From Rhodobacterales bacterium (GTDB taxonomy: Bacteria > Pseudomonadota > Alphaproteobacteria > Caulobacterales > Hyphomonadaceae): a DNA stretch of 64,000 nucleotides. Shown in pieces: positions 1 to 64,000 of the stretch. The DNA lies in assembly GCA_014763715.1 (NCBI GenBank), contig JACXUV010000009.1, positions 1 to 64,000 on the forward strand, in the 5' to 3' direction. Every line of letters starts with the position of its first letter. The stretch's first letter is position 1. Made by a program: the position numbers and the translations under genes. A model generated the notes under the pieces. It worked only from the letters and a program-made list of their open reading frames with translations. It was not told the DNA's origin and did no database searches.

Positions 1-2345
1 TCGCAATAGAGGCTGTCCTTGCGGATGTCGAAATAGACGGCCGACAGGTCCACGCCCGCGAAATTGATGAGCAGGCTCATGATGCGCTTGAAGTCGTAGA
101 CCGTGTAGGCGGCCTTCACCTGCGCATCCAGTTCAGCCAGGCGGTGCAGCACCCAGCGCTCAAGCCCCGGCATCTTCGCGGCGTCCACCGCCTCGTCTGC
201 CGTCCAGCCGTCCAGCGCGCCCAGCAGGTAACGCACCGTGTTGCGCAGCTTGCGATAGGTCTCGACCGAGCCCTTGATGATCTCGTCGGAGATGCGCAGG
301 TCCTCGGTATAGTCGCCCGACGCCGTCCAGATGCGCAGGATCTCGATCCCGTACTGTTTCTGGATTTCTTCCGGCTCGATCGTGTTGCCGATCGACTTGG
401 ACATCTTCTTGCCTTCGGCATCGACGATGAAGCCGTGCGTCAGCACTTGCTTGTAAGGCGCCATGCCGCGCGTCGCGCAGCATTCCAGCAGGGACGACTG
501 GAACCAGCCGCGGTGCTGGTCGGAACCTTCCATGTAGAGGTCCGCCTGCCCGGTCTCGGCATCGATGATGCCACGCTCGCGCAGCGCGAAGGCATGCGTG
601 GTTCCACTGTCGAACCAGACGTCGAGCACGTCGGTCACCTTTTCCCAGTCATTCGACGACAGGCCGAACGGCGAGAGGAAGTCTTCCGACGGCGTATCGA
701 ACCAGGCCTCGACGCCGCCCTTGGTGATGGCGGCGCGGATCGCTGCGTTGAGGGCATCCGCCTGCTCTTTCGGCAGCGCGGCCGTGTGCGGCTCGCCGGA
801 CTTGTTGACGAAGATGGTGATCGGCACGCCCCAGTTGCGCTGGCGCGAGATCAGCCAGTCCGGGCGGCCTTCCACCATGGACCGCAGGCGGTTGCGGCCG
901 ACAGCCGGGAAGAACTCGGTCGCGTCGATGGCGGCGAGGGCATTCTCGCGCAGGCTCTTGCCGTTCGGGCCGGGTTTGTCCATCGAGATGAACCATTGCG
1001 GCGTCGCCCGCCGGATGACCGGCGCCTTGGAGCGCCACGAGTGCGCATCACGGATCGTCGTCATGCCGCGCGCCAGCAGGTTCCCGCTCTCTGCGAGAGC
1101 CGCGATCACTTCATTGTTCGCCTTGCCCGGCTCGCCGCGCTTCTTGCCGCTGGTACGGATGATGTCCATGCCCGCAAAGCGCGGCACGTCCGGCGTGTAG
1201 CAGCCGTCCGGATCAACGATCTGGCGGATCTCCTGCGTCGTGTGGCCGGACTCGACCCAGACATTGAAGTCGTCCTCGCCATGCGCCGGCGCCGTGTGCA
1301 CGAAGCCCGTACCGGCATCGTCCGTGACGTGCTCGCCGGCGAGGAGCGGAATCTCGTGCGCAAAGAACGGGTCCATCGCATGGAGCGGATGAGACAGCTT
1401 TCCAAGCGTAGACGGATCGACATCCTCAACCCGTTTGTAGGCAGAGACCTTCGCACCATCCATCGCGGCAGCCGCCAGAGCATCGGCAAGGACCAGCTTG
1501 TCGCCCGGCTTCGCGTACGGCGCAAAGCCCAGCTCTTCCTCACTCATCACCGTTTCGACTTCATAGAGGCCGTAGGCGATGGACGGGTTGTAGCTGACAG
1601 CCTGGTTGGCCGGAATCGTCCAAGGCGTCGTCGTCCAGATGACGACTGACATATCGGAGCCCTGAACCGGAAACTTCACCCAGATCACCGGCACCTTGCG
1701 GTCGTGGTATTCGACTTCCGCTTCGGCAAGCGCCGTGCGCTCCACGGGCGACCACATGATGGGCTTCGCGCCGCGGACCAGTGAGCCGGTCATCGCCATG
1801 CGGAGGAACTCACCGACGATGGAGGCTTCGCTCTCGAACTTCATGGTGAGGTAGGGATTGTCCCATTCCCCCTCGATGCCAAGGTTGCGGAATTCCTGTT
1901 TCTGGATCTCCACCCATTTGGCGGCATAGGCGCGGCAGGCGGCGCGGAACTCGGCCGGCGGCACGTCATCCTTGTTCTTGTTGTTGGCGCGGAACTCTTC
2001 CTCGACCTTCCACTCGATCGGCAGGCCGTGACAATCCCAGCCCGGCAGGTAGGACGCATCGAAGCCAGCCATCTGGTGGCTGCGCACGATGATGTCCTTG
2101 ACGATCTTGTTCATCGCCGTGCCGAGGTGGATGTGCCCGTTCGCATAGGGCGGGCCATCGTGGAGAATCCACTGTTTCGCGCCGCGGGCCTTCGCATCGG
2201 CACGCAGGCGGTCGTACAGGTTCAGCTCGTCCCAGCGTTTGATCCAGTCAGGCTCACGCTTGGGCAGGCCGCCGCGCATCGGGAATTCCGTCGCAGGCAG
2301 GAAAAGGGTGTCGCGATAATCTCGGTCAGTCAGGGAATCGGTCAT
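1..2345 (-). CDS. ileS: isoleucyl-tRNA synthetase, 5' 781 codons (3' end outside window)
   Basis: Class I aminoacyl-tRNA synthetase that charges tRNA-Ile with isoleucine in the cytosol. The reading frame opens at ATG 2345 (MTDSLTDRDYRDTLFLPATE) and stays open to the left edge. The HIGH-type ATP-binding motif is PPYANGHIHLG near residue 65, followed by DCHGLPIEWKVEEE, which is typical of IleRS. The second ATP motif KMSKS is at about 404-418 and is followed by IGNTIEPEEIQKQYG. About 780 residues are present; the family is usually 900-970 long, so the anticodon-binding tail and any C-terminal zinc motif lie outside. It is the last gene of a minus-strand run that also holds ribF, a neighbour of ileS in many bacteria. 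Confidence 0.97.
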   Translation of the reverse strand, partial: MTDSLTDRDYRDTLFLPATEFPMRGGLPKREPDWIKRWDELNLYDRLRADAKARGAKQWILHDGPPYANGHIHLGTAMNKIVKDIIVRSHQMAGFDASYLPGWDCHGLPIEWKVEEEFRANNKNKDDVPPAEFRAACRAYAAKWVEIQKQEFRNLGIEGEWDNPYLTMKFESEASIVGEFLRMAMTGSLVRGAKPIMWSPVERTALAEAEVEYHDRKVPVIWVKFPVQGSDMSVVIWTTTPWTIPANQAVSYNPSIAYGLYEVETVMSEEELGFAPYAKPGDKLVLADALAAAAMDGAKVSAYKRVEDVDPSTLGKLSHPLHAMDPFFAHEIPLLAGEHVTDDAGTGFVHTAPAHGEDDFNVWVESGHTTQEIRQIVDPDGCYTPDVPRFAGMDIIRTSGKKRGEPGKANNEVIAALAESGNLLARGMTTIRDAHSWRSKAPVIRRATPQWFISMDKPGPNGKSLRENALAAIDATEFFPAVGRNRLRSMVEGRPDWLISRQRNWGVPITIFVNKSGEPHTAALPKEQADALNAAIRAAITKGGVEAWFDTPSEDFLSPFGLSSNDWEKVTDVLDVWFDSGTTHAFALRERGIIDAETGQADLYMEGSDQHRGWFQSSLLECCATRGMAPYKQVLTHGFIVDAEGKKMSKSIGNTIEPEEIQKQYGIEILRIWTASGDYTEDLRISDEIIKGSVETYRKLRNTVRYLLGALDGWTADEAVDAAKMPGLERWVLHRLAELDAQVKAAYTVYDFKRIMSLLINFAGVDLSAVYFDIRKDSLYC

Positions 2346-2411
2346 GGGTCTTTGTATGAACGGATTGGAAGAGGTGTGCAGGGCTCAAAAAGCAAATCCC
2401 GGCCTGGCCCA

Positions 2412-2428
2412 GACCCTTCGGTGGGGTC
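2412..2428 (-). promoter_or_regulatory. small GC-rich hairpin in the ileS leader
   Basis: GACCC (2412-2416) pairs with GGGTC (2424-2428) around a seven-base loop, within the 177-base gap between the YbjN-like gene and ileS. It lies 67 bases upstream of the ileS start codon. No T-run follows on either strand, so this is not an ordinary terminator. It could be leader structure or chance. Confidence 0.25.
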
Positions 2429-2522
2429 AGCGCGCAGCCGGGCGGCTAATTCGAATTGTGAATATCCGTTCCATTGCCTGCGCCTTAACAGGCAGAGGTT
2501 AACCTGTCACTAGGGCGAACGC

Positions 2523-3074
2523 TTAGTGCGGGGTCGAGGCAACCGCCTGTGGCGGCCCGTAGGAAAGCCGCGACGCCACCTTGGCGCACAGCACATCGAA
2601 CACCGCAGCATTTTCGATCAGATTGCCCCAGGTGATGCCCCGGTCGAGGATCACATAGCGGGACACGTGCACCGTATCGGCGTCGGCCTTGTAGACAGAG
2701 ACGGCGCTGAAGGCCCGGTCGATCTCCGTCACCTGTTCAAACGACAGGCTTGAGCCGAAGGCCGCCATGAACTCGACACCCCGGCAATCAGACGCTTCCG
2801 CATCCGCGCAGACCGAGTAAATGCCAAGGGTCAGCCCGTCCGGCAGGCGGGCGAAAACGAACGGGGCGCCTGTCTCGTTCTTGCCTGCGGCAAGGAAGGT
2901 GCCGTCCAGCTCGTCGATAACCAGCCGAAGATCGTCCAGCTGGACATTGCCAATCAGCACATCCGGCGCGCGCGAAGGGCGCGGGGCATCTTCCGGCAAT
3001 TGTGCCTGCGCGTTGCCGCCGACACCGCCACTGCCCAGCGCCATTAATCCAGCTGCTGCCAAAGCCCTGCGCAA
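2523..3074 (-). CDS. exported YbjN-like domain protein
   Basis: Predicted secreted protein of 183 residues. It starts with a signal-peptide-like stretch (MRRALAAAGLMALGSGG to NAQAQ, likely cleavage after AQA). The body matches the pattern of YbjN-type sensory domains: a DLRLVIDEL segment, a central G-APFVFARLPDG-L strand pair with two cysteines, then a VSRYVILDRGITWGNLIENA segment. It is about 35% similar by eye to the next upstream gene, especially around RYVILD-G and the two-cysteine centre. YbjN proteins are linked to stress and motility in enterobacteria, but the role of the exported alphaproteobacterial form is unknown. The family call is from pattern recognition only. Confidence 0.6.
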   Translation of the reverse strand: MRRALAAAGLMALGSGGVGGNAQAQLPEDAPRPSRAPDVLIGNVQLDDLRLVIDELDGTFLAAGKNETGAPFVFARLPDGLTLGIYSVCADAEASDCRGVEFMAAFGSSLSFEQVTEIDRAFSAVSVYKADADTVHVSRYVILDRGITWGNLIENAAVFDVLCAKVASRLSYGPPQAVASTPH

Positions 3075-3159
3075 ACCACACCTCTGCCAGTCACATGCAT
3101 CGCCAAGCTGGCAACCTGCCAGCGTTCGATGTCAGCAATATGGCGGACCTGGGGCGTAC

Positions 3160-3732
3160 TTACTGGTCGTCTTCTTCGTCGTCGCTGAAGAGCCAGTCGT
3201 AATACTCGTCCATGTCGTCATCGCTCGGCCAGATCACGTCCGCCACGAGCGGCCCAAGGGCGAGCGCGTTCTGCAGGTTGATCTTCACATTCTCCATGCG
3301 CTGGCCGCCATCCAGGATGACATAACGGGTGACACCAACCGTTTCGCCATCCTTGTCCCACCATGTGGAGACGGCCGCATAAGCCAGATTGGCATCGTTG
3401 ATCTTTTCCGCCGTGACCTCTTCGTCATCGTCATAGCGAACCTGAACCATCATCCCGAGGCAGTCTGCTGAATACTCGGTATCGCAGGCCGTGCCGATGA
3501 GATGGAAAATCAACCCGTCCGGCGTCGTCGCGCGGACGGAGACGGCACCTTCGCCGCCGACTTCGGTGATGGTGTGGCCCTCGGCGACCGCAATCGCCTT
3601 CATGTCCTCCAGACTAACGCTCCGGACCACACGGTCATCATCGGCGAGCGACGTGTCTGCGGTGAAGTCCTCTGCCGAGGCGGTAAATGTTACGGCGGCT
3701 GCCAGCGCCGTGGCGGCAAGGAATGAACGCAT
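3160..3732 (-). CDS. exported YbjN-like domain protein, acidic tail
   Basis: Second member of the YbjN-like pair, 190 residues. I start it at ATG 3732 because AGGGAG lies a few bases upstream and the protein then begins with a clean signal peptide (MRSFLAATALAAAVTFTASAED). The domain carries LEDMKAIAVAEGHT, a two-cysteine centre (IGTACDTEYSADCLGM) and GVTRYVILDGGQRMENVKIN, matching its neighbour's layout. The last 20 residues are strongly acidic (DDDMDEYYDWLFSDDEEDDQ), a feature the neighbour lacks. Both genes point the same way with an 85-base gap. The tail could bind cations or a partner in the periplasm; no function can be assigned. Confidence 0.6.
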   Translation of the reverse strand: MRSFLAATALAAAVTFTASAEDFTADTSLADDDRVVRSVSLEDMKAIAVAEGHTITEVGGEGAVSVRATTPDGLIFHLIGTACDTEYSADCLGMMVQVRYDDDEEVTAEKINDANLAYAAVSTWWDKDGETVGVTRYVILDGGQRMENVKINLQNALALGPLVADVIWPSDDDMDEYYDWLFSDDEEDDQ

Positions 3733-3814
3733 TGGAAACTCCCTGTTGCTGTCCCCAGTTCGGGCCAGCATGACGGGGAGCGGCGCCCATGGGAAGGGCG
3801 CAATCTAACAAAAT

Positions 3815-4738
3815 TTACAGACTGGCGAGGCGTTTGCGCGCTTCTGCAGCGTCTGCGTGCATCGCTTCTACCAAAGCGTCCAGGCTTGGGAATTTAAGCT
3901 CAGGCCGGATATAGGAAATCAGCTGGACTTCCAGCCATTTGCCGTAGAGGTCGCCCTCGAAATCGAAGATGTGCGTTTCGAGCAGCGGATCGCGGATGCC
4001 CGTTGTCGGCGTGCGCCCGAAATTGGCAACACCGTCCAGCCAGTCGCCCTGCCGGTCGATTCGGGCCCGCACCGCATAGATGCCGTGACGCGGATGGATC
4101 AGTTCGCCCAGATGCAGATTGGCCGTCGGGAAGCCCAGCGTCCGCCCGTTCTGTTCGCCGCTTTCCACCACACCGTCGGCGATCCACCAGTTGCCAAGGA
4201 TTTCAGCGGCCACGTCCGGTTCGCCGGCATGCAGCGCCTGACGGATGGCGGTGGACGATGCCTTGGCGCCGATCTCGATCACTTCATCGACAATGGTCAC
4301 GCCAAAGCCGAGGGCACGGCCGAGACTTGCCAGGCGCTGGGCATGACCCATGCGGCCACGTCCGAAACGATAGTCGAAACCGACGGACACATGGCTGACC
4401 CCCAGCCCGTCCACCAGGACATCGCGCACGAAGGCCTCATCCGTCATCGAGGCCATTTCGCCATTGAACGGCAGCTCGAACACCGCATCGGCGCCGGCCG
4501 CAAGAATGGCCTTGTTGCGCCGCTCCGGCCGCAGGATGCGGAAAGGCGGGTCGGTCGGGCGGAAATAGGCGCGCGGAGGCGGCTCGAAGGTCGCGACGGA
4601 GAACTTGCCGCCGCCAGCCTGCTTCGCCGCTTCCATCACGGCCCGGTGACCTGCGTGCAGTCCGTCAAAATTACCGAGCGCAACCGAAGCGCCCCGCGCG
4701 CTGGCGGGCAGGCCACGGTAGCCGGCATAGACGGCCAA
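3815..4738 (-). CDS. ribF: bifunctional riboflavin kinase / FAD synthetase
   Basis: Converts riboflavin to FMN and then FAD. The N-terminal nucleotidyltransferase (FAD synthetase) domain has GNFDGLHAGH at 22-31 and SSTAIRQ at 161-167. The C-terminal kinase domain begins with GRTLGFPTANL at 198-208 and continues with GIYAVRA and NFGRTPT. The length of 307 residues is normal. The ATG at 4738 lies directly against the stop codon of the MaoC gene (4739), so the two are translationally close and probably co-transcribed. No FMN riboswitch is visible upstream. Confidence 0.95.
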   Translation of the reverse strand: MAVYAGYRGLPASARGASVALGNFDGLHAGHRAVMEAAKQAGGGKFSVATFEPPPRAYFRPTDPPFRILRPERRNKAILAAGADAVFELPFNGEMASMTDEAFVRDVLVDGLGVSHVSVGFDYRFGRGRMGHAQRLASLGRALGFGVTIVDEVIEIGAKASSTAIRQALHAGEPDVAAEILGNWWIADGVVESGEQNGRTLGFPTANLHLGELIHPRHGIYAVRARIDRQGDWLDGVANFGRTPTTGIRDPLLETHIFDFEGDLYGKWLEVQLISYIRPELKFPSLDALVEAMHADAAEARKRLASL

Positions 4739-5170
4739 TCAGGCCTCCCGGCTCGGCGCGACCACTTCCGCTTCGCCGGTGATGACGCGCTTGCCGTCCA
4801 CGATGCACTCGATCTTGAGTACGACGCGGTTGCCGCGGTCGATCTTCTCGGCGATCTCGGCGCGGGCGGTGACCGTGTCACCGATATAGACCGGGCGGCG
4901 GAACCGCATGTTCAGCCCCACGAAGACAGCGCCCGGGCCCGGCAGGTTGTTGCCAAGGATGCCGGAAATATAGCTGGCCGTCAGCGCGCCATGCGCGATG
5001 CGCTTCTCGAACATGGTCGTCGCGGCGTACTCGTCGGACATATGCAGCGGGTTGAAGTCACCCGAGACTTCCGCGAAGCGCTGGATGTCGTCTGCGGTGA
5101 TCGTGTGCACGGTCTCGTGCGCCTGCCCGATTTCGAGATCTTCGTATTTGAAGCCGGTAAATTCAGTCAT
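4739..5170 (-). CDS. MaoC-type (R)-specific enoyl-CoA hydratase
   Basis: Single hot-dog-fold MaoC dehydratase of 143 residues, like PhaJ-type enzymes that hydrate trans-2-enoyl-CoA to (R)-3-hydroxyacyl-CoA. The hydratase-2 catalytic pair is visible as D38 and H43 in SGDFNPLH, followed by RIAHGALTASYISG near 57-70, which lines the active site. It abuts ribF downstream and follows the HAD gene with a 56-base gap. Its cellular job could be beta-oxidation supply or polyhydroxyalkanoate-type metabolism; the neighbours do not settle this. Confidence 0.85.
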   Translation of the reverse strand: MTEFTGFKYEDLEIGQAHETVHTITADDIQRFAEVSGDFNPLHMSDEYAATTMFEKRIAHGALTASYISGILGNNLPGPGAVFVGLNMRFRRPVYIGDTVTARAEIAEKIDRGNRVVLKIECIVDGKRVITGEAEVVAPSREA

Positions 5171-5226
5171 GCCGGGGATGCTCCGATTCTTTCGACGGGC
5201 TTCGTTACACGCCTAAAAGCGGCCCG

Positions 5227-6090
5227 TCACCACCTTAAGCCTGTCATCGCCCAGGTCGCCTGTTCTCCATATGCCGCCAGAAGCTCGACGACTTCTTCCT
5301 CGAAATCCTCGCCATGCTCCTTGATGCCGGTGCCGACATAGAGGCTGTCGAAGCCCTGCACGCCTGCGCCGCGCACATCGGTGCCGGGGCTGTCGCCGAT
5401 ACAGAGGATGCGGGCATGGTCGACCGGCTTGCCGCCTGTCAGCGCCTCGACCCGCTCTATGGCGAGATGGTAGATCGGCGGATGCGGCTTGCCGGAATAG
5501 ATCACCTTGCCGCCCAGATCCTCATAGACATCGGCCAGTGCCCCGGCGCACCAGTAGAGCTGGCCGCCGACCCGCACCTGCTTGTCCGGATTGGCGCAGA
5601 TCATGGGAATGCCCCGGTTCACGCCGATAGCCAGTTCCTCGCGATAGTCTTCCGGATGCTCGCCCGCATGGTCCCGCAGGCCGATGCAGAGCAGCAGGTC
5701 CGCCTCGTCTGCTTCGGTGAAATTCAGGTCCAGCCCCTCATAGAGGTGGCGGTCATGTTCCCAGCCCTCGTCCGCGCCGAGGCGCCAGACGGCCTGGCCC
5801 TGACGGCGCGCGAGTTCCGCGCGGGTGGCATCGCCGGACGAGACGCAATCGTCGAACGCCGCATCCGGCACGCCGAGCGGCTTGAAATAGCGCGTTACCT
5901 GCGCCTTTGGCACGGGCGCATTGGTGATCAGGCAGACATGGCCGCCACCTTCACGGAAGCGGACAAGCGCCTCGCACGCCTCGGTGAAGGCGCTGCGGCC
6001 ATTGTGGATCACGCCCCAGACGTCGCACAGGATCGTGTCGTAGCGGCTGGCGATTTCGGAAAGCCCTTGCGGGAATTGCGGTGCAGTCAT
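5227..6090 (-). CDS. HAD-superfamily class IIA sugar-phosphatase-like hydrolase (TIGR01459 type)
   Basis: Predicted cytosolic phosphatase. HAD motif I is CDVWGVIHNG, motif II is LITNAPVPK, and motif IV is CIGDSPGTDVRGAGVQG, with a class IIA cap in between. It belongs to the family often found beside ribF in alphaproteobacteria. I start it at ATG 6090 (MTAPQFPQGLSEIASRYDTI), giving 287 residues. A TTG at 6126 in the same frame overlaps the upstream stop codon (TTGA) and would add 12 residues, so it is a possible alternative start. The substrate is unknown. Confidence 0.85.
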   Translation of the reverse strand: MTAPQFPQGLSEIASRYDTILCDVWGVIHNGRSAFTEACEALVRFREGGGHVCLITNAPVPKAQVTRYFKPLGVPDAAFDDCVSSGDATRAELARRQGQAVWRLGADEGWEHDRHLYEGLDLNFTEADEADLLLCIGLRDHAGEHPEDYREELAIGVNRGIPMICANPDKQVRVGGQLYWCAGALADVYEDLGGKVIYSGKPHPPIYHLAIERVEALTGGKPVDHARILCIGDSPGTDVRGAGVQGFDSLYVGTGIKEHGEDFEEEVVELLAAYGEQATWAMTGLRW

Positions 6091-6122
6091 GCGCGGCGAG
6101 GTAGGCCGGGCGGGCGCTGCGG

Positions 6123-6608
6123 TCAATCACCGAGGCCGCAGTCACGCGCCGGAAGCGGGTTCAGGATCCACTGCACCGCTGTCGGAATCGCAATGGAACT
6201 GGCGAAATAACAGCCCTTGATGCGGACCACATGGCCGAGATCGGCCTCGGTGGAATATTGCGGAGCATAGTTGCAGGAGATCATGTTCGCCGCGTGCCGG
6301 TCCGGCGATCCGGGGCGGATTTCCAGCAGCAAATGGTTGGATCCTGTGGGGACTGAGACCGACTTCGCGCTGACTTCACCATGACTATCGCAGACTATAC
6401 CGGACCATGAGCCGTCTTCCTGTTGCCATGACGGATCAAGCGGCGGCGCGATGGAGAGGTCCAGCCAGACCGGCCCCTCGGTCATGTCCTGAAGCGCGGC
6501 GGGCGCCTCGAATTCCACATCTCCCGGAAGGCTGGCGACGACCTTCTGGACATCGGCACCGGCCAGTCCGGCGGGCACGACGGCAAGGGCCAGGATGAGC
6601 GCGCGCAT
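6123..6608 (-). CDS. small exported protein of unknown function
   Basis: The 161-residue product begins with a short signal peptide (MRALILALAVVPAGLAGA) and is then soluble. Visible features are two pairs of spaced cysteines (GIVCDS, ISCNYAP, IKGCYF, RDCGLGD) that could form disulfides in the periplasm. No family is recognised. Its stop codon overlaps the possible TTG start of the HAD gene, so it may lead that operon. GC content and codon use look like the neighbours. Confidence 0.6.
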   Translation of the reverse strand: MRALILALAVVPAGLAGADVQKVVASLPGDVEFEAPAALQDMTEGPVWLDLSIAPPLDPSWQQEDGSWSGIVCDSHGEVSAKSVSVPTGSNHLLLEIRPGSPDRHAANMISCNYAPQYSTEADLGHVVRIKGCYFASSIAIPTAVQWILNPLPARDCGLGD

Positions 6609-6676
6609 GAATGCTCCTCCGCTTGGATGCAGAGGACAGAAGAAACCCGGATTGGGGCGATTTAAGGGAGGTGGCC

Positions 6677-7906
6677 TCAGCCGAAATTGGTGAGGCGCTG
6701 AACCATTTCCCGCGGCGGGGCGGTTTCTTCCATCAAGGAGGCCTTGATCGGGCGCGGCGCGCCGAAGACATGGCCCTGGCCGTACGGGATCTCGTATTCG
6801 AGGATTTCCACGACGCTCGCCTCGTCTTCCATCTTCTCGGCCACCATGGTGATGCCATAGCGGGAGAAGACAGCGGAGACTTCCTCGCCATCGACGCGGC
6901 GGTTGATGGAGGAAACAGGACGCGGCCCGGCCGGGTCACGCAGCTGGTCGATCAGGGCGCCGCCATTCATCTTCACGAAGCGGACGCCAGCCGCCTGAAG
7001 GCGCGGCAGGTCGAGGCCGAGATCCGGGGCATGGTCGATCGAGAAGCGGAAGCCGAGCGCCGTCAGCTTGTCCATATTGTCCCGCATCAGGCGCGAGCGC
7101 GTCTCGAACCGGTCAGCACGAATCTCGAAGATCACGGCGCCGGACAGGTCCCGGTTTTCCGTCATGAATTCCAGGAACATCGGGAAGAAGGTCGAATCTT
7201 CCAGCGAGCTTGCCGCGATGTTGCAGAACACGCCGACGCGGCGATCCCGCTCTGCCAGACGGCGCACGATCTGGACGCAGCGGAACAGGGTGAAATTGTC
7301 GATCTGCCCCATCAGATTCGCGCGGCGGCCAGCATCCAGGAATTCGGCCGGCAGGATCAGCGACCCATCCGGACGGCGCAGGCGCGTGAAGCCTTCATAG
7401 AAAGCCACGCGGCGCTGGGGCAGCGACACGATCGGCTGCAGGTGCAGGTCAACACGGCCATCCTGAAGCGCGTCGCGCACATCGCGCAGAATCGCATCTT
7501 CCTGCGGGGCGACAATCTTCGCGGTGGAGGTTTCCGACAGACGGGATTCGAAACTCTGGGAGAGCCGGTCGATCAGGCTTTCGAGCTGTTTCATCTCCGA
7601 GACGAGCGCATCGCGGCGCTCTGTCAGCTCGTGTTTCACCGTCTCCTCGACCACATCCGTCCGCGCCTCGATGACGTTCATCCGGCGCTCGGATTCGCGG
7701 TTTTCCTTCTCGATGGCCTGCATGCGCGCGTCGATGTCGCGCTTCGAATTGCCATTGGAAACAAGGACATGGATCTGGCTGAGCACAGCCGTGGTGAGGA
7801 CACCTGCCCCGATTGAAAGCGGCAGGCCGAGGCCCAGCAGGGTCAGGCTGGCATAGCCAGCTCCGCCACCGACTGCCACGTACAGCAGGAACAAAAGAAA
7901 TGTCAT
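6677..7906 (-). CDS. tipF: TipF-like membrane-anchored EAL-domain protein
   Basis: The 409-residue layout matches Caulobacter TipF, a c-di-GMP-binding factor needed for flagellum assembly at the new pole. It has two N-terminal membrane segments (about 3-25 and 28-48), a long charged coiled coil (about 55-125), then an EAL domain (about 138-395). The signature EAL triplet is EGF at 171-173 (FYEGFTRL), and the usual metal-binding acidic residues are not complete. Phosphodiesterase activity is therefore doubtful and a receptor role is likelier. This is consistent with TipF biology, but the assignment is from architecture, not a search. It has its own 5' spacer of 336 bases. Confidence 0.75.
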   Translation of the reverse strand: MTFLLFLLYVAVGGGAGYASLTLLGLGLPLSIGAGVLTTAVLSQIHVLVSNGNSKRDIDARMQAIEKENRESERRMNVIEARTDVVEETVKHELTERRDALVSEMKQLESLIDRLSQSFESRLSETSTAKIVAPQEDAILRDVRDALQDGRVDLHLQPIVSLPQRRVAFYEGFTRLRRPDGSLILPAEFLDAGRRANLMGQIDNFTLFRCVQIVRRLAERDRRVGVFCNIAASSLEDSTFFPMFLEFMTENRDLSGAVIFEIRADRFETRSRLMRDNMDKLTALGFRFSIDHAPDLGLDLPRLQAAGVRFVKMNGGALIDQLRDPAGPRPVSSINRRVDGEEVSAVFSRYGITMVAEKMEDEASVVEILEYEIPYGQGHVFGAPRPIKASLMEETAPPREMVQRLTNFG

Positions 7907-7923
7907 CAGCTCAGCACCCGAAA

Positions 7924-7968
7924 CAATTCGTCAATCTTAACAGATAAGGTCCAGAAGTTAACGAATTG
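7924..7968. promoter_or_regulatory. perfect 8-bp inverted repeat upstream of tipF
   Basis: CAATTCGT and ACGAATTG are separated by 29 bases and start 18 bases upstream of the tipF start codon. Two TTAA elements (7937-7940 and 7958-7961) lie between the arms, but their 17-base separation does not match the 7-base spacing of a CtrA box. It could be an operator or cruciform; no regulator can be named. Confidence 0.3.
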
Positions 7969-8170
7969 CTTGGATGTGGCCCAATTTGGGTGGTCCGGCA
8001 ATCCCGCCTCTCATTGTTGCGGAGAGGTCACATGACATCCTCTCTGTCAGAAGGGCCCAAACCTTAACTGGACAGTCACCCCCAGCCCGGATAGCCAGAA
8101 AGCACATTCCCGGCACCATCGGTCCGCGGCCATGTGATTGGCCGGAGCGGGGGCGTCTCGGGGGAGACAC

Positions 8171-8194
8171 GGGGCGCGCAGCAATGTGCGCCCC
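8171..8194 (-). terminator. possible terminator stem after the MBL-like lipoprotein gene
   Basis: GGGGCGC (8171-8177) and GCGCCCC (8188-8194) form a seven-pair stem with a ten-base loop. It lies about 50 bases past the stop codon of the minus-strand lipoprotein gene. A second small stem (8155-8168) follows. A U-tract is lacking, so termination is only suggested. Confidence 0.3.
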
Positions 8195-8226
8195 GGTCCT
8201 TATCCGGCTTCCTGAAATCAGGCTGA

Positions 8227-8254
8227 ATTTACGGGCCGGGATTTACGGGCCGGG
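8227..8254. repeat. two exact tandem copies of a 14-bp unit at a gene end
   Basis: ATTTACGGGCCGGG occurs at 8227-8240 and again at 8241-8254. The second copy contains the stop codon of the MBL-like lipoprotein gene, so slippage here would alter its last residues. It looks like a recent slippage event. Confidence 0.8.
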
Positions 8255-8980
8255 GTCTGCGCCCTGCACCAGATAATGCACTTTCGGCAAAGGCCATGCG
8301 GTGTTGGCGGTGTCGTCACAGGCCAGCGTATAGGCATCGCGTTCGTTGAACTTCACGGCCAGCGTCATGCCGCAGGGCTGCAGCACGGCGCGCTGGCCGC
8401 CATAATCCACCCAGTAGCCAGCCTGCGCATCGGCGGACTCGATCTTGGTGACGATCAGGTCCCCGGTGTTGAACACCTGAACCTTCGCGTCGCCTTCCCC
8501 CGGCAGGACACCCAGCAGCGCCGCGCCAAAGCCGCCTTGCGGGGGCGCCGCGACAAAGATCTGAGCATCAGACAGCTCATACGCCTTGTTGAAGGCGCCG
8601 AGCACGTCCCGCGTGCCGGCCGGACCTGCCACGGGCAAAGGCGCCTCCCGGCCTGCCGTCCAGCCCGCATTGCGAACCTCGTCCAGGCCTTCCAGGTCCG
8701 GCCCCTGAAGCGAGAACAGCATCACCGCATCGAGGCTCGCCAGCGTGGCGCCATCCATGCCGGCGCGCAGGCCGGCCGGGGTACCGAACAGGACCCGCTT
8801 GCCGCCCGCCACAACCAGAACGCAAGGCGCCGCTTCAGTGGATGGGCCGCACGGGAGCAGCGCATAGTCGGCGCTGCGGATGTCATCCGCGGTCACGCCG
8901 CCTGCCCCGTTCGCCCCCGTCCCGCCACAGGCAGACAGGAGAAACACCAGACCAGTTACCAGAAAGCCGAAGCGCGGCAC
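8243..8980 (-). CDS. lipoprotein with a degenerate metallo-beta-lactamase-like fold
   Basis: The start is GTG 8980, with GGGAGG upstream. The product (245 residues) begins with a lipoprotein signal ending in LLSACGG, so it should be lipid-anchored. After the signal the order of segments follows secreted MBL-fold hydrolases: VVAGGKRVLFGTPAG, then SLDAVMLFSLQGPDLEGLDEV, then APLPVAGPAGTRDVLGAFNKAYEL. In active enzymes the second segment is the THxHxDHxxGL metal site; here every histidine is replaced (FSLQGPDLEGL). I infer a fold relative without hydrolase chemistry. It lies 17 bases behind the FAH gene and is probably co-transcribed. A 14-bp tandem repeat duplicates the stop-codon region. Confidence 0.65.
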   Translation of the reverse strand: MPRFGFLVTGLVFLLSACGGTGANGAGGVTADDIRSADYALLPCGPSTEAAPCVLVVAGGKRVLFGTPAGLRAGMDGATLASLDAVMLFSLQGPDLEGLDEVRNAGWTAGREAPLPVAGPAGTRDVLGAFNKAYELSDAQIFVAAPPQGGFGAALLGVLPGEGDAKVQVFNTGDLIVTKIESADAQAGYWVDYGGQRAVLQPCGMTLAVKFNERDAYTLACDDTANTAWPLPKVHYLVQGADPGP

Positions 8981-8997
8981 GGGGCAAACCTCCCGGA

Positions 8998-9831
8998 TCA
9001 GCCGATCACCGTCGCGCCCGGCTCTGTCACGATTTGCTGCTCGATGTAACCCAGCCCGTCGATCTCCACGCGCACAAGGTCTCCGGCCTTCAGCCATTTC
9101 GGCGGATCGAAGCCTGCGCCGACCCCGGCCGGGGTTCCGGTGAAGATCAGGTCGCCGGGCTCCAGCGTGAAGGCAGCCGTCAGGTGCGCGATCTGGGCCG
9201 GAATGTCGTGGATCATGTCGCGGACATGGCCGGACTGGCGCTGTTCGCCATTCACATAGGAGCGCACTTCCAGCGCGGAGAGGTCCGCGATTTCGTCCAG
9301 CGTGACGATGGCCGGGCCGACCGGGGCGTGCGTGTCAAACCCCTTGCCCATGATCATGGTCTGGCTGGCACGCTGCCAGTCCCGTACCGAGTAGTCGCAG
9401 CCAATCGTAACACCGGCAACGATTTCAAAGGCACGCTCACGCGGCACATGGCGCCCGCGCTTGCCGATGACGACGACCAGCTCGCCTTCATAGTCCAGCT
9501 GGCCGGACACTTTCGGGAGATGCACATCTGCATACGGATCGTTGATCGAGGTCGCCTGCTTGTTGAACCATTTCTGGACATCCGGCTTTTTGGTGTCGAC
9601 GAAGCTGACGCTTTCGGCGGCGTGGGCGGCATAGTTCACACCGATGCCGAGGATTTTTCCGGGCCGCTCGACGGGCGAGAGAAATTCCACTTCGGAGAGA
9701 GAAACCGGCGGCCCGGCGTCTGCAGCGGTCAGGGCAGATTCAAGGGTTTCCGCAGCGACCGGGACGAAGTGATCGTCACGCAGCACGCCATACTTTACAT
9801 CGCCACCGACCTTTACGCGCACCAGCTTCAT
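8998..9831 (-). CDS. fumarylacetoacetate hydrolase family protein
   Basis: FAH-fold enzyme of 277 residues that would cleave or hydrate a 2-oxo acid or acylpyruvate with a divalent metal. The catalytic core is visible: GKILGIGVNYAAHA, the metal ligand segment DYEGELVVVIGK, CDYSVRDWQRA, MGKGFDTHAPVGP and FTGTPAGVGAG. This is the single-domain acylpyruvase/ureidoglycolate-lyase-like group rather than full-length tyrosine-pathway FAH. It is followed closely by the MBL-like lipoprotein gene. The substrate cannot be told from sequence. It is divergent from the GmrSD gene across a 111-base spacer. Confidence 0.88.
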   Translation of the reverse strand: MKLVRVKVGGDVKYGVLRDDHFVPVAAETLESALTAADAGPPVSLSEVEFLSPVERPGKILGIGVNYAAHAAESVSFVDTKKPDVQKWFNKQATSINDPYADVHLPKVSGQLDYEGELVVVIGKRGRHVPRERAFEIVAGVTIGCDYSVRDWQRASQTMIMGKGFDTHAPVGPAIVTLDEIADLSALEVRSYVNGEQRQSGHVRDMIHDIPAQIAHLTAAFTLEPGDLIFTGTPAGVGAGFDPPKWLKAGDLVRVEIDGLGYIEQQIVTEPGATVIG

Positions 9832-9942
9832 ATCGTTACCCTCTCGTCACACTTCAGCCAGAAAGACACTTCACGCGGTTCATCTCGCGTTGTGACGTGG
9901 GTTGGCAAGAGCTAGTCAGAAGACAGTTACCAGGGGCCCAGA

Positions 9943-11622
9943 ATGGACACAGGCATGGATCACAGCATCGACCTTGGAGTCAGGGCGCAGGAAAGCTCCG
10001 TCAGGATGATTTTCGCACCGGGCGAAAAGCTGCAAATGCCCCCGTACCAGCGCAGTTATTCCTGGGAAACACGCGAAGCCAACGAGCTGCTGGGCGACCT
10101 TGTCGATTCGGTCGAGACGGGCACGCCGCACTTCGTCGGCGCTGTCGTTCTGATCAATGGCGCCGAAGATGGCGTGCTGGAAATTGTCGACGGCCAGCAG
10201 CGGTTGACGACATTGACCATCCTGCTCGCCGTTCTGCGCGACCTTGAAACGGACAAGGCGCGCGCCGCTGCGTTGCATGCGCTCATCGCCGACGATGCCC
10301 GGCCGATCCTCGGCGAAGGCGCCAACTGGCGGCTGACCCTGAACCATATGGACGGGCCGTTCTTCCGCGACGCGATCCAGACGCCGGGCGCGACGCGCAA
10401 CCTGGACAAGGAACCGGGCGAGAGCGAAAGCCAGCTGCGCATGGTGCGCAACGCCGCCGAATTCCGGAAGAAACTCAGCGAGATGAGCGAGGCGCAGCGC
10501 CGCGCCCTGGCGGATGTCGTGCTGAACCGCTGCGCCCTGGTGCGGGTCGTGGTGGGCGAGAAGGAACAGGGCTTCAAGGTGTTCCGCGTGCTCAACACGC
10601 GCGGCAAGGAACCGGACGCGCACGACATCATCAAGACCGAACTGTTCCAGCGCGCCCGCTTCACTGACAAGGAAGCGAACACGTATGCCGAGCGCTGGTC
10701 GGAACATGAAGCCGCGCTTGGCGGATCGGCCTTCGACGACCTGCTGCGCCAGATCCGCTCCATCTATGACAAGTCGGGCCGGGGCGAACTGGCGGCGGCC
10801 TTCCCCAAGGCGGTGCTTTCCAAGGTGGACCCGCGGACCTTCCTGGACGATGTGCTGCCGCGCTATGTCGAGGCTTACAGGCTGATCACGACGGGCGACC
10901 TGCAGGGCGGTGCGACAGCGGGTGTTGTCAGCGACAAGCTGAACCAGATGCGCGCCCTGGACCAGAACAGCTGGCGCGCCCCTGCCCTCAAATTCCTGGT
11001 CGAGCGCGGCGTGAACGACCCGATGGCGCCGGACTTCTTCACCCACCTGGAGCGCCTCTCCTTCATCATCATGCTGGTCGTCACCGACCGTGACCAGCGC
11101 AACCGCCGCTTCAACAAGGTGATGGAAGCGATCAGCAATGACCGCGTCCTGTTCGCCAAGAACGGGCCGCTCTCCATCGACAAATCTGACGCCCGCAAGG
11201 CACGCGAGCGGATGCTGGGCCGGTTTGCGACCTTCGGACAAAGGCGCGCCATGGCCCTGCGCATGAACGCTGCGCTTGAAGGCGGCGTGACGATCCCGCC
11301 GGAATCCGATGCGACGGTGGAGCATGTTCTGCCGCGCAACATTCACGAGGACAGCCACTGGCTGACCGTGTGGCCGGATCCTGCCAAGCGCCGCGAACAA
11401 TGCGACACGCTGGGGAATTTCGTGCTGCTGACCCACAAGGTGAACCAGCGGGCCGACCGGCAGGACTACCGCGCCAAGAAGGAAGTCTACTTCAATGGCG
11501 GCGGCGGCATGGATTTCGCCCTCACCCGCGACCTGCAGGACCAGGACGCCTGGACGGCCGATGTGGTGCGCAAGCGGACCGACATGCTGGTGGAGATTCT
11601 CTGCCAAGCCTGGGGCATCTGA
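9943..11622 (+). CDS. GmrSD-type DUF262/DUF1524 protein (putative DNA-targeting nuclease)
   Basis: Single-chain protein of 559 residues. The N-terminal DUF262 domain has PPYQRSYSW at 33-41 and the nucleotide-handling DGQQRLTTL at 83-91. The C-terminal DUF1524 domain has the His-Me finger-like EHVLPRN at 460-466 and LGNFVLLTHKVNQ further on. Fused GmrS-GmrD proteins are type IV restriction enzymes that use NTP to attack modified phage DNA; other relatives work in BREX or phosphorothioate systems. No methylase, ATPase or phage gene lies nearby, so it stands alone. GC content matches the neighbours. Whether it is an active restriction enzyme is inference. Confidence 0.8.
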   Translation: MDTGMDHSIDLGVRAQESSVRMIFAPGEKLQMPPYQRSYSWETREANELLGDLVDSVETGTPHFVGAVVLINGAEDGVLEIVDGQQRLTTLTILLAVLRDLETDKARAAALHALIADDARPILGEGANWRLTLNHMDGPFFRDAIQTPGATRNLDKEPGESESQLRMVRNAAEFRKKLSEMSEAQRRALADVVLNRCALVRVVVGEKEQGFKVFRVLNTRGKEPDAHDIIKTELFQRARFTDKEANTYAERWSEHEAALGGSAFDDLLRQIRSIYDKSGRGELAAAFPKAVLSKVDPRTFLDDVLPRYVEAYRLITTGDLQGGATAGVVSDKLNQMRALDQNSWRAPALKFLVERGVNDPMAPDFFTHLERLSFIIMLVVTDRDQRNRRFNKVMEAISNDRVLFAKNGPLSIDKSDARKARERMLGRFATFGQRRAMALRMNAALEGGVTIPPESDATVEHVLPRNIHEDSHWLTVWPDPAKRREQCDTLGNFVLLTHKVNQRADRQDYRAKKEVYFNGGGGMDFALTRDLQDQDAWTADVVRKRTDMLVEILCQAWGI

Positions 11623-11709
11623 CCCCTTCGTTCTCCCTGCGGAACCCCTAGCGGCCTGCCGCCGGAACGCCTAGCGTGCGGCCAAGCAGAAACCCGAGGG
11701 AGCCCCGCC

Positions 11710-12477
11710 ATGAGCCTGTTTGACCTGTCCGGAAAAGTCGCCGTCATTACCGGGTCTTCGCGCGGGATCGGCAAGGCCATCGCCGAAGCCATGGCCGATG
11801 CCGGCGCGAAGGTGACCATCTCGTCCCGCAAGCCCGGCCCGTGCCAGGAAGTCGCCGACGAGATCAATGCCAAGCATGGCGACGGCACCGCGATTGCCGT
11901 GCCGGCCAACATCTCCTCCAAGGAAGACCTTCAGGCCATGGTGGATGCCACCAACAAGGCCTTCGGCAAGATCGACATCTGCGTCTGTAACGCAGCCTCG
12001 AACCCGTATTACGGCCCGATGGGCGGCATCGACGACGACGCCTTCGCCAAGATCCTGCAGAACAACATCATCTCCAACAACTGGCTGATCCAGATGTGCG
12101 CGCCGCAGATGCGCGAACGCAAGGACGGGGCGGTGATCATCGTTTCCTCCATCGGCGGCCTGCGCGGCTCTCCGATCATCGGGGCCTACAACATCTCCAA
12201 GGCGGCGGACTTCCAGCTCGCCCGCAACCTCGCCACCGAATTCGGCGCCGACAATATCCGCGTGAACTGTATCGCGCCGGGCCTGATCAAGACCGATTTC
12301 GCCAAGGCCCTCTGGGACAATCCCGACACGCTGAAGCGCAGCCTGGCTGGCACGCCGCTGAAGCGGATCGGCGAACCGGAGGAGATTGCCGGGGCGGCCG
12401 TCTACCTCGCCTCCAAGGCAGGTGCCTACATGACCGGCCAGATGATGGTCGTCGACGGCGGAGCGACTGCCACCTGA
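11710..12477 (+). CDS. short-chain dehydrogenase/reductase (DHRS4-like)
   Basis: Classical SDR of 255 residues: cofactor motif TGSSRGIG at 14-21, CNAAS around 93-97, catalytic Ser146/147, Tyr160 and Lys164 (YNISK), and a C-terminal PGLIKTDF segment. GAGGGAG lies just upstream of the ATG. The Arg/Ser pattern after the first glycine motif suggests NADP(H) preference. Its TGA shares one base with the ATG of the CsaA-like gene, so the two are translationally coupled. The substrate is unknown; related enzymes act on carbonyls or 3-hydroxyacyl compounds. Confidence 0.88.
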   Translation: MSLFDLSGKVAVITGSSRGIGKAIAEAMADAGAKVTISSRKPGPCQEVADEINAKHGDGTAIAVPANISSKEDLQAMVDATNKAFGKIDICVCNAASNPYYGPMGGIDDDAFAKILQNNIISNNWLIQMCAPQMRERKDGAVIIVSSIGGLRGSPIIGAYNISKAADFQLARNLATEFGADNIRVNCIAPGLIKTDFAKALWDNPDTLKRSLAGTPLKRIGEPEEIAGAAVYLASKAGAYMTGQMMVVDGGATAT

Positions 12478-12848
12478 TGCACCTCGTCGACGCCCCCGAA
12501 AACGCGCCGGAAGATGCGATCACCTTCGACGATTTCCGCAAGGTGGACATCCGCATCGGCACCGTGCTGGAAGCCGCGCCTCTCGAAGGGGCGCGCAAGC
12601 CTGCCATTCGCATGCTGATCGATTTCGGGCCGGGGGTCGGCGTGAAGAAAAGTTCTGCCCAGGTGACGGTGCACTACGCGCCGGAAACCCTCGTCGGCAA
12701 GCAAGTGGCCGGGGTCGTCAATTTCCCGCCACGCCAGATCGGCAAGTTCATGTCGGAAGTCCTGACGCTCGGCTTTGCCGATGCCGAAGGGGCCATCGTC
12801 ATGTTCTCGCCAGACAAGCCTGTCCCCAATGGAGCACGCCTCGCATGA
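12477..12848 (+). CDS. csaA: CsaA-like tRNA-binding-domain protein
   Basis: Small OB-fold protein of 123 residues matching stand-alone tRNA-binding domains (CsaA family, proposed export chaperone). Key segments are ITFDDFRKVDIRIGTVL, ARKPAIRMLIDFG, KKSSAQVTVHY, VVNFPPRQIGKFMSEVLTLG and FSPDKPVPNGARL, which together cover the whole family. The ATG at 12477 overlaps the preceding SDR stop codon by one base, and its own stop overlaps the next ATG by four bases. No separate Shine-Dalgarno is needed. Confidence 0.88.
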   Translation: MHLVDAPENAPEDAITFDDFRKVDIRIGTVLEAAPLEGARKPAIRMLIDFGPGVGVKKSSAQVTVHYAPETLVGKQVAGVVNFPPRQIGKFMSEVLTLGFADAEGAIVMFSPDKPVPNGARLA

Positions 12849-13333
12849 GCCGGACCGACCTTTCCGACCAGCAGAAAGCCTTCTTCGAACGTCTGAAATC
12901 CGGCCAGTGGGACATGCCGCCCGCCATCCGCAACATGGGCATCCGGCCGGACCTATGGCTGAAGGAAGTCCGCTATGGCTACACCCTGTATGAGTGGCCG
13001 AACGAGGGTGACCGGGACATCAATGACGGCCGCGTCTTTGGCGGCTGGGTCGCAGGTCTCTCCGATCATATCGTTTCGATGACCATGGCGAGCGCCCTGG
13101 AAAATGGCGAGTGGTTCACGACGATGGAACTGCAGACCCGTATCCTGCGCCCGGTGCCGCATGGCCTGATCACGATCGAAGGCCGCCTCGTCAGCCGGGG
13201 CCGGACGACCGGCCTGGTCGAAGCCGACTGGCGCGATGAAAAAGGCCGCCACCTCGCCCGCATCACCGCCGCCAAGGCCATCCGTGAAATGACGGAACTC
13301 CGCCCGGATGTGGCCGCGCAGCTAGGGAAGTAA
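12845..13333 (+). CDS. PaaI-family hot-dog thioesterase
   Basis: Hot-dog-fold protein of 162 residues. The central helix segment is DGRVFGGWVAGLSDHIVSMTMASAL, followed by MELQTRILRPVPHGLITIEGRLVSRGRTTGLVEA, as in PaaI/YbgC-like acyl-CoA thioesterases. An N-terminal extension of about 50 residues precedes the fold. The ATGA overlap with the CsaA-like gene indicates coupling. It ends in a convergent overlap of 12 bases with queA. It may hydrolyse an acyl-CoA linked to the SDR substrate, but that is inference. Confidence 0.75.
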   Translation: MSRTDLSDQQKAFFERLKSGQWDMPPAIRNMGIRPDLWLKEVRYGYTLYEWPNEGDRDINDGRVFGGWVAGLSDHIVSMTMASALENGEWFTTMELQTRILRPVPHGLITIEGRLVSRGRTTGLVEADWRDEKGRHLARITAAKAIREMTELRPDVAAQLGK

Positions 13334-14377
13334 GAGGCAGGCGTCGCCGTAGGAGTAGAAGCGGTACTCATTCGCTATGGCGTGGGCGTAGGCCGCGCGC
13401 ATCACGTCTGTTCCCATCAGCGCCGAGACCAGCATGAACAGGCTGGAGCCCGGCAGGTGGAAGTTCGTCACCAGCGCATCCGTTCCCCGCACCGCATCGC
13501 CCGGCTTCAGGAAGATATCCGTCGGGCCGGTCGCGGGATGAAGGATACCATCCGTATCGACACAACTTTCCAGCGTGCGCATGGCCGTGGTGCCGACCGG
13601 CACAACCCGGTGTCCTGAAGCGCGCGCCGCGTTCAGCCGCTCCGCCGTCTCTGGCGTCAGGCGGCGCCATTCCTGGTGCAGCCGGTTCTCTTCCAGCTGT
13701 TTCTCTTCCAGCGGTTTGAACGTGCCGAGGCCGACATGAAGGCGCACCTTTTCCCGGACAAGCCCTGCCGCGTCACACTCTGACAGGAGGCGCGGCGTAA
13801 AATGCAGGCCCGCCGTCGGCGCCGCGACAGAGGCGGCATCCTCACCCGCAAATTCGGTCTGATAGGTTTCCCGGTCTTTCGCATCAGCCGGGCGGCGGCG
13901 CGCAATATAGGGCGGCAGCGGCATCGCGCCGTGCCGGTCCAGTGCATCGGTCAGCGCGTCCCCTTCGAGGGAAAAGCGCAGCCCGATCTCGCCGCCGTCA
14001 TGGTGGCCGGTAATTTCCGCCGTGAAGCCCTCAGCGAAGACGATCGTGTCGCCGTCTTTCAGACGCCTGCCCGGCCGCGCCAGCGCGCGCCAGTTGGCGG
14101 CGTCGATCCGTTCGGTGAGGTTCACATCGCAGGCAACGTCCTGCCCCGTCTCGTCCCGCGCCGGACGCACGCCTTTCAGCGCGGCAGGCAGGACGCGCGT
14201 GTCATTGAAGACCAGCACATCTCCGGCATTCAGGTAGCGCGGCAGATCACGCACACCGGCATCTTCCAGACGCCCATCCCCGTGCACGACCAGGAGGCGC
14301 GCGGAATCCTGCGGCTCCGCCGGGCGCAAGGCAATCAGCCGCTCGGGCAGGTCAAACTGGAATTGGGTCAGGTCCAT
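13322..14377 (-). CDS. queA: S-adenosylmethionine:tRNA ribosyltransferase-isomerase
   Basis: Second-to-last step of queuosine synthesis: it moves the ribosyl part of SAM to the 7-deazaguanine at tRNA position 34. The 351-residue product is full length, beginning MDLTQFQFDLPERLIALRPAE and containing VLVFNDTRVLPAAL, VAAPTAGLHFT, LHVGLGTFKPL, NFHLPGSSLFMLVSAL and EYRFYSYGDACLL, all family signatures. It is the last gene of the minus-strand gyrA-coaD-cyclophilin run. tgt, its frequent partner, is not next to it. Its 3' end overlaps the oppositely oriented thioesterase. Confidence 0.97.
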   Translation of the reverse strand: MDLTQFQFDLPERLIALRPAEPQDSARLLVVHGDGRLEDAGVRDLPRYLNAGDVLVFNDTRVLPAALKGVRPARDETGQDVACDVNLTERIDAANWRALARPGRRLKDGDTIVFAEGFTAEITGHHDGGEIGLRFSLEGDALTDALDRHGAMPLPPYIARRRPADAKDRETYQTEFAGEDAASVAAPTAGLHFTPRLLSECDAAGLVREKVRLHVGLGTFKPLEEKQLEENRLHQEWRRLTPETAERLNAARASGHRVVPVGTTAMRTLESCVDTDGILHPATGPTDIFLKPGDAVRGTDALVTNFHLPGSSLFMLVSALMGTDVMRAAYAHAIANEYRFYSYGDACLLLP

Positions 14378-14431
14378 GGGGCGCCCGTCTCGCAGAAAGC
14401 GGCACGCCGCGCAACAAGCCGGCCGCAGACC

Positions 14432-15340
14432 TTACTTGTCGACGACCGCCGGAACGGACGGAAGCGAGCAGACGTCAATGTCGTCCTTGTCCGCAATGGC
14501 GGCCAGGAAGACCGGCCCATCGGTCCGCTCGACCCAGACATCCGGGCGCTCATCTGCCGGCAGGTCTGCCGCCACTTTGGCCGACTTCAGGATGTCCGGA
14601 TTGTCGACACTGCCGTCACGCGCATCCGGGCCATGCTTGATGGCCATGACCACATCCTCACCCTTCACCACCCGGCCCCAGGCCGTGTACTTGCGGTCGA
14701 GATGCTCGGCCTGGCCGCGCATGAGGAAGAATTGCGAGTTTGCGGAATTCGGGTCATCCGTCCGCGCTGTCGAGACGATGCCCTTGCAGTGCGGGACATA
14801 GCTTTCCACCATGCCGTCGACCGACATCTCGGCGAAGAAGCTCGCCTGCGTCCCGACCGGGAAACCCTTGATATAGCCGAAACGGGCGGTGTCTTCCGGG
14901 CCGATCGTGGCTTCCAGCGGCATCTCGACCGGATCGCGGCGGAAGGTGAATTCGCCCTCGATATCCGGCAGGCCGGACTCGCGGCCCTTCAGCGCGAAAA
15001 TGTCCCCGCCCTGCGCCATGAAATCATTGATCACCCGGTGAAAACCCGTGCCGTCGAAATCGCCGGACCGGATGATGGTGGAGAATTGCGTGTAATGTTT
15101 CGGGGCGATTTCCGGGAATGCCTCGATCAGGATGCGCCCCTTGGTCGTGTCGAAGATGAATAGGTTCTGCGGGTCCACCTGGCGCCAGTTGGCCGGGTCT
15201 GCCTTGGCTTCCGCCACCGTCACTTCGGCCGGGGCCGCTGTGGCTGCGTCGTCCGCATCTTCCGCAACCGCCGCGAGCGACAGGGCCATGGCAGAGGCCG
15301 CAAGGGCCAGGGTCGCAAATTTCATGGGGGCCAGCTTCAT
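14432..15340 (-). CDS. exported cyclophilin-type peptidyl-prolyl isomerase
   Basis: Periplasmic PPIase that assists folding of exported proteins. I choose ATG 15340, which gives a signal peptide MKLAPMKFATLALAASAMALSLAAVAEDA; ATG 15325 is an alternative. The cyclophilin domain shows GTGFHRVINDFMAQGGDIF, the EFTFRRDPVEMPLEAT insert, DDPNSANSQFFLMRG and YTAWGRVVKGEDVV. The C-terminal 60 residues end in DVCSLPSVPAVVDK and lie beyond the minimal fold. It is the third gene of the gyrA run. The length of 302 residues is longer than bare PpiA (about 190) but usual for alphaproteobacterial forms. Confidence 0.92.
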   Translation of the reverse strand: MKLAPMKFATLALAASAMALSLAAVAEDADDAATAAPAEVTVAEAKADPANWRQVDPQNLFIFDTTKGRILIEAFPEIAPKHYTQFSTIIRSGDFDGTGFHRVINDFMAQGGDIFALKGRESGLPDIEGEFTFRRDPVEMPLEATIGPEDTARFGYIKGFPVGTQASFFAEMSVDGMVESYVPHCKGIVSTARTDDPNSANSQFFLMRGQAEHLDRKYTAWGRVVKGEDVVMAIKHGPDARDGSVDNPDILKSAKVAADLPADERPDVWVERTDGPVFLAAIADKDDIDVCSLPSVPAVVDK

Positions 15341-15451
15341 GGTCGGTAACGTCTCCATCCGGGCGCAAGGCAGCGCCATGTGTGCCTCCAATGTCAGGCA
15401 TCACTTGTGAGGTTTCAACGGTCTGAAACAGTTCGTCCGTCGCGGCCGCGA

Positions 15452-15949
15452 TTACTTGCCGTATTTGGCCATCAGGGCGCGCTTCACATCCGGCGTCAGG
15501 AAGGGCGTGATATCGCCGCCGAGGCTGGCGATTTCCTTGACGAGACGCGAGGCGACGGCCTGGTGACGCACATCCGCCATCAGGAACACGGTCTCGATAT
15601 CCGGATTGAGCTGTTCATTCATGGCGGTCATCTGGAACTCGTATTCAAAGTCCTGCACGGCCCGCAGGCCCCGCACGATGATCTGCGCGCCGCACGCTTC
15701 GGCAAACTTCATGAGCAGGCCATGCATCGGCAGGACCTTGATCTCCGCCAGGCCGGGGCCATTCAGCTTTTCGCACTCGGCACGCACCATTTCGACGCGT
15801 TCCTGAAGTGAAAACAAGGGCTTCTTGGCCTCGTTGATCGCCACGCCAATGATCAGCGTATCCACCAGCTTCCGGGCCCGCCCAATGATGTCGATATGGC
15901 CGATCGTCGGGGGGTCAAAGGTTCCCGGATACAGTCCTACGCGGTGCAT
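15452..15949 (-). CDS. coaD: phosphopantetheine adenylyltransferase
   Basis: Fourth step of coenzyme A synthesis: 4'-phosphopantetheine plus ATP gives dephospho-CoA. The 165-residue product has YPGTFDPPTIGH at 7-18 with the nucleotidyltransferase histidine (H18), RGLRAVQDFEYEFQMTAMN, and RHQAVASRLVKEIASLGGD in place of the ISSS-R segment. The length is standard. It lies 41 bases after gyrA and before the cyclophilin in the same direction. Confidence 0.96.
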   Translation of the reverse strand: MHRVGLYPGTFDPPTIGHIDIIGRARKLVDTLIIGVAINEAKKPLFSLQERVEMVRAECEKLNGPGLAEIKVLPMHGLLMKFAEACGAQIIVRGLRAVQDFEYEFQMTAMNEQLNPDIETVFLMADVRHQAVASRLVKEIASLGGDITPFLTPDVKRALMAKYGK

Positions 15950-15990
15950 GGCGGCCCTCCCCGGCCCTGTTATTCGTACAACAGCGGCGC

Positions 15991-18783
15991 TTATTCAGCG
16001 CCGCCGCCCTCATCCATAGCGGTTTCCGCGTCTTCTACAAGGCGAGCGACAGAAACAACCCGTTCACCATCAGCCGTACGCAGCACCCAGACACCGCCTG
16101 TGGAACGTCCGGCAATACGGATCTGGTCCACCGGCGTGCGGATCAGCTGGCCGCCATCGGTGACAAGCATGACCTGGTCGCCTTCGCCGACCGGGAAAGA
16201 CTGGGCCACTTTCTTGACCGGCCCCTTCTTCTTGTCCCGGCCCCAGATGTTCTGGGCCACGAGGCCCTTGCCGCCCCGTCCGGTGACGCGGTAGTCATAG
16301 GCGGAGGAGCGCTTGCCCATGCCGTCGTCGGCGATGGTCAGCACGAATTCCTCGGCCGCGCCCAGCTCGGCCAGGCGCTCGGTCGTGAGGACAGCCTCTT
16401 CAGTGGTCTCCTCGTCATCCTCGGAAACCTCTTCCTCCTCGCCCGTTGCGGCCCGGCGCATGGCCGCCGCATGCTTGAGATAGGCGCGCGCCTCTTCAGA
16501 CGAGACGTCTACATGACGCAGGATGCCCATGGAGATGACTTCATCGCCATCCGCCAGACGGATACCGCGCACACCGGTCGAGTTGCGGCCCGCGAAGACG
16601 CGCACGTCCGTAACCTGGAAGCGGATGCACTGGCCAAGCGCCGTGGTCAGCAGGATGTCATCCTTCTCGGAACAGATCTTCACACTGACGATGCCATCAT
16701 TGGCATCTTCTTCCAGCTTCATCGCGATCTTGCCGTTGCGGTTCACGCGGATGAAGTCAGACAGCTTGTTCCGGCGCACCGTGCCCGTCTTGGTGGCGAA
16801 CATGACGTCCAGCTCGTTGCGGGACTCTTCGTCCTCCGGCAACGGCATGACGCTCTCGATCCGCTCATCAGCGGCCAGCGGGAAGATGTTGACCAGCGCC
16901 TTGCCGCGTGAGGTCGGCCCGCCCACCGGCAGGCGCCACACTTTCTCCTTGTAGACCATGCCGGCCGAGGAGAAGAACAGAACCTCCGTATGCGTCGTGG
17001 CCGAGAAGAGTTCGACGACGAAATCGTCTTCCTTCATCGACACGCCCGAGCGGCCCTTGCCGCCGCGGTGTTGTGTCCGGTAGGTCGACAGCGGGGTCCG
17101 CTTCACATAGCCGCCATGGGTCACGGTGACGACCATGTCTTCGACCTCGATGAGGTCCTCGTCTTCCATGTCGATACCGCCAGCCGTGAACTCGGAGCGG
17201 CGCGGCACGGCGAACTTCTCTTTCACTTCCGTCAGCTCACCCTTGATGATGTCGCGGATGCGTGCGCTGGAGCGGAGAATGTCGAGATAGTCGGCGATCT
17301 TTTCCGACAACCCCTTGGCTTCATTGCCAATTTCGTCACGGCCGAGGCCGGTGAGACGCGACAGCTGCAAGGCCAGAATGGCGCGGGCCTGCTCGTCCGA
17401 CAGATAGATCGTGTCGCCATCGCCCTTGCGGGTCCGGCGGTCTGCGATCAGGTCCAGAAGCGGACCCATGTCCATGATCGGCCAGGCCTTTTCGAGCAAG
17501 GCGACGCGGGCAGAGTTCGGATCGGGTGAGTAGCGGATGATGCGGATGATTTCATCGATATTGGCCACGGCCATGGCAAGACCGACGAGGACGTGAGCCC
17601 GGTCGCGGGCCTTGTTCAGGTCATGCTTGGTGCGGCGGACCACGACTTCCTTGCGGAAGGTGATGAAGCAATCGAGCACCTTGCGCAGGTTCATCAGCTC
17701 CGGACGGCCGCCATTCAGCGCCAGCATGTTCACCGGGAAGGAGTTCTGCATCTGGCTGAAGCGGTAAAGCTGGTTCAGCACAACGTCAGCGCTGGCATCC
17801 TTCTTCACCTCGATCACGACACGGATGCCGTGACGGTCGGATTCGTCGCGCAGATCGGCAATGCCCTCGACGCGCTTCTCGCGCACGAGTTCGGCGATCT
17901 TGGTGATCATCGCCGCCTTGTTCACCTGATACGGAATCTCGGTGACGATGATGGCCTGACGGCCATTGCGAGCTTCCTCGATGTCCGTTTTCGCACGAAC
18001 AATCACGCTGCCGCGCCCGGTCAGCAGGGCCTTGCGGGAACCGGACATGCCCATGATGAGGCCACCAGTCGGGAAGTCGGGCCCCGGAACGATTTCGCAC
18101 AGGGCATCATCGTCAATCGTGGGATCGTCGATGACGGCGATCGTCGCATCGACAATCTCGCCCAGATTGTGGGGCGGAATGTTCGTCGCCATGCCGACCG
18201 CGATGCCGCCGCCGCCATTGACCAGCAGGTTCGGGAACTGGGCCGGGAGAACCATCGGCTCCTGCTGGGAACCGTCATAGGTGTCCTGAAAGTCGACCGT
18301 ATCCTTGTCGATGTCGGCGAGCAGATGGGTCGCCGCCTTCATCATCCGGGATTCGGTGTAACGCATGGCCGCCGGCGGATCGTTGTCGATCGAGCCGAAA
18401 TTGCCCTGCCCGTCGACCAGCGGCAGCCCCATCGAGAAGGGCTGTGCCATGCGCACGAGCGCGTCATAGATCGCGCTGTCGCCGTGGGGGTGGTAGTTAC
18501 CCATCACCGCGCCGACGATGTTGGCGGATTTCTTGTAGGGCTTGTCCGGCGTGTTGCCGTTGACCTGCATGGCGTACAGGATCCGCCGGTGCACCGGCTT
18601 CAGCCCGTCGCGCACATCCGGCAGCGCCCGGCTGACGATCACGCTCATCGCGTAGTCGAGATAGGAGCTTCTCAGCTCGGATTCGATGGAAACGGGTTCA
18701 ATCCCGTCCGGCAGGCCTGCGCCGCCCCCACCGCCATTCTCGGGGGTTTCCGGATCTTCCGGAGGGGTCGTCTGGTCACTCAT
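15991..18783 (-). CDS. gyrA: DNA gyrase subunit A
   Basis: Breakage-reunion subunit of gyrase, which introduces negative supercoils. The 930-residue product has a glycine/proline-rich start, then the winged-helix core. The catalytic tyrosine is Y142 in AAMRYTE. The quinolone-determining region reads [20 protein letters not shown] with Ser103 and Asp107, both the wild-type residues (E. coli S83 and D87). The GyrA box is QHRGGKG. The C-terminal pinwheel holds an acidic insert ([15 protein letters not shown]) not found in enterobacterial GyrA. A 16-base palindrome TTTCAG-GCCA-CTGAAA sits at 18852-18867 upstream. Confidence 0.98.
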
Positions 18784-18851
18784 GAGAAACTCGTGTCTGC
18801 TGCAGAGGGCGCGCGGGAATCGCGCATCAGAATACTGCTATTTGTCTAGCA

Positions 18852-18867
18852 TTTCAGGCCACTGAAA
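18852..18867. promoter_or_regulatory. inverted repeat in the gyrA upstream spacer
   Basis: TTTCAG (18852-18857) and CTGAAA (18862-18867) are perfect arms around GCCA. They lie about 70 bases upstream of the gyrA start, in the 151-base gap after the beta-lactamase gene. It could be an operator or part of the promoter region; nothing more can be said. Confidence 0.3.
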
Positions 18868-18930
18868 CAAACCGGAAAGCCCCGAAAATTGCAGTGATTC
18901 CGGGGTAAAAAAACGGTTTTACAACAAGGC

Positions 18931-19779
18931 TCAGGGCGCAGGCAGCGCCCCGATGTCCACAAGGGCCCGGCGGACAGCCGCCGGACGCTTCGGAATATCC
19001 GTCTCAGGCGTGTCCACATCCATGTTGAACGCGAAGACATAGGTGCCCGGCGCGTCCCCGCCGGCCTGCTCCAGCCAACCGACATACCAGCCGATATCCT
19101 GGGCCTCATCGCTGCTGTACCAGCCGGTTTTGGCATAAAGGCGCCAGCCTTTCCCCGTCTCGGCCAGCATGACCGGCAAGGCAAGCTCATAGGTCAGCTC
19201 CGACAGGGGCAGGTCATGCTGCGCCAGACGCGCCAGGAAGCTCACCTGCTCGCCTGCGGAGATCTTCAGCGGCCCTGCCAGCCAATAGCGTGTGACGTCG
19301 TCTGGTGTGCCCGTATCGGCGTTTCCGTAGCCAAACCTGGCCAGCCAGTCGTGCAGGGCCTCGCTGCCGATACGGGGCGTGATGGTCTGGTAGATCCAGA
19401 CGGTCGAGTTCCGGAACGCATCCGCCAGTGTCTGGCTCTGGTTCCAGGCCGGCAGGAAACGGGTCTGGCCATCCCATTCGAACCATTCGTCCGGGCCGGA
19501 GACGGCGCCGGTTTCAATGGCGATAAGCGTATGCGGGATCTTGGAGGTGGAAGCAGCCACGAACCGCTCACCCAGCCGGGTCCCACCGCTGAGCCAGACA
19601 GCCCCGTCCTCCAGCCGGACAATCATCAGGGCCGCCCGCGCAGGATCGACACCAGACTTTTTCAGTGAGGAATCAAGGGAGTGCATAGGAGCCCCTGCCA
19701 CCGGCGACGCGCACGCCGCCAGCGCCAGGCTCATCACTGCCAGTAAAGGCCTGAGCACCGCCCCGACCACGGGAGACAT
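18931..19779 (-). CDS. class D (OXA-like) beta-lactamase, predicted lipoprotein
   Basis: Serine beta-lactamase, or a penicillin-binding relative of it. From ATG 19779 (282 residues) it has a lipoprotein signal ending ALAAC, then all class D motifs: S77-T-S-K80 (usually STFK), S125-T-V, Y151-G-N, K217-T-G and GWYVGWLE at 230-237. FLPAWNQSQTLADAFRNSTVW is typical OXA sequence. I chose the internal ATG because the longer frame from 19830 runs back into ssb and hides the signal. It starts 13 bases after the ssb stop codon, so it is almost certainly on the same message. The spectrum cannot be predicted. Confidence 0.9.
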   Translation of the reverse strand: MSPVVGAVLRPLLAVMSLALAACASPVAGAPMHSLDSSLKKSGVDPARAALMIVRLEDGAVWLSGGTRLGERFVAASTSKIPHTLIAIETGAVSGPDEWFEWDGQTRFLPAWNQSQTLADAFRNSTVWIYQTITPRIGSEALHDWLARFGYGNADTGTPDDVTRYWLAGPLKISAGEQVSFLARLAQHDLPLSELTYELALPVMLAETGKGWRLYAKTGWYSSDEAQDIGWYVGWLEQAGGDAPGTYVFAFNMDVDTPETDIPKRPAAVRRALVDIGALPAP

Positions 19780-19792
19780 CCCCGGAACGGGC

Positions 19793-20275
19793 CTAGAACG
19801 GGATCTCGTCGTCCAGGTCGTGGCTGGCAAAGCTTTCCTGCGGGCCGCTCATCTGGCGGGCGCCGCCGCCACCTTGCGAGTAGCCGCCAAAGTCGCCACC
19901 GGCAGACCGGCCGCCGCCTTCATTGCGGCCGTCCAGCATGGTGAGGGTGGAGTTGAAGCCGCGCAGCACAACCTCGGTCGTGTAGCGGTCCTGGCCATCC
20001 TTGTCCTGCCACTTGCGGGTCTCGAGCTGGCCTTCGATATAAAGCTTCGAGCCTTTCTTGACGTAGTTCTGGACCACGCGGACAAGCCCCTCGCTGAACA
20101 CCGCGATACGGTGCCATTCGGTTCTTTCGCGGCGCTCGCCGGTGTTCTTGTCTTTCCAGGTCTCGGAAGTAGCGAGCGAGAAGCTGGCGACCTGCCCGCC
20201 ATTCTGGAACTGGCGCACTTCGGGGTCCTGCCCCACATTGCCGACGAGGATGACCTTGTTCACTGATCCTGCCAT
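19793..20275 (-). CDS. ssb: single-stranded DNA-binding protein
   Basis: Coats single-stranded DNA in replication and repair. From ATG 20275, with GGAG upstream, it has an OB fold ([62 protein letters not shown]). A glycine-rich linker follows, and then the acidic tip DLDDEIPF that recruits partner proteins. The 160-residue length is normal. It is divergent from uvrA, and the shared 262-base spacer holds a LexA box, so SOS control is expected. The class D beta-lactamase follows 13 bases later. Confidence 0.97.
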
Positions 20276-20426
20276 GGTTCCAACTCCGCTCCGATCTGAT
20301 CCGTTTCGCTTTCGATTCGACCCTTCATACCCTGCCAGCGCGTCCCTGTCGCCTGCCGGGCGGCTGACGAGGCGGGCTTGTCCACAGGAGAAGGCTGCCG
20401 ACATCTTTTTGCAGCAGCCGCAGATT

Positions 20427-20441
20427 GTTCACACTTTGTTC
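20427..20441. promoter_or_regulatory. alphaproteobacterial SOS (LexA) box between ssb and uvrA
   Basis: The sequence is GTTC-ACACTTT-GTTC, an exact match to the GTTC-N7-GTTC direct repeat that LexA recognises in alphaproteobacteria. It lies 97 bases upstream of the uvrA start and 152 bases upstream of the ssb start. Both are classical SOS genes, so one box could serve both directions. Confidence 0.9.
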
Positions 20442-20537
20442 TTGTCGTCAAGCTGGACTCAGAACACACATAAGCACTAGCACAAATCCAATCCCGTTCC
20501 GCAGTCGTAACGAGCAAAAAGCCCGAAAGTCCTCTCC

Positions 20538-23500
20538 ATGGCCGAATCCCCCTTCATCCGCGTCCGCGGCGCCAAGGAACACAACCTGAAGAATGTCGAC
20601 GTGGACATTCCGCGCGGCGAACTGGTCGTGATGACCGGCCTGTCCGGCTCGGGCAAATCCTCGCTCGCCTTCGACACGATCTATGCCGAGGGGCAGCGCC
20701 GCTATGTCGAGAGCCTCTCGGCCTATGCCCGCCAGTTCCTGGAGCTGATGCAGAAGCCGGACGTGGAGAGCATCGAGGGCCTCTCGCCCGCCATCTCGAT
20801 CGAGCAGAAGACAACCAGCCGGAACCCGCGCTCCACGGTCGGCACGGTGACCGAGATCTACGACTATATGCGCCTGCTCTGGGCGCGTGTCGGCGTGCCT
20901 TATTCACCGGCCACCGGCCTGCCCATCGAGAGCCAGACGGTTTCCCAGATGGTGGACCGCACGCTGGAACTGCCCGAGGGTACGCGGCTCTTCCTGCTCG
21001 CCCCCATCGTCCGGGGACGGAAGGGGGAATACCGCAAGGAATTCGCCGAGCTGCTGAAGAATGGCTATCAGCGCGTGAAGGTGGACGGGGAGTTCTACGA
21101 ACTTGAAGACGCACCGAAACTCGACAAGAAATTCAAGCACGACATTGATGTCGTGGTGGACCGGATCGTCGTGCGCGAGGGCATGGAGCAACGCCTCGCC
21201 GAGAGTTTCGAGACCGCGCTGAACCTTGCCCAGGGCATCGCCATCGCCGAGTTCGCCGACAAGACGGACGGCGAGACAGAGCCTCGCCGCATCACATACA
21301 GCGCGAATTTCGCCTGCCCCGTTTCCGGCTTCACAATCCCGGAAATCGAGCCGCGCCTTTTCTCCTTCAACAACCCGTTCGGTGCCTGCCCCACCTGTGA
21401 CGGCCTTGGCGAGCAGCTGAAGATCGATGCCGGCCTCGTCGTTCCGGACAAGGATCTCGACCTGCTGCACGGCGCGATTGCCCCCTGGGCGAAATCCACC
21501 TCGCCCTACCAGACGCAAACCCTCCAGGCGCTGGCGGACCATTATGGCTTCGACCTCCAGAAACCCTGGAACAAGCTGCCGGAAAACATCCAGGACATCA
21601 TCCTCCACGGCACAGGCGAGGAAGAAATCGACTTCGTCTATGATGACGGCATGCGCCGCTATGAGGTGACGAAGACATTCGAAGGCGTCATCCCCAATCT
21701 GGAGCGCCGCTTCCGCGAAACGGATAGCCAGTGGGTACGCGAAGAAATCGGCAAGTTCCAGGCCGCCGCACCCTGCCCGGCCTGCGGCGGCAAGCGCCTG
21801 AAGCCTGAAGCCCTCGCCGTGAAGATCGGCGGGCTGGACATTTCCGATGCCGGACAATTCTCGATCCGCGAGGCTGGCACCTGGTTTGCGGGCGTCCACA
21901 AGACGCTGACGAAACAGCAAAATGAAATCGCCTCCCGCATTCTGAAAGAGATCAATGACCGTCTGATCTTCCTCAATGATGTGGGCCTCGAATACCTCAC
22001 CCTGTCGCGCGCCTCCGGCACGCTGTCGGGCGGGGAAAGCCAGCGCATCCGCCTTGCCAGCCAGATCGGCTCCGGCCTGACCGGCGTGCTCTACGTGCTG
22101 GACGAACCCTCCATCGGCCTGCATCAGCGCGACAATGAACGCCTGCTGGAAACGCTGAAGCGCCTGCGCGATCTCGGCAATTCCGTCATCGTGGTGGAGC
22201 ATGACGAGGATGCCATCCTGACTGCCGACCATGTGATCGATATGGGCCCGCGCGCCGGTGTGCATGGCGGGGAGATCGTGGCTGAAGGCACGCCTGCCGA
22301 CATCATGAAATCAAAAGACAGTCTGACAGCAGACTATCTGAACGGCACCCGCGAAATCGCCATCCCCAAGCGCCGCCCGGTGGAGAAGGCCAAGCGGAAG
22401 ATCACGCTGAAGGGCGCGACTGGAAACAACCTCAAAAGCGTGGATGCAACCATCCCGCTGGGCAGCTTCACCTGCGTGACGGGTGTCTCGGGCGGCGGAA
22501 AGTCCACACTCATCATCGAGACGCTTTACAAGGCACTGGCGCGCAAACTGAACGGCGCTTCCAGCCCGCCGCTGCCCTATGACAGCATTCAGGGCCTCGA
22601 ACACCTCGACAAGGTAATCGACATCGACCAGAGCCCGATCGGACGTACACCGCGCTCGAACCCCGCCACCTATACCGGCGCCTTCGGACCGATCCGCGAC
22701 TGGTATGCCGGCCTGCCGGAAGCCAAGGCCCGCGGCTATGCGCCGGGCCGGTTCAGCTTCAACGTGAAGGGCGGGCGCTGTGAGGCCTGCGAAGGCGACG
22801 GCGTCATCAAGATCGAGATGCACTTCCTGCCGGACGTGTATGTGACGTGCGAAACCTGCAAGGGTCAGCGTTACAATCGCGAGACGCTGGAAGTGAAGTT
22901 CAAGGGCAAGTCCATCGCTGACGTGCTGGACATGACGGTGGAGGATGGCGCGAAGTTTTTCGCCGCTGTGCCCGCCATCGCCAACAAGCTGGAAACGCTG
23001 AACCGGGTGGGGCTTGGCTACGTCAAGGTTGGCCAGCAGGCCACGACACTTTCCGGCGGTGAGGCGCAGCGCGTGAAGCTCGCCAAGGAACTGTCGAAAC
23101 GCGCGACAGGCCGTACCCTGTATATCCTGGATGAACCGACCACCGGCCTGCACTTCGAGGATGTGAACAAGCTACTGGAAGTGCTGCACGAGCTGGTCGA
23201 TGGCGGCAACACCGTGCTGGTGATCGAGCACAATCTGGACGTCGTGAAGACGGCGGACTGGGTGCTGGATATCGGACCGGAAGGCGGTGACGGCGGCGGA
23301 CAACTGATTGCCGCCGGTACGCCGGAAGACATCGCCGCCTGCAAGGAAAGCTGGACCGGGCGGTTCCTTGCCGAAACCTTCCGCCGTCAGGATGAGCGCC
23401 GGGCCGCCCGCAACAAGCGTGCGAAACCTGCCGCAGCGACCGAGAAGAAAGCCAGCAGCGAGGCGTCAGCGAAAACGCCGGCCAAGGCAAAACCAGCCGC

Positions 23501-23570
23501 GAAGAAACCCGCTGCGAAGAAAGCCCCTGCCAAGGCGCGCAAGAGCAAGGCCGCCAGTTCCGCGAAATAG
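20538..23570 (+). CDS. uvrA: excinuclease ABC subunit A with lysine/alanine-rich tail
   Basis: Damage-recognition ATPase of nucleotide excision repair. Two ABC modules are complete: Walker [10 protein letters not shown] with signature LSGGESQRI, and Walker [11 protein letters not shown] with signature LSGGEAQRV and [11 protein letters not shown]. Zinc-finger cysteines are at FACPVSG with [16 protein letters not shown], and [11 protein letters not shown] with VTCETCKGQ. The first 950 residues match the normal family length of about 940-970. The last 50 or so form a basic low-complexity tail ([17 protein letters not shown]) resembling histone H1 or HU extensions. LexA control is predicted from the upstream SOS box. 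Confidence 0.98.
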
Positions 23571-23599
23571 GCGCGGAACTGACGGGCCGCTTCGGCGAC

Positions 23600-24547
23600 T
23601 TATTCGAATTCGCCGAGCATGCCTTGGCTCATCCATGCCGGGTCCGTGCGTGCGGCAAGGGCGGCGGGCCCGCTGAAAATGTGCATCAGCGTGGACTGGA
23701 ACACGGCGAACGCCAGAAAGATGACCAGCATAGGCCCCCAGAACATGGGGTTGGCGATAGCTGTGATAATATCCCCCTCGGAAGCATCCCCCTGCATCAC
23801 GCCCGGCAGCTGCGCCGCCAGAAGGCCGATGCCCAGACCAGCCATCAGCAGATAGAACAGCATCATCACCACCATCGCGATCAGGCCCAGCACGATCCAG
23901 GCCCCTATGATCGTCCAGCCCTTGCCGCGGGTCACCCGCCAGGACTCGAAGAAGCGGATCTGCCTGTCCCGCACGGTCAGCGCCGCCGCTGCGGACAGGC
24001 GTGCCGAGAACCACAGGGTCAGCACCATGTATCCCAGCACCAGGACAATGCCGAGCAGGACAGCCAGCATCGCCGCGTCAGAGCCCACGGCAAGCCCGAC
24101 AGCAACCGGGATCGCGATCATGATGGCAAAGCCGATATACATGGCGATGAACAGCGCCATCCAGATCAGACCGACAACGAACAACCGTCCCTCATCCGCC
24201 CCGATACGCAAACCGAAACCCTCCCCGCGCACATAGCGGCGCTGGTTTGCCCCTTCGAAGAGGATCCAGAGCAGAATGGCCAGCGGCAGGATCAGCAGCC
24301 CGCTCAACCTGCTTGCCATCGAGACATTTTCCATGTCCTCGACATAGCCGTCGAAATCTCCCCCGCCATTGGCGAACAGGCCGATATAGGCCTCGTAGAC
24401 AGGCCATTGCAGGAAGACCGAGATGGCCTGCAGCAGGCAGGCGGCCAGCGCATAGGCCAGAGCGAACTTCCACAGGAAGCCCTTTGGCCCATCCGTCCTG
24501 GTGAAATGGGAAATCGCATTGCCGAGACTGAACGAGATGGGCGCCAT
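23600..24547 (-). CDS. multi-spanning membrane protein, family A copy 1
   Basis: Predicted inner-membrane protein of 315 residues with about six hydrophobic segments. It starts at ATG 24547, preceded by AGGAGA, only nine bases after the stop of the paralogous gene upstream. Shared signatures with that paralog are GFLWKFALAYAL near the N terminus, RRYVRGEGFGLRIGADEGRLF in the middle, and the C-terminal HIFSGPAALAARTDPAW ending in EFE. No known family or function is recognised. The paired copies suggest they act together or as a heteromer. Confidence 0.75.
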   Translation of the reverse strand: MAPISFSLGNAISHFTRTDGPKGFLWKFALAYALAACLLQAISVFLQWPVYEAYIGLFANGGGDFDGYVEDMENVSMASRLSGLLILPLAILLWILFEGANQRRYVRGEGFGLRIGADEGRLFVVGLIWMALFIAMYIGFAIMIAIPVAVGLAVGSDAAMLAVLLGIVLVLGYMVLTLWFSARLSAAAALTVRDRQIRFFESWRVTRGKGWTIIGAWIVLGLIAMVVMMLFYLLMAGLGIGLLAAQLPGVMQGDASEGDIITAIANPMFWGPMLVIFLAFAVFQSTLMHIFSGPAALAARTDPAWMSQGMLGEFE

Positions 24548-24556
24548 TGGAGTCTC

Positions 24557-25531
24557 CTATTCGAATTCGGAAACACGCAGCGCGTCATCGACACTGCCAC
24601 GCGGATCATGCCGGGCTGCGAAGGCCGCCGGCCCCTGAACGACATGCATCAGCAGGGCTGACAGGAAATACCGGATGAACGTGTAGGCCAGCATCCCCGC
24701 AATCACGCCGGGGGTGAACAGGCTTAGCAGTTCCGGCACATCGCCAACCGTGTCGAGGGAGAGCATGAAAGCGGGTGAAACCAGCATTTCGACAAAGGTG
24801 GACACAAATCCGACAGCCATGCCGCCGACGATAGCAACGATGAGATAGGCGCCAAGGATCGGCCAGAAACGCCCGCGCGATACGATCCACGCATCGCCAA
24901 AGGCAATCTTGCCTTCCTTCAAGGTCATGGCGAAGACCGGCGAGAAACGCGTCGCGAAGAAAACATAGACCGGAAAGGTCACCAGCATGACCAACAGAAG
25001 ATAGGCCACCCGCCCCATGACGAAGGCCACCATCTCGTTTTCGGTAACCTCGCCGCGCGCGAATTCCATCACCTCGCCAAAAACAGGCAGCATGATCAGA
25101 AGCGGTAGCACGCCCATCAGGGATTGCCCCAGATACCAGATAAAGCCTGTCCCCATCATGCGCACTTCGTCTGCACCGAAACCGAGGGAGAAATCCTCAT
25201 CCCGGATGTAGCGCCGCTGGGTCGCGGTCATGAACATCGCCCAGACCGCCAGGCTGGCCAGTGCCGCGAGCGCTCCCCAGGGCGCAAAGGACATGAACGT
25301 GCCGAACATCAGGTCGAAAAAGACGGCCGGATCGTCCACGCCGGCACTGTCCAGCTTGTCAATGGAGTCGATAAAACCAAGCAGGATGTCTTTTGTCAGA
25401 TAGACGAACAGCGCCGTCAGCACGGTGCAGACAAGGGCAAAAGCCAGCGCGAACTTCCACGGAAACGACCGCGCATAAGCCGCGCGGAAGCCGAACATCA
25501 ATGCCCCATCGAATGTGAACCGGCCCGGCAT
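24557..25531 (-). CDS. multi-spanning membrane protein, family A copy 2
   Basis: A 324-residue paralog of the next gene, with the same segment order: FPWKFALAFALVCTVLTALF, then RRYIRDEDFSLGFGADEVRM, SRGRFWPILGAYLIVAIV, and the C-terminal HVVQGPAAFAARHDPRG ending EFE. AGGAGG precedes the ATG. About six membrane spans are predicted. A conserved charged cytosolic-type loop (RRYIRDEDF) sits between hydrophobic stretches. The function is unknown. Confidence 0.75.
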   Translation of the reverse strand: MPGRFTFDGALMFGFRAAYARSFPWKFALAFALVCTVLTALFVYLTKDILLGFIDSIDKLDSAGVDDPAVFFDLMFGTFMSFAPWGALAALASLAVWAMFMTATQRRYIRDEDFSLGFGADEVRMMGTGFIWYLGQSLMGVLPLLIMLPVFGEVMEFARGEVTENEMVAFVMGRVAYLLLVMLVTFPVYVFFATRFSPVFAMTLKEGKIAFGDAWIVSRGRFWPILGAYLIVAIVGGMAVGFVSTFVEMLVSPAFMLSLDTVGDVPELLSLFTPGVIAGMLAYTFIRYFLSALLMHVVQGPAAFAARHDPRGSVDDALRVSEFE

Positions 25532-25584
25532 GCTGCGTCCCTCCTGATTACCCCACAGGAAAGGACCTAAGCGGGTTTCTCCGG

Positions 25585-26403
25585 TCAGGCAATCTCCGGC
25601 GCGGGGCCGATGGCCCGCAGGGCAGCCACCGCCAGACCATGTCCGGCCAGAATAAACGGGGCCTGCAGCGCCAGCCCGGTCACCCCGGTTGCAAATTGCG
25701 CGACTTCCCCCGTCCCGGCTGCGCTGATGATGAGAAGATTGAGGAGGTAGCCGACAAGGAATGGCAGCACATGCGTGACAAGGCTGGCTGCCCCCAGCCG
25801 GAGGACGTCGCCTTTCGTCCAGCGCCAGGTACGGAACACCATGACGTGGCCGGTCTGCACGGTTGCCGCCCCGGTCAGCAGCAGGCGCAGGGCCAGGAAA
25901 GCCAGCCCGCCGAGGCCGGTGGCATAGACAATCGACAGCGCCCAGCCATAGGGCGTCGACATCATGCCCGCCAGCGCCGCCGGGATCTGCTGGTCCGCAC
26001 CTTCAGCCGCAAGGTCCACCAGGCCGGACAGCTGCAGCATCACGACGCCGAAGATGCCGACAAAGAAGAAGACGAAGAAGCTGATGAAGAAAAAGGCGAG
26101 ATAGATGGCCAGGTTCATGTGCATCAGGGCCATGAACGCCCCTTTCGCACCGGGGATCATCGCGCGGTAGATCATCAGCGAAGCCTGCACCCCGGCCAGG
26201 AACAGAACGGTCAGCGCGGCAAGGGTCAGCATCGTGCCCCCAGTGCCGGTGCTGAGCGCCCATTTGTAGAAACCGCCCATCAGCGCCAGCAGGGCCAGCC
26301 ATGGCAGGCCCGGCAGCGCCGCCTGCGCAGCCAGGCGCCAGGCCTGTGCAATCAGGTTCGGAATGGAAGGCTGAGCCGCCGGAGAAGGTGCATGTGAATC
26401 CAT
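25585..26403 (-). CDS. multi-spanning membrane protein, divergent relative
   Basis: From ATG 26403, preceded by AAGGGA, it gives 272 residues with six likely membrane spans (for example [57 protein letters not shown]). The layout resembles the two downstream membrane proteins: a hydrophobic pair, a central domain, then a [18 protein letters not shown] segment like their TRGKGWTIIGAWIV. It lacks the EFE tail and ends APEIA. All three genes point the same way with short gaps (53 and 9 bases), so they probably form one operon. The function is unknown. Confidence 0.7.
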
Positions 26404-26481
26404 GCAAAATCCCTTACCGCCCTCGGCCCTTGCCGCAAACCCCGTCTTGACGTGGCGGACCGGCCTGCGCATGTCCCGCGC

Positions 26482-27885
26482 ATGAGCATCAAACCCATTC
26501 ATATCATCGGCGGCGGCATGGCCGGATCGGAAGCAACCTGGCAGGCCGCGAATGCCGGCGTACCCGTCATCCTGCACGAAATGCGGGGCGTCAAAGGCAC
26601 CGAGGCCCACCAGACAGACAAGCTGGCAGAGCTGGTCTGCTCGAACTCGTTCCGCTCCGACGACCACACGTCCAACGCCGTGGGCGTGCTGCACGAAGAG
26701 ATGCGCCGCGCGAACGGCCTGATCATCTCCACGGCCGCCGAGCACCAGGTGCCTGCCGGCAGCGCACTGGCCGTGGACCGGGAAGGCTTTGCCGAGGCGG
26801 TCACCGCGAAGCTGGAAGCCCACCCGAACGTCACCATCGTGCGCGAGGAAATCACGGGCATCCCACCGGAAGACTGGGACAGCGTGATCATTGCCACCGG
26901 CCCGCTCACCTCCATCGCCCTCGCCGATGCCATTCGCGCGCATACCGGCGAGACCGACCTTGCTTTCTTCGACGCCATTGCGCCGATCGTCTATTTCGAC
27001 AGCATCGACATGTCGAAAGCCTGGCGCCAGAGCCGCTATGACAAGCCGGGCCCCGGCGGCGACACGGCAGCTTATATCAACTGCCCGATGACCGAAGAGC
27101 AGTACAACGCCTTCATCGACGCGCTGATCGCGGGCGAGAAGACCGAGTTCCGCGACTGGGAGAAGGACACGCCTTACTTCGAAGGCTGCCTACCCATCGA
27201 GGTGATGGCCGAACGTGGCCGCGAAACGCTGCGCTTCGGCCCGATGAAGCCGGTCGGCCTGACCAATCTGCACCAGCCGGACGTGAAGGCCCACGCCGTC
27301 GTCCAGCTGCGGCAGGACAATGCCCTCGGCACGCTGTGGAACATGGTCGGCTTCCAGACCAAGCTGAAATACGGCGCCCAGACGGACATCTTCCGCATGA
27401 TCCCCGGCCTTGAGAAGGCCGAGTTCGCGCGCCTTGGCGGCATCCACCGCAACACGTTCCTGAACTCACCGAAACTGCTGGACGCGCAGCTGCGCATGAA
27501 ATCCATGCCGCGCCTGCGCTTTGCAGGCCAGGTAACAGGCGTGGAAGGCTATGTCGAAAGCGCAGCCATGGGCCTGCTGGCCGGGCGGTTTGCTGCGGCT
27601 GAGCGGCTCGGCCGCACGCTGGACGCTCCGCCGCCGACCACGGCGCTCGGCGCCCTTGTCACGCACATCACCGGCGGGCACCTTGAAGGCAGCCAGACCT
27701 TCCAGCCGATGAATGTCAATTTCGGCCTGTTCCCGGACATCGAGGATTTCCCGAAGAAGGACGAAAACGGCAAGCGCCTGCGCGGCAAGGCCAAGGGCCG
27801 CTCCAAGAAAGGCGCCCAGGCCGCCCGCGCCCTGAACGACATTGACGCCTGGATCGCGGCGCAGGCACTGGAGAGTGCGGGCTAG
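26482..27885 (+). CDS. trmFO: folate/FAD-dependent tRNA m5U54 methyltransferase
   Basis: Makes ribothymidine at position 54 of tRNA using methylene-tetrahydrofolate and FAD. The 467-residue product begins [19 protein letters not shown] with the FAD dinucleotide fold. Family signatures are [25 protein letters not shown] (the catalytic cysteine region), [52 protein letters not shown] and NVNFGLFP. I prefer ATG 26482; a GTG 30 bases upstream is in frame but adds a segment unlike the family. The C-terminal [14 protein letters not shown] stretch is basic. Confidence 0.95.
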
Positions 27886-27895
27886 CGCTCCGGCG

Positions 27896-28636
27896 TTAGC
27901 GCACCAGCATCCAGACCGCCATAGCCACCATCAGGACGTTTTCCAGCAGGGAGACGAAGCCGAGCGGGACATTGCTGTTGCCGCCCACACAGGCGCATCT
28001 GAGGTCCCGCTTCTCGATGTAGACTGCCTTGAACACGGACACGGCCCCGATCGTACCAATGAACAGGGCCAGAGGCGCAGCAAACCAGATCAGGGCCCCG
28101 GCGATCATCAGGACACCAGCCAGCAATTCCGCAAACGGATAGATATAGGCATAGCGCACATAGCGCCGCGCCAGCAGGTCATAGCCGAGGAAGGTGTTGG
28201 AAAAGGCGTCGAGGTCCCGCAGCTTCTGCACGGCCAGGAGGCACATGCTGATCGCGATAAACCATTCTGCCGCCCGCATTGTCAGCAATGTGCCATAGGC
28301 CGCCCAGCTGACCGCCAGCGCCATCATTGCGGCAGACGCAAAGATCGCGACGACCGGCGTGTAGGTCTTCGCATCCTTGTCCTTCCGCGGGTAGCTGAAG
28401 AACATCCGCAAATCGTCATAACCGCCAATCCGCTCCCCACCGATAAAGGCCTGCGGTGTCGTCTTCACATCGTGTTCGGCCTTGAAGGCATCGGTTTCCT
28501 CCCGCGAGGTGAGCAGGCGATCATCTACCCGGTAGCCCTTGCGGCGCAGCAAGGCGCGGGCTTTCAGACCGAACGGGCAGACATGTGACGGCGTTTTCAT
28601 CCGGTAGAGGATGGCGACAGGTTTGGACGGCGACAT
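27896..28636 (-). CDS. glutaredoxin-MauE fusion membrane protein
   Basis: The 246-residue fusion starts at ATG 28636. The N-terminal glutaredoxin-like domain (about 1-85) has PSHVCPFGLKARALL with a single active-site cysteine (C20), and TTPQAFIGGERIGG with the cis-proline glutathione site. After it come four membrane spans of the MauE/DoxX type, then a C-terminal CACVGGNSNVPLGFVSLLEN with a Cys-x-Cys pair before the last span. Such proteins are thought to move electrons or thiols across the membrane. The gene is divergent from a MerR-family regulator, and a MerR-type promoter drives it, so it should respond to a metal or thiol signal. Confidence 0.75.
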   Translation of the reverse strand: MSPSKPVAILYRMKTPSHVCPFGLKARALLRRKGYRVDDRLLTSREETDAFKAEHDVKTTPQAFIGGERIGGYDDLRMFFSYPRKDKDAKTYTPVVAIFASAAMMALAVSWAAYGTLLTMRAAEWFIAISMCLLAVQKLRDLDAFSNTFLGYDLLARRYVRYAYIYPFAELLAGVLMIAGALIWFAAPLALFIGTIGAVSVFKAVYIEKRDLRCACVGGNSNVPLGFVSLLENVLMVAMAVWMLVR

Positions 28637-28671
28637 GGGGGGACAGCTCCACTTGTATGTCAGGTCCCGCC

Positions 28672-28703
28672 CATATAGCTTCCGTACCATGGTACGGTTG
28701 CAA
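28672..28703 (-). promoter_or_regulatory. MerR-type promoter/operator with long spacer for the Grx-MauE gene
   Basis: On the minus strand a -35 TTGCAA (28698-28703) and a -10 TATATG (28672-28677) are separated by 20 bases, the elongated spacing that MerR-family activators correct by twisting DNA. The spacer holds a perfect 16-bp palindrome CCGTACCATGGTACGG at 28682-28697. Its half-sites CCGTAC-N4-GTACGG are those I recall for the mercury operator merO. The regulator gene begins just to the right, so it probably binds here. Confidence 0.8.
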
Positions 28704-28715
28704 GACGATCTGAAC

Positions 28716-29111
28716 ATGAGCATCGGACAGCTCGCCCAGGCCGGCGGCGTGGGGGTGGAAACCGTCCGCTATTACCAGCGTCAAAACCTGATGGCGCTGC
28801 CTGCCCGGCCTGCTGGCGGCGGGGTATCAGGCGGCACGCGGAAGTATGGCCCGGCGGACCTTGAACGCCTGCGCTTCATCCGCTCCGCTCAGGCGGCCGG
28901 CTTTACCCTGAAACAGATTGCCCGGTTGATCGAACTCGACGCCACATCAGACCGGTCCGAAGTGCGCCAGATGGCCAGCGACAGGATCGGCGCGCTGGAC
29001 GCCCAGATACAGGAACTGAAAAGGGCCCGCACGGCCCTGCAGAAACTGGCCCATCAGTGCGACCATGCCGAAGATGGCCCTTGCCCGATCCTGAAGGCGT
29101 TCGAGGCCTAG
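28716..29111 (+). CDS. MerR-family metal-responsive regulator with CueR-like cysteine spacing
   Basis: The 131-residue activator has an N-terminal winged helix (MSIGQLAQAGGVGVETVRYYQRQNL and GGTRKYGPADLERLRFI), a dimer coiled coil, and a metal loop near the end with C115 and C123. The C-x7-C spacing matches CueR (C112/C120). The position where MerR/ZntR carry an essential cysteine near residue 80 is Arg80/Ser81 here. By that logic it should sense a monovalent metal such as Cu(I) or Ag(I), not Hg(II), although its operator looks mer-like. I start at ATG 28716; ATG 28689 lies inside the operator. Confidence 0.8.
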   Translation: MSIGQLAQAGGVGVETVRYYQRQNLMALPARPAGGGVSGGTRKYGPADLERLRFIRSAQAAGFTLKQIARLIELDATSDRSEVRQMASDRIGALDAQIQELKRARTALQKLAHQCDHAEDGPCPILKAFEA

Positions 29112-29758
29112 ACCTGCCCGGTGCGAATGGCTTTCAGGATGCTGAGGCGTTTGGTGACGGCGTCCGGTTCGCCCTTTTCGCTGTAATGCTTGCGCAGACG
29201 ATAATGAGCGACGGCCGGGCGGATGGATTTCGGCACGGGCTTTACATGCGGGCCGAACGCCTTCGTCTCTGACCGGCGCAGCGCGGCATAGGCCGGGGCG
29301 ACATCGCGGATTTCCTCAGCCCAGTCATGATGGCTGGTCAGCAGGCTGGCCGCGATCAGGGCCAGCCAGGCTTCCGGCTCCTTGCTGCGGTCTTCCGCCA
29401 CGAACGCCGCCTCATACCCGTCGACCAGCCTCTGCAACGCGCCGGGCTTCAGCCGGCCGGCAGCCGTTTCCTCCGCCAGGGCGAGGCAGACGTCATGCTC
29501 GCGCGGGGGCTGGCCCGCTTCCAGCTCGTTCAGCGCCTCGCGCCACCACTGGAAACGGATCAGGCCCAGCGTCTCTTCCGAGACAGCCAGCCGGACGCGG
29601 GCCAGCTCATAGGCCAGTGCATATAGCGCCGTCAGTGTCTGGCGCTGGGCGGCCGGGGCATAGCGGCTGGAGATCCAGCGATCCTCGTCCACCTTGCGGA
29701 CCCGCTTGTCGATTGCGGCCCACTGTGTTTTGGAAAGGGGGGTGGTCTTGTTCGGCAT
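29108..29758 (-). CDS. squalene/phytoene-synthase-fold protein, NDUFAF6-like
   Basis: The 216-residue protein belongs to the squalene/phytoene synthase superfamily by its DRWISSRYAPAAQRQTLTALYAL and LGLIRFQWWREAL segments. The first aspartate-rich DxxxD motif, expected after the YALA helix, is absent (YALAYELARVRLAVSEE), and no second DxxxD is seen. It is therefore unlikely to make squalene or phytoene. The short NDUFAF6-like group, some members of which help assemble respiratory complex I, fits better. I start at ATG 29758. Its stop codon overlaps that of the convergent MerR gene. Confidence 0.7.
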   Translation of the reverse strand: MPNKTTPLSKTQWAAIDKRVRKVDEDRWISSRYAPAAQRQTLTALYALAYELARVRLAVSEETLGLIRFQWWREALNELEAGQPPREHDVCLALAEETAAGRLKPGALQRLVDGYEAAFVAEDRSKEPEAWLALIAASLLTSHHDWAEEIRDVAPAYAALRRSETKAFGPHVKPVPKSIRPAVAHYRLRKHYSEKGEPDAVTKRLSILKAIRTGQV

Positions 29759-29822
29759 GGAACCCATATGTCGGATGACGCGCTTCTCTACCAGATACCT
29801 ACCTGCATGAAAGGATTTCCAG

Positions 29823-30431
29823 ATGGCATTCACACTTCCCGATCTTCCCTATGGGCGTGACGCACTGGCCCCGCACATTTCCGAACAGACGCTGAATTTT
29901 CACCATGGCAAGCACCATCAGGCCTATGTCACCAATCTGAACGGCCTGATCGAAGGCACTGACCTGGCCGGCAAGTCGCTGGAAGAGATCGTGAAGATCT
30001 CCGGTGCCGACAAGTCCAAGGCTGGCATCTTCAACAATGCCGCGCAGGTGTGGAACCACACCTTCTACTGGCATTCGATGAAGCCGGGTGGCGGCGGTAA
30101 GCCGCATGGCAAAGTGGCTGAACTGATCGACCGGGATCTCGGCGGCTATGACGAATTCGCCAAGGCATTCAAGGCGGCTGGCGGCACGCAGTTCGGCTCC
30201 GGCTGGGCCTGGCTGATCCTGAAGGACGGCAAACTGGCCATCACCAAGACGCCAAACGCCGAAACCCCGCTGACCGATGAGGGCGCAACGCCGCTCATGA
30301 CCATGGATGTGTGGGAACACGCCTATTACCTCGACTACCAGAACTCCCGTCCTGGCTACATGGACACGTTCCTGAACAGCCTGGTGAACTGGGACTTCGT
30401 GAACCAGAACCTCGCTGACGCGGGCGCCTGA
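29823..30431 (+). CDS. sodB: iron superoxide dismutase
   Basis: Cytosolic Fe-type superoxide dismutase of 202 residues, converting superoxide to oxygen and peroxide. The metal ligands are in place: H27 (LNFHHGKHH), H79 (QVWNHTFYW), D162 and H166 (DVWEHAYYLDYQN). FNNAAQVWNHTFYW and the GSGWAWL stretch are typical of the Fe form. The start MAFTLPDLPYGRDALAPHIS is standard. It is divergent from the squalene-synthase-like gene, and a zinc-ribbon gene follows. Confidence 0.97.
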   Translation: MAFTLPDLPYGRDALAPHISEQTLNFHHGKHHQAYVTNLNGLIEGTDLAGKSLEEIVKISGADKSKAGIFNNAAQVWNHTFYWHSMKPGGGGKPHGKVAELIDRDLGGYDEFAKAFKAAGGTQFGSGWAWLILKDGKLAITKTPNAETPLTDEGATPLMTMDVWEHAYYLDYQNSRPGYMDTFLNSLVNWDFVNQNLADAGA

Positions 30432-30439
30432 TTGAGTTA

Positions 30440-30469
30440 GGGTCCCTGCGATTCATGTCGTGGGGACCC
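30440..30469 (+). promoter_or_regulatory. hairpin over the ribosome binding region of the zinc-ribbon gene
   Basis: GGGTCCC (30440-30446) pairs with GGGACCC (30463-30469) with a 16-base loop. The right arm ends four bases before the ATG at 30474 and covers the only G-rich stretch that could bind 16S rRNA. It may damp translation of the zinc-ribbon gene, or act as a weak sodB terminator; no T-run follows. Confidence 0.4.
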
Positions 30470-30473
30470 GACC

Positions 30474-31136
30474 ATGTTTTGTACCCAGTGCGGCCGGAAA
30501 TTCGGCGAGACTGACAATTTCTGCGCCGGATGCGGCGCCCCGCGCAGCAGCGCAACTTCGCCGACATCCGAGGCAACAGACCCCGGGATCGACTGGCGCG
30601 CCTCTACCGATCCACGCCTGATCATGAATCACCCCGAGGTCCGGGCCCGGGTTGAGAAAGTCACCGGCGCCAACCCGCAGAGCATGACGGCAGAACGGTT
30701 CTACGAACTTGCCCGCCCGGTCATGATGATTACGGGCGCAGGCCCCGCACCGCCGCTGAAACTGCTGAAGGATGTGGCCCTGCCGCTCTATGCGAAGTTC
30801 GGCGTGAAATCCCATACAGAGCTTTCGCAGGGGTTCCGCAACTCGTTCGGCGAGACGCTGGCCGCCGTCTTCTGCTCCCTCGCCAGCCGCAGCCAGCCTG
30901 TCGAAGACATTGCCGATGCCACCGATGGCTGCGTGGTCACGTCGAAGATGGCGTCCTCCATCTGGTCCTGGGAAGGCAAGATGGTTGTCACGCTGGAGGC
31001 CCGCCCGGAAGGGACGCTGCTGAAAGGCGCGATCACCGTGCCAGGGCAGACGTCGGACTGGGGCAAGGCGAAGCGCGTGCTGCAGGACCTGATAGACGAT
31101 GTGGGCAAGTACCGGGACACGCCCGCCACGGGCTGA
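30474..31136 (+). CDS. zinc-ribbon protein of unknown function
   Basis: A 220-residue soluble protein. The N terminus is a classic four-cysteine zinc ribbon (FCTQCGRKFGETDNFCAGCG). A Ser/Thr-rich linker and a larger domain follow that I do not recognise: DPRLIMNHPEVRARVEKVTG, a helical middle, then two beta-rich stretches (GCVVTSKMASSIWSWEGKMVVTLEARPEG, LLKGAITVPGQTSDWGKAKRVLQDL). There is no signal peptide or membrane span. It follows sodB by 42 bases in the same direction and may share its transcript. Confidence 0.7.
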   Translation: MFCTQCGRKFGETDNFCAGCGAPRSSATSPTSEATDPGIDWRASTDPRLIMNHPEVRARVEKVTGANPQSMTAERFYELARPVMMITGAGPAPPLKLLKDVALPLYAKFGVKSHTELSQGFRNSFGETLAAVFCSLASRSQPVEDIADATDGCVVTSKMASSIWSWEGKMVVTLEARPEGTLLKGAITVPGQTSDWGKAKRVLQDLIDDVGKYRDTPATG

Positions 31137-31204
31137 CTCCCCGTCCTGAACGCAGCCCCTTCACGTTCGCCCCGAAATACACTATGTGCACCGCACAAGA
31201 CGCT

Positions 31205-31282
31205 CCGGGCATGGAAAGCGCCCGGTCCGTGGAACGCACACTGGAGTGCGGGAAGCGGAAAGTTGGCGGCCATGTGGGCCGC
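31205..31282 (+). promoter_or_regulatory. three consecutive hairpins in the DEAD-box helicase leader
   Basis: The stems are CCGGGC/GCCCGG (31205-31225), CGCAC/GTGCG (31235-31250) and GCGGCC/GGCCGC (31266-31282), all between the zinc-ribbon gene and the helicase start at 31319. Helicase mRNAs of this group often carry structured leaders that the helicase itself unwinds. Whether this one is regulatory is inference. Confidence 0.45.
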
Positions 31283-31318
31283 ACCGGGTATTAACTTCCA
31301 TCTCAGGAACGACAGACA

Positions 31319-32866
31319 TTGACTGAAAAGACATTTGCCGACCTCGGGCTCAGCCCCGACATTCTCAAGGCACTGGACGAAGCAGGCTACAAGACGCCAA
31401 CCCCGATCCAGGCCGAAGCCATCCCGAACGTGATCGCTGGCAATGACGTGACGGGCATTGCCCAGACCGGCACCGGCAAGACGGCAGCCTTCGTGCTGCC
31501 CATGATCCACCGCCTGGCCCGTGGCCGCGCCCGTGCCCGCATGCCGCGGTGTTTGATTCTCTGCCCGACGCGCGAACTCGCCGCCCAGGTTGCCGAGAAC
31601 TTCGAAAAGTATGGCAAATACCTGAAGCTCACCATGGCGCTGCTGATCGGCGGGGTCAGCTTCAAGGAGCAGGAAGTCCTCCTGCAACGCGGTGTCGATG
31701 TGCTGATCGCCACGCCGGGCCGCCTGATGGACCAGTTCGATCGCGGCAAGTTGCTGCTGATGGGTGTGGAATACTTCATCATCGACGAAGCCGACCGCAT
31801 GCTGGACATGGGCTTCATCCCCGATATCGAGAAGATCTGTTCGAAACTGCCGGCGAAGCGCCAGACGCTTCTCTTCTCGGCAACCTTCCCGACGGACATC
31901 CAGCGCCTCGCGAAGACCTTCCAGCGCGATCCGGTGAAAATCGAAGTCGCCCGCCCGACCGATGCGGCGACAACAATCACGCAGCATGTCGTGCACATCC
32001 CGACCAACGATGCCAAGGCGAAGCGCACGGCGCTGCGCCGCGTGATCGAATCCTGCGACGTGAAGAACGGCATCGTGTTCTGTAACCGCAAGGTCGAAGT
32101 GGACATTGTTGCGGCCTCGCTGACCAAGCATGGCCATGACGCTGCACCGATCCATGGCGACCTGCCGCAATCCGTCCGTACCGAGACGCTGCAGCGTTTC
32201 CGTGATGGCGACCTGAAGCTCCTCGTGGCTTCCGATGTTGCGGCACGCGGCCTCGACATTCCGGATGTCGGGCACGTGTTCAACTATGCGCCGCCGCCGA
32301 AGGACGAAGACTATATCCACCGCATCGGCCGCACCGGCCGCGCCGGACGGACGGGCGAAAGCTACACGATCGTGTCGCCGGTCGACGAAAAATCCTGGGG
32401 CTTCGTCCTCAAGATGATCAAGAAAGACGTCGAAGAGTTCATGCCGGAAGGCCTGCTCGAAGAGATCGCCAACCTGCCGCCGGAAGAAAAATCCGGACGC
32501 GGACGGCGTGACGGCCGCGACAGCAGCCGCAGCCGAGGCGGACGTGGTGAACGCACACGTGGCGCACGCGGCCGCACCCGCACGGAAGAACCCGCTGCCG
32601 AGAGCGATGTCACTGTCGCTGACGTGCAGGAGGAAGTCCGCGAGGAAGCGCCTGCCAAGGCGGAAAAACCAGAAAAGACTGAAAAGTCCGAAAAGCCGAA
32701 GCGCGAGCGTGCCGAACGGCCGGAACGGGCTGAGCGCAAGAGCACTGAGCGCAAGGAAAAGCCGAAGCGGGACTACAAGCGCAAGGATGACGACCTGATC
32801 CTTGAGCCGGCCCCCGACAATGTGAAAGGCTTCGGCAACGACATTCCCGCCTTCCTGAAACGCTGA
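31319..32866 (+). CDS. DEAD-box RNA helicase, RhlE-like
   Basis: ATP-dependent RNA helicase of 515 residues. All core motifs are present: F6 with Q31 (PTPIQ), AQTGTGKT at 48-55, PTRELAAQ, ATPGRLMD, DEAD at 156-159, SAT, ATP-site HRIGRTGR and VASDVAARGLDIP. The start is TTG 31319, preceded by AGGA, with no better ATG. After residue 400 the tail is low complexity: Arg/Gly-rich (GRDSSRSRGGRGERTRGARG), then Lys/Glu-rich (KAEKPEKTEKSEKPKRERAERPERAERK), ending NDIPAFLKR. Such tails tether the helicase to RNA. A strong terminator follows. Confidence 0.93.
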   Translation: MTEKTFADLGLSPDILKALDEAGYKTPTPIQAEAIPNVIAGNDVTGIAQTGTGKTAAFVLPMIHRLARGRARARMPRCLILCPTRELAAQVAENFEKYGKYLKLTMALLIGGVSFKEQEVLLQRGVDVLIATPGRLMDQFDRGKLLLMGVEYFIIDEADRMLDMGFIPDIEKICSKLPAKRQTLLFSATFPTDIQRLAKTFQRDPVKIEVARPTDAATTITQHVVHIPTNDAKAKRTALRRVIESCDVKNGIVFCNRKVEVDIVAASLTKHGHDAAPIHGDLPQSVRTETLQRFRDGDLKLLVASDVAARGLDIPDVGHVFNYAPPPKDEDYIHRIGRTGRAGRTGESYTIVSPVDEKSWGFVLKMIKKDVEEFMPEGLLEEIANLPPEEKSGRGRRDGRDSSRSRGGRGERTRGARGRTRTEEPAAESDVTVADVQEEVREEAPAKAEKPEKTEKSEKPKRERAERPERAERKSTERKEKPKRDYKRKDDDLILEPAPDNVKGFGNDIPAFLKR

Positions 32867-32884
32867 GGCGTCAGGACAGGACCA

Positions 32885-32925
32885 GAAAAAAGCCCCTCAT
32901 CCGGCGGATGAGGGGCTTTTCTTTT
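32885..32925. terminator. bidirectional rho-independent terminator between helicase and aldehyde dehydrogenase
   Basis: A 12-pair stem AGCCCCTCATCC (32891-32902) / GGATGAGGGGCT (32906-32917) with a three-base loop is followed by TTTTCTTTT on the plus strand. It is preceded by an A-run that gives U's on the minus strand. It should end both the helicase gene and the convergent aldehyde dehydrogenase gene. Confidence 0.95.
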
Positions 32926-32940
32926 CGGGGCAGGCGCGCC

Positions 32941-34377
32941 TCAGCGCTTCAGCCTTCCCTGCACTTGTTTGCGGAATTTCTCGCCATATGGCGGGCGGAT
33001 CATCGAGATCATCTCACTACCCGTCTGCGTGAAGACAGCCTTCTTGTGGCTGAATTCCAGGAAGCCTTCGCGGCCATGATAGGACCCCATACCTGACGGA
33101 CCGACGCCACCAAAGGGCAGGTCTTCCTGGCCGACATGCATGACCACGTCATTCACGGTCACACCGCCGGAAGTTGTGTTGTTGAGCACCATATCCTTTT
33201 CCGCAGCGTCTTCGCCGAAATAGTAGAGCCCCAGCGGACGGTCATGCGCGTTGATGTAATCCACGGCCTGCTTCGTGTCTGAATAGGACTTGATCGGCAG
33301 GATCGGCCCGAAGATCTCGTCCTGCATCACCTTCAGGTCGTCGGATGGATCGACGATGATGTGGGGTGGAATCTTGTGGTACGGCTGCTGGGAGAAATTC
33401 TCCCCGGTCGGATTGATCTCGACGACCTGCGCGCCCCTGGACTTCGCTTCCTCGATATAGCCCATCAGACGGTCGTAATGGCGCTGGTTCACGATGGAGG
33501 TGTAGTCCTCATTGTCCTTGAGGCCACTCGGATACATCGTCTCAATAGCCTTGGTCGCTGCGGCGACGAACTCAGACGTCTTCTCCTGCGGGACAAAGGC
33601 ATAGTCCGGCGCGAGACAGATCTGCCCGGCATTCAGCGCCTTGCCCGCCATGATCCGCGTAGCGGCCTTCTGCAGGTCTGCCGACCGGCCCAGGACAACC
33701 GGGCTCTTGCCGCCCAGCTCCAGCGTGAGCGGAACCAGATTGTCTGCGGCGGCGCGCATGACGTGGTGGGCGATGGAGGTCGCGCCGGTGAACAGGATGT
33801 GGTCGAAAGCCAGTTTCGTGAACTCGGCGCCGACTTCCGGCCCGCCCGTAATCACGGCGACTTCTTCCTCGTCATAATACTGGGCGATCGCTTTCTTCAT
33901 CACTTCCGAGGTCGCCTCGGTGAATTCAGACGGCTTGATCATGCAGCGATTTCCCGCCGCGAACACACCGGCCAGCGGCGTGAAGGTCAGGTTTACCGGG
34001 AAGTTCCACGGACTGATGACGCCGATCACCCCCTTCGGCTGGAACTGAAGTTCGGCCTTGGCGCCGAGCAGGCCGAGCGGGAATTCCGGCTTGCGCCTTT
34101 CCGGGCGCATCCATTTGACGGTGTGCTTCTTCGCATGCTTCAACGCCCCAATGGAGCCTGCGATGTCGGTGAAGGCGGACTGGTCCTTCGAGCGGTGTCC
34201 GAAGTCCTGGCACATCGCGTCGACCAGCTCGTCATTATAAGTGATCAAGAGGTCGATGGCCTTGTCCAGCCACTCGATCCGCTTGGCCGCAGACGGGATA
34301 CCGTCGCGGATATGAGCGGCCTTCTGCCGGGCGAGAATGCCGGCCATGCCGGTGGCGGGGGCGCTATCAAGTGCCAT
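32941..34377 (-). CDS. coniferyl-aldehyde-dehydrogenase-like aldehyde dehydrogenase
   Basis: NAD(P)-dependent aldehyde oxidation. The 478-residue product has the ALDH fold: VIGVISPWNFPVNLTFTPLAGVFAAGN, FTGATSIAHHVMRAAA, the general base E220 in LELGGKSP, and the nucleophile C254 in NAGQICLAPDY. The short length and PDYAFVP after the cysteine fit the CalB (coniferyl aldehyde) branch, but hydrocarbon-chain aldehydes are also oxidised by this branch. It is divergent from an enoyl-CoA hydratase and may share a control region with it. Confidence 0.85.
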   Translation of the reverse strand: MALDSAPATGMAGILARQKAAHIRDGIPSAAKRIEWLDKAIDLLITYNDELVDAMCQDFGHRSKDQSAFTDIAGSIGALKHAKKHTVKWMRPERRKPEFPLGLLGAKAELQFQPKGVIGVISPWNFPVNLTFTPLAGVFAAGNRCMIKPSEFTEATSEVMKKAIAQYYDEEEVAVITGGPEVGAEFTKLAFDHILFTGATSIAHHVMRAAADNLVPLTLELGGKSPVVLGRSADLQKAATRIMAGKALNAGQICLAPDYAFVPQEKTSEFVAAATKAIETMYPSGLKDNEDYTSIVNQRHYDRLMGYIEEAKSRGAQVVEINPTGENFSQQPYHKIPPHIIVDPSDDLKVMQDEIFGPILPIKSYSDTKQAVDYINAHDRPLGLYYFGEDAAEKDMVLNNTTSGGVTVNDVVMHVGQEDLPFGGVGPSGMGSYHGREGFLEFSHKKAVFTQTGSEMISMIRPPYGEKFRKQVQGRLKR

Positions 34378-34537
34378 AGATCCGATCTCCCTGAATATCG
34401 GTTGCGCTGAAGAGTTTAGCGCACGTTCAGCGCTTCACAATGGTCTTGTCGGCTTGCCGCCGGGTGAGGCGTTCACAAGCCGTGCAAGCCGATTAGATTG
34501 CGGATCAAACAAAGATCCACACCAAAGGGAGGGCGAC

Positions 34538-35332
34538 ATGAGCTACGAGCTGATTTCCTATGAACTGAAGGGCAAAACGGCCGTTATCGCCTTCAACGAC
34601 CCGAAAACGATGAATGCCTGCGGCGTCGACACCGCGCAGGAAATGCTTCACGCCCTGGAAAAGGCTGCCGGCGAAGCCCGCTGCACCATCATCACCGGCA
34701 ATGGCCGCGGCTTCTGCTCGGGCGCCAATCTCGGCAAGGTCTCGGGCCCCTCGCTCAGCCATCCGGGCTCCAAGCCCGATGCCGGCCGGCCGCTGGATAC
34801 CCATTACAACCCGATGATCATTGCCATCCGCGAACACCCCCATCCGGTGATCACCGCCGTGAACGGGGCTGCAGCGGGCGTCGGCTGCTCGATTGGCCTG
34901 ATGGGTGACCTCGTCGTCGCAGCGAAAAGCGCCTACTTCCTGCAGGCCTTCCGCCGCATTGGCCTGGTGCCGGATGGCGGATCAACCTGGCTTCTGGCCC
35001 GCACAGTGGGCCGGGTCCGCGCGATGGAGATGGCCCTGTTCGGCGAAAAACTCCCTGCAGACAAGGCGCTGGAGTGGGGCATGGTCAACAAGGTCGTTGA
35101 GGACGATGCCCTGATGACGACCGCCATGGAATGGGCCGAAACCCTGTCGACCGGCCCGACCGTAGCGTTGGCCGGCATGCGCAAGCTGATCTGGGACGCT
35201 ACCGAAACCGGCTTCGGCGACGCACTGCATGCCGAACGGATTGCCCAGCGCAAGGCAGGGCGGACGGCGGACTTCGCAGAGGGCGTGAAGGCCTTCCTTG
35301 AGAAGCGCCCGGCAGAATTCCAGGGAAAGTAA
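34538..35332 (+). CDS. enoyl-CoA hydratase/isomerase family protein
   Basis: Crotonase-fold protein of 264 residues, with GGGAGGG before ATG 34538. The oxyanion-hole segments are GRGFCSGANLG and NGAAAGVGCSIGLMGDLVVAA. The catalytic loop reads FRRIGLVPDGGSTWLLAR, with Asp where classical hydratases have a glutamate, as in PaaG-like isomerases. It could thus be a hydratase or a delta-isomerase. It is divergent from the aldehyde dehydrogenase, which suggests fatty or aromatic acid breakdown. Confidence 0.85.
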   Translation: MSYELISYELKGKTAVIAFNDPKTMNACGVDTAQEMLHALEKAAGEARCTIITGNGRGFCSGANLGKVSGPSLSHPGSKPDAGRPLDTHYNPMIIAIREHPHPVITAVNGAAAGVGCSIGLMGDLVVAAKSAYFLQAFRRIGLVPDGGSTWLLARTVGRVRAMEMALFGEKLPADKALEWGMVNKVVEDDALMTTAMEWAETLSTGPTVALAGMRKLIWDATETGFGDALHAERIAQRKAGRTADFAEGVKAFLEKRPAEFQGK

Positions 35333-35416
35333 CCTTAGATTTATGACGCTTGCCCACGCACTTTTAAGAATAGGGTAATTCCTTGGCGTTATCTCCTGCC
35401 GATCAGGAGGCTGGGG

Positions 35417-35905
35417 ATGGATTATCGCCTTATACATTTCAACTGTGCGCGCCCAATTGGGGCGTTCAGTCTTGAGAATGAATTTATTCGTGTGTTTGTA
35501 AGCATCATGCCGCGTGTTTTTGCGGATGCAGCTGCATTTGAAGGCCTGAGCTTCCACTGTCATGGCGTGCGCCGCCCGGATGGAATCTGGATGCCGCTGG
35601 ATGGGATTTTCCCCTATCCGGAAGGCATGGGGGCCCCGGATGTATCGACCATGGGAGGCTGGGCTTCGCTGGAGCGTCTCCGGGAATTTGCCTATTCCGG
35701 CCGCACCCATCCGCCCAGCATGCGGCGGCTGGCAGCCGAGATCGACCGTTCCCAAGGCCCCGGCTTTGTGATGTGGTGGGCCCCGAAAAGCCAGAAAGTG
35801 ACGCTGGAAGACGGATGGAACAAGCTGCAACACCTGAGACAACACGGCTCAACACCGGAAGCCTTCTCTCTGGACGATCCGATGGATCGCCCCGTCGCCG
35901 CATGA
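35417..35905 (+). CDS. DUF3291-type protein
   Basis: A 162-residue soluble protein with the signature of the DUF3291 family: FVSIMPRVFADAAAFEGLSFHCHGVRR near the start, then MGGWASLERLREFAYSGRTH, and PGFVMWWAPKSQKVTLEDGWNKLQHLRQHG-TPEAF at the end. The family has a dimeric ferredoxin-like (ABM-type) fold and no proven activity. Its TGA overlaps the ATG of the histidine phosphatase by four bases. The upstream spacer is AT-rich and could hold the promoter. Confidence 0.75.
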   Translation: MDYRLIHFNCARPIGAFSLENEFIRVFVSIMPRVFADAAAFEGLSFHCHGVRRPDGIWMPLDGIFPYPEGMGAPDVSTMGGWASLERLREFAYSGRTHPPSMRRLAAEIDRSQGPGFVMWWAPKSQKVTLEDGWNKLQHLRQHGSTPEAFSLDDPMDRPVAA

Positions 35906-36405
35906 CCCTGACACGCCGCGGCGCTATCGCGGCCCTGTCTTTCCTGGCCCTTGGCGCCTGCGCCACCTCTTCGGCCCCGCCCGAAACGACGATCTACCTT
36001 GTCCGCCATGCGGAGAAGCTGTCCGGCGACAACCCAGACCTGACCGTCGTGGGCCGGGCGCGCGCCGATATTCTTGCGAACGAACTGGCCGGCGCCGGCC
36101 TGACCGAGATCTGGTCCACCGACACGATCCGCACGATCGAGACCGCCAAGCCGGCCGCAAACCGCACCGGCCTGCCCGTCCAGATCTATGATGCGGGCCG
36201 CCAGCCGGCCTTTGCCAAGCGCCTGAAGGCCACCCCTGGCGCCATTCTTGTCGTTGGCCACTCCAACACGATTCCGGACCTTGTGGGCCTTCTGGGCGGC
36301 AAGCCGGGGGCGCCGATTGTCGAGGCGACAGAGTATGACCGGCTCTATGTCGTGACGGTCACCAAAGGCCGGGCGAAGAGCGAGCTGCGCCGCTTCGGGG
36401 AATAA
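35902..36405 (+). CDS. histidine phosphatase superfamily lipoprotein
   Basis: Branch 1 histidine phosphatase of 167 residues. From ATG 35902 it has a lipoprotein-like signal (MTLTRRGAIAALSFLALGAC), placing it outside the inner membrane. The catalytic RHG-type motif is YLVRHAEKLSGDN, with the phospho-histidine, and the second histidine is in VVGHSNTIPDLV. The fold is shorter than phosphoglycerate mutase. The substrate is unknown. It is translationally coupled to the DUF3291 gene by the ATGA overlap. Confidence 0.85.
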   Translation: MTLTRRGAIAALSFLALGACATSSAPPETTIYLVRHAEKLSGDNPDLTVVGRARADILANELAGAGLTEIWSTDTIRTIETAKPAANRTGLPVQIYDAGRQPAFAKRLKATPGAILVVGHSNTIPDLVGLLGGKPGAPIVEATEYDRLYVVTVTKGRAKSELRRFGE

Positions 36406-36461
36406 AATATTCTCTACCAGAGAGAGGATTCAGGTGTTGGATAAGCGGCCCTTCAGACCGT

Positions 36462-36494
36462 GTAAACACCATGTAAACACCATGTATACGCCAT
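36462..36494. repeat. three tandem copies of an 11-bp unit
   Basis: GTAAACACCAT occurs at 36462-36472 and 36473-36483, followed by GTATACGCCAT at 36484-36494 and the decayed remainder ATATAGC. It lies in the 111-base gap between the convergent histidine phosphatase and TfoX-N genes. One helical turn per unit could align protein-binding sites, or this is simple slippage. Confidence 0.8.
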
Positions 36495-36501
36495 ATATAG
36501 C

Positions 36502-36516
36502 GGCGCCTGAGGCGCC
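36502..36516 (-). terminator. candidate hairpin terminator after the TfoX-N gene
   Basis: GGCGCC (36502-36507) and GGCGCC (36511-36516) form a six-pair stem with a TCA loop (read on the minus strand) right after the stop codon of the TfoX-N gene (36517). The downstream minus-strand sequence is GCTATATATGG, AT-rich but without a clean U-run. Confidence 0.45.
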
Positions 36517-36870
36517 CTATTTGTGCTTTTTCGCCTTCGCGGCCAGCGCCACGGCGAACGCCTTGCGGCCCCACTCACTGGCAAGGTCAGACTCGTCCAT
36601 CGCATCCGGCGGCAGGCTGACATAGCCCATGTCCGTCTGCTTGCCATCGCTCGGCCGGGTCCAGATGAAGGGCTCGCAGCCTTCGGCCTCCAGCTCTGCG
36701 CGCAGGGCCGCGTCGGTTTTCAGGTAGATCACGTCATCGGCCAGCAGGCCAAACATGAGTCCATCCTTGAAAACCCCGGCCCCGCCAAACATCCGCCGGA
36801 CGCTGACCGGCCCCATCGGCCCGAACAGCTCCATGACGAACTCATGGAAAGGATCCGGCGGCTTCGCCAT
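36517..36870 (-). CDS. TfoX N-terminal domain protein
   Basis: A 117-residue protein covering just the N-terminal TfoX/Sxy domain: PDPFHEFVMELFGPMGPVSVRRMFGGAGVFKDGLMFGLLADDVIYLKTD and GYVSLPPDAM. Full Sxy proteins with both domains regulate competence genes; single-domain versions like this are widespread and uncharacterised. The C terminus is lysine-rich (AAKAKKHK). It lies 13 bases after the DUF3253 gene in the same operon. Confidence 0.85.
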   Translation of the reverse strand: MAKPPDPFHEFVMELFGPMGPVSVRRMFGGAGVFKDGLMFGLLADDVIYLKTDAALRAELEAEGCEPFIWTRPSDGKQTDMGYVSLPPDAMDESDLASEWGRKAFAVALAAKAKKHK

Positions 36871-36883
36871 CAGACGTCCACCA

Positions 36884-37144
36884 TCAAGCCGCGGCAGGCC
36901 GCCCGAGGCGGTAGACGCCCTTGAAGGCTTCCGGATCCTCCACCGGCTTGCCTTTGCGATAGATCAGGACCGTGCCTTCCTTGTGCAGGCGGATGGCCTC
37001 GGCCCGCACATCTTTCAGGACGCGCTGGAAGTTCTTGTCGCTGACAGCCCGGGCCGCCTGTTCGGCACTGATGGACTTGCCGGGACCGGCCGCAGCCGTC
37101 AGCTCAAGAATCGCCTCTCGGACGGGATTGACGGGATCGCTCAC
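36884..37144 (-). CDS. DUF3253-type small protein
   Basis: An 86-residue protein beginning at GTG 37144, which overlaps the serine hydrolase TGA (GTGA). The sequence VREAILELTAAAGPGKSISAEQAARAVSD, LKDVRAEAIRLHKEGTVLIYRKGKPV and FKGVYRLGRP matches the DUF3253 pattern, a small winged-helix-like fold. It has no known role. The overlap indicates it is translated together with the serine hydrolase gene. Confidence 0.75.
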   Translation of the reverse strand: MSDPVNPVREAILELTAAAGPGKSISAEQAARAVSDKNFQRVLKDVRAEAIRLHKEGTVLIYRKGKPVEDPEAFKGVYRLGRPAAA

Positions 37145-38376
37145 CAGTCGATCGCCGCGTATGCGAGTTGCTGGAACTGGGGCCGCATCGGATAGGTCGA
37201 GGACGGCATCAGCTGGGTCATCTGGATGCCGATGATCTCTTCTTCCGGGTCGATCCAGAAGAAGGTGGAGGCAAGGCCGCCCCAGCTGAACGTGCCTTCG
37301 CTGCCCGGCTGCTGGGTGTCCACCACATCGGTGACGACCGAGCCGCCGAGACCGAACCCGGTGCCGCCGGTGATGACCTCGCTGAACAGGGAGCGGCCCA
37401 TGTCGCGAATGGTCTGCCCGCCTGGCAGATGGTTCTGGCGCATGAATTCCCACGTCTTGGGGCTGATGATCCGTTCGCCTTCCAGCGTGCCGCCGCGCAG
37501 CAGCATGAGGCAGAAGCGGTGATAGTCCCGCACCGTGGAGACCAGCCCGCCGCCGCCGTTCAGGAGGGTCGGGCGTTTCGCATAGGCTTTCGAGGCCGCG
37601 CCCGCGCCGTCCGAGAGTTTCACCTCGCCGGTGATCGCGTTCTTCTCATAGCAGGCCATGAGGCGGCCGATCTTGTCTTCCGGAACCCAGAAGTCGGTAT
37701 CCACCATGCCCAGCGGACCCGTGATCCGCTTGCGGAAGAATTCGTCCAGCTCCATGCCGGAGACGATTTCGACAATCGCGCCCAGCACGTCGGTCGAGTG
37801 GCTGTACCACCATTCCGTGCCCGGCGAGCATTCCAGCGGCAGTTTGGCGAGGCGTTTCGCCATCTGCTGCAGCGTCTCATCCGGACGGCCGATCTTTTCC
37901 TTGCGGTAAAGTGCGTCGACTTCCGACTGCATCATGAAGCCGTAGGTGAGGCCGGACGTGTGGGTGAACAGGTCCAGCACCTTCATCGGCCGGTCAGGCT
38001 TGCGCGTCTTGTAGTCTTCGCGGCTGCCGCTTTCGAAAACTTCGACATCGGCAAATTCCGGAATGTAGCGGGCGACGTCATGGTCGAGGCGCAGCTTGCC
38101 TTCCTCGAACAGCATCATCGCGGCGAGCGACGTGATCGGCTTCGTCATCGAGTAGATGCGGAAGATCGTTTCCGGGCCAATGGGCGTGCCGCCGCCGAGT
38201 TCCGTCGTGCCGGTATAATCCTCCAGCGCGACTTCGCCATTGCGCGAGATCAGCGTCGCCATGCAGGGCAGCTTGCCCGTGTCGAGATAATGCTCCTTGA
38301 AGAAAGCCGGAACCGCCGCGAGGCGATCCGCATTCAGGCCAACTTCGTGCGGGTCTGTGGGGTCGTGTTCGAACAT
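37141..38376 (-). CDS. beta-lactamase-fold serine hydrolase (EstB-like esterase)
   Basis: Family S12-type protein of 411 residues with the SxxK motif S76-M-T-K79 (IFRIYSMTKPITS) and a YSH motif (EWWYSHSTDVLG) in place of YxN. The C-terminal segment is SWGGLASTFFWIDP, where penicillin-binding relatives have KTG/HxG. This pattern is typical of EstB-like esterases rather than true beta-lactamases. There is no signal peptide, so it should be cytosolic. It lies three bases after the acyl-CoA dehydrogenase stop codon, which links it to acyl-ester metabolism. Confidence 0.85.
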   Translation of the reverse strand: MFEHDPTDPHEVGLNADRLAAVPAFFKEHYLDTGKLPCMATLISRNGEVALEDYTGTTELGGGTPIGPETIFRIYSMTKPITSLAAMMLFEEGKLRLDHDVARYIPEFADVEVFESGSREDYKTRKPDRPMKVLDLFTHTSGLTYGFMMQSEVDALYRKEKIGRPDETLQQMAKRLAKLPLECSPGTEWWYSHSTDVLGAIVEIVSGMELDEFFRKRITGPLGMVDTDFWVPEDKIGRLMACYEKNAITGEVKLSDGAGAASKAYAKRPTLLNGGGGLVSTVRDYHRFCLMLLRGGTLEGERIISPKTWEFMRQNHLPGGQTIRDMGRSLFSEVITGGTGFGLGGSVVTDVVDTQQPGSEGTFSWGGLASTFFWIDPEEEIIGIQMTQLMPSSTYPMRPQFQQLAYAAIDW

Positions 38377-38379
38377 GGA

Positions 38380-39540
38380 TCAGAGCTTCCCTGATTTCGC
38401 CGCACGCGCCAGCTCGCGGGCGATGATGATCTGCTGGATCTGGCTGGTGCCTTCATAGAGACGGAAGATGCGCACATCGCGGTAGAAGCGCTCGATGCCA
38501 TAGTCGGAGACATAGCCTGCGCCGCCGAACACCTGCACCGCGCGATCGGCAACACGGCCGCACGCCTCAGTGGCGAACAGTTTCGTGGAGGAGGCGAGCA
38601 GGGTGACGTCCTCACCCGCATCGCGGCGGCGGGCAGCATCCATGATCATGCACTCGGCCGCATAGGTCTCGGCCTGGCTGTCGGCGATCATCGCCTGGAT
38701 CAGCTGGTGTTCCATGATCGGCTTGCCGAACTGCTTGCGCTCCAGCGCATAGTTCACCATCTCGCGGATCAGGCGCTTGGACACACCCGTTGCCACGGCG
38801 GAGATGTGCAGGCGTCCTTTATCCAGCACGCTCATCGCAACCTTGAAGCCCTCGCCCTCCTTGCCGATCATGTTGGCTGCCGGCACGCGGGCATTGTCGA
38901 AGATCACATCACAGATATGGGCGCCCTGCTGGCCCATCTTCTTCTCCGGCACGCCGACGGAGACGCCGGGTGTGTTACGCTCGACCACGAAGGCTGAAAC
39001 GCCTTTCGCGCCGGGCGTGTCGGGGTCGGTGCGGGCCATGACGGTGAAGATGTCGGCCTTGTTGGCATTGGTGATGTAACGCTTCGTGCCGTTGAAGACG
39101 TAGTGATCGCCATCGCGGATGGCTTTGGTCGTCAGGGCGCCTGCGTCAGAGCCGGCTTCCGGCTCCGTCAGGGCGAAGCTGGCGATCAGGTCACCGGAGG
39201 CGACGCCCGGCAGCCAGCGCTGCTTCTGCTCCTCGGTGCCGAACAGGACCAGCGCCTGGGAACCGATGCCGATATTGGTGCCCGCAACAGAACGGAAGGC
39301 CGGGGAGGTCTGGCCCAGCTCGAACGCGACAAGGCACTCGGTTTCCATGTCCAGCTGCAGGCCGCCATATTCTTCCGGCACGGCAATGCCGAACAGGCCG
39401 AGATGTTTCATCTCGTCGACAATCTCCTGCGGCACCTCGTCCTTCTCTGCGACGTCAGCCTCGGCCGGTACGCATTTCTCGCTCACGAAGCGGCGCACCT
39501 GCTCGATCAGCGCATCGCGAATCTCGGCATCGAACGGCAT
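38380..39540 (-). CDS. acyl-CoA dehydrogenase
   Basis: FAD enzyme that introduces the alpha-beta double bond into acyl-CoA. The 386-residue product starts at ATG 39540 after a strong GGGAGG. Signatures are FALTEPEAGSDAGALTTKA, ITNANKADIFTVMART, MGQQGAHICDVIFDNARVPA, ERKQFGKPIMEHQLIQAMIAD, CGRVADRAVQVFGGAGYVSDYGIERFYRD and the catalytic glutamate in RLYEGTSQIQQ. It heads a minus-strand operon with the serine hydrolase, DUF3253 and TfoX-N genes. It is divergent from the thioesterase-SDR pair. Confidence 0.95.
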   Translation of the reverse strand: MPFDAEIRDALIEQVRRFVSEKCVPAEADVAEKDEVPQEIVDEMKHLGLFGIAVPEEYGGLQLDMETECLVAFELGQTSPAFRSVAGTNIGIGSQALVLFGTEEQKQRWLPGVASGDLIASFALTEPEAGSDAGALTTKAIRDGDHYVFNGTKRYITNANKADIFTVMARTDPDTPGAKGVSAFVVERNTPGVSVGVPEKKMGQQGAHICDVIFDNARVPAANMIGKEGEGFKVAMSVLDKGRLHISAVATGVSKRLIREMVNYALERKQFGKPIMEHQLIQAMIADSQAETYAAECMIMDAARRRDAGEDVTLLASSTKLFATEACGRVADRAVQVFGGAGYVSDYGIERFYRDVRIFRLYEGTSQIQQIIIARELARAAKSGKL

Positions 39541-39647
39541 TCTTGGCCTCCCTTTCAATCTGTTTGCCGGGGCAATCTATTCCCCAACGACACGCTTGTC
39601 GAAGGGTAACCGTGCGGTATCGTGCCGCCGAAATGCAGGGAGCAGAT

Positions 39648-40079
39648 GTGACCAAGACGATTGAGACTTCAGGAGAATTCGCGGGCTGGACCACTTGGAT
39701 GGAGGAGCCGTTCGAATATGAGACGGCCGGACCGTTCTATTTCACCGTCGACGAGAAGGGCGCCGTCGCCGCCTTCCGCGTGCAACGCAAGCACATGAAT
39801 GCCGGCGGCGTCGTGCATGGCGGCTGCCTGATGAGCTTTGCCGATTTCTCCCTGTTCGCCATCGGCCATGAGGCCATGGAAGGCGCTTATGGCGTGACCG
39901 TCGCCTTCACCGCGGAATTCATCGACGGCGCGCTGGAGGGTGAACGGCTGGAAGCGCGCGGCGACGTGCTGCGCAAGGGCGGCTCACTCAGCTTCGTGCG
40001 CGGCATCGTCACCGGCGAGGATGGCCGCCCTGTCCTGAACTTCTCCGGCACAATCAAGAAAAAGAGGAAACAGCCATGA
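39648..40079 (+). CDS. PaaI-family thioesterase
   Basis: Hot-dog acyl-CoA thioesterase of 143 residues. I start at GTG 39648, six bases after GGGAG; ATG 39633 is in frame but precedes that site. The catalytic stretch is NAGGVVHGGCLMSFADFSLFAIGH, and GVTVAFTAEFIDGALEGERLEARGDVLRKGGSLSFV follows, as in the PaaI type. The final KKKRKQP is basic. Its stop overlaps the ATG of the SDR gene by four bases. Confidence 0.85.
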   Translation: MTKTIETSGEFAGWTTWMEEPFEYETAGPFYFTVDEKGAVAAFRVQRKHMNAGGVVHGGCLMSFADFSLFAIGHEAMEGAYGVTVAFTAEFIDGALEGERLEARGDVLRKGGSLSFVRGIVTGEDGRPVLNFSGTIKKKRKQP

Positions 40080-40864
40080 GCCAGCCCCCTTATGAAGCGC
40101 TGTCGCGCTCGATCAAAGGCAAGACCGCCCTCATCACCGGCGCTGCCAGCGGCATGGGCCGCGCCACCGCGCACCTGTTCACCCGCGAAGGCGCGAACGT
40201 CGCCGTCACCGACCTTAAGCAGGAAGCCGTCGACGCGGTGGTGGCCGAGATCAAGGCCGCCGGGATCGACCATGTGAAGGGCTGGGCGATGGACGTGTCC
40301 GACGCCGCCACGATCAAGCGCGTGATCGACGAAGCGGCCGCCCATTTCGGCGGGCTGGAAATCCTGGTCAACAATGCCGGGTTCGCTATCCCGGCAAATA
40401 TTGCCGAGGAAAGCTATGAAGACAGCTGGGGCCCCAGCATCAATGTCATGCTGACCTCCCACCAGCGCGCCATCCGCGCGGCGCTGCCCTATATGCGCAA
40501 GGCGGGCTATGGCCGGATCGTGAATGTGGCGTCCACGGAAGGTCTGGGCGCGACGCCGGGCAACTCGCCTTATGTCGCCGCCAAGCATGGCGTGATCGGC
40601 CTCACCCGCGGCCTGGCCGTGGACCTTGGCCGCGAAGGCATCACGGTGAACTGCATCTGCCCCGGCCCGGTCAAGACCGGCATCACCGCCGGCATTCCGG
40701 ACGAGCACAAGGAAATCTACGCCAAGCGCCGCGTGCCGCTGCGCCGCTATGGCATTCCGGAAGAGGTGGCGAACATCACCCTGTCCTGCGTGCTGCCGGC
40801 GGCGAGCTTCATGACCGGGGTTCATATCCCGGTGGATGGCGGCCTGACGATCAAGAACGCGTAG
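40076..40864 (+). CDS. short-chain dehydrogenase/reductase
   Basis: A 262-residue SDR: TGAASGMG at 21-28, VTDL for NAD binding at 44-47, NNAGFA around 99-104, catalytic Ser153, Tyr166 and Lys170 (YVAAK), and CPGPVKTG after it. The aspartate at the end of the second strand (D46) suggests NAD(H). It is coupled by ATGA to the thioesterase gene and faces the acyl-CoA dehydrogenase operon, so oxidation of a hydroxyacyl or alcohol intermediate is plausible. A decayed copy of its first 15 or so codons lies at 42186-42227. Confidence 0.9.
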   Translation: MSQPPYEALSRSIKGKTALITGAASGMGRATAHLFTREGANVAVTDLKQEAVDAVVAEIKAAGIDHVKGWAMDVSDAATIKRVIDEAAAHFGGLEILVNNAGFAIPANIAEESYEDSWGPSINVMLTSHQRAIRAALPYMRKAGYGRIVNVASTEGLGATPGNSPYVAAKHGVIGLTRGLAVDLGREGITVNCICPGPVKTGITAGIPDEHKEIYAKRRVPLRRYGIPEEVANITLSCVLPAASFMTGVHIPVDGGLTIKNA

Positions 40865-40875
40865 GGCAAGAACGC

Positions 40876-42099
40876 CTAAAGCGCGCAGCGCTCTTTCAGG
40901 ATGGCGGCGGTGCGGGCGACCAGCGCGTCCGCCGCCACATCGTCCATCGGGCCGGTGAGCACATGCGCCCCCAGAGAATGACCGAGGCCGGGCAGGATGT
41001 GGACTTCCGCCTGCCCGCCCAGCGCCGCCGCGGCGGCTGGCTGCTGGAACTCGTAACGGACCTGGGAATCCCGGTCGCCATAATAGAGCAGAAACGGCAC
41101 ATCCCAGGCCGCGAGCTTGTCCGCGATGGGAGCTTCGTCCGTATACCAGTTTTTCCACCAGCTGTATTCGGCCATCGGCGTATCCGCGTTTGGATAAGGC
41201 GCTTCGTCGTCCATTGCCAACGCTTCCGCCCGAGCCTGTTCATAGTGCTGTGTCTGTACCGCCACTACATTGTCGATGTCCTCAGACGTCCACCGGCCGG
41301 ATGGATGACGAAAGGGCTCTACCATGTCGAATACGGCTGAAGGCGTTTCGCGCCATCCGCGCTCCACCTCACGCGTCGTGACAATGCCATCAGCATTCTC
41401 GTCCATCATGCGGAGCGAAAAGGCATCGCGTCCAGTCAGCTGCCACTTGAATACGTCTGCGGGCGCCTGCAGGGGCGCGCCGATCCCCACCACGAGGTCA
41501 GGTGCGGGCGCGCCTGCTGCCGCGAGGCCCGCAATGTGCTGTATGCCTTCAGAATGGCCGAGCAGGGCGACGCAAGCCGCCTGCCCGCCGAACTCTTCCT
41601 GCGCCAGCGTGTAGACGGCGCCGAGATCGTCCCGCTGACTTTCCACCGTGCTTGTTCCGGACACTGCCTTGTCCAGAACCTGCCCGTCTGCGGGCCTGTA
41701 GCGTACGCCGCGACGGTCATACCGGACGGTGGCAATCCCTGCCCGGGTGAACCGGCGTGCAAGGTCTGCGAAGATCGCATCCCGCTCCGTACCGGTATTG
41801 CTGAGCCGGACATCCCGATCGAAAAGACCGGTGCCGGCCGACAGGACAATGACCGGCTCGTGCCCATCGGCACCGAAGGGCGCATCCACCTGCCCGGTTA
41901 TCTGCGTGCCATCCGCCGAAGCGACCGTAAATTCCCGGCTGTCTGCACTGACATCCGACAAAGCGGGCGGTGTCTCCACATCTGGTTGAGGTGCAGGCTC
42001 TTCAGCTTTCCGCGAACACGCCGCTGCCATCAGCAAAACCGCAGATACACCAAACAGGCCGAGCTTCTTCATTGCGGCGGCTTCGACATCGAACGGCAT
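40876..42099 (-). CDS. alpha/beta-hydrolase lipoprotein
   Basis: Exported alpha/beta hydrolase. Core motifs are PVIVLSAGTGLFDRD, ATVRYDRRGVRY, the nucleophile elbow ALLGHSEGIQHIAGL, FLLYYGDRDSQV and LPGLGHSLGAH with the catalytic histidine. The lipoprotein signal is MKKLGLFGVSAVLLMAAACS from ATG 42072. However, the good ribosome site (AGGGAG) lies before ATG 42099, which would add nine residues (MPFDVEAAA) to the front. Those residues and the RBS are part of a duplicated scar derived from the acyl-CoA dehydrogenase start. The lipidation site may therefore sit in an unusual N-terminal context. Confidence 0.85.
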   Translation of the reverse strand: MPFDVEAAAMKKLGLFGVSAVLLMAAACSRKAEEPAPQPDVETPPALSDVSADSREFTVASADGTQITGQVDAPFGADGHEPVIVLSAGTGLFDRDVRLSNTGTERDAIFADLARRFTRAGIATVRYDRRGVRYRPADGQVLDKAVSGTSTVESQRDDLGAVYTLAQEEFGGQAACVALLGHSEGIQHIAGLAAAGAPAPDLVVGIGAPLQAPADVFKWQLTGRDAFSLRMMDENADGIVTTREVERGWRETPSAVFDMVEPFRHPSGRWTSEDIDNVVAVQTQHYEQARAEALAMDDEAPYPNADTPMAEYSWWKNWYTDEAPIADKLAAWDVPFLLYYGDRDSQVRYEFQQPAAAAALGGQAEVHILPGLGHSLGAHVLTGPMDDVAADALVARTAAILKERCAL

Positions 42100-42227
42100 G
42101 TCCGACTCCCTCTACTTTCCGGCGTAACCCTATTCGCCAAAAGCACTCTTGTCGAAGGGTAACCGTGAGATACCGAGCCGACGCTCTTATGAAGCGTTGC
42201 CGCGCGCCATCAATGGCAAGACCGGCC
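42087..42227. repeat. rearrangement scar: partial copy of the ACAD/thioesterase/SDR control region
   Basis: CATCGAACGGCAT at 42087-42099 equals 39528-39540 (the acyl-CoA dehydrogenase start). CTTGTCGAAGGGTAACCGTG at 42148-42167 equals 39595-39614. The stretch 42186-42227 is about 85% identical by eye to 40089-40130, the start of the SDR gene. In the source the last two are 474 bases apart, separated by the thioesterase gene; here they are 18 bases apart. The copy supplies the start codon and RBS of the alpha/beta hydrolase gene. Confidence 0.8.
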
Positions 42228-42230
42228 GCA

Positions 42231-44909
42231 TCAGAGCACGGACGCGAAGGCGGCTTCCAGGTCTGCCTGTGTTGCTTCTTTCTGCGCCATGCAGAGATTG
42301 ATGGTCTCGCGTGTCTGTGACAGGGCGCGTTCATGTCCTTCGGCCAGGCTGCCATATTCCTCGAACAGGGCATTCAGCCGGTCCAGTCCTTCGTTATCGC
42401 AGAAATACCCGGCGAGCCCCGGCGTGCGGCGTTGCCACTGTGTCGGCACAGCCTTCAGGAAAGCCGGGAAGTTGGCCTCAAGGAAGGCCCACATCGCTTC
42501 GCGTGTCTGCGGCGACTTCATCTGCAGCTGCGCCATCGTGTAGGTCTCGCGCGGGCCAAGCTCTGCGGTGCCGATGAGCGCCCGCGTGCGTGCGGCCTGC
42601 TCCGGGTCGGTCACACTGCCCAGCGCGGCAGCCACAGCCTGGCCGAATGCCGGATCGTCGACCTCATTATATGCCTTCAGCACGCGGTCATACGCAGCCT
42701 GCCCGCCTTCATCGAGAAGCACGCTGAGGCCGGAAGCGTAAAGATCGCTGGAGAGCTTCACATCCGGCGACGCAGGATCCGTCAGCCATTTGTCCATTTC
42801 GGCACCGAGGCTCTGGCGGGCATCTTCACGTTTCAGGACCGTCGCGTCGAACTCGGTGAGGCTCGCTTCCAGTTCGGCATCGCCGCCATCCTCGGCCAGC
42901 AACGCCCGCAGCCGGTCGGAAGCGGCCAGCGCGTCAGCCCGCAGGCCTTCCACCGCCGAGCCTTCAAGGCGTTCCATCAGATCAGCATAGATGCTGAGCA
43001 CGGCCGAAGCGACCGCCGCATCCTCATGCTTTGCCCCAGCAGCGAGCAGCTGACGCAGCGTGGTGGCGTCCATCTCTCCGGCGTCGAAATCCGCCTCGCC
43101 GCTGTCGATGGCAGTCAGGGCTTCGGTCGCGCTGAGCCCTGGCAAAGCCAGGATCAGCCGGGCCCAGCCATCGCCCGCCATGTTGAAGCGGTAATAGCCG
43201 GTGCCATTGGCATTCGGGTGATACAGGTCCGGACAGCTTGCGCCTTCCAGCGGCATCACCTGGCGGCGCGCCCGCATCAGCATGCAGGACCGGCCCGTCT
43301 CGTCGCCTTCCTGCCAGGACACGCAGACAGGGATGATCCAGCGGCGGTCAGGATCCGCATCCGAGCCGAGCGGGCGATAGCGGCTCTGCTCCAGAACGAC
43401 CTTGGCGCCAATATCCGAGCACTGAAGCTCTGTCTGCAGCAGCGGCACACCGTTCTGCTTCACGAAGGTCTTGAGAGAGCGGCCAATGTCCGGATTGCCG
43501 GTCGCCTTGCCGACACTCTCGAAGAACGCCTCGCTGTCGGCAGCCTTATCGGCATATTCGGCGATATACTTGCCGAGTGCCGGGCGGAACTGCTCCGGTC
43601 CGAACCAGGCATCCACCATGCCCAGCACGGCCTGGCCCTTGTTGTAGGTGATCGCGTCATAGGCGTTGCGGATGTCCGCATTCTGCGTGATCGGCTGGGC
43701 CACAGCACGGGCGCTGGCCAGGCTGTCGAGGCGCATGGCCGAGATCGCATCGGCAACGGCCTGAATGTCGTGCCCACCATCGGGCTCAAGGAAGCCCAGC
43801 ACCGCAGGCTCGGCCCAGCTGGCGATGCCTTCCTTGAGCCAGAGATCGTCCCACCAGGGCGGGGTGACGAGATCACCGAACCACATGTGCGACAGCTCGT
43901 GCGCGTGCACGCCCTTCATCGAACGCAGGAACATCGCGCCTGACTTCTCGTTCGCGAGGATGCGGCTTTCGCGATAGGTGATCGCAGCGGCGAGTTCGGT
44001 GGCGCCCGACGGCCATTGCGGCGCGGCGATGATGTCCAGCTTCTCATATGGATAGGGCTGTTCCAGCGCCTCTTCGAAGAATTCCACCATGGCCGGCGTG
44101 ATCGCCAGGATCGCCTCCAGCTGGTCACCTTTGCCGGAACGGGCATAGCCCGTCAGCGGAATGGGCCAGTCGCGCCAGGCATTCGGCGGGATCGTCCCGG
44201 CCGACACCTTGTCGAAATTGCCGACAGCAACCGACAGGAGATAGGTCGACAGCGGACGGGTGGGCAGGAAGGTGATGCGATCAAAGCCAGGGCGGGCCTG
44301 CGCACGCGAAGCCACCGGCGTGTTGCCGATCGCCAGCATGTCTTCCGGCACGATCAGCGTCATTTCAAACGGCGCCTTGAAGCCCGGCTCGTCAAAGCTC
44401 GGCAGGAAGCGGCGCGCCTGAATGCTTTCGGACTTGGCGAGGGCATAAGCCTGCCCCTGTTCCTCAACCCGGAACAGGCCAGCCAGGTTCACATCGAAGG
44501 CAGCGATATAGTCGATGCTGAGCGTCACGCCGCCGGCATGGACACGGTTCGGAAAACCAACCCAGACCACGCCGGTCGGGTCCACTTCCGTCCAGGTGGC
44601 CGGACGGGTTTCGCCTGCAGCCGTCACCGTGACCGAGGAAACGTCGAGGTCTGCCCCGTGCATCCAGATGCCGGTGGCGGAAGTGGCGAGGTTCACATCG
44701 ATCTCGACATGGCCGGAGAAGGCCGCTTCACGCGGGTCGACCGTCATCTCCACCCGGTAAGCCACCGGCTGGGCGACGCCGGAAAGCTTCCCGGCGGGCG
44801 CTGCGGAAGCCAGCTGGTCCAGAGGCACGGCCCGGACTTCGGGGCCGAACGCCGAAGGCTGCACGCAGGCCCCCAGCAGGAGAAGAAGGCACGCCGCCAG
44901 TTTCCGCAT
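42231..44909 (-). CDS. M1-family metallo-aminopeptidase, lipoprotein
   Basis: Zinc peptidase of 892 residues from ATG 44909. A lipoprotein signal (MRKLAACLLLLLGAC) puts it in the cell envelope. The N-terminal beta domain has SFDEPGFKAPFEMTLIVP. The zinc site HELSH near residue 340 is followed by WLKEGIASW. The exopeptidase motif, GAMEN in the family, reads GATEL here (SGATELAAAITYRES), keeping the glutamate but losing Met and Asn, so the substrate position may differ. A long helical ERAP-type C-terminal domain completes it. It follows the scar region directly. Confidence 0.9.
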   Translation of the reverse strand: MRKLAACLLLLLGACVQPSAFGPEVRAVPLDQLASAAPAGKLSGVAQPVAYRVEMTVDPREAAFSGHVEIDVNLATSATGIWMHGADLDVSSVTVTAAGETRPATWTEVDPTGVVWVGFPNRVHAGGVTLSIDYIAAFDVNLAGLFRVEEQGQAYALAKSESIQARRFLPSFDEPGFKAPFEMTLIVPEDMLAIGNTPVASRAQARPGFDRITFLPTRPLSTYLLSVAVGNFDKVSAGTIPPNAWRDWPIPLTGYARSGKGDQLEAILAITPAMVEFFEEALEQPYPYEKLDIIAAPQWPSGATELAAAITYRESRILANEKSGAMFLRSMKGVHAHELSHMWFGDLVTPPWWDDLWLKEGIASWAEPAVLGFLEPDGGHDIQAVADAISAMRLDSLASARAVAQPITQNADIRNAYDAITYNKGQAVLGMVDAWFGPEQFRPALGKYIAEYADKAADSEAFFESVGKATGNPDIGRSLKTFVKQNGVPLLQTELQCSDIGAKVVLEQSRYRPLGSDADPDRRWIIPVCVSWQEGDETGRSCMLMRARRQVMPLEGASCPDLYHPNANGTGYYRFNMAGDGWARLILALPGLSATEALTAIDSGEADFDAGEMDATTLRQLLAAGAKHEDAAVASAVLSIYADLMERLEGSAVEGLRADALAASDRLRALLAEDGGDAELEASLTEFDATVLKREDARQSLGAEMDKWLTDPASPDVKLSSDLYASGLSVLLDEGGQAAYDRVLKAYNEVDDPAFGQAVAAALGSVTDPEQAARTRALIGTAELGPRETYTMAQLQMKSPQTREAMWAFLEANFPAFLKAVPTQWQRRTPGLAGYFCDNEGLDRLNALFEEYGSLAEGHERALSQTRETINLCMAQKEATQADLEAAFASVL

Positions 44910-45033
44910 CAATCGCTTCCTTGTCTTGCTATCAGCCCCATGCATAGCGCATCAGGGCGGCCATGAAACCCACCCTGTCGATACCCGATCCCCGGCCGGT
45001 ATTCGAGAGGCAGACCGCCGCAGACGCGGCAGC

Positions 45034-45648
45034 CTAGCCTGCGAAGCCGCGCGCCTTCATCGCGTCATACCAGCGGCCGAGATTGGCGTGTTCCTTGTGG
45101 GGTGCCCATTTCATCACGCGGCAGAAGCCGCAAGCCACGAACAGCGTGATGTCCGCGATGGAAAAGCGGTCTGCGGCGAGGAACTCATGGTCTGCAAGGT
45201 GCGCGTCGAACCGCTCGGCCATCTTGCGCGCAGCCTTCTCGCCCTTGGCGGCCGCCTCGGCGCTTTGCGGCACTTCCAGCGGCGCCATGGCCGGATGTGA
45301 GTTGCGGAACCAGGTGGCAAACTGGATGAAGAACATCAGCTCCACGCGCCGGTCCCACATTTCGATCAGCGCCTTCTCCTTCGGATCTGCGCCCATCAGG
45401 TTCGGCTCTGGAAAGATGCCTTCGAAATAGGTGCAGATGGCCCGGCTCTCGGTGATCTTCGTGCCATCGTCCAGCACCAGCGCAGGAACCTGCGAGAAGG
45501 GCGAGACCTCACGGTATTCCGCTGTCTTGTGCTCCTGCTGCATGATGGAAACCTCTTCGAGATCGACCGCATCCAGCTTGCCCTTGGCGCGCAGGAAATA
45601 GACGACCCGGTCGGGGTTTGGCGCCTGAGGGCTGTGATAGAGCTTCAT
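45034..45648 (-). CDS. glutathione S-transferase
   Basis: A 204-residue GST. The thioredoxin-like N-terminal domain begins MKLYHSPQAPNPDRVVYFL and has VSPFSQVPALVLDDGTKITESRAICTYFE, which binds the glutathione gamma-glutamyl part. The all-helical C-terminal domain has FLAADRFSIADITLFVACGF, the N-capping box. The catalytic residue in the first strand region is probably Ser6 or Asn11, not Tyr. It is close to the beta/theta-like group found in many proteobacteria. The substrate is unknown. Confidence 0.9.
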   Translation of the reverse strand: MKLYHSPQAPNPDRVVYFLRAKGKLDAVDLEEVSIMQQEHKTAEYREVSPFSQVPALVLDDGTKITESRAICTYFEGIFPEPNLMGADPKEKALIEMWDRRVELMFFIQFATWFRNSHPAMAPLEVPQSAEAAAKGEKAARKMAERFDAHLADHEFLAADRFSIADITLFVACGFCRVMKWAPHKEHANLGRWYDAMKARGFAG

Positions 45649-45681
45649 GGGTTCCTCCTCGTTATATCCGGCCTGTTTTCT

Positions 45682-47853
45682 CTAGAATGTCCGGCTGATG
45701 CCGATTGTGGCATTCACAGGCTCGCCGGGGAAGTAGCGCGGCGTGCCGAAGGAGACATCGGCCCGGTCGGCATAGCGCTCGTCCGTCAGGTTGCGGATAT
45801 TGATCCAGACCGTGTGCGTATCCGTCCAGGCCCAGGCCGCGCGGGCGCCAAGCAGCGTATGCCCCGGATAGCTGAACTGGTTGCCGGGGTCGGTGAAGTA
45901 TTCGCCGACATGTTCGAGGTTCAGCGACAGGCTCAGCCGGTCTGTCGCCTGCCAGTCGAGACGCGCATTGGCGAGCCATTCCGGCGCCGTGTCGATCTCG
46001 TTGCCGTCGAGGATCGTGTTTGAGGCAGAGCCCGCGATCACACGGTCAAACGTATAGGTCTGGTCCGACCATGACACATTCCCCGACAGGGACAGCGTGC
46101 CGGTGATGTCATAGGCGGCGGAGACTTCGACGCCCTTGTGCTCCGTCGAACCATCGGTGACGTTCAAGCCATCGGAGTCACGGAAGAAGAAATTCTCCTT
46201 GTCCATCCAGTAGGCGGCGACATCGAAGACCAGCCGTCCGTCCAGTACCGCGCCGCGTGCGCCGATCTCAACGCTGTCCAGCGTTTCGGTGTCGATCTGG
46301 CCGACGACCTGCAGGCTCTGCAGGCGGTAGAGGTCCGACACCTGCGGGGCGCGGGCACCGCGGGCATAGTTGGCATAGAGATCGACACTGTTCGAAACGG
46401 ACCAGACGGCGCCGAGTTTCGGTGTCACGAACTCATAGGAGTCCGAACGGTCTGCCGGCACATTGAAGCGGCCATTGATGCCGACCGGCGCCTTGGTCGT
46501 GTAGTCATAATCATGGCTCTCACCGCGCAGGCCGGCGAGGATCCGGAATGTGTCGGACACCGACCATTCCAGTTCAGTCCACAGCGCCGCGACCGTCGTG
46601 TCGACATCATAGTCATAATGGACGCCCTGCGGGAAACGGGAGTCGCCGGGGAAGAAGCCGAACGGGTCTGGCTGGATCTCGCGGAGATAACCCGTCGCCA
46701 CATCCAGGTCCGCACCAATGCGCCACGCCACCCGATAGGCAACGGGCTTTTCAAAACGTGCCATGACACCGCCGCCGGTGTGGCCGTTCTTCTCCACGCC
46801 GCCATTCGGCAGGAAGTGCTGCGAGAAGATCATCGCCTGCGAATGCGCATAGGGCATCAGCACCAGAGTGCCATCTAACAGGGGGCGTTCGAGGCGCGCG
46901 CCGACGCGGGCAGACCACGCATTGCGGTAAGCATCCGGATCAGGATTGGTCTTCGCGACATCCTCATCCTTGTAGGCATTGGCGCCGGTGATATAGCCGC
47001 CGGACTCCTGCTCCAGATTCTGGCCGGACAGCCAGACCGTCGCGTCCCACAGGCCCGGATTGAACTCGCCGACGACGGAAAGCTTCTGCTGGTTCACATC
47101 CGTATTGTCGCGCCAGCCATTATCCTTCTGCAGGGAGAGGTTCACCAGCCAGTGCTGCCCCTCGTCCAGCTTCATGTCGGTTCGCCAGCGGCCGAGCGTG
47201 CCATAGGAGGCGCGCACTTCGCTGCCCTCGCCCGGCTCCGGCAGGATGACATTGATCAGTCCGTGCACAGCGTTCGAGCCGTATTTCGCACTGCCCGGCC
47301 CGCGCACGACTTCAATCGCGTCGGCGATTTCATGGTGCGGCTCGATCAGGGAATTGACGTTGCCGAAAGCAGGGGAGCGGGTGGGGACACCATTTTCGAG
47401 GATGAGGAAGCTGCCCTGCCCGGCTCCGCCGGTCAGCACCGGCGAACGGATGGCAATCAGGTGTTCCTGCCCGGAATTCATCTGCACGTTCACGCCGGGC
47501 AGCTGGTTCAGGATTTCGGCGGGATGATCGGCGGCGGTGGCGTCGATCTGCTCTGCTGTCACAAAAGCCTGACTGCCCGGGTCCGTTCTCGAGCGGTCGC
47601 CCCAGACTTCGACGGGCGAAAGCCGGTCTTCAATCCACCAGACCCGCCTCTGGCCGTCTTCACCGATGCAGGTCCCAGCCCCTTTCGACTTGTCGACAGG
47701 GGCACCGCATGGCGGCAAGACCCGGGCTTCCTGGTCGGAGAGCTGAGCCCAAACGGGTAGCGCCCCGGCTGCGGACATCATTCCGGCGGCGCCCAAAAGC
47801 ATCGCAACGCGGTGCAAACGGCCACGGATGACCCGGTCATTACAGCTAGACAT
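45682..47853 (-). CDS. TonB-dependent outer-membrane receptor
   Basis: Outer-membrane active transporter of 723 residues from ATG 47853, with GGGAGGA upstream. The signal peptide ends GALPVWAQ. The plug domain has AEILNQLPGVNVQMNSG, RSPVLTGGAGQGSFLILENGVPTRSP, EVVRGPGSAKYGSNAVHGLINVIL. The barrel follows, ending GEPVNATIGISRTF with the terminal aromatic Phe. A cysteine pair (LPPCGAPV, GTCIGED) between signal and plug could make a disulfide. The CNT nucleoside transporter lies upstream in the same direction, so a nucleoside is one possible cargo. Confidence 0.93.
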   Translation of the reverse strand: MSSCNDRVIRGRLHRVAMLLGAAGMMSAAGALPVWAQLSDQEARVLPPCGAPVDKSKGAGTCIGEDGQRRVWWIEDRLSPVEVWGDRSRTDPGSQAFVTAEQIDATAADHPAEILNQLPGVNVQMNSGQEHLIAIRSPVLTGGAGQGSFLILENGVPTRSPAFGNVNSLIEPHHEIADAIEVVRGPGSAKYGSNAVHGLINVILPEPGEGSEVRASYGTLGRWRTDMKLDEGQHWLVNLSLQKDNGWRDNTDVNQQKLSVVGEFNPGLWDATVWLSGQNLEQESGGYITGANAYKDEDVAKTNPDPDAYRNAWSARVGARLERPLLDGTLVLMPYAHSQAMIFSQHFLPNGGVEKNGHTGGGVMARFEKPVAYRVAWRIGADLDVATGYLREIQPDPFGFFPGDSRFPQGVHYDYDVDTTVAALWTELEWSVSDTFRILAGLRGESHDYDYTTKAPVGINGRFNVPADRSDSYEFVTPKLGAVWSVSNSVDLYANYARGARAPQVSDLYRLQSLQVVGQIDTETLDSVEIGARGAVLDGRLVFDVAAYWMDKENFFFRDSDGLNVTDGSTEHKGVEVSAAYDITGTLSLSGNVSWSDQTYTFDRVIAGSASNTILDGNEIDTAPEWLANARLDWQATDRLSLSLNLEHVGEYFTDPGNQFSYPGHTLLGARAAWAWTDTHTVWINIRNLTDERYADRADVSFGTPRYFPGEPVNATIGISRTF

Positions 47854-47953
47854 AAGCGCTTCCTCCCAAGCGGAAGCCTTGTGTTTCGTACGTGCCGCAG
47901 CGGTACGCAAGGGTCAGTCAGTCACGCTCTCGTGTCAGGCTTTTGTCAGCAGG

Positions 47954-49252
47954 TCAGCCCGCATGCCCCGCAAACAGCTGGTAAGGCAGCGCGCCGACGA
48001 CCGCCGCAGACAGGCAGGTCGCGAACGTACCGGCCACCAGCGTGCGCCAGGACAGGGAGAGAAAGTCGTCCCGGCGGCTCGGCTCGATGATCGAGAGGCC
48101 GCCGATCAGGATGCCCATTGAGCCGAAGTTTGCGAAACCGCAGACGGCGTGCGCGGTGATCATGCGGGTGCGCGGGTCCATCGCATCGGCCGGGACTTCG
48201 GCGAGCTGGAGGAAGGCGACGAACTCGGTCAGCACCGTCTTCACGCCCATCAGGGAGCCGGATTTCGCGGCCTCCTCCATCGGCACGCCGACCATGTACA
48301 TGAGCGGTGCAAAGATCCAGCCGAGCACGCGCTCGATCGAGAGCGGCGCACCGGCGACATCCGGCAGGGCGCCAAGCCCGGCATTGACCAGCCAGAGCAA
48401 CGCCAGCGCCGCGATCAGCATGGTCGCAATGTTGAACACGATCTGCAGGCCGTCCGTCGCGCCGCGCGAGAAGGCGTCCATGGTGGAGGCGTAGTTGAAG
48501 TCCGGCTCTTTCATCCGCTCGGTCGCGGGCGTGGTTTCCGGGATCATGGTGAGCGCGACGGCAACGGCGGCCGGCGCGGCCATGATGGAGGCCGTCAGCA
48601 GCTGAGCCAGCGGGTTCGCCATCTTGCCTTCAAGGAAGGAGCCGTAAACGACGAGGACGGAGCCCGCGATGGTGGCGAAACCGGCCGTCATCATGATCAG
48701 CAGTTCCGAGCGCGTCATGCCCTTGATGTAGGGCCGGATCAGGACAGGCGCCTCGGTCATGCCCATGAAGACGTTGGCAGAGACAGCCAGCGAGGTCGCC
48801 CCGCCAAGGCCCATGCCGCGCCGGAAGATGAAGGCGAAGCCGTTGGTTACCCATTTCAGGATGCCCCAGTGCCACAGCATGGCCGATAGCGCGGCCACGA
48901 CGATCACGATGGGCAGGATCTGGAAGAAGAAGAGCGGCGGGGGCGTGCCGTCCATCAGTTCGGCCCCGGCGACATTGTCCCCGACATAACCGAACACGAA
49001 GCCGGTGCCGGCGCGCGTCGCCGCCTGCAGGCCATCGACGACGTCATTGGCGTGGAACAGGATCGAGCGGATGAAAGGAATACCGAACAGGATCAGCGCG
49101 AAGATGAACTGCATCACGGTGGCGCCGATGACGACTTTCCAGGGAAACAGCTTGCGCTTTTCAGACCAGGCCCAGCAGATGCCATAGATCAGGGCAATGC
49201 CGAGAAGCGCGCGGGCGTTATCCCAGCCCCATTCGTAACCCATAATGTTCAT
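47954..49252 (-). CDS. concentrative nucleoside transporter, NupC family
   Basis: Inner-membrane Na+ or H+ coupled nucleoside symporter of 432 residues. Family signatures are VSANVFMGMTEAPVLIRPYI, LIMMTAGFATIAGSVLVVYGSFL, FNIATMLIAALALLWLVNAGL, GWIFAPLMYMVGVPMEEAAKSGSLMGVKTVLTEFVAF and HAVCGFANFGSMGILIGGLSIIEPSRR. About ten membrane segments are present. The start could be ATG 49252 or the ATG three codons later. It lies 100 bases upstream of the TonB receptor in the same direction. It is divergent from the S10 peptidase. Confidence 0.92.
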   Translation of the reverse strand: MNIMGYEWGWDNARALLGIALIYGICWAWSEKRKLFPWKVVIGATVMQFIFALILFGIPFIRSILFHANDVVDGLQAATRAGTGFVFGYVGDNVAGAELMDGTPPPLFFFQILPIVIVVAALSAMLWHWGILKWVTNGFAFIFRRGMGLGGATSLAVSANVFMGMTEAPVLIRPYIKGMTRSELLIMMTAGFATIAGSVLVVYGSFLEGKMANPLAQLLTASIMAAPAAVAVALTMIPETTPATERMKEPDFNYASTMDAFSRGATDGLQIVFNIATMLIAALALLWLVNAGLGALPDVAGAPLSIERVLGWIFAPLMYMVGVPMEEAAKSGSLMGVKTVLTEFVAFLQLAEVPADAMDPRTRMITAHAVCGFANFGSMGILIGGLSIIEPSRRDDFLSLSWRTLVAGTFATCLSAAVVGALPYQLFAGHAG

Positions 49253-49514
49253 CCCGGCCCTGTCTCCCTGCCCCGAAGATATAAGCCATATGGATTAAAC
49301 GTGACATCGCCGCAGGGGAAGCGTCCATGTGCGCGGCTTGTGTATTGCGCCCGGTGCAGCCTCCATGGCGGGCACAGCCCTTGTGCTGCATGCGCGGCAA
49401 ATCGGCCGTTTGACGCGGCCCCCTCCGGTCGATAGGTTTTCGCCTTAATATTCAGGCCATTGGCGCCGTCTCCTGAGAGACCACCCCGCCATGTGCCGAG
49501 GAGATCAGACCCGA

Positions 49515-51044
49515 ATGAAACTGCGCGCCCTTCTCATGGCTGCCCTCATGGCCATGACCGCCCCCGCCTTTGCCGACACGGACAAGACCGAGGCCGCCAA
49601 GGAAACCGAAGCCAAGCCGGTGCCCGAACCGGTCATGTTCGAAAGCCGCCATTCCGGCACGTTCGGGCGCCAGAAGGTGAACTACAAGGTCGAGGCGGGC
49701 GAGACGCAGATCAAGAATGAAGACGGCAACCCGGCGGCCAGCCTGTTCACGATCTCCTACATTCAGGAGAATGCCGGATCGAACCGCCCGGTGACCTTTG
49801 TGTTCAATGGCGGCCCCGGCTCTGCCTCTGTCTGGCTGCACCTTGGCCTGCTCGGCCCGAAGCGCGCCGTGGTGGCCAGCGATGCCGATGAAGACGATGG
49901 CCCCGCCCCTTACCGGATGGAAGACAATCCGCTCTCCATCCTCGACCTGACAGACCTTGTCTTCATTGACCCTGTCGGCACCGGCTTCTCCCAGGCCATC
50001 GGCGAAGGTGAGAACAAGGATTACTGGGGCGAAGCCGGCGACAAGGAGTCGATCTCGGAGTTCATCCGCATCTGGATCACCAAGCACAAACGCTGGAACG
50101 CGCCGAAATACCTGATTGGCGAAAGCTTCGGCACGACACGCGCGGCCTATCTCGCGAATGAACTGACGGTGGGCGACGTGGACATTGCCCTGAACGGCAT
50201 CGTCTTCATCTCGCAGGCGCTGGACTATGAAGGCTCCACCTCCGTCCATGACAATGTCTATTCCTATGTCACCTACCTGCCCTCCATGGCAGCCACGGCG
50301 CAGTATCATGGCAAGGCTGGTATCGGCGTACCGCAGGTGCAATTCCTGGCCGAGGCGCGCGCCTTCGCGCGCGACGAATACGGCCCAGCCCTCTGGAAAG
50401 GCGACCGTCTGAGCCCGGAAGAGCGCGCCTATATCCGCGACAAGCTCGTCTACTTCACCGGGCTCGACCCGCAATATATCGAGACCTCGAACCTGCGTAT
50501 CCTGATGCACCGCTTCCAGAAGGAGCTGCTGCGTGACAAGGGCGTGGCGCTGGGGCGGCTCGACGGGCGCTATCTGGGCGATGAGGCCGACGACATCGCC
50601 GAAGGCCCGGAAGACGATGTCTCCTCCTATGCGGTCAGCTCGGCCTATTCGGCACTGATGAACCAGTATCTCGCCGCCGATCTCGGCGTTGAGATGGACC
50701 GGCCCTACATGGTCTCCAGCCCGGATGCGGGCGAACAATGGAACTTTCGCGACGTGCCGGAAGGCCAGTACTGGGAACCGCACTATGTGAATGCCGGGCG
50801 AAAGCTGACCACCGCGATGCGCCACAATACCGGCCTGAAAGTCATGGTCGCCAGCGGCTATTACGACCTGATCTGCCCCTTCTTCGACGCGGAGATCACC
50901 TTCGCCCGCTACGGCATCCCGCAAGACCAGGTGGCCATGACCTACTATCAGGGCGGGCACATGATGTACCTCAACGAAGGCGCCCTCAGCAAGGACATCC
51001 GCGCCTTCTACGCCGGTCAGCTGGAAGACCAGCGGCCGGATTAG
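49515..51044 (+). CDS. S10-family serine carboxypeptidase-like protein, exported
   Basis: Alpha/beta-hydrolase-fold peptidase of 509 residues with a signal peptide (MKLRALLMAALMAMTAPAFA). Motifs of the serine carboxypeptidase family are VFNGGPGSASVWLHLG, DLVFIDPVGTGFSQA, the nucleophile in LIGESFGTTRAAYLA near residue 203, the acid in SGYYDLICPF and the histidine in QGGHMMYLNEG. It would trim peptides in the periplasm or outside. I start at ATG 49515 because it gives the clean signal. Confidence 0.9.
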   Translation: MKLRALLMAALMAMTAPAFADTDKTEAAKETEAKPVPEPVMFESRHSGTFGRQKVNYKVEAGETQIKNEDGNPAASLFTISYIQENAGSNRPVTFVFNGGPGSASVWLHLGLLGPKRAVVASDADEDDGPAPYRMEDNPLSILDLTDLVFIDPVGTGFSQAIGEGENKDYWGEAGDKESISEFIRIWITKHKRWNAPKYLIGESFGTTRAAYLANELTVGDVDIALNGIVFISQALDYEGSTSVHDNVYSYVTYLPSMAATAQYHGKAGIGVPQVQFLAEARAFARDEYGPALWKGDRLSPEERAYIRDKLVYFTGLDPQYIETSNLRILMHRFQKELLRDKGVALGRLDGRYLGDEADDIAEGPEDDVSSYAVSSAYSALMNQYLAADLGVEMDRPYMVSSPDAGEQWNFRDVPEGQYWEPHYVNAGRKLTTAMRHNTGLKVMVASGYYDLICPFFDAEITFARYGIPQDQVAMTYYQGGHMMYLNEGALSKDIRAFYAGQLEDQRPD

Positions 51045-51271
51045 GAATGAGCATATGACGGCAGTCCGACGAACTGGGCGTTTAAGCGGACGACCGCTTT
51101 TGGCCCTCTGCAGTCACTCGGTCCGTAAAAACGGAATAAGTCTTTGGACCAGGGTATTCAGATTTCGAATCCGTGTTCCTCCGGATCAGGCAATCAGTGC
51201 TAAGGTCAAGAGCTTCAGTTATTAAGGCGATAGATGTCCTAGCATGGCGCGCTTCGATGGGAGAGGCAGAG

Positions 51272-51688
51272 ATGAAATGGGGCATTTCGCAATTGGTGCT
51301 TCTGCAAATATCCCTCTTTTTAGCAGTTTTCATATTGGAGTTCATCGCTTTCCGATTTGGAAAGATCCCGGGAGACTATATGGCGCTAGCGGGAATCCCG
51401 ATTGCGGTCGTTGTTTCCGCACATCTTGAGCTAATAAGGTTGCGCTTCGGATGGATGGCTGAATTGCTCCTCTACTTTGCAGGGGGGGCTCTGTATGTGG
51501 GCTTTGTACTACTGCAAATTAGGGCGCTAAGGTGGATGGTCGTTAACCACTACGAATATGTTGAGCCGAGACTTTTTGCTCAATATGGGTCTTTGTACGG
51601 ACAAATTGCGATAACGGTAGGGGGCGGCGCTTTTTTGGCCTTAGGTCTGTTTCTCGTGGTTGTGCGATTCATCATGAGCCTCAGGTGA
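51272..51688 (+). CDS. orphan four-span membrane protein in a low-GC islet
   Basis: From ATG 51272, with GAGAGG upstream, 138 residues with four clear hydrophobic stretches (about 5-27, 36-55, 61-82 and 108-132) and a charged loop MVVNHYEYVEPRLFAQYG. No family is recognised. Base composition is visibly lower in GC than the flanking genes, with AT-rich codons, and an IS6-family remnant begins right after the stop codon. These are signs of transfer. The frame can be extended upstream to 51173, but that part lacks a ribosome site. Confidence 0.6.
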   Translation: MKWGISQLVLLQISLFLAVFILEFIAFRFGKIPGDYMALAGIPIAVVVSAHLELIRLRFGWMAELLLYFAGGALYVGFVLLQIRALRWMVVNHYEYVEPRLFAQYGSLYGQIAITVGGGAFLALGLFLVVVRFIMSLR

Positions 51689-51690
51689 AG

Positions 51691-51817
51691 GGGCGTTGTC
51701 AAAGGAACCGGGCTTGAGGCGGCTAATCCAAGCGTCTAGCTTTGGATAATGAGCCAGAACCCATTTCGCTACTTCAAGACATCACCCGAGATCATCCGGC
51801 TCGTGGTAATGAAGTAG
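51691..51817 (+). mobile_element. remnant of an IS6-family insertion sequence (left end and transposase start)
   Basis: GGGCGTTGTCAAA at 51691-51703 resembles an IS6-family terminal repeat. At 51749 an ATG opens 22 codons encoding MSQNPFRYFKTSPEIIRLVV then MK, the expected N terminus of an alphaproteobacterial IS6-type transposase, followed by TAG where the family continues KYVRF. The rest of the gene and a right end are not seen. This is a truncated, dead copy. Confidence 0.7.
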
Positions 51818-51869
51818 GTTCAAGGCGTCGATCCTTATGTCTGCTTTCGTCGATTAGCTGCCATACGAA

Positions 51870-51898
51870 AAGCCCCCGGCCGTAACGACCGGGGGCTT
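51870..51898 (-). terminator. rho-independent terminator of the VOC gene
   Basis: AAGCCCCCGG (51870-51879) pairs with CCGGGGGCTT (51889-51898) around a nine-base loop. Read on the minus strand it follows the VOC stop codon at 51922 by about 25 bases and is followed by TTTTCG. It separates the VOC gene from the low-GC islet. Confidence 0.85.
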
Positions 51899-51921
51899 CG
51901 TGTTTCCGTTCTGGCGCCGGA

Positions 51922-52290
51922 TCAGCCCAGCTTGCAGACGCAGATCTTGTTGCCGTCGGGGTCACGGAAGTAGGCGCCGTAGAAGGTGGGCATGCGCTGG
52001 CCGGGGGCGCCTTCATCGACCGCACCCAGCTCGATGGCCTTGTTGTAGACCTTGTCGACCGTTTCCTTATCCGGCGCAGCGATGGCCGGCATCACGCCAT
52101 TGCCGCAACTGGCCGCCTTATCGTCGTACGGGCCGCCAATCGCCAGCATGGGCGCACCCGGCCCCGTGCCATAGAAATGTAGACGTCCATTGTTGAAGAC
52201 CTGTTTGGCTCCCATTTCGCCGAGAACCGCGTCATAGAAAGCGCAGGCCTTGACCGTGTCATTCGAGCCGAGCGTGACATAAGCGAGCAT
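51922..52290 (-). CDS. VOC-family (glyoxalase-like) protein
   Basis: A 122-residue vicinal-oxygen-chelate protein from ATG 52290, with GGAGGAAA upstream. Two beta-alpha-beta modules are visible: LAYVTLGSNDTVKACAFYDAVLGEMGA and APDKETVDKVYNKAIELGAVDEG, ending AYFRDPDGNKICVCKLG. The first metal-ligand position is not a clear histidine, so it may be a binding or resistance-type member rather than glyoxalase I. It is divergent from the SDR gene. Confidence 0.85.
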   Translation of the reverse strand: MLAYVTLGSNDTVKACAFYDAVLGEMGAKQVFNNGRLHFYGTGPGAPMLAIGGPYDDKAASCGNGVMPAIAAPDKETVDKVYNKAIELGAVDEGAPGQRMPTFYGAYFRDPDGNKICVCKLG

Positions 52291-52429
52291 GATGTTTCCT
52301 CCTCTGGTGCATTCCAGAATGGAACGGATACACGCCGCGACAACACGCGCAAGGGCTGACGCAGGGGATGTGCTTGACGTTGACGTGAGCGTCTGGTCTG
52401 AAACCCCCAAACTTTTCAGGAGAAAGCCC

Positions 52430-53353
52430 ATGTCTGACATCCGTTTTGACGGTCGTGTTGCCATTGTTACAGGTGCTGGTGGTGGTCTTGGCCGCTGCCA
52501 CGCCCTCGAACTCGCCCGCCGCGGCGCAAAAGTCGTCATCAACGACCTTGGCGCATCCATGGACGGCTCGGGCGGCAGCTCTGAAGCCGCTGAAGCCGTG
52601 GTCAAGGAAATCGAGGCCATGGGCGGCGAAGCCATCTCCAACGGGTCATCCGTCGCTGACGAGGCTGGCGTGAAGAAAATGATCGACGACACCATGGAAA
52701 AATGGGGCCGTATCGACATCATCATCGCCAATGCCGGCATCCTGCGCGACAAGTCCTTCTCCAAGATGACGACCCAGGACATCGATCTCGTCCTCGCCGT
52801 TCACCTGCGCGGCACCTTCCTGCCGGTCCACGCAGCCTGGGACATCATGAAAGCCCAGAACTACGGGCGTATCGTCGTGACCACCTCCTCCACCGGCCTC
52901 TATGGCAACTTTGGCCAGGCCAACTACGGCGCAGGCAAGCTGGGCGTGGTCGGTATGATGAACACGCTGAAAATCGAAGGCGCGAAAAACGACATCAAAA
53001 TCAACGCCGTCTGCCCGGTTGCTGCAACCCGCATGACCGAAGGCCTGATGCCGCCGGAAGCGCTTGAGCAGCTGAAACCGGAATACGTCACGCCGGGCGT
53101 GATGAACCTCGTGAAAGACGATGCCCCGACCGGCATGATCCTGTCGGCTGGCGCTGGCGCCTTCTCGATGGCCCGCATCGTCGAAACCCGCGGCGCCTAT
53201 GTCGGCCAGGGCAAAGAACTCACCGCCGAAGCCGTTGCCGCGAAGTGGGACGAGATTACTGACACCAGCAAGACGCTGCCTGCCTTCACCTCCGGCGGCC
53301 AGCACGGCGCGAACATGTTCTCACTCGTCGCTGAAGGCAAAGGCAAAGGCTGA
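52430..53353 (+). CDS. MFE-2-like short-chain dehydrogenase
   Basis: A 307-residue SDR beginning MSDIRFDGRVAIVTGAGGGL. The pattern TGAGGGLG at 14-21, INDLGASMDGSG at 38-49, catalytic Ser153/154, Tyr166 and Lys170 (YGAGK), and the ATRMTEGLMPPE segment resembles the 3-hydroxyacyl-CoA dehydrogenase part of peroxisomal multifunctional enzyme 2. It would oxidise (R)-3-hydroxyacyl-CoA, a partner reaction to MaoC hydratases. GGAG precedes the ATG. Confidence 0.88.
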   Translation: MSDIRFDGRVAIVTGAGGGLGRCHALELARRGAKVVINDLGASMDGSGGSSEAAEAVVKEIEAMGGEAISNGSSVADEAGVKKMIDDTMEKWGRIDIIIANAGILRDKSFSKMTTQDIDLVLAVHLRGTFLPVHAAWDIMKAQNYGRIVVTTSSTGLYGNFGQANYGAGKLGVVGMMNTLKIEGAKNDIKINAVCPVAATRMTEGLMPPEALEQLKPEYVTPGVMNLVKDDAPTGMILSAGAGAFSMARIVETRGAYVGQGKELTAEAVAAKWDEITDTSKTLPAFTSGGQHGANMFSLVAEGKGKG

Positions 53354-53431
53354 AACAAGGGCTGACGCCCGGCCTCAGGCTTGCCAAATATGACGGCGAG
53401 GCGCAGGTTGCTCTCTTGAAAGGAGCCCCCC

Positions 53432-53833
53432 ATGCGCCTCGCCGTTCTTTTGTTTTTCCCAATATTTATAACCGGTTGCGCCTGGTTTCTCGAACCCGGG
53501 GCCGTGCCGGATTCGACGGGGCCCGAAGGCACGCTCGCCCCGGTGGAAGCAGAGCCCACACCAAACGGTCCGCCGCTCGCCGAGGAAGGCGCCATGTGTG
53601 GTGGCATTGCCGCCATTCAGTGTGAAGATGGTCTCACCTGCATCTATGATGATGGCGTCTGCCACTCCATTGCGGACGCCGCAGGCACCTGCAAGAAGGC
53701 TGGCCCGTTCTGCACGAAGGAATACCGCCCGGTATGCGGCTGTGACGGGAAAACATATGGCAATCGCTGCGAGGCCTACGCCGCCGGTGTCAGCGTCGCC
53801 ATCCCCGGAGAGTGCGACGTGAAGGGCAGCTGA
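53432..53833 (+). CDS. Kazal-type protease-inhibitor lipoprotein
   Basis: A 133-residue lipoprotein: signal MRLAVLLFFPIFITGC, a proline/glutamate-rich linker, then a cysteine-rich region. The first part, CGGIAAIQCEDGLTCIYDDG, resembles the small disulfide modules often seen before Kazal domains in bacteria. The second, CTKEYRPVCGCDGKTYGNRCEAYAAGV-VAIPGEC, is a Kazal domain with all expected cysteines and the conserved Tyr-Gly-Asn. It should inhibit serine proteases at the cell surface. A strong terminator follows. Confidence 0.85.
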   Translation: MRLAVLLFFPIFITGCAWFLEPGAVPDSTGPEGTLAPVEAEPTPNGPPLAEEGAMCGGIAAIQCEDGLTCIYDDGVCHSIADAAGTCKKAGPFCTKEYRPVCGCDGKTYGNRCEAYAAGVSVAIPGECDVKGS

Positions 53834-53861
53834 GTTACAGACATCCGTTTCCTGAATGAAG

Positions 53862-53897
53862 AATGGCCCGTAACCCTCTGGATACGGGCCATTTTTT
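53862..53897 (+). terminator. rho-independent terminator of the Kazal lipoprotein gene
   Basis: AATGGCCCGTA (53862-53872) pairs with TACGGGCCATT (53883-53893), followed by a T-run (53892-53897) on the plus strand. It sits between the lipoprotein gene and the convergent HD-domain gene and may serve the latter weakly. Confidence 0.93.
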
Positions 53898-53914
53898 AGA
53901 GATCCGTCTGCAGA

Positions 53915-54517
53915 TTACTCAGCGTTCTGCATGGCCTTCAGGTACATGGAGTTCTTCGGCTTGGAGAAGACCCGCTCCACCATCGGCTCAAAGAATTCCA
54001 AAGGCTCGCTTTCATAGTCCGGATCGAAGGCGGCCTGGTCGTATTTATGACAGAACTCGGCACAGCGCTGATAGTACGGGCTGTCCTTGAACTGCTCGCG
54101 CATGTTCTTGTCGAGGCCAAGATACTCAAAGAAGTAATAGCCCTGGAACGCCCCATGATTGGCAACCATCCAGAGGTTTTCCTCAGAAACGAAGGGCTTG
54201 AGGATCGCCGCGGCGACGTCCGGGTGGTTCATGCTGCCCAGCGTATCGCCAATATCGTGCAGCAAGGCGCAGACGACATATTCCTCGTCCCGCCCATCCC
54301 GATGGGCACGCGTAGCGGTCTGCAGGGAATGTTGCAGGCGGTCGATCGGAAAGCCGCCGAAATCGCCGTCCAGCAGGCGTAGATGATCCAGGACGCGCTT
54401 GGCGAGCCCCTTGTTGAAGATGCGGGAATTCTCCTTGATGATGTCCCAGTCTTCCTGCGTACCTTCAAGCATCTCGCGGAATTTAGCGCGCTCGCCCCCT
54501 GCGTGTCCGTCAGCCAT
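53915..54517 (-). CDS. HD-domain metal protein, PhnZ/MIOX-like
   Basis: A 200-residue cytosolic protein from ATG 54517 after AGGAGGAAA. The core is RLQHSLQTATRAHRDGRDEEYVVCALLHDIGDTLG, with H-HD metal ligands, then ANHGAFQGYYFFEYLG with a further histidine. The arrangement is close to the HD-type oxygenases (PhnZ, myo-inositol oxygenase) that use two iron atoms, rather than to phosphohydrolases. It lies next to an amino-acid permease in the same direction. The substrate is not known. Confidence 0.75.
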   Translation of the reverse strand: MADGHAGGERAKFREMLEGTQEDWDIIKENSRIFNKGLAKRVLDHLRLLDGDFGGFPIDRLQHSLQTATRAHRDGRDEEYVVCALLHDIGDTLGSMNHPDVAAAILKPFVSEENLWMVANHGAFQGYYFFEYLGLDKNMREQFKDSPYYQRCAEFCHKYDQAAFDPDYESEPLEFFEPMVERVFSKPKNSMYLKAMQNAE

Positions 54518-54597
54518 GTCTCGTTTCCTCCTGTCTTGTTTTATCAGGCGGCAGGATCGTCCCGCCGCCTGTTGTTCTTGTTCTCTGCCCTGCCTGA

Positions 54598-56178
54598 TCA
54601 GATCGGCGGAACAGCCGTAGGCGGCACGTCCTGGTCTTCCTCGTGCACCTCGATCAGGCCGCGGCCGACATGGCTGCGCTTGCGGCTGTAGAAGAAGTAG
54701 ATGAGCAGGCCGATTGCCCCCCATACGGGCAGCACCATCTTCGCGACAAAAGGCAGGTTCAGGTACAGAGCGAGACAGCCAACCGCCGCGATCGGCGCAA
54801 TGACCCAAACCAAAGGCGTGCGGAACGGCCGGAAACGGTCCGGATCCGTCCGGCGCAGCATCATCACTGCAATGGCCACCATGAAGAAAGCGAAGAGCGT
54901 GCCGGAGTTCGAGATATCTGCCAACTGCCCCACCGGGAAGAAAGCGGCTGCGATGGCAACGCAGATACCGGTAAAGATGGTCATCTTCCACGGCGTCTTG
55001 AATTTTGGGTGCACGTCGGCGAGCTTTTCCGGCAGCAGGCCATCACGCGCCATGACAAAGAAGATCCGCGTCTGGCCATAAATCATCATCAGGATCACGG
55101 AAGGCAGCGCAATGGAGGCCGCAAGCCCTACAAGGTTGCCGATGACCGGGAAGCCGATGATGCGAAGGGTTTCAGCCAGCGCCTCATTGGAACAGACGAT
55201 CGGCGCCTGATCCAGAGCAGCAAGTTCAGCACATCGCTGGGCGAAGCCCACCCCATCCGGCGGCAGGACCGCACCGGCCGCATCACGCAGAGGCTGGGCG
55301 CCGACAGTGCCGACCACGCCAGCGGCAACGAGGAAATAGAACACCGTACAGATTGCCAGAGATCCCAACAGGCCGATGGGCACGTTGCGTTGCGGGTTCT
55401 TGGTTTCCTCCGCGGCTGTCGAAACCGCATCGAAGCCGACATAGGCGAAGAAGATTGTCGCCGCCGCGCCGACCACACCCAATCCGTCATGTCCAAGCAG
55501 GCCCGTCGGCATGAGGGGCGTGAAATTCTCCCCTTTCAGGATAGGCAGGCTCAGCACGATGAAAGCTGTCAGGGCGACGACCTTGATCGCCACAAGCACA
55601 GCATTCACCGAAGCGCTTTCACTGGTGCCGATCACGAGCAACCAGGTCACCACCGCCGCCACGATAATCGCTGGCAGGTTCACCACGCCATGGCTGAAAT
55701 CGACTGATGGAATACCGCCTGCAAAACCCCAGGCCGGGCCGCTACTGAGCGCGCCGGGTAATGTAAACCCGGTCAAGTTCTCGACGAGGCCCATGACATA
55801 ACCCGACCAGCCCACACAGACCGCAGAGGCTGCAACGGCATATTCCAGGATCAGTGCCCAGCCGACCATCCAAGCCAACAGCTCCCCCATCACCGCATAA
55901 GTATATGTATAAGCAGACCCCGACACCGGCACCATGGACGCAAGCTCTGAATAACAGAGCGCCGCCACCGCGCAGACAAAACCGGCAATCACAAAGGAGA
56001 ACATCATCCCCGGTCCGGCCTTCTGGGCCGCTGCAGCGGTGAGAACGAAAATACCCGTGCCGATAACGGCGCCGATGCCAAGCATGGTCAGCTGGAAGGC
56101 ACCCAAGGATCGGTGCAGGGACTTCTTCTCCGCCGTCGCCAGAATAGCGTCGAGCGGCTTGATGCGGTCGAAAATCAT
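54598..56178 (-). CDS. APC-family amino-acid permease
   Basis: Inner-membrane transporter of 526 residues with about 12 spans. The first reads GAFQLTMLGIGAVIGTGIFVLTAAAA, the classical GxGIF substrate-binding unwound helix. FFAYVGFDAVSTAAEETKNPQRNVPIG is the TM6 signature of the cationic-amino-acid (CAT/YfnA) branch. A loop with cysteines (FAQRCAELAALDQAPIVCSNE) sits between spans 7 and 8. It is likely a proton-coupled amino-acid importer. A perfect palindrome GGAAGGCGCCTTCC lies at 56247-56260 upstream. Confidence 0.92.
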   Translation of the reverse strand: MIFDRIKPLDAILATAEKKSLHRSLGAFQLTMLGIGAVIGTGIFVLTAAAAQKAGPGMMFSFVIAGFVCAVAALCYSELASMVPVSGSAYTYTYAVMGELLAWMVGWALILEYAVAASAVCVGWSGYVMGLVENLTGFTLPGALSSGPAWGFAGGIPSVDFSHGVVNLPAIIVAAVVTWLLVIGTSESASVNAVLVAIKVVALTAFIVLSLPILKGENFTPLMPTGLLGHDGLGVVGAAATIFFAYVGFDAVSTAAEETKNPQRNVPIGLLGSLAICTVFYFLVAAGVVGTVGAQPLRDAAGAVLPPDGVGFAQRCAELAALDQAPIVCSNEALAETLRIIGFPVIGNLVGLAASIALPSVILMMIYGQTRIFFVMARDGLLPEKLADVHPKFKTPWKMTIFTGICVAIAAAFFPVGQLADISNSGTLFAFFMVAIAVMMLRRTDPDRFRPFRTPLVWVIAPIAAVGCLALYLNLPFVAKMVLPVWGAIGLLIYFFYSRKRSHVGRGLIEVHEEDQDVPPTAVPPI

Positions 56179-56246
56179 GGGGAATGGCTCCGATGTGGAC
56201 GTCAGAGCCTATCCTTAATTACGGACTGTACAAGACACTTCCCGAA

Positions 56247-56260
56247 GGAAGGCGCCTTCC
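56247..56260. promoter_or_regulatory. 14-bp perfect palindrome between the PcfJ-like gene and the permease
   Basis: GGAAGGCGCCTTCC reads the same on both strands. It is 69 bases upstream of the permease start and 47 bases past the end of the PcfJ-like gene. It may be an operator or part of a transcript end; no T-run follows. Confidence 0.3.
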
Positions 56261-56306
56261 CGTCTACAGGGAGGCGCCCGCCCGGGCAGGATACGGAAGG
56301 CCAGGA

Positions 56307-57368
56307 TTAATCCCAGAGCGCTCCCAGCATCAGCTGTTCGACCCATGTTTCCCGCTGGGGCGAATATGCGGGTCCGCACCGGTCACAGACATGCTCGTGC
56401 AGCCTGCGCGCCAGCTGCCAGCTGGACTCCCCGGTCCGGCCACCGGCCTGCTCGACCGCCCCGACAATGAAGCGGAGCGTTTCTTCGCGCAGGTCGGCAT
56501 TATCCTTGCCTTTGGCTTCAGCAAGACGCCAGCCGGCAGGGTCCTGGCGCAAGGCCAGCACGGCCCGCTCCACGCCATCGCGCAGAACGTATACCGCCAT
56601 CCGGCCCGCCGCGATGTCTGCCGTGAAGTCACGCAAGCAATTGCGGAACTCCAGTGCAACCTGGTCCAGCGTCTTCCGGTCCATCACCCGGAAGAAGGCC
56701 GGCGGCAGATCCGGAGGTGCCAGCATGTCCCCGAAACGGGGAGGCTGCAGGTCCTCAGCGGCCATGTCGAACAGACGCGCGGAAGAAACGGCTCGCTCCC
56801 ACCGGCGTGCAATGGAAGCAGCCTGATCAATCCCACGCATGCGGACACTCAGCCGGAAGGCATCAGCAAGATCATCCGCCGCCCCCTGCCGCGCAGGGAT
56901 ATGCCGGATGATCCTCGGTACCCGGAGCAATACCGGAAGACGGCGGAGAAGCTGGAGCTGGTCCGGCCGGATATCTTCGGAATGGCGCAACACCTGAGCC
57001 GTACTCTCATCAGAAAAGAGAGACAGGAACAGGTCGTAGTCCGCCGCGTCCCAAAGGATTTCCCCAAGCCGTGCAAGCACCTTCAACAACCCGCCCGGCG
57101 CTTGCCCATGCATGAGCCACTTCGCAACGTCGCCGTCCTTGCCATATTCAACGACACGGACGATATCTTCCACATCCATATCCCGCGCGAGCAGGATCGC
57201 CGCTGCGTGGCGACGCGCTGCTGGCAAAGCCAGAAAGCCCCCATGTGGCGCAGGCCATGCCATGGCGAGCGCCTCAGCATGGTCCCCGGCCAGGAACCGG
57301 AGCAAGGGCGTCGCGGCGCCGGAACGGCCATGCGGCCGCACAAGACGCCGGGTCATGGGATTGCCCAT
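56307..57368 (-). CDS. PcfJ-like domain protein of unknown function
   Basis: A 353-residue protein from ATG 57368, with GGAGGT six bases upstream. The N-terminal two thirds are helical with leucine/arginine-rich repeats (FLALPAARRHAAAILLAR, LLKVLARLGEILWDAADYDLFLSL, LRRLPVLLRVPRIIRHIP). The C-terminal part, ALEFRNCLRDFTADIAAGRMAVYVLRDGVERAVLAL and AEAKGKDNADL, resembles PcfJ-like domains, which are found on plasmids and phages and are uncharacterised. It ends with a cysteine pair (HVCDRCG). No signal peptide or membrane span. The function cannot be assigned. Confidence 0.6.
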   Translation of the reverse strand: MGNPMTRRLVRPHGRSGAATPLLRFLAGDHAEALAMAWPAPHGGFLALPAARRHAAAILLARDMDVEDIVRVVEYGKDGDVAKWLMHGQAPGGLLKVLARLGEILWDAADYDLFLSLFSDESTAQVLRHSEDIRPDQLQLLRRLPVLLRVPRIIRHIPARQGAADDLADAFRLSVRMRGIDQAASIARRWERAVSSARLFDMAAEDLQPPRFGDMLAPPDLPPAFFRVMDRKTLDQVALEFRNCLRDFTADIAAGRMAVYVLRDGVERAVLALRQDPAGWRLAEAKGKDNADLREETLRFIVGAVEQAGGRTGESSWQLARRLHEHVCDRCGPAYSPQRETWVEQLMLGALWD

Positions 57369-57772
57369 GATCCACCTCCATTCGAATCGGCCAGACAAGA
57401 GAAAGCTGTCTGCAGCCTGATTGAAATCAGATTTTCTGTGAGGTCAGACGTCCACCGGCAAACGCGCGGGGGACGCTGACAGCGCTCCCCATCGACTGAG
57501 GAGCAGGTTTGTGGTTTCACAACCGTGCTTCATCTGCTTGATCCGTTGGTTAGCTCAGACAGACATCCGAATACGGAAGACTGGCTGAAGAGAAATTGGC
57601 GTATAAGGCGTATGCGGCGCGTACGTCAAGGAAAAATCGGGATTTCCGATCTCCCCCTGGCTGCCGCGCCGCCGAGCGGCTTAGCGTGCCCGCCCTCACC
57701 GCGTGGCGATGAGGCGTTCGAGGCTCAAATCGATCCACTGGATCGATTTGCCGTGCGTCGCACGGATGCCTC
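57369..57772. other. 404-base non-coding spacer with hairpins
   Basis: No gene is supported here. An open frame at 57525-57863 lacks a ribosome site and overlaps the rtcB 3' end on the opposite strand. Elements seen are a CTGATT/AATCAG stem near 57418-57431, an 11-pair stem with a three-base loop at 57726-57750 and a CCGTGCG/CGCACGG stem at 57751-57765, the last two adjacent to each other just past the rtcB stop codon. Confidence 0.5.
57726..57765. terminator. stacked hairpins past the rtcB stop codon
   Basis: CAAATCGATCC (57726-57736) and GGATCGATTTG (57740-57750) form a perfect 11-pair stem with an ACT loop. Immediately after it CCGTGCG (57751-57757) pairs with CGCACGG (57759-57765). They begin within 10 bases of the rtcB stop (57773) and may end its transcript or protect its 3' end. 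No U-run is present, so classic termination is not clear. Confidence 0.45.
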
Positions 57773-58984
57773 TCACCCCTTAACACACATAACCTGTTTC
57801 AGCGTGTGGACGATCTCCACAAGGTCTGACTGCGCAGCCATGACGGCGTCGATGTCCTTATAGGCCATCGGCGTTTCATCGATGACGCCAGCATCCTTGC
57901 GGCATTCCACACCCGCCGTTGCGGCGAGATGGTCGTCCACCGTGAAGGTGCGCTTGGCTTCACTGCGGGACATTGTCCGCCCTGCTCCATGCGAGCATGA
58001 GCAGAAAGAGTCCGCATGCCCCTTTCCACGCACAATGAAGGATTTCGCCCCCATCGAACCCGGAATGATGCCCAGCTCACCCACCTTGGCGCTGACGGCG
58101 CCCTTGCGGGTAACCCAGACATTGGCACCGAAGTGGTGTTCCCGCTCGACGTAATTGTGGTGACAATTCACCGCCATCTTGTCGAGCGCGAAAACCGGAA
58201 AATGATCACGCAAGGCAATCAGTACCCGGTCCATCATCACTTCGCGGTTGAGACGCGCATAGTCCTGCGCCCAGCCGACGGCCATCACATAGTCGTCGAA
58301 CAATTCTTCCCCTTCCATAAAGAAGGCGAGATCCTTGTCCGGGACATGATAGCCGAGCACCCGTTTCTCCAGCGCCTCGCGGGCCTCCTGGATGAAATAG
58401 GTGCCGAGGATGTTGCCCGTTCCGCGCGAACCGGAATGGAGCATCACCCAGACGCGATCCTCCTCATCGAGACAAAGCTCGATGAAGTGGTTCCCGCCCC
58501 CAAGCGTGCCGAGCTGTTTGGCAAACGCTGTGCGCTGGATACGCTTGTGCTTGCCGGTAATCAGTTCCAGCCGCTCATTGAGGCCGGAGGCACGCAAGGC
58601 CGTGGTGGCGCGCGTGGGGGCTTCCTTGTGGTTGCCACCGCGCCCGTTGCCCACCGGCACCTTCCGTTCAATCTCGTCGCGGACGGCAGCCAGGCTGTCC
58701 GGCAACTGTGTCGCTGTCAGGCTGGTGCGTACGGCCATCATGCCGCAACCGATGTCGACACCGACAGCGGCCGGAATGATCGCGCCCTTGGTCGGGATCA
58801 CCGAACCAACGGTTGCCCCGCGGCCGAAGTGCACGTCCGGCATCACCGCAAGGTGTGAATGCACGAACGGCAGGCCGGCAACATTCTCCAGCTGTTCACG
58901 CGCGGCCTCTTCCACCGGCACACCTTTCACCCAGGCCTTGATGCGGCCCCCGGCAAAGGTTTCGAACGCTTCAAATTCACTCAT
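57773..58984 (-). CDS. rtcB: RNA 3'-terminal phosphate ligase RtcB
   Basis: RNA ligase that joins 2',3'-cyclic phosphate or 3'-phosphate ends to 5'-OH using GTP and Mn2+. The 403-residue product has the metal and nucleotide motifs: PDVHFGRGATVGSVIP, GVDIGCGMMAVRT with metal ligands D77 and C80, QLGTLGGGNHFIE, LHSGSRGTGN, and the guanylated histidine in SFCSCSHGAGRTMSR. It is shorter than E. coli RtcB by only a few residues. No archease gene is adjacent. Its role is usually repair of damaged or cleaved RNAs, including after toxin attack. Confidence 0.95.
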   Translation of the reverse strand: MSEFEAFETFAGGRIKAWVKGVPVEEAAREQLENVAGLPFVHSHLAVMPDVHFGRGATVGSVIPTKGAIIPAAVGVDIGCGMMAVRTSLTATQLPDSLAAVRDEIERKVPVGNGRGGNHKEAPTRATTALRASGLNERLELITGKHKRIQRTAFAKQLGTLGGGNHFIELCLDEEDRVWVMLHSGSRGTGNILGTYFIQEAREALEKRVLGYHVPDKDLAFFMEGEELFDDYVMAVGWAQDYARLNREVMMDRVLIALRDHFPVFALDKMAVNCHHNYVEREHHFGANVWVTRKGAVSAKVGELGIIPGSMGAKSFIVRGKGHADSFCSCSHGAGRTMSRSEAKRTFTVDDHLAATAGVECRKDAGVIDETPMAYKDIDAVMAAQSDLVEIVHTLKQVMCVKG

Positions 58985-59056
58985 CGTCTTTTGGTCTGGG
59001 GATACAGACCCCTCCTTATCTAGCCCTCCGCGCGGCCCCTTCGGATTTCAGACAAG

Positions 59057-59087
59057 AAAAAACCCTCCGGGCGTTACGCGCGGAGGG
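59057..59087 (-). terminator. rho-independent terminator of a small unit between rplQ and rtcB
   Basis: On the minus strand CCCTCCG (complement of 59081-59087) and CGGAGGG (complement of 59063-59069), with an inner GCG/CGC stem, are followed by TTTTTT (59057-59062). It lies downstream of the small open frame at 59130-59216 and upstream of rtcB. It shows that something transcribed after the rplQ terminator ends here. Confidence 0.9.
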
Positions 59088-59129
59088 CGGCAAAAGACCC
59101 TTTCAGGTCCCGGGACTGACTGTCAGCCC

Positions 59130-59216
59130 CTATCCAGCAACCTCCATGCAGAATCGCTCGCTGCCCTCGTACAGGGCCGCGTCGTTCCTTGGCTGATTGA
59201 GATACCGATTGGTCAT
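59130..59216 (-). CDS. candidate 28-residue small protein
   Basis: ATG 59216 opens a 28-codon frame (MTNRYLNQPRND..., ending CMEVAG) with GGAG 8 bases upstream. It has a possible promoter (TTGACG at 59269-59274, then 17 bases, then CATACG) and a strong terminator at 59057-59087. It sits between the rplQ terminator and rtcB, so it forms its own unit. A 66-codon frame from TTG 59274 in another phase ends exactly in the terminator loop, but its start lies in the -35 element. The unit may instead be a small RNA. Protein expression is not proven. Confidence 0.35.
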   Translation of the reverse strand: MTNRYLNQPRNDAALYEGSERFCMEVAG

Positions 59217-59245
59217 CGGGGGTCTCCGTTGCTGAATGGAGGCGC

Positions 59246-59274
59246 CGTATGATGGAACGCGCCGCATGCGTCAA
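59246..59274 (-). promoter_or_regulatory. possible promoter of the small unit
   Basis: On the minus strand TTGACG (59269-59274) is separated by 17 bases from CATACG (59246-59251). The -35 is a good sigma-70 match and the -10 is weak. It begins 10 bases past the rplQ terminator and about 50 bases upstream of the 28-codon frame. Confidence 0.35.
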
Positions 59275-59283
59275 CCGGAAAAT

Positions 59284-59316
59284 AAAGAACCCCGGAGCGA
59301 AACTCCGGGGTTCTTT
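59284..59316. terminator. rho-independent terminator of the ribosomal alpha operon
   Basis: A perfect 14-pair stem AAAGAACCCCGGAG (59284-59297) / CTCCGGGGTTCTTT (59303-59316) with a five-base loop CGAAA (TTTCG on the minus strand). On the minus strand it is followed by TTATTTT, and it begins 30 bases past the rplQ stop codon. This is the end of the ribosomal/rpoA operon. Confidence 0.95.
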
Positions 59317-59346
59317 GATTTCCTTGCGGAAAAATCTCTACGAGGA

Positions 59347-59766
59347 TTATTCGCCGGCTTCGAGTTCAGCCTCGTGGCGTGCCTTGTCAGCGGCGCCCTT
59401 GGCGGACTCGTCACGATCAACGAGTTCCAGAACAGCGACCGGAGCGTTGTCGCCATGGCGGAAGCCGGCTTTCAGAACGCGGGTGTAGCCGCCGTTGCGG
59501 TCCTTGTAGCGCTCGCCGAAAACGTCGAACAGCTTGCGGACGGCGTCTTCGTTGCGGACCTTGGAGAGGGCCTGACGACGGGCAGCCAGGTCACCCTTCT
59601 TGGCGAGGGTCACCAGCTTGTCCATCAGCGGGGCCATTTCCTTGGCCTTCGGCAGGGTCGTAACGATCTGCTCGTGCTCGATCAGGCTTGCGGCCATGTT
59701 GGCGAACATCGCCTTCCGGTGGGAAGTCGATTTGTTCAGAATTCTGTGTCCGAGGCGATGGCGCAT
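59347..59766 (-). CDS. rplQ: 50S ribosomal protein L17
   Basis: Large-subunit protein of 139 residues. It begins [44 protein letters not shown], the highly conserved L17 core, and continues [48 protein letters not shown]. The extra C-terminal 20 residues ([20 protein letters not shown]) are usual in alphaproteobacteria. It is the last gene of the operon, 49 bases after rpoA. Confidence 0.98.
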
Positions 59767-59815
59767 TGTGCTTATCCTTCAGGAGGTGGTCAGGCCCCCG
59801 TCTGTGTTTCGGGTC

Positions 59816-60853
59816 CTATAGGTGGTCGTCGTATTTCTTGGCAAGGCCTTCGATGTCTTCAGGCGGCCAATCCGGCACTTCCATGCCGAGGTGGAGGCCA
59901 AGACCAGCGAGGACTTCCTTGATCTCGTTCAGCGACTTGCGGCCGAAGTTCGGAGTGCGAAGCATTTCCGCTTCCGACTTCTGGATCAGGTCGCCAATGT
60001 AAACGATGTTGTCGTTCTTCAGGCAGTTTGCCGAACGCACGGAGAGTTCCAGCTCGTCCACCTTCTTGAGGAGGACCGGGTTGAAGCCGAGATCGGTTTC
60101 TTCCGTCTGGGTGCCGGCTTCCAGCGTCGGCTCTTCGAAGTTGATGAAGAGCTGCAGCTGGTCCTGCAGGATGCGCGCGGCATAAGCCACAGCATCTTCC
60201 GGCGTCACCGAACCATCGGTTTCGATGTCGAGGGTCAGCTTGTCGAAGTCGAGCTTCGTGCCTTCACGGGTGTCTTCCACCTGATAGCCAACGCGGCGCA
60301 CAGGCGAGTAGATCGCGTCGATCGGGATATAGCCGATCGGTGCGTCTTCCGGACGGTGTGCATCTGCCGGGACATAGCCCTTGCCGGTCGCAATGGTGAA
60401 TTCCATGCGCACTTCAGCGCCCTCGTCGAGGGTACAGATGACGTGGTCAGGATTGAGGATCTTGGTGTCGCCGGAAGCCTCGATCTGGCCAGCTTTCACT
60501 TCGCCAGGACCGGTTGCTTTCAGCACCATGCGCTTCGGCGTGTCGCTCTCCATGAAGATTGCGACCTGCTTCAGGTTCAGGACGATCGTGGTGACGTCTT
60601 CACGCACGCCCGGAATGGCGGAGAATTCGTGAACGACATTGTCGATCTGGACGCCGATGATGGCAGCGCCCTGCAGAGAGGACAGCAGCACGCGGCGCAG
60701 GGCGTTGCCCAGCGTCGTACCATAGCCACGCTCCAGCGGCTCAATGACGAGCTTCGCCTTGCGCTTCGGGTCGTATCCAGCCTGAACCACAGGGCGATTC
60801 GGGCGGATCAGCTCTTTCCAGTTACGGTCGTTGACGGCGGTGTTCTCTGCCAT
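59816..60853 (-). CDS. rpoA: DNA-directed RNA polymerase subunit alpha
   Basis: Assembly and regulatory subunit of RNA polymerase, 345 residues. The N-terminal dimer domain has [25 protein letters not shown] (here [16 protein letters not shown]), [17 protein letters not shown], and [53 protein letters not shown]. The C-terminal domain, which binds UP elements and activators, is [51 protein letters not shown]. Length and domains are standard. Confidence 0.99.
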
Positions 60854-60920
60854 GTGTGGCGATCCTCAAAAATCGGATGGCGGCGCGATATGGTCGCGCC
60901 ACCGGGAAAATTCAATCCGT

Positions 60921-61310
60921 TTAGACGCGGCGGCGCTTCGGCGGGCGACAGCCATTGTGCGGGATCGGCGTGGTATCGCTGATCGCCGTCACAGTGAGGC
61001 CGGCAGCCTGAAGGGCACGCAGGGCGCTCTCACGGCCCGAACCCGGACCACGCACCAGAACCTCAACGGTCTGCAGGCCGTGTTCCATTGCTTTCTTGGC
61101 AGCATCTTCAGCAGCCATCTGGGCAGCATACGGGGTCGATTTACGAGACCCCTTGAAGCCCATCGTGCCCGAGGACGACCAGGAAATCGTGTTTCCCTGT
61201 GCGTCGGTGATGGTCACCATGGTGTTGTTGAAGCTGGAGTTCACATGAACAACACCCGAAGTGATGTTCTTGCGCTCTTTGCGGCGGACGCGGGTCGTCT
61301 CACGAGCCAT
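60921..61310 (-). CDS. rpsK: 30S ribosomal protein S11
   Basis: Small-subunit platform protein, 129 residues. The conserved core is [64 protein letters not shown] and [18 protein letters not shown] with [20 protein letters not shown] at the end. It is 12 bases after rpsM and 67 bases before rpoA. Confidence 0.99.
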
Positions 61311-61322
61311 TTCGAACTACCC

Positions 61323-61691
61323 TTACTTCTTCTTGCCGGCGATCGGCTTGGCCGGGCCCTTGCGGGTACGGGCGTTGGTGTGCGTACGCTGGCCGCGAAC
61401 CGGCAGCTTGCGGCGATGACGCAGGCCACGATAGCAGCCGAGATCCATCAGGCGCTTGATGTTCATCGAAGTCTCACGACGCAGGTCACCCTCGACCATG
61501 TAATCGGAGTCGATGGTTTCACGGATCTTGATGACTTCAGCGTCGGTCAGCTCGTTCACGCGGCGCGTTTCATCAACGCCCACCTTGTCGCAGATTTCCT
61601 TTGCGAAAGCCGGACCAATGCCATGGATGTACCGCAGCGCAATAACGACGCGCTTATTGGTCGGGATGTTTACGCCTGCAATACGGGCCAA
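61323..61691 (-). CDS. rpsM: 30S ribosomal protein S13
   Basis: Small-subunit head protein, 122 residues, contacting the P-site tRNA. It begins [26 protein letters not shown] and has the helix-two-turn-helix core and the basic tail [27 protein letters not shown]. It follows adk after 148 bases, a gap that could hold an extra promoter, and precedes rpsK. Confidence 0.99.
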
Positions 61692-61839
61692 AGCCGGTTC
61701 TCCTCAAGCGGACTGTTCAAACATTAAAAGCGCGCCGAGCCGGAAATCGGTCCGCCTCGCGCGCCGGCGATTAAGCCTTAAGCTAAGAATGGAGGCTTAT
61801 AACTGCGGAAATTAACGCGTCAACAGCGGAATCCCAGCT

Positions 61840-62409
61840 TTATGCCGTCTCTTTCAGCGCATTGTCGATCTGTGTCGCGACAGCCTCAATCGCAGCCATT
61901 CCATCGACTTCCGTGAGAATGCCACGCTCTGCATAGATCGGCACCAGCGGAGCGGTATCCTCGTAATACTTTTCAAGACGTTTCGAGAAGGTTGCCGGAT
62001 TGTCGTCCTTGCGTCCCTGCTCTTCAAAACGCTTGGTCACACGCTCCAGAAGCTGCTCGTCATCGACAACCAGACGAATGACGCGGTGAACTGCCGAGCC
62101 ACGCGACTTCAGGAGTTCGTCCAGCGCAGCCGCCTGCCCGACCGTACGGGGGAAGCCATCGAAGATGAAACCCGCAGCGCCCATGTGAGCGGTAAGCTGT
62201 TCGTCGATCAGGGCGATCACGATCTCGTCGGAAACAAGACCGCCTTCATCCATGATGGTGGCGACACGCTGGCCAAGCTCGGAGCCGGACGCGCGCGCAG
62301 CGCGCAACATGTCTCCGGTGGAGAGCTGGATAAAGCCACGCTCCTCAACTAGGCGTTTTGCCTGCGTGCCCTTCCCGGCCGCAGGCGGCCCGAACAGAAT
62401 TAGGTTCAT
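61840..62409 (-). CDS. adk: adenylate kinase
   Basis: Catalyses ATP + AMP to 2 ADP. The 189-residue product has the P-loop GPPAAGKGTQAKRL near the N terminus, the AMP-binding STGDMLRAA, and FIFDGFPRTVGQAAALDELL. It is the short form without the zinc-binding LID insert: the LID is VTKRFEEQGRKDDNPATFSKRLEKY. Its ATG overlaps the secY stop codon (ATGA), the usual alphaproteobacterial order. Confidence 0.98.
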   Translation of the reverse strand: MNLILFGPPAAGKGTQAKRLVEERGFIQLSTGDMLRAARASGSELGQRVATIMDEGGLVSDEIVIALIDEQLTAHMGAAGFIFDGFPRTVGQAAALDELLKSRGSAVHRVIRLVVDDEQLLERVTKRFEEQGRKDDNPATFSKRLEKYYEDTAPLVPIYAERGILTEVDGMAAIEAVATQIDNALKETA

Positions 62410-63764
62410 CTTTTACGGCCCCCGAGCTTCGACTTCTTGATCATGCCTTCATATTGATGCGCAATCAAATGCGACTGTATCTGCGTCACGGTGTCCATTG
62501 TCACCGACACCACGATCAGCAGCGACGTACCCCCGATATAGAATGGGATCTCGGGAAAATACCGCCGAAGCAGCTCGGGCAGAACACAGACAAAGGTCAG
62601 ATAAAGCGCACCGATAACGGTAAGGCGAGTCAGCACATAGTCGAAGTAGGCTGCCGTATTCGAGCCCGGACGGATCCCTGGGATAAAACCGCCATATTTC
62701 CGGAGGTTATCCGCCGTTTCCTCGGGATTAAACATGATCGAGGTGTAGAAGAAGGTGAAGAAGATCACCAGCACACAATAGGAAATGATGTGCGTCCACG
62801 TGCCGGCAGAGAAGTTCGCCGCCAGCCAGGACAGAACACCGTTGACCTCGCCATCACCTGCCACACCAGCTGCATTCCCGCCCATGAAACCAACAATGGT
62901 CAGGGGCAGCATCAGCAGTGCCGAAGCGAAGATTGGGGGAATCACGCCAGCCGTGTTGATCTTCAGCGGCAGGAAGCTCTTCTGTCCCTGCGCAAAGCCA
63001 TGCGCCTGCTGGCGCTTCGGATACTGGATCAGCAGCCTGCGCTGCGAGCGCTCCATAAACACGATGAATACGACCAGTGCGATCACCATCGCCGCGATGG
63101 CGATGACGAACACGATGTTCACCGAAGTCGCACGCGCCTGGCTGATCAGGTTCACAATCGCCTTCGGCAGTTCCGCAACGATACCCGAGAAGATGATCAG
63201 CGAGACACCGTTGCCAATGCCCCGTGCCGTGATCTGCTCCCCCATCCACATCAGGAGCATCGTGCCGCCCGTCAGGGTGACAACACCGGTAAGGATGAAG
63301 AACGGCCCGGAAATGCCATCAATCCGGACATGCGAGAGGCCGGATGAAATAGCAAAAGACTGAACCAGCGCGAAAGCAAGCGTCAGATATCGGGTATACT
63401 GGTTGATCTGCTTGCGGCCCGCCTCGCCTTCCTTCTTCAGCTTTTCAAGCGTCGGAGAGGCTTGGGTCATCATCTGGATGATGATGGACGCCGTGATGTA
63501 AGGCATCACGTTCAGGGCGAAGATCCCCATCCGCTCCACAGCACCGCCGGCAAACATGTTCATGTTGCCCAGCAGGCCGCCAGCCTGACTTTCAAAGATC
63601 GAAGCGTAAGCGACCGGATCAAGCCCCGGAATCGGGACGAACGTGCCGAGTCGGAAGAGCAGCAACATGCCCAGAGTAAACAGGATGCGATTCTGGAGAT
63701 CCTTGGCCTTGGCAAAGGTTCCCAGATTTACATTGCGAGCCATCTGTTCTGCGGCATTGGCCAT
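62406..63764 (-). CDS. secY: preprotein translocase subunit SecY
   Basis: Channel-forming subunit of the Sec translocon, 452 residues with ten membrane spans. It begins MANAAEQMARNVNLGTFAKAKDLQNRILFTLGMLLLFRLGTFVPIPGLD. Further marks are the plug helix NMFAGGAVERMGIFALNVMPYITASIIIQMM and the cytosolic loop MERSQRRLLIQYPKRQQAHG, which contacts the ribosome and SecA. The C terminus is KKSKLGGRKR. A hairpin lies between it and rplO (63793-63812). Confidence 0.98.
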   Translation of the reverse strand: MANAAEQMARNVNLGTFAKAKDLQNRILFTLGMLLLFRLGTFVPIPGLDPVAYASIFESQAGGLLGNMNMFAGGAVERMGIFALNVMPYITASIIIQMMTQASPTLEKLKKEGEAGRKQINQYTRYLTLAFALVQSFAISSGLSHVRIDGISGPFFILTGVVTLTGGTMLLMWMGEQITARGIGNGVSLIIFSGIVAELPKAIVNLISQARATSVNIVFVIAIAAMVIALVVFIVFMERSQRRLLIQYPKRQQAHGFAQGQKSFLPLKINTAGVIPPIFASALLMLPLTIVGFMGGNAAGVAGDGEVNGVLSWLAANFSAGTWTHIISYCVLVIFFTFFYTSIMFNPEETADNLRKYGGFIPGIRPGSNTAAYFDYVLTRLTVIGALYLTFVCVLPELLRRYFPEIPFYIGGTSLLIVVSVTMDTVTQIQSHLIAHQYEGMIKKSKLGGRKR

Positions 63765-63792
63765 CGACGCTCGATCTCCCTGAAAATGCGTG

Positions 63793-63812
63793 CGCCGCCA
63801 AAATCGGCGGCG
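63793..63812 (-). promoter_or_regulatory. hairpin between rplO and secY
   Basis: CGCCGCC (63793-63799) pairs with GGCGGCG (63806-63812) around a six-base loop, in the 88-base gap between rplO and secY. Read on the minus strand it follows the rplO stop codon by about 40 bases. It may tune the rplO/secY ratio; no T-run follows, so most polymerase should pass. Confidence 0.4.
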
Positions 63813-63852
63813 TCACGGTGTTTGTGAAGGGGTTCCGGATAAAAACCGCTGT

Positions 63853-64000
63853 TTATTCTGCAGCCGTGTCTTTCGCGGCACCCGTGACAGTTACCTTGCC
63901 ACCAGCCTTTTCCACGGCCTCGACGGCAGCCTTGGAGGCACCGGTCACTGTGATGTTGAGGTTTTTCGGGGCATCGCCCTTGGCCAGCAGGCGCACGCCA
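63853..64000 (-). CDS. rplO: 50S ribosomal protein L15, 3' end only
   Basis: Last 48 codons of L15, ending GAAKDTAAE. The segment [37 protein letters not shown] is the C-terminal L15 domain with the conserved SxxAxxxVEKAGG pattern. The 5' part lies beyond the right edge. Order and direction fit the end of the spc operon (rplO-secY-adk). Confidence 0.95.

Follow-up and report, generated by a model that had tools for sequence, protein, structure and literature searches.

The locus considered here raises the question of which signal is read by a MerR-type regulator that combines an operator of the mercury-resistance (mer) type with a metal loop of CueR spacing, and that has a glutaredoxin-MauE membrane fusion (Grx-MauE) as its divergent neighbor. 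The window, by which we mean the whole 64-kb stretch of DNA that was analyzed, lies on contig G000:C82 of a genome of 3.55 Mb. The preferred reading, to which we give a probability of roughly 60%, is that regulator, operator and grx-mauE form a self-contained MerR-type switch of the Cu(I)/Ag(I) type that would activate a membrane glutaredoxin; the switch itself is suggested by the mechanism of the MerR family, and the metal by gene context and sensor residues.

Gene layout and the mer-type operator

Analysis of the window showed that the regulator gene (28716-29111, plus strand, 131 amino acids) and grx-mauE (27896-28636, minus strand, 246 amino acids) face away from each other, their start codons being separated by 79 bases. 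The regulator belongs to the MerR superfamily: the Pfam domains MerR_1 and MerR-DNA-bind both scored above their cut-offs (58.6 bits against 21.6 and 57.4 bits against 25.4). The pair is flanked by a gene that we take to be trmFO, by a squalene/phytoene synthase-like gene and by a gene for an Fe/Mn superoxide dismutase, which starts about 0.7 kb beyond the regulator with one gene between. A search of the 64 kb with the chosen references and thresholds gave no mer gene, no CopA or multicopper oxidase, and neither CueR nor CsoR, in agreement with the first-pass annotation, which had seen no MerA, MerT, CopA or CueO nearby.

The same annotation had described a perfect palindrome inside a 20-base promoter spacer with half-sites of the merO type, and both points held. 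The palindrome CCGTACCATGGTACGG, located by sequence, pattern scans and locus comparison, is perfect across 16 bases (28682-28697, no strand). On the minus strand, reading towards grx, the -35 element TTGCAA (28698-28703) is followed by a 20-base spacer (28697-28678), at the start of which the palindrome lies, and then by the -10 element TATATG (28672-28677). This arrangement is conserved: the -35 element begins with TTG in 32 of 33 loci, the window's included, and a -10-like hexamer (T or C, A, any base, A) was found exactly 20 bases from the -35 element in all 31 loci tabulated. Across 33 loci the half-sites retained all twelve bases in 22, at least eleven in 30 and ten in 3.

Annotated mer loci have the same half-sites, e.g. 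in TTGACTCCGTACATTGGTACGG. The proteobacterial MerR consensus given in the available part of PMC1526738 is TCCGTAC-(4)-GTACGGA within a spacer of 19 bp, and a few mer loci of "mixed type" are described there with a 7-4-7 palindrome in a 20-bp spacer. From these half-sites and layouts the operator is of the mer type, in the rarer 20-bp arrangement. The half-sites are not exclusive to Hg(II)-responsive MerR (Hg-MerR), since CCGTAC half-sites also occur 5' of further MerR-like genes whose products belong to the same wider branch (L195, L199, L204, L205 and more).

The exact pattern CCGTAC-N4-GTACGG was found 13 times in 42 genomes of the genus, 12 of these sites being located between the regulator and Grx-MauE; the sole exception (L053, G006:C12:310477-310492) lies away from any such pair. 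A reversed-pattern control gave 21 sites in the same genomes, so the number of palindromes is ordinary and the signal is in their location. The host genome contains a single exact site and two sites with one mismatch (C89:16227 and C101:55472). A wider regulon in this genome was considered and rejected: allowing up to three mismatches gave 1182 sites against 3066 for the control, and counts below the control carry no meaning.

Sensor residues and lineage of the regulator

The window regulator has just two cysteines, C115 and C123, which delimit a Cx7C loop followed by PIL, and it has Arg80 where Hg-MerR has a cysteine; the first reading of the sequence had described the C-x7-C loop and the lack of a cysteine near residue 80. 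MerR ligates Hg(II) via Cys82, Cys117 and Cys126, according to the accessible portion of PMC5027573.

The residues at these places were compared in 34 regulators (33 distinct sequences, those of L008 and L054 being identical). Both loop cysteines are present in 34/34, and 33/34 have exactly two cysteines. At the place of Cys82, 28 regulators have Arg and 6 have His; this position is Cys in 6/6 Hg-MerR rows, and Ser (7) or Asn (2) in nine CueR rows. The metal loop is Cx7C in 32 regulators and Cx6C in 2, as compared with Cx8C in the Hg-MerR rows and Cx7C in the CueR rows, and it reads CPI[LIV] in all 34. Ser77 and Lys81 have roles in CueR; the equivalent of Lys81 is Arg in 31 regulators, His in 2 and Leu in 1. 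With Arg or His at the place of Ser77, the site does not match that of CueR residue by residue.

None of the NCBIfam models for MerR, CueR, ZntR and CadR-PbrR recognized the regulator above its cut-off. The Hg(II)-MerR model TIGR02051 gave 106 bits, below its curated cut-off of 150.85, and the CueR model TIGR02044 gave 78.9 bits against 147.4. The best match in the PDB was 5crl, a mercuric resistance operon regulator.

Compared with the Hg(II)-MerR/mer operator system of the Tn501/Tn21 type, the regulator is alike in the CCGTAC-N4-GTACGG half-sites, the divergent layout, the equivalents of C117 and C126 and the CP[IL] loop. It differs in lacking the third cysteine, Cys82 being replaced by Arg or His throughout its clade, and in having Cx7C, not Cx8C. 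Its spacer is of 20 bp, whereas that of proteobacterial mer loci is of 19 bp (PMC1526738, as far as this source was available), and its divergent partner is Grx-MauE and not merT, merP or merA, no mer marker being found in the window. With CueR/HmrR the regulator shares the two-cysteine Cx7C loop followed by PI, with no third cysteine, and a basic residue at the place of Lys81. It differs from them in the absence of Ser at position 77, the CueR rows having Ser or Asn where its clade has Arg or His, in its position outside the CueR clade, and in an operator built on CCGTAC and not on ACCTTCC, with a spacer of 20 and not 19 bp (same source, same part).

For the phylogenetic analysis, 70 MerR-family rows were aligned over 127 columns, including the 34 regulators found beside Grx-MauE or its remnant. 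With only 127 columns, the inner forks of the tree are weak. The 34 regulators form one clade (support 100/96), which is sister to five proteobacterial Hg-MerR rows (joint branch 96/89); the nine CueR rows stand apart in a clade of their own (100/99). The first-pass annotation had proposed a unit of "mixed parentage", and this was not supported. A MerR/CueR chimera was rejected since the tree places the regulator beside Hg-MerR; the tree is of the whole protein, and a swap limited to the metal loop would be possible. As the clade is sister to Hg-MerR and apart from CueR, its CueR-like loop spacing looks convergent, and not borrowed, as judged from the sequences.

These data identify the regulator as a separate variant: it has the lineage and the operator of the mercury sensors, a CueR-like two-cysteine site, and a basic residue at a place where the Hg-MerR and CueR rows have none. 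Absence of the third cysteine is not unique to the clade linked to Grx-MauE, since L195, L204, L205 and L210, which belong to the wider branch, also have no such residue.

Another MerR-like group (L195, L197, L199, L200, L202, L204, L205, L210) has an exact or near CCGTAC-type palindrome 5' of its own gene; L199 and L200 adjoin MerA-like stretches, and the third cysteine is variably present. L195, L199, L204, L205 and other MerR-like regulators of the class belong to the same wider branch (99/94) and share the half-sites, some of them also lacking the third cysteine; they differ from the regulator in falling outside its clade and in lying away from Grx-MauE in the stretches examined.

Since the first of the three Hg(II) ligands is replaced, copper or silver is probably sensed rather than mercury. 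The regulator could still be a mercury sensor that holds Hg(II) on two thiolates, with Grx-MauE as a mercury or organomercury accessory. The mer-type operator and the Hg-MerR sister clade would fit this, as would the linear dithiolate, which is the predominant geometry of Hg(II) in the part of PMC5027573 that was available. In the same part, the change C82Y in MerR is described as seriously harming both dimerization and Hg binding, and the third ligand is missing in 34/34 regulators. Mercury markers were found near Grx-MauE in 0/80 loci (1/39 control stretches), and the host genome has no MerA above the cut-off. We consider a mercury sensor quite unlikely.

Grx-MauE and its co-occurrence with regulator and operator

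Grx-MauE was characterized by Pfam, an alignment of 81 sequences, motif counts and an AlphaFold model. The Pfam domains Glutaredoxin (28.1 bits, cut-off 22.9) and MauE (50.9 bits, cut-off 27) were both recognized. The glutaredoxin part contains H18-V-C20-P-F-G, and C214-A-C216-V-G-G precedes the last predicted helix (225-245), so the CACVGG pair noticed earlier near the last span was recovered. Among 80 relatives from named records, HxCPxG is present in 79 and CACVGG in 80.

The model (mean pLDDT 85.4) has a glutaredoxin fold followed by long helices at 93-114, 120-140, 160-179, 183-207 and 225-245; mean pLDDT is 61 across residues 211-220, which include the Cys-Ala-Cys pair, and the position of this loop is poorly modeled. 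Loops with Lys/Arg residues lie ahead of helix 1, between helices 2 and 3 and between helices 4 and 5. These loops, the Cys-Ala-Cys pair and the glutaredoxin domain may be on one side of the membrane, which is only a guess as it was obtained by simple charge counting on the model. Among the 50 matches listed of 820 in a structure search, none was to the MauE part, and those of low rmsd span about 80 residues, corresponding to the glutaredoxin part. No relative of Grx-MauE was found in viral contigs.

The one described relative found is SmGrx3 (SMa0280) of Sinorhizobium meliloti pSymA, a Grx(CPYG)-MauE protein 63.6% identical to that of the window; the latter has the features of the SmGrx3 type, an N-terminal glutaredoxin domain with CPxG and a C-terminal MauE domain with CACVGG. 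The SmGrx3 locus contains a divergent MerR protein, 52.7% identical to the regulator, and a similar operator that shows two departures. SmGrx3 was described as having weak deglutathionylation activity and a mutant without phenotype, and its function was called unknown; the available part of the review (PMC6315971) mentions neither a MerR-type neighbor nor a copper test of the Smgrx3 mutant. In literature on Grx-MauE with MerR or copper, and on metal choice in MerR proteins, no study of the regulator was recognized within a search that most subscription journals lay beyond.

The co-occurrence of regulator, operator and target was analyzed in three samples, which overlap slightly: the window's locus, G037 and G041 belong to both the related-genome and the class sample, and L054 and L060, whose contigs equal G009:C56 and G026:C6 in length, probably duplicate L008 and L005. 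The related-genome sample comprised 61 genomes, i.e. the window's own and 60 relatives. Grx-MauE matched in 32/61, and was full-length in 23 (24 copies); partial matches, mostly to the glutaredoxin part, were excluded from the counts. Of 23 loci examined, 15 have the regulator in divergent orientation to Grx-MauE, all 15 with the palindrome at no more than one departure, and no palindrome was seen in the upstream stretches of the remaining 8.

The named-record sample (L054-L133) takes in the best 80 out of 582 confirmed relatives and so leans towards close ones. Ten of these best 80 have the regulator divergent to Grx-MauE, and the palindrome (up to two mismatches) was found in 10/10 loci with the regulator and 0/70 without it, shuffled sequences giving an expectation of 1.3/80. 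In the class sample of 385 genomes, Grx-MauE is present in 22 (24 loci), with the regulator at 5/24 loci. Regulators of this type occur in 6/385 class genomes at 168 bits or more, the next score down being 127 bits. Five of the six adjoin an intact Grx-MauE; the sixth (L192, 1891-1988) has the regulator and an intact palindrome beside an 18-residue C-terminal remnant of Grx-MauE, identical at 14/18 residues, and is a decayed pair. These counts, which the first-pass annotation had proposed as a check, bear out its description of a compact unit of regulator, operator and target.

At three loci (L005, L006, L011) the regulator and the operator are cleanly missing, while grx-mauE and the trmFO-like, synthase-like and superoxide dismutase flanks are kept. 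These are either natural losses or places where the regulator and operator were never gained, and grx-mauE has no visible operator there. Such loci would agree with a regulator that has no sensing role, acting as a constitutive repressor or autoregulator and kept beside grx-mauE by linkage. Against this stand the metal-loop residues and the promoter spacing, which are conserved over divergent lineages, and the presence of the pair on plasmids as well; we hold a regulator without sensing to be very improbable. The plasmid matches examined were 4 of the 60 listed for Grx-MauE and 6 of the 40 best for the regulator; of the plasmid reference loci, 5 of 40 and 4 of 40 listed were examined.

Copper genes around Grx-MauE and the proposed switch

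Elsewhere Grx-MauE adjoins regulators that are named for copper. CueR, with its own box, is divergent from Grx-MauE in 3/80 named-record loci (L067, L069, L082), and CsoR lies directly upstream in 2/80 (L066, L111), in each case within 400 bp. In the class sample (24 loci), CueR adjoins Grx-MauE in 2 and CsoR in 4; of the former, the CueR frame at L176 departs from the family before the metal loop. A CueR-like frame without the metal cysteines, about 350 bp from Grx-MauE (L169, G323), was excluded from the count. In CsoR-type loci such as that on a Rhodopseudomonas plasmid (L037), the target protein is the same (69% identity), whereas the place of the MerR protein is taken by an unrelated family, annotated as "metal-sensitive transcriptional regulator".

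CueR-like boxes were found upstream of Grx-MauE in 12/80 loci, the expectation from shuffled sequences being 3.2. A CsoR-like pattern was found in 2/80 against an expected 3.45, so this box is no evidence and the CsoR linkage rests on the genes.

Copper markers were found within about 6 kb of Grx-MauE in 43/80 loci and in 0/39 control stretches, which were taken from 15 genomes different from those of the 80 loci. The 43 loci are less independent than this figure suggests: part of the marker set came from islands surrounding Grx-MauE (L038, L153, L154), and the 80 include several near-copies of a single island (L073, L075 and L078 being similar to L038). A copper marker is near Grx-MauE in 2/10 named-record loci with the regulator and in 41/70 without it; as the window and 8/10 regulator loci have no copper marker, the copper link runs via the target gene and not via the regulator. 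Neither a copper marker nor this regulator is present in 29/80 named-record loci. Six plasmid copies of the pair were examined: the three from sphingomonads adjoin annotated copper genes, and the three from rhizobia show none (one of these records is unannotated).

The host genome encodes a CueR of its own, whose gene has a CueR-type promoter and adjoins a copper ATPase gene; four copper ATPases scored above the cut-off, and no match to CsoR was obtained. As a CueR is already present, the need for a further Cu(I) sensor is not obvious. By eye, a short glutaredoxin-like CPDC frame apparently lies between the host CueR and the copper ATPase, on the opposite strand (L033, G000:C37:151210-154413).

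The association of the same target gene with CueR, CsoR and copper genes elsewhere makes copper the likely signal, and the monovalent-metal signal put forward earlier is likely on the strength of the sequence, which has no third cysteine. A redox reading stays alongside: a disulfide between C115 and C123, or their glutathionylation, under oxidative or electrophile stress would switch the promoter, metals being incidental. It would account for a target with a glutaredoxin domain, for exactly two conserved cysteines in the regulator, for Arg80 and Arg84, which could favor a thiolate or an anionic ligand, and for the nearby superoxide dismutase gene. The CPI[LIV] metal loop in every regulator, the position of the clade as sister to a metal sensor, and the linkage of the target gene to CueR or CsoR elsewhere speak for a metal instead, and we judge a thiol-redox sensor to be unlikely.

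In the preferred Cu(I)/Ag(I) switch, a regulator dimer bound to the palindrome in the over-long 20-bp spacer would hold the grx-mauE promoter shut. C115 and C123 would bind a soft monovalent ion between them, Cu(I) being the most likely and Ag(I) or Au(I) possible, and the metal-loaded dimer would untwist the DNA so that RNA polymerase could begin transcription of grx-mauE. The product would be an inner-membrane-anchored, single-cysteine glutaredoxin facing the cytoplasm; thiol exchange between its C20 and the Cys-Ala-Cys pair, located on the same side, would be possible. It would help to repair or buffer membrane thiols under copper stress. The task of Grx-MauE and its topology are the part of this explanation of which we are least sure.

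The regulator would be a further kind of MerR-type metal switch, and its target belongs to a glutaredoxin class that is known but unexplained. Tentatively, and at somewhat less than even odds, monovalent-metal sensing may have arisen a second time among MerR-family proteins, in this clade: a branch from within the mercury sensor lineage that, with Arg/His at the third position, a loop of CueR length and the mer operator, would act as a Cu(I)/Ag(I) switch beside CueR, on a different operator and, by exact sites, with a single target. The clade offers a natural test of metal choice in MerR sensors, being related to Hg-MerR and sharing its operator half-sites, with Arg/His in the third position in 34/34. 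Copper or silver is a concrete lead to what membrane glutaredoxins of the SmGrx3 class do; and if the operator is free of cross-talk with CueR, the unit may provide an additional metal-responsive switch for biosensors.
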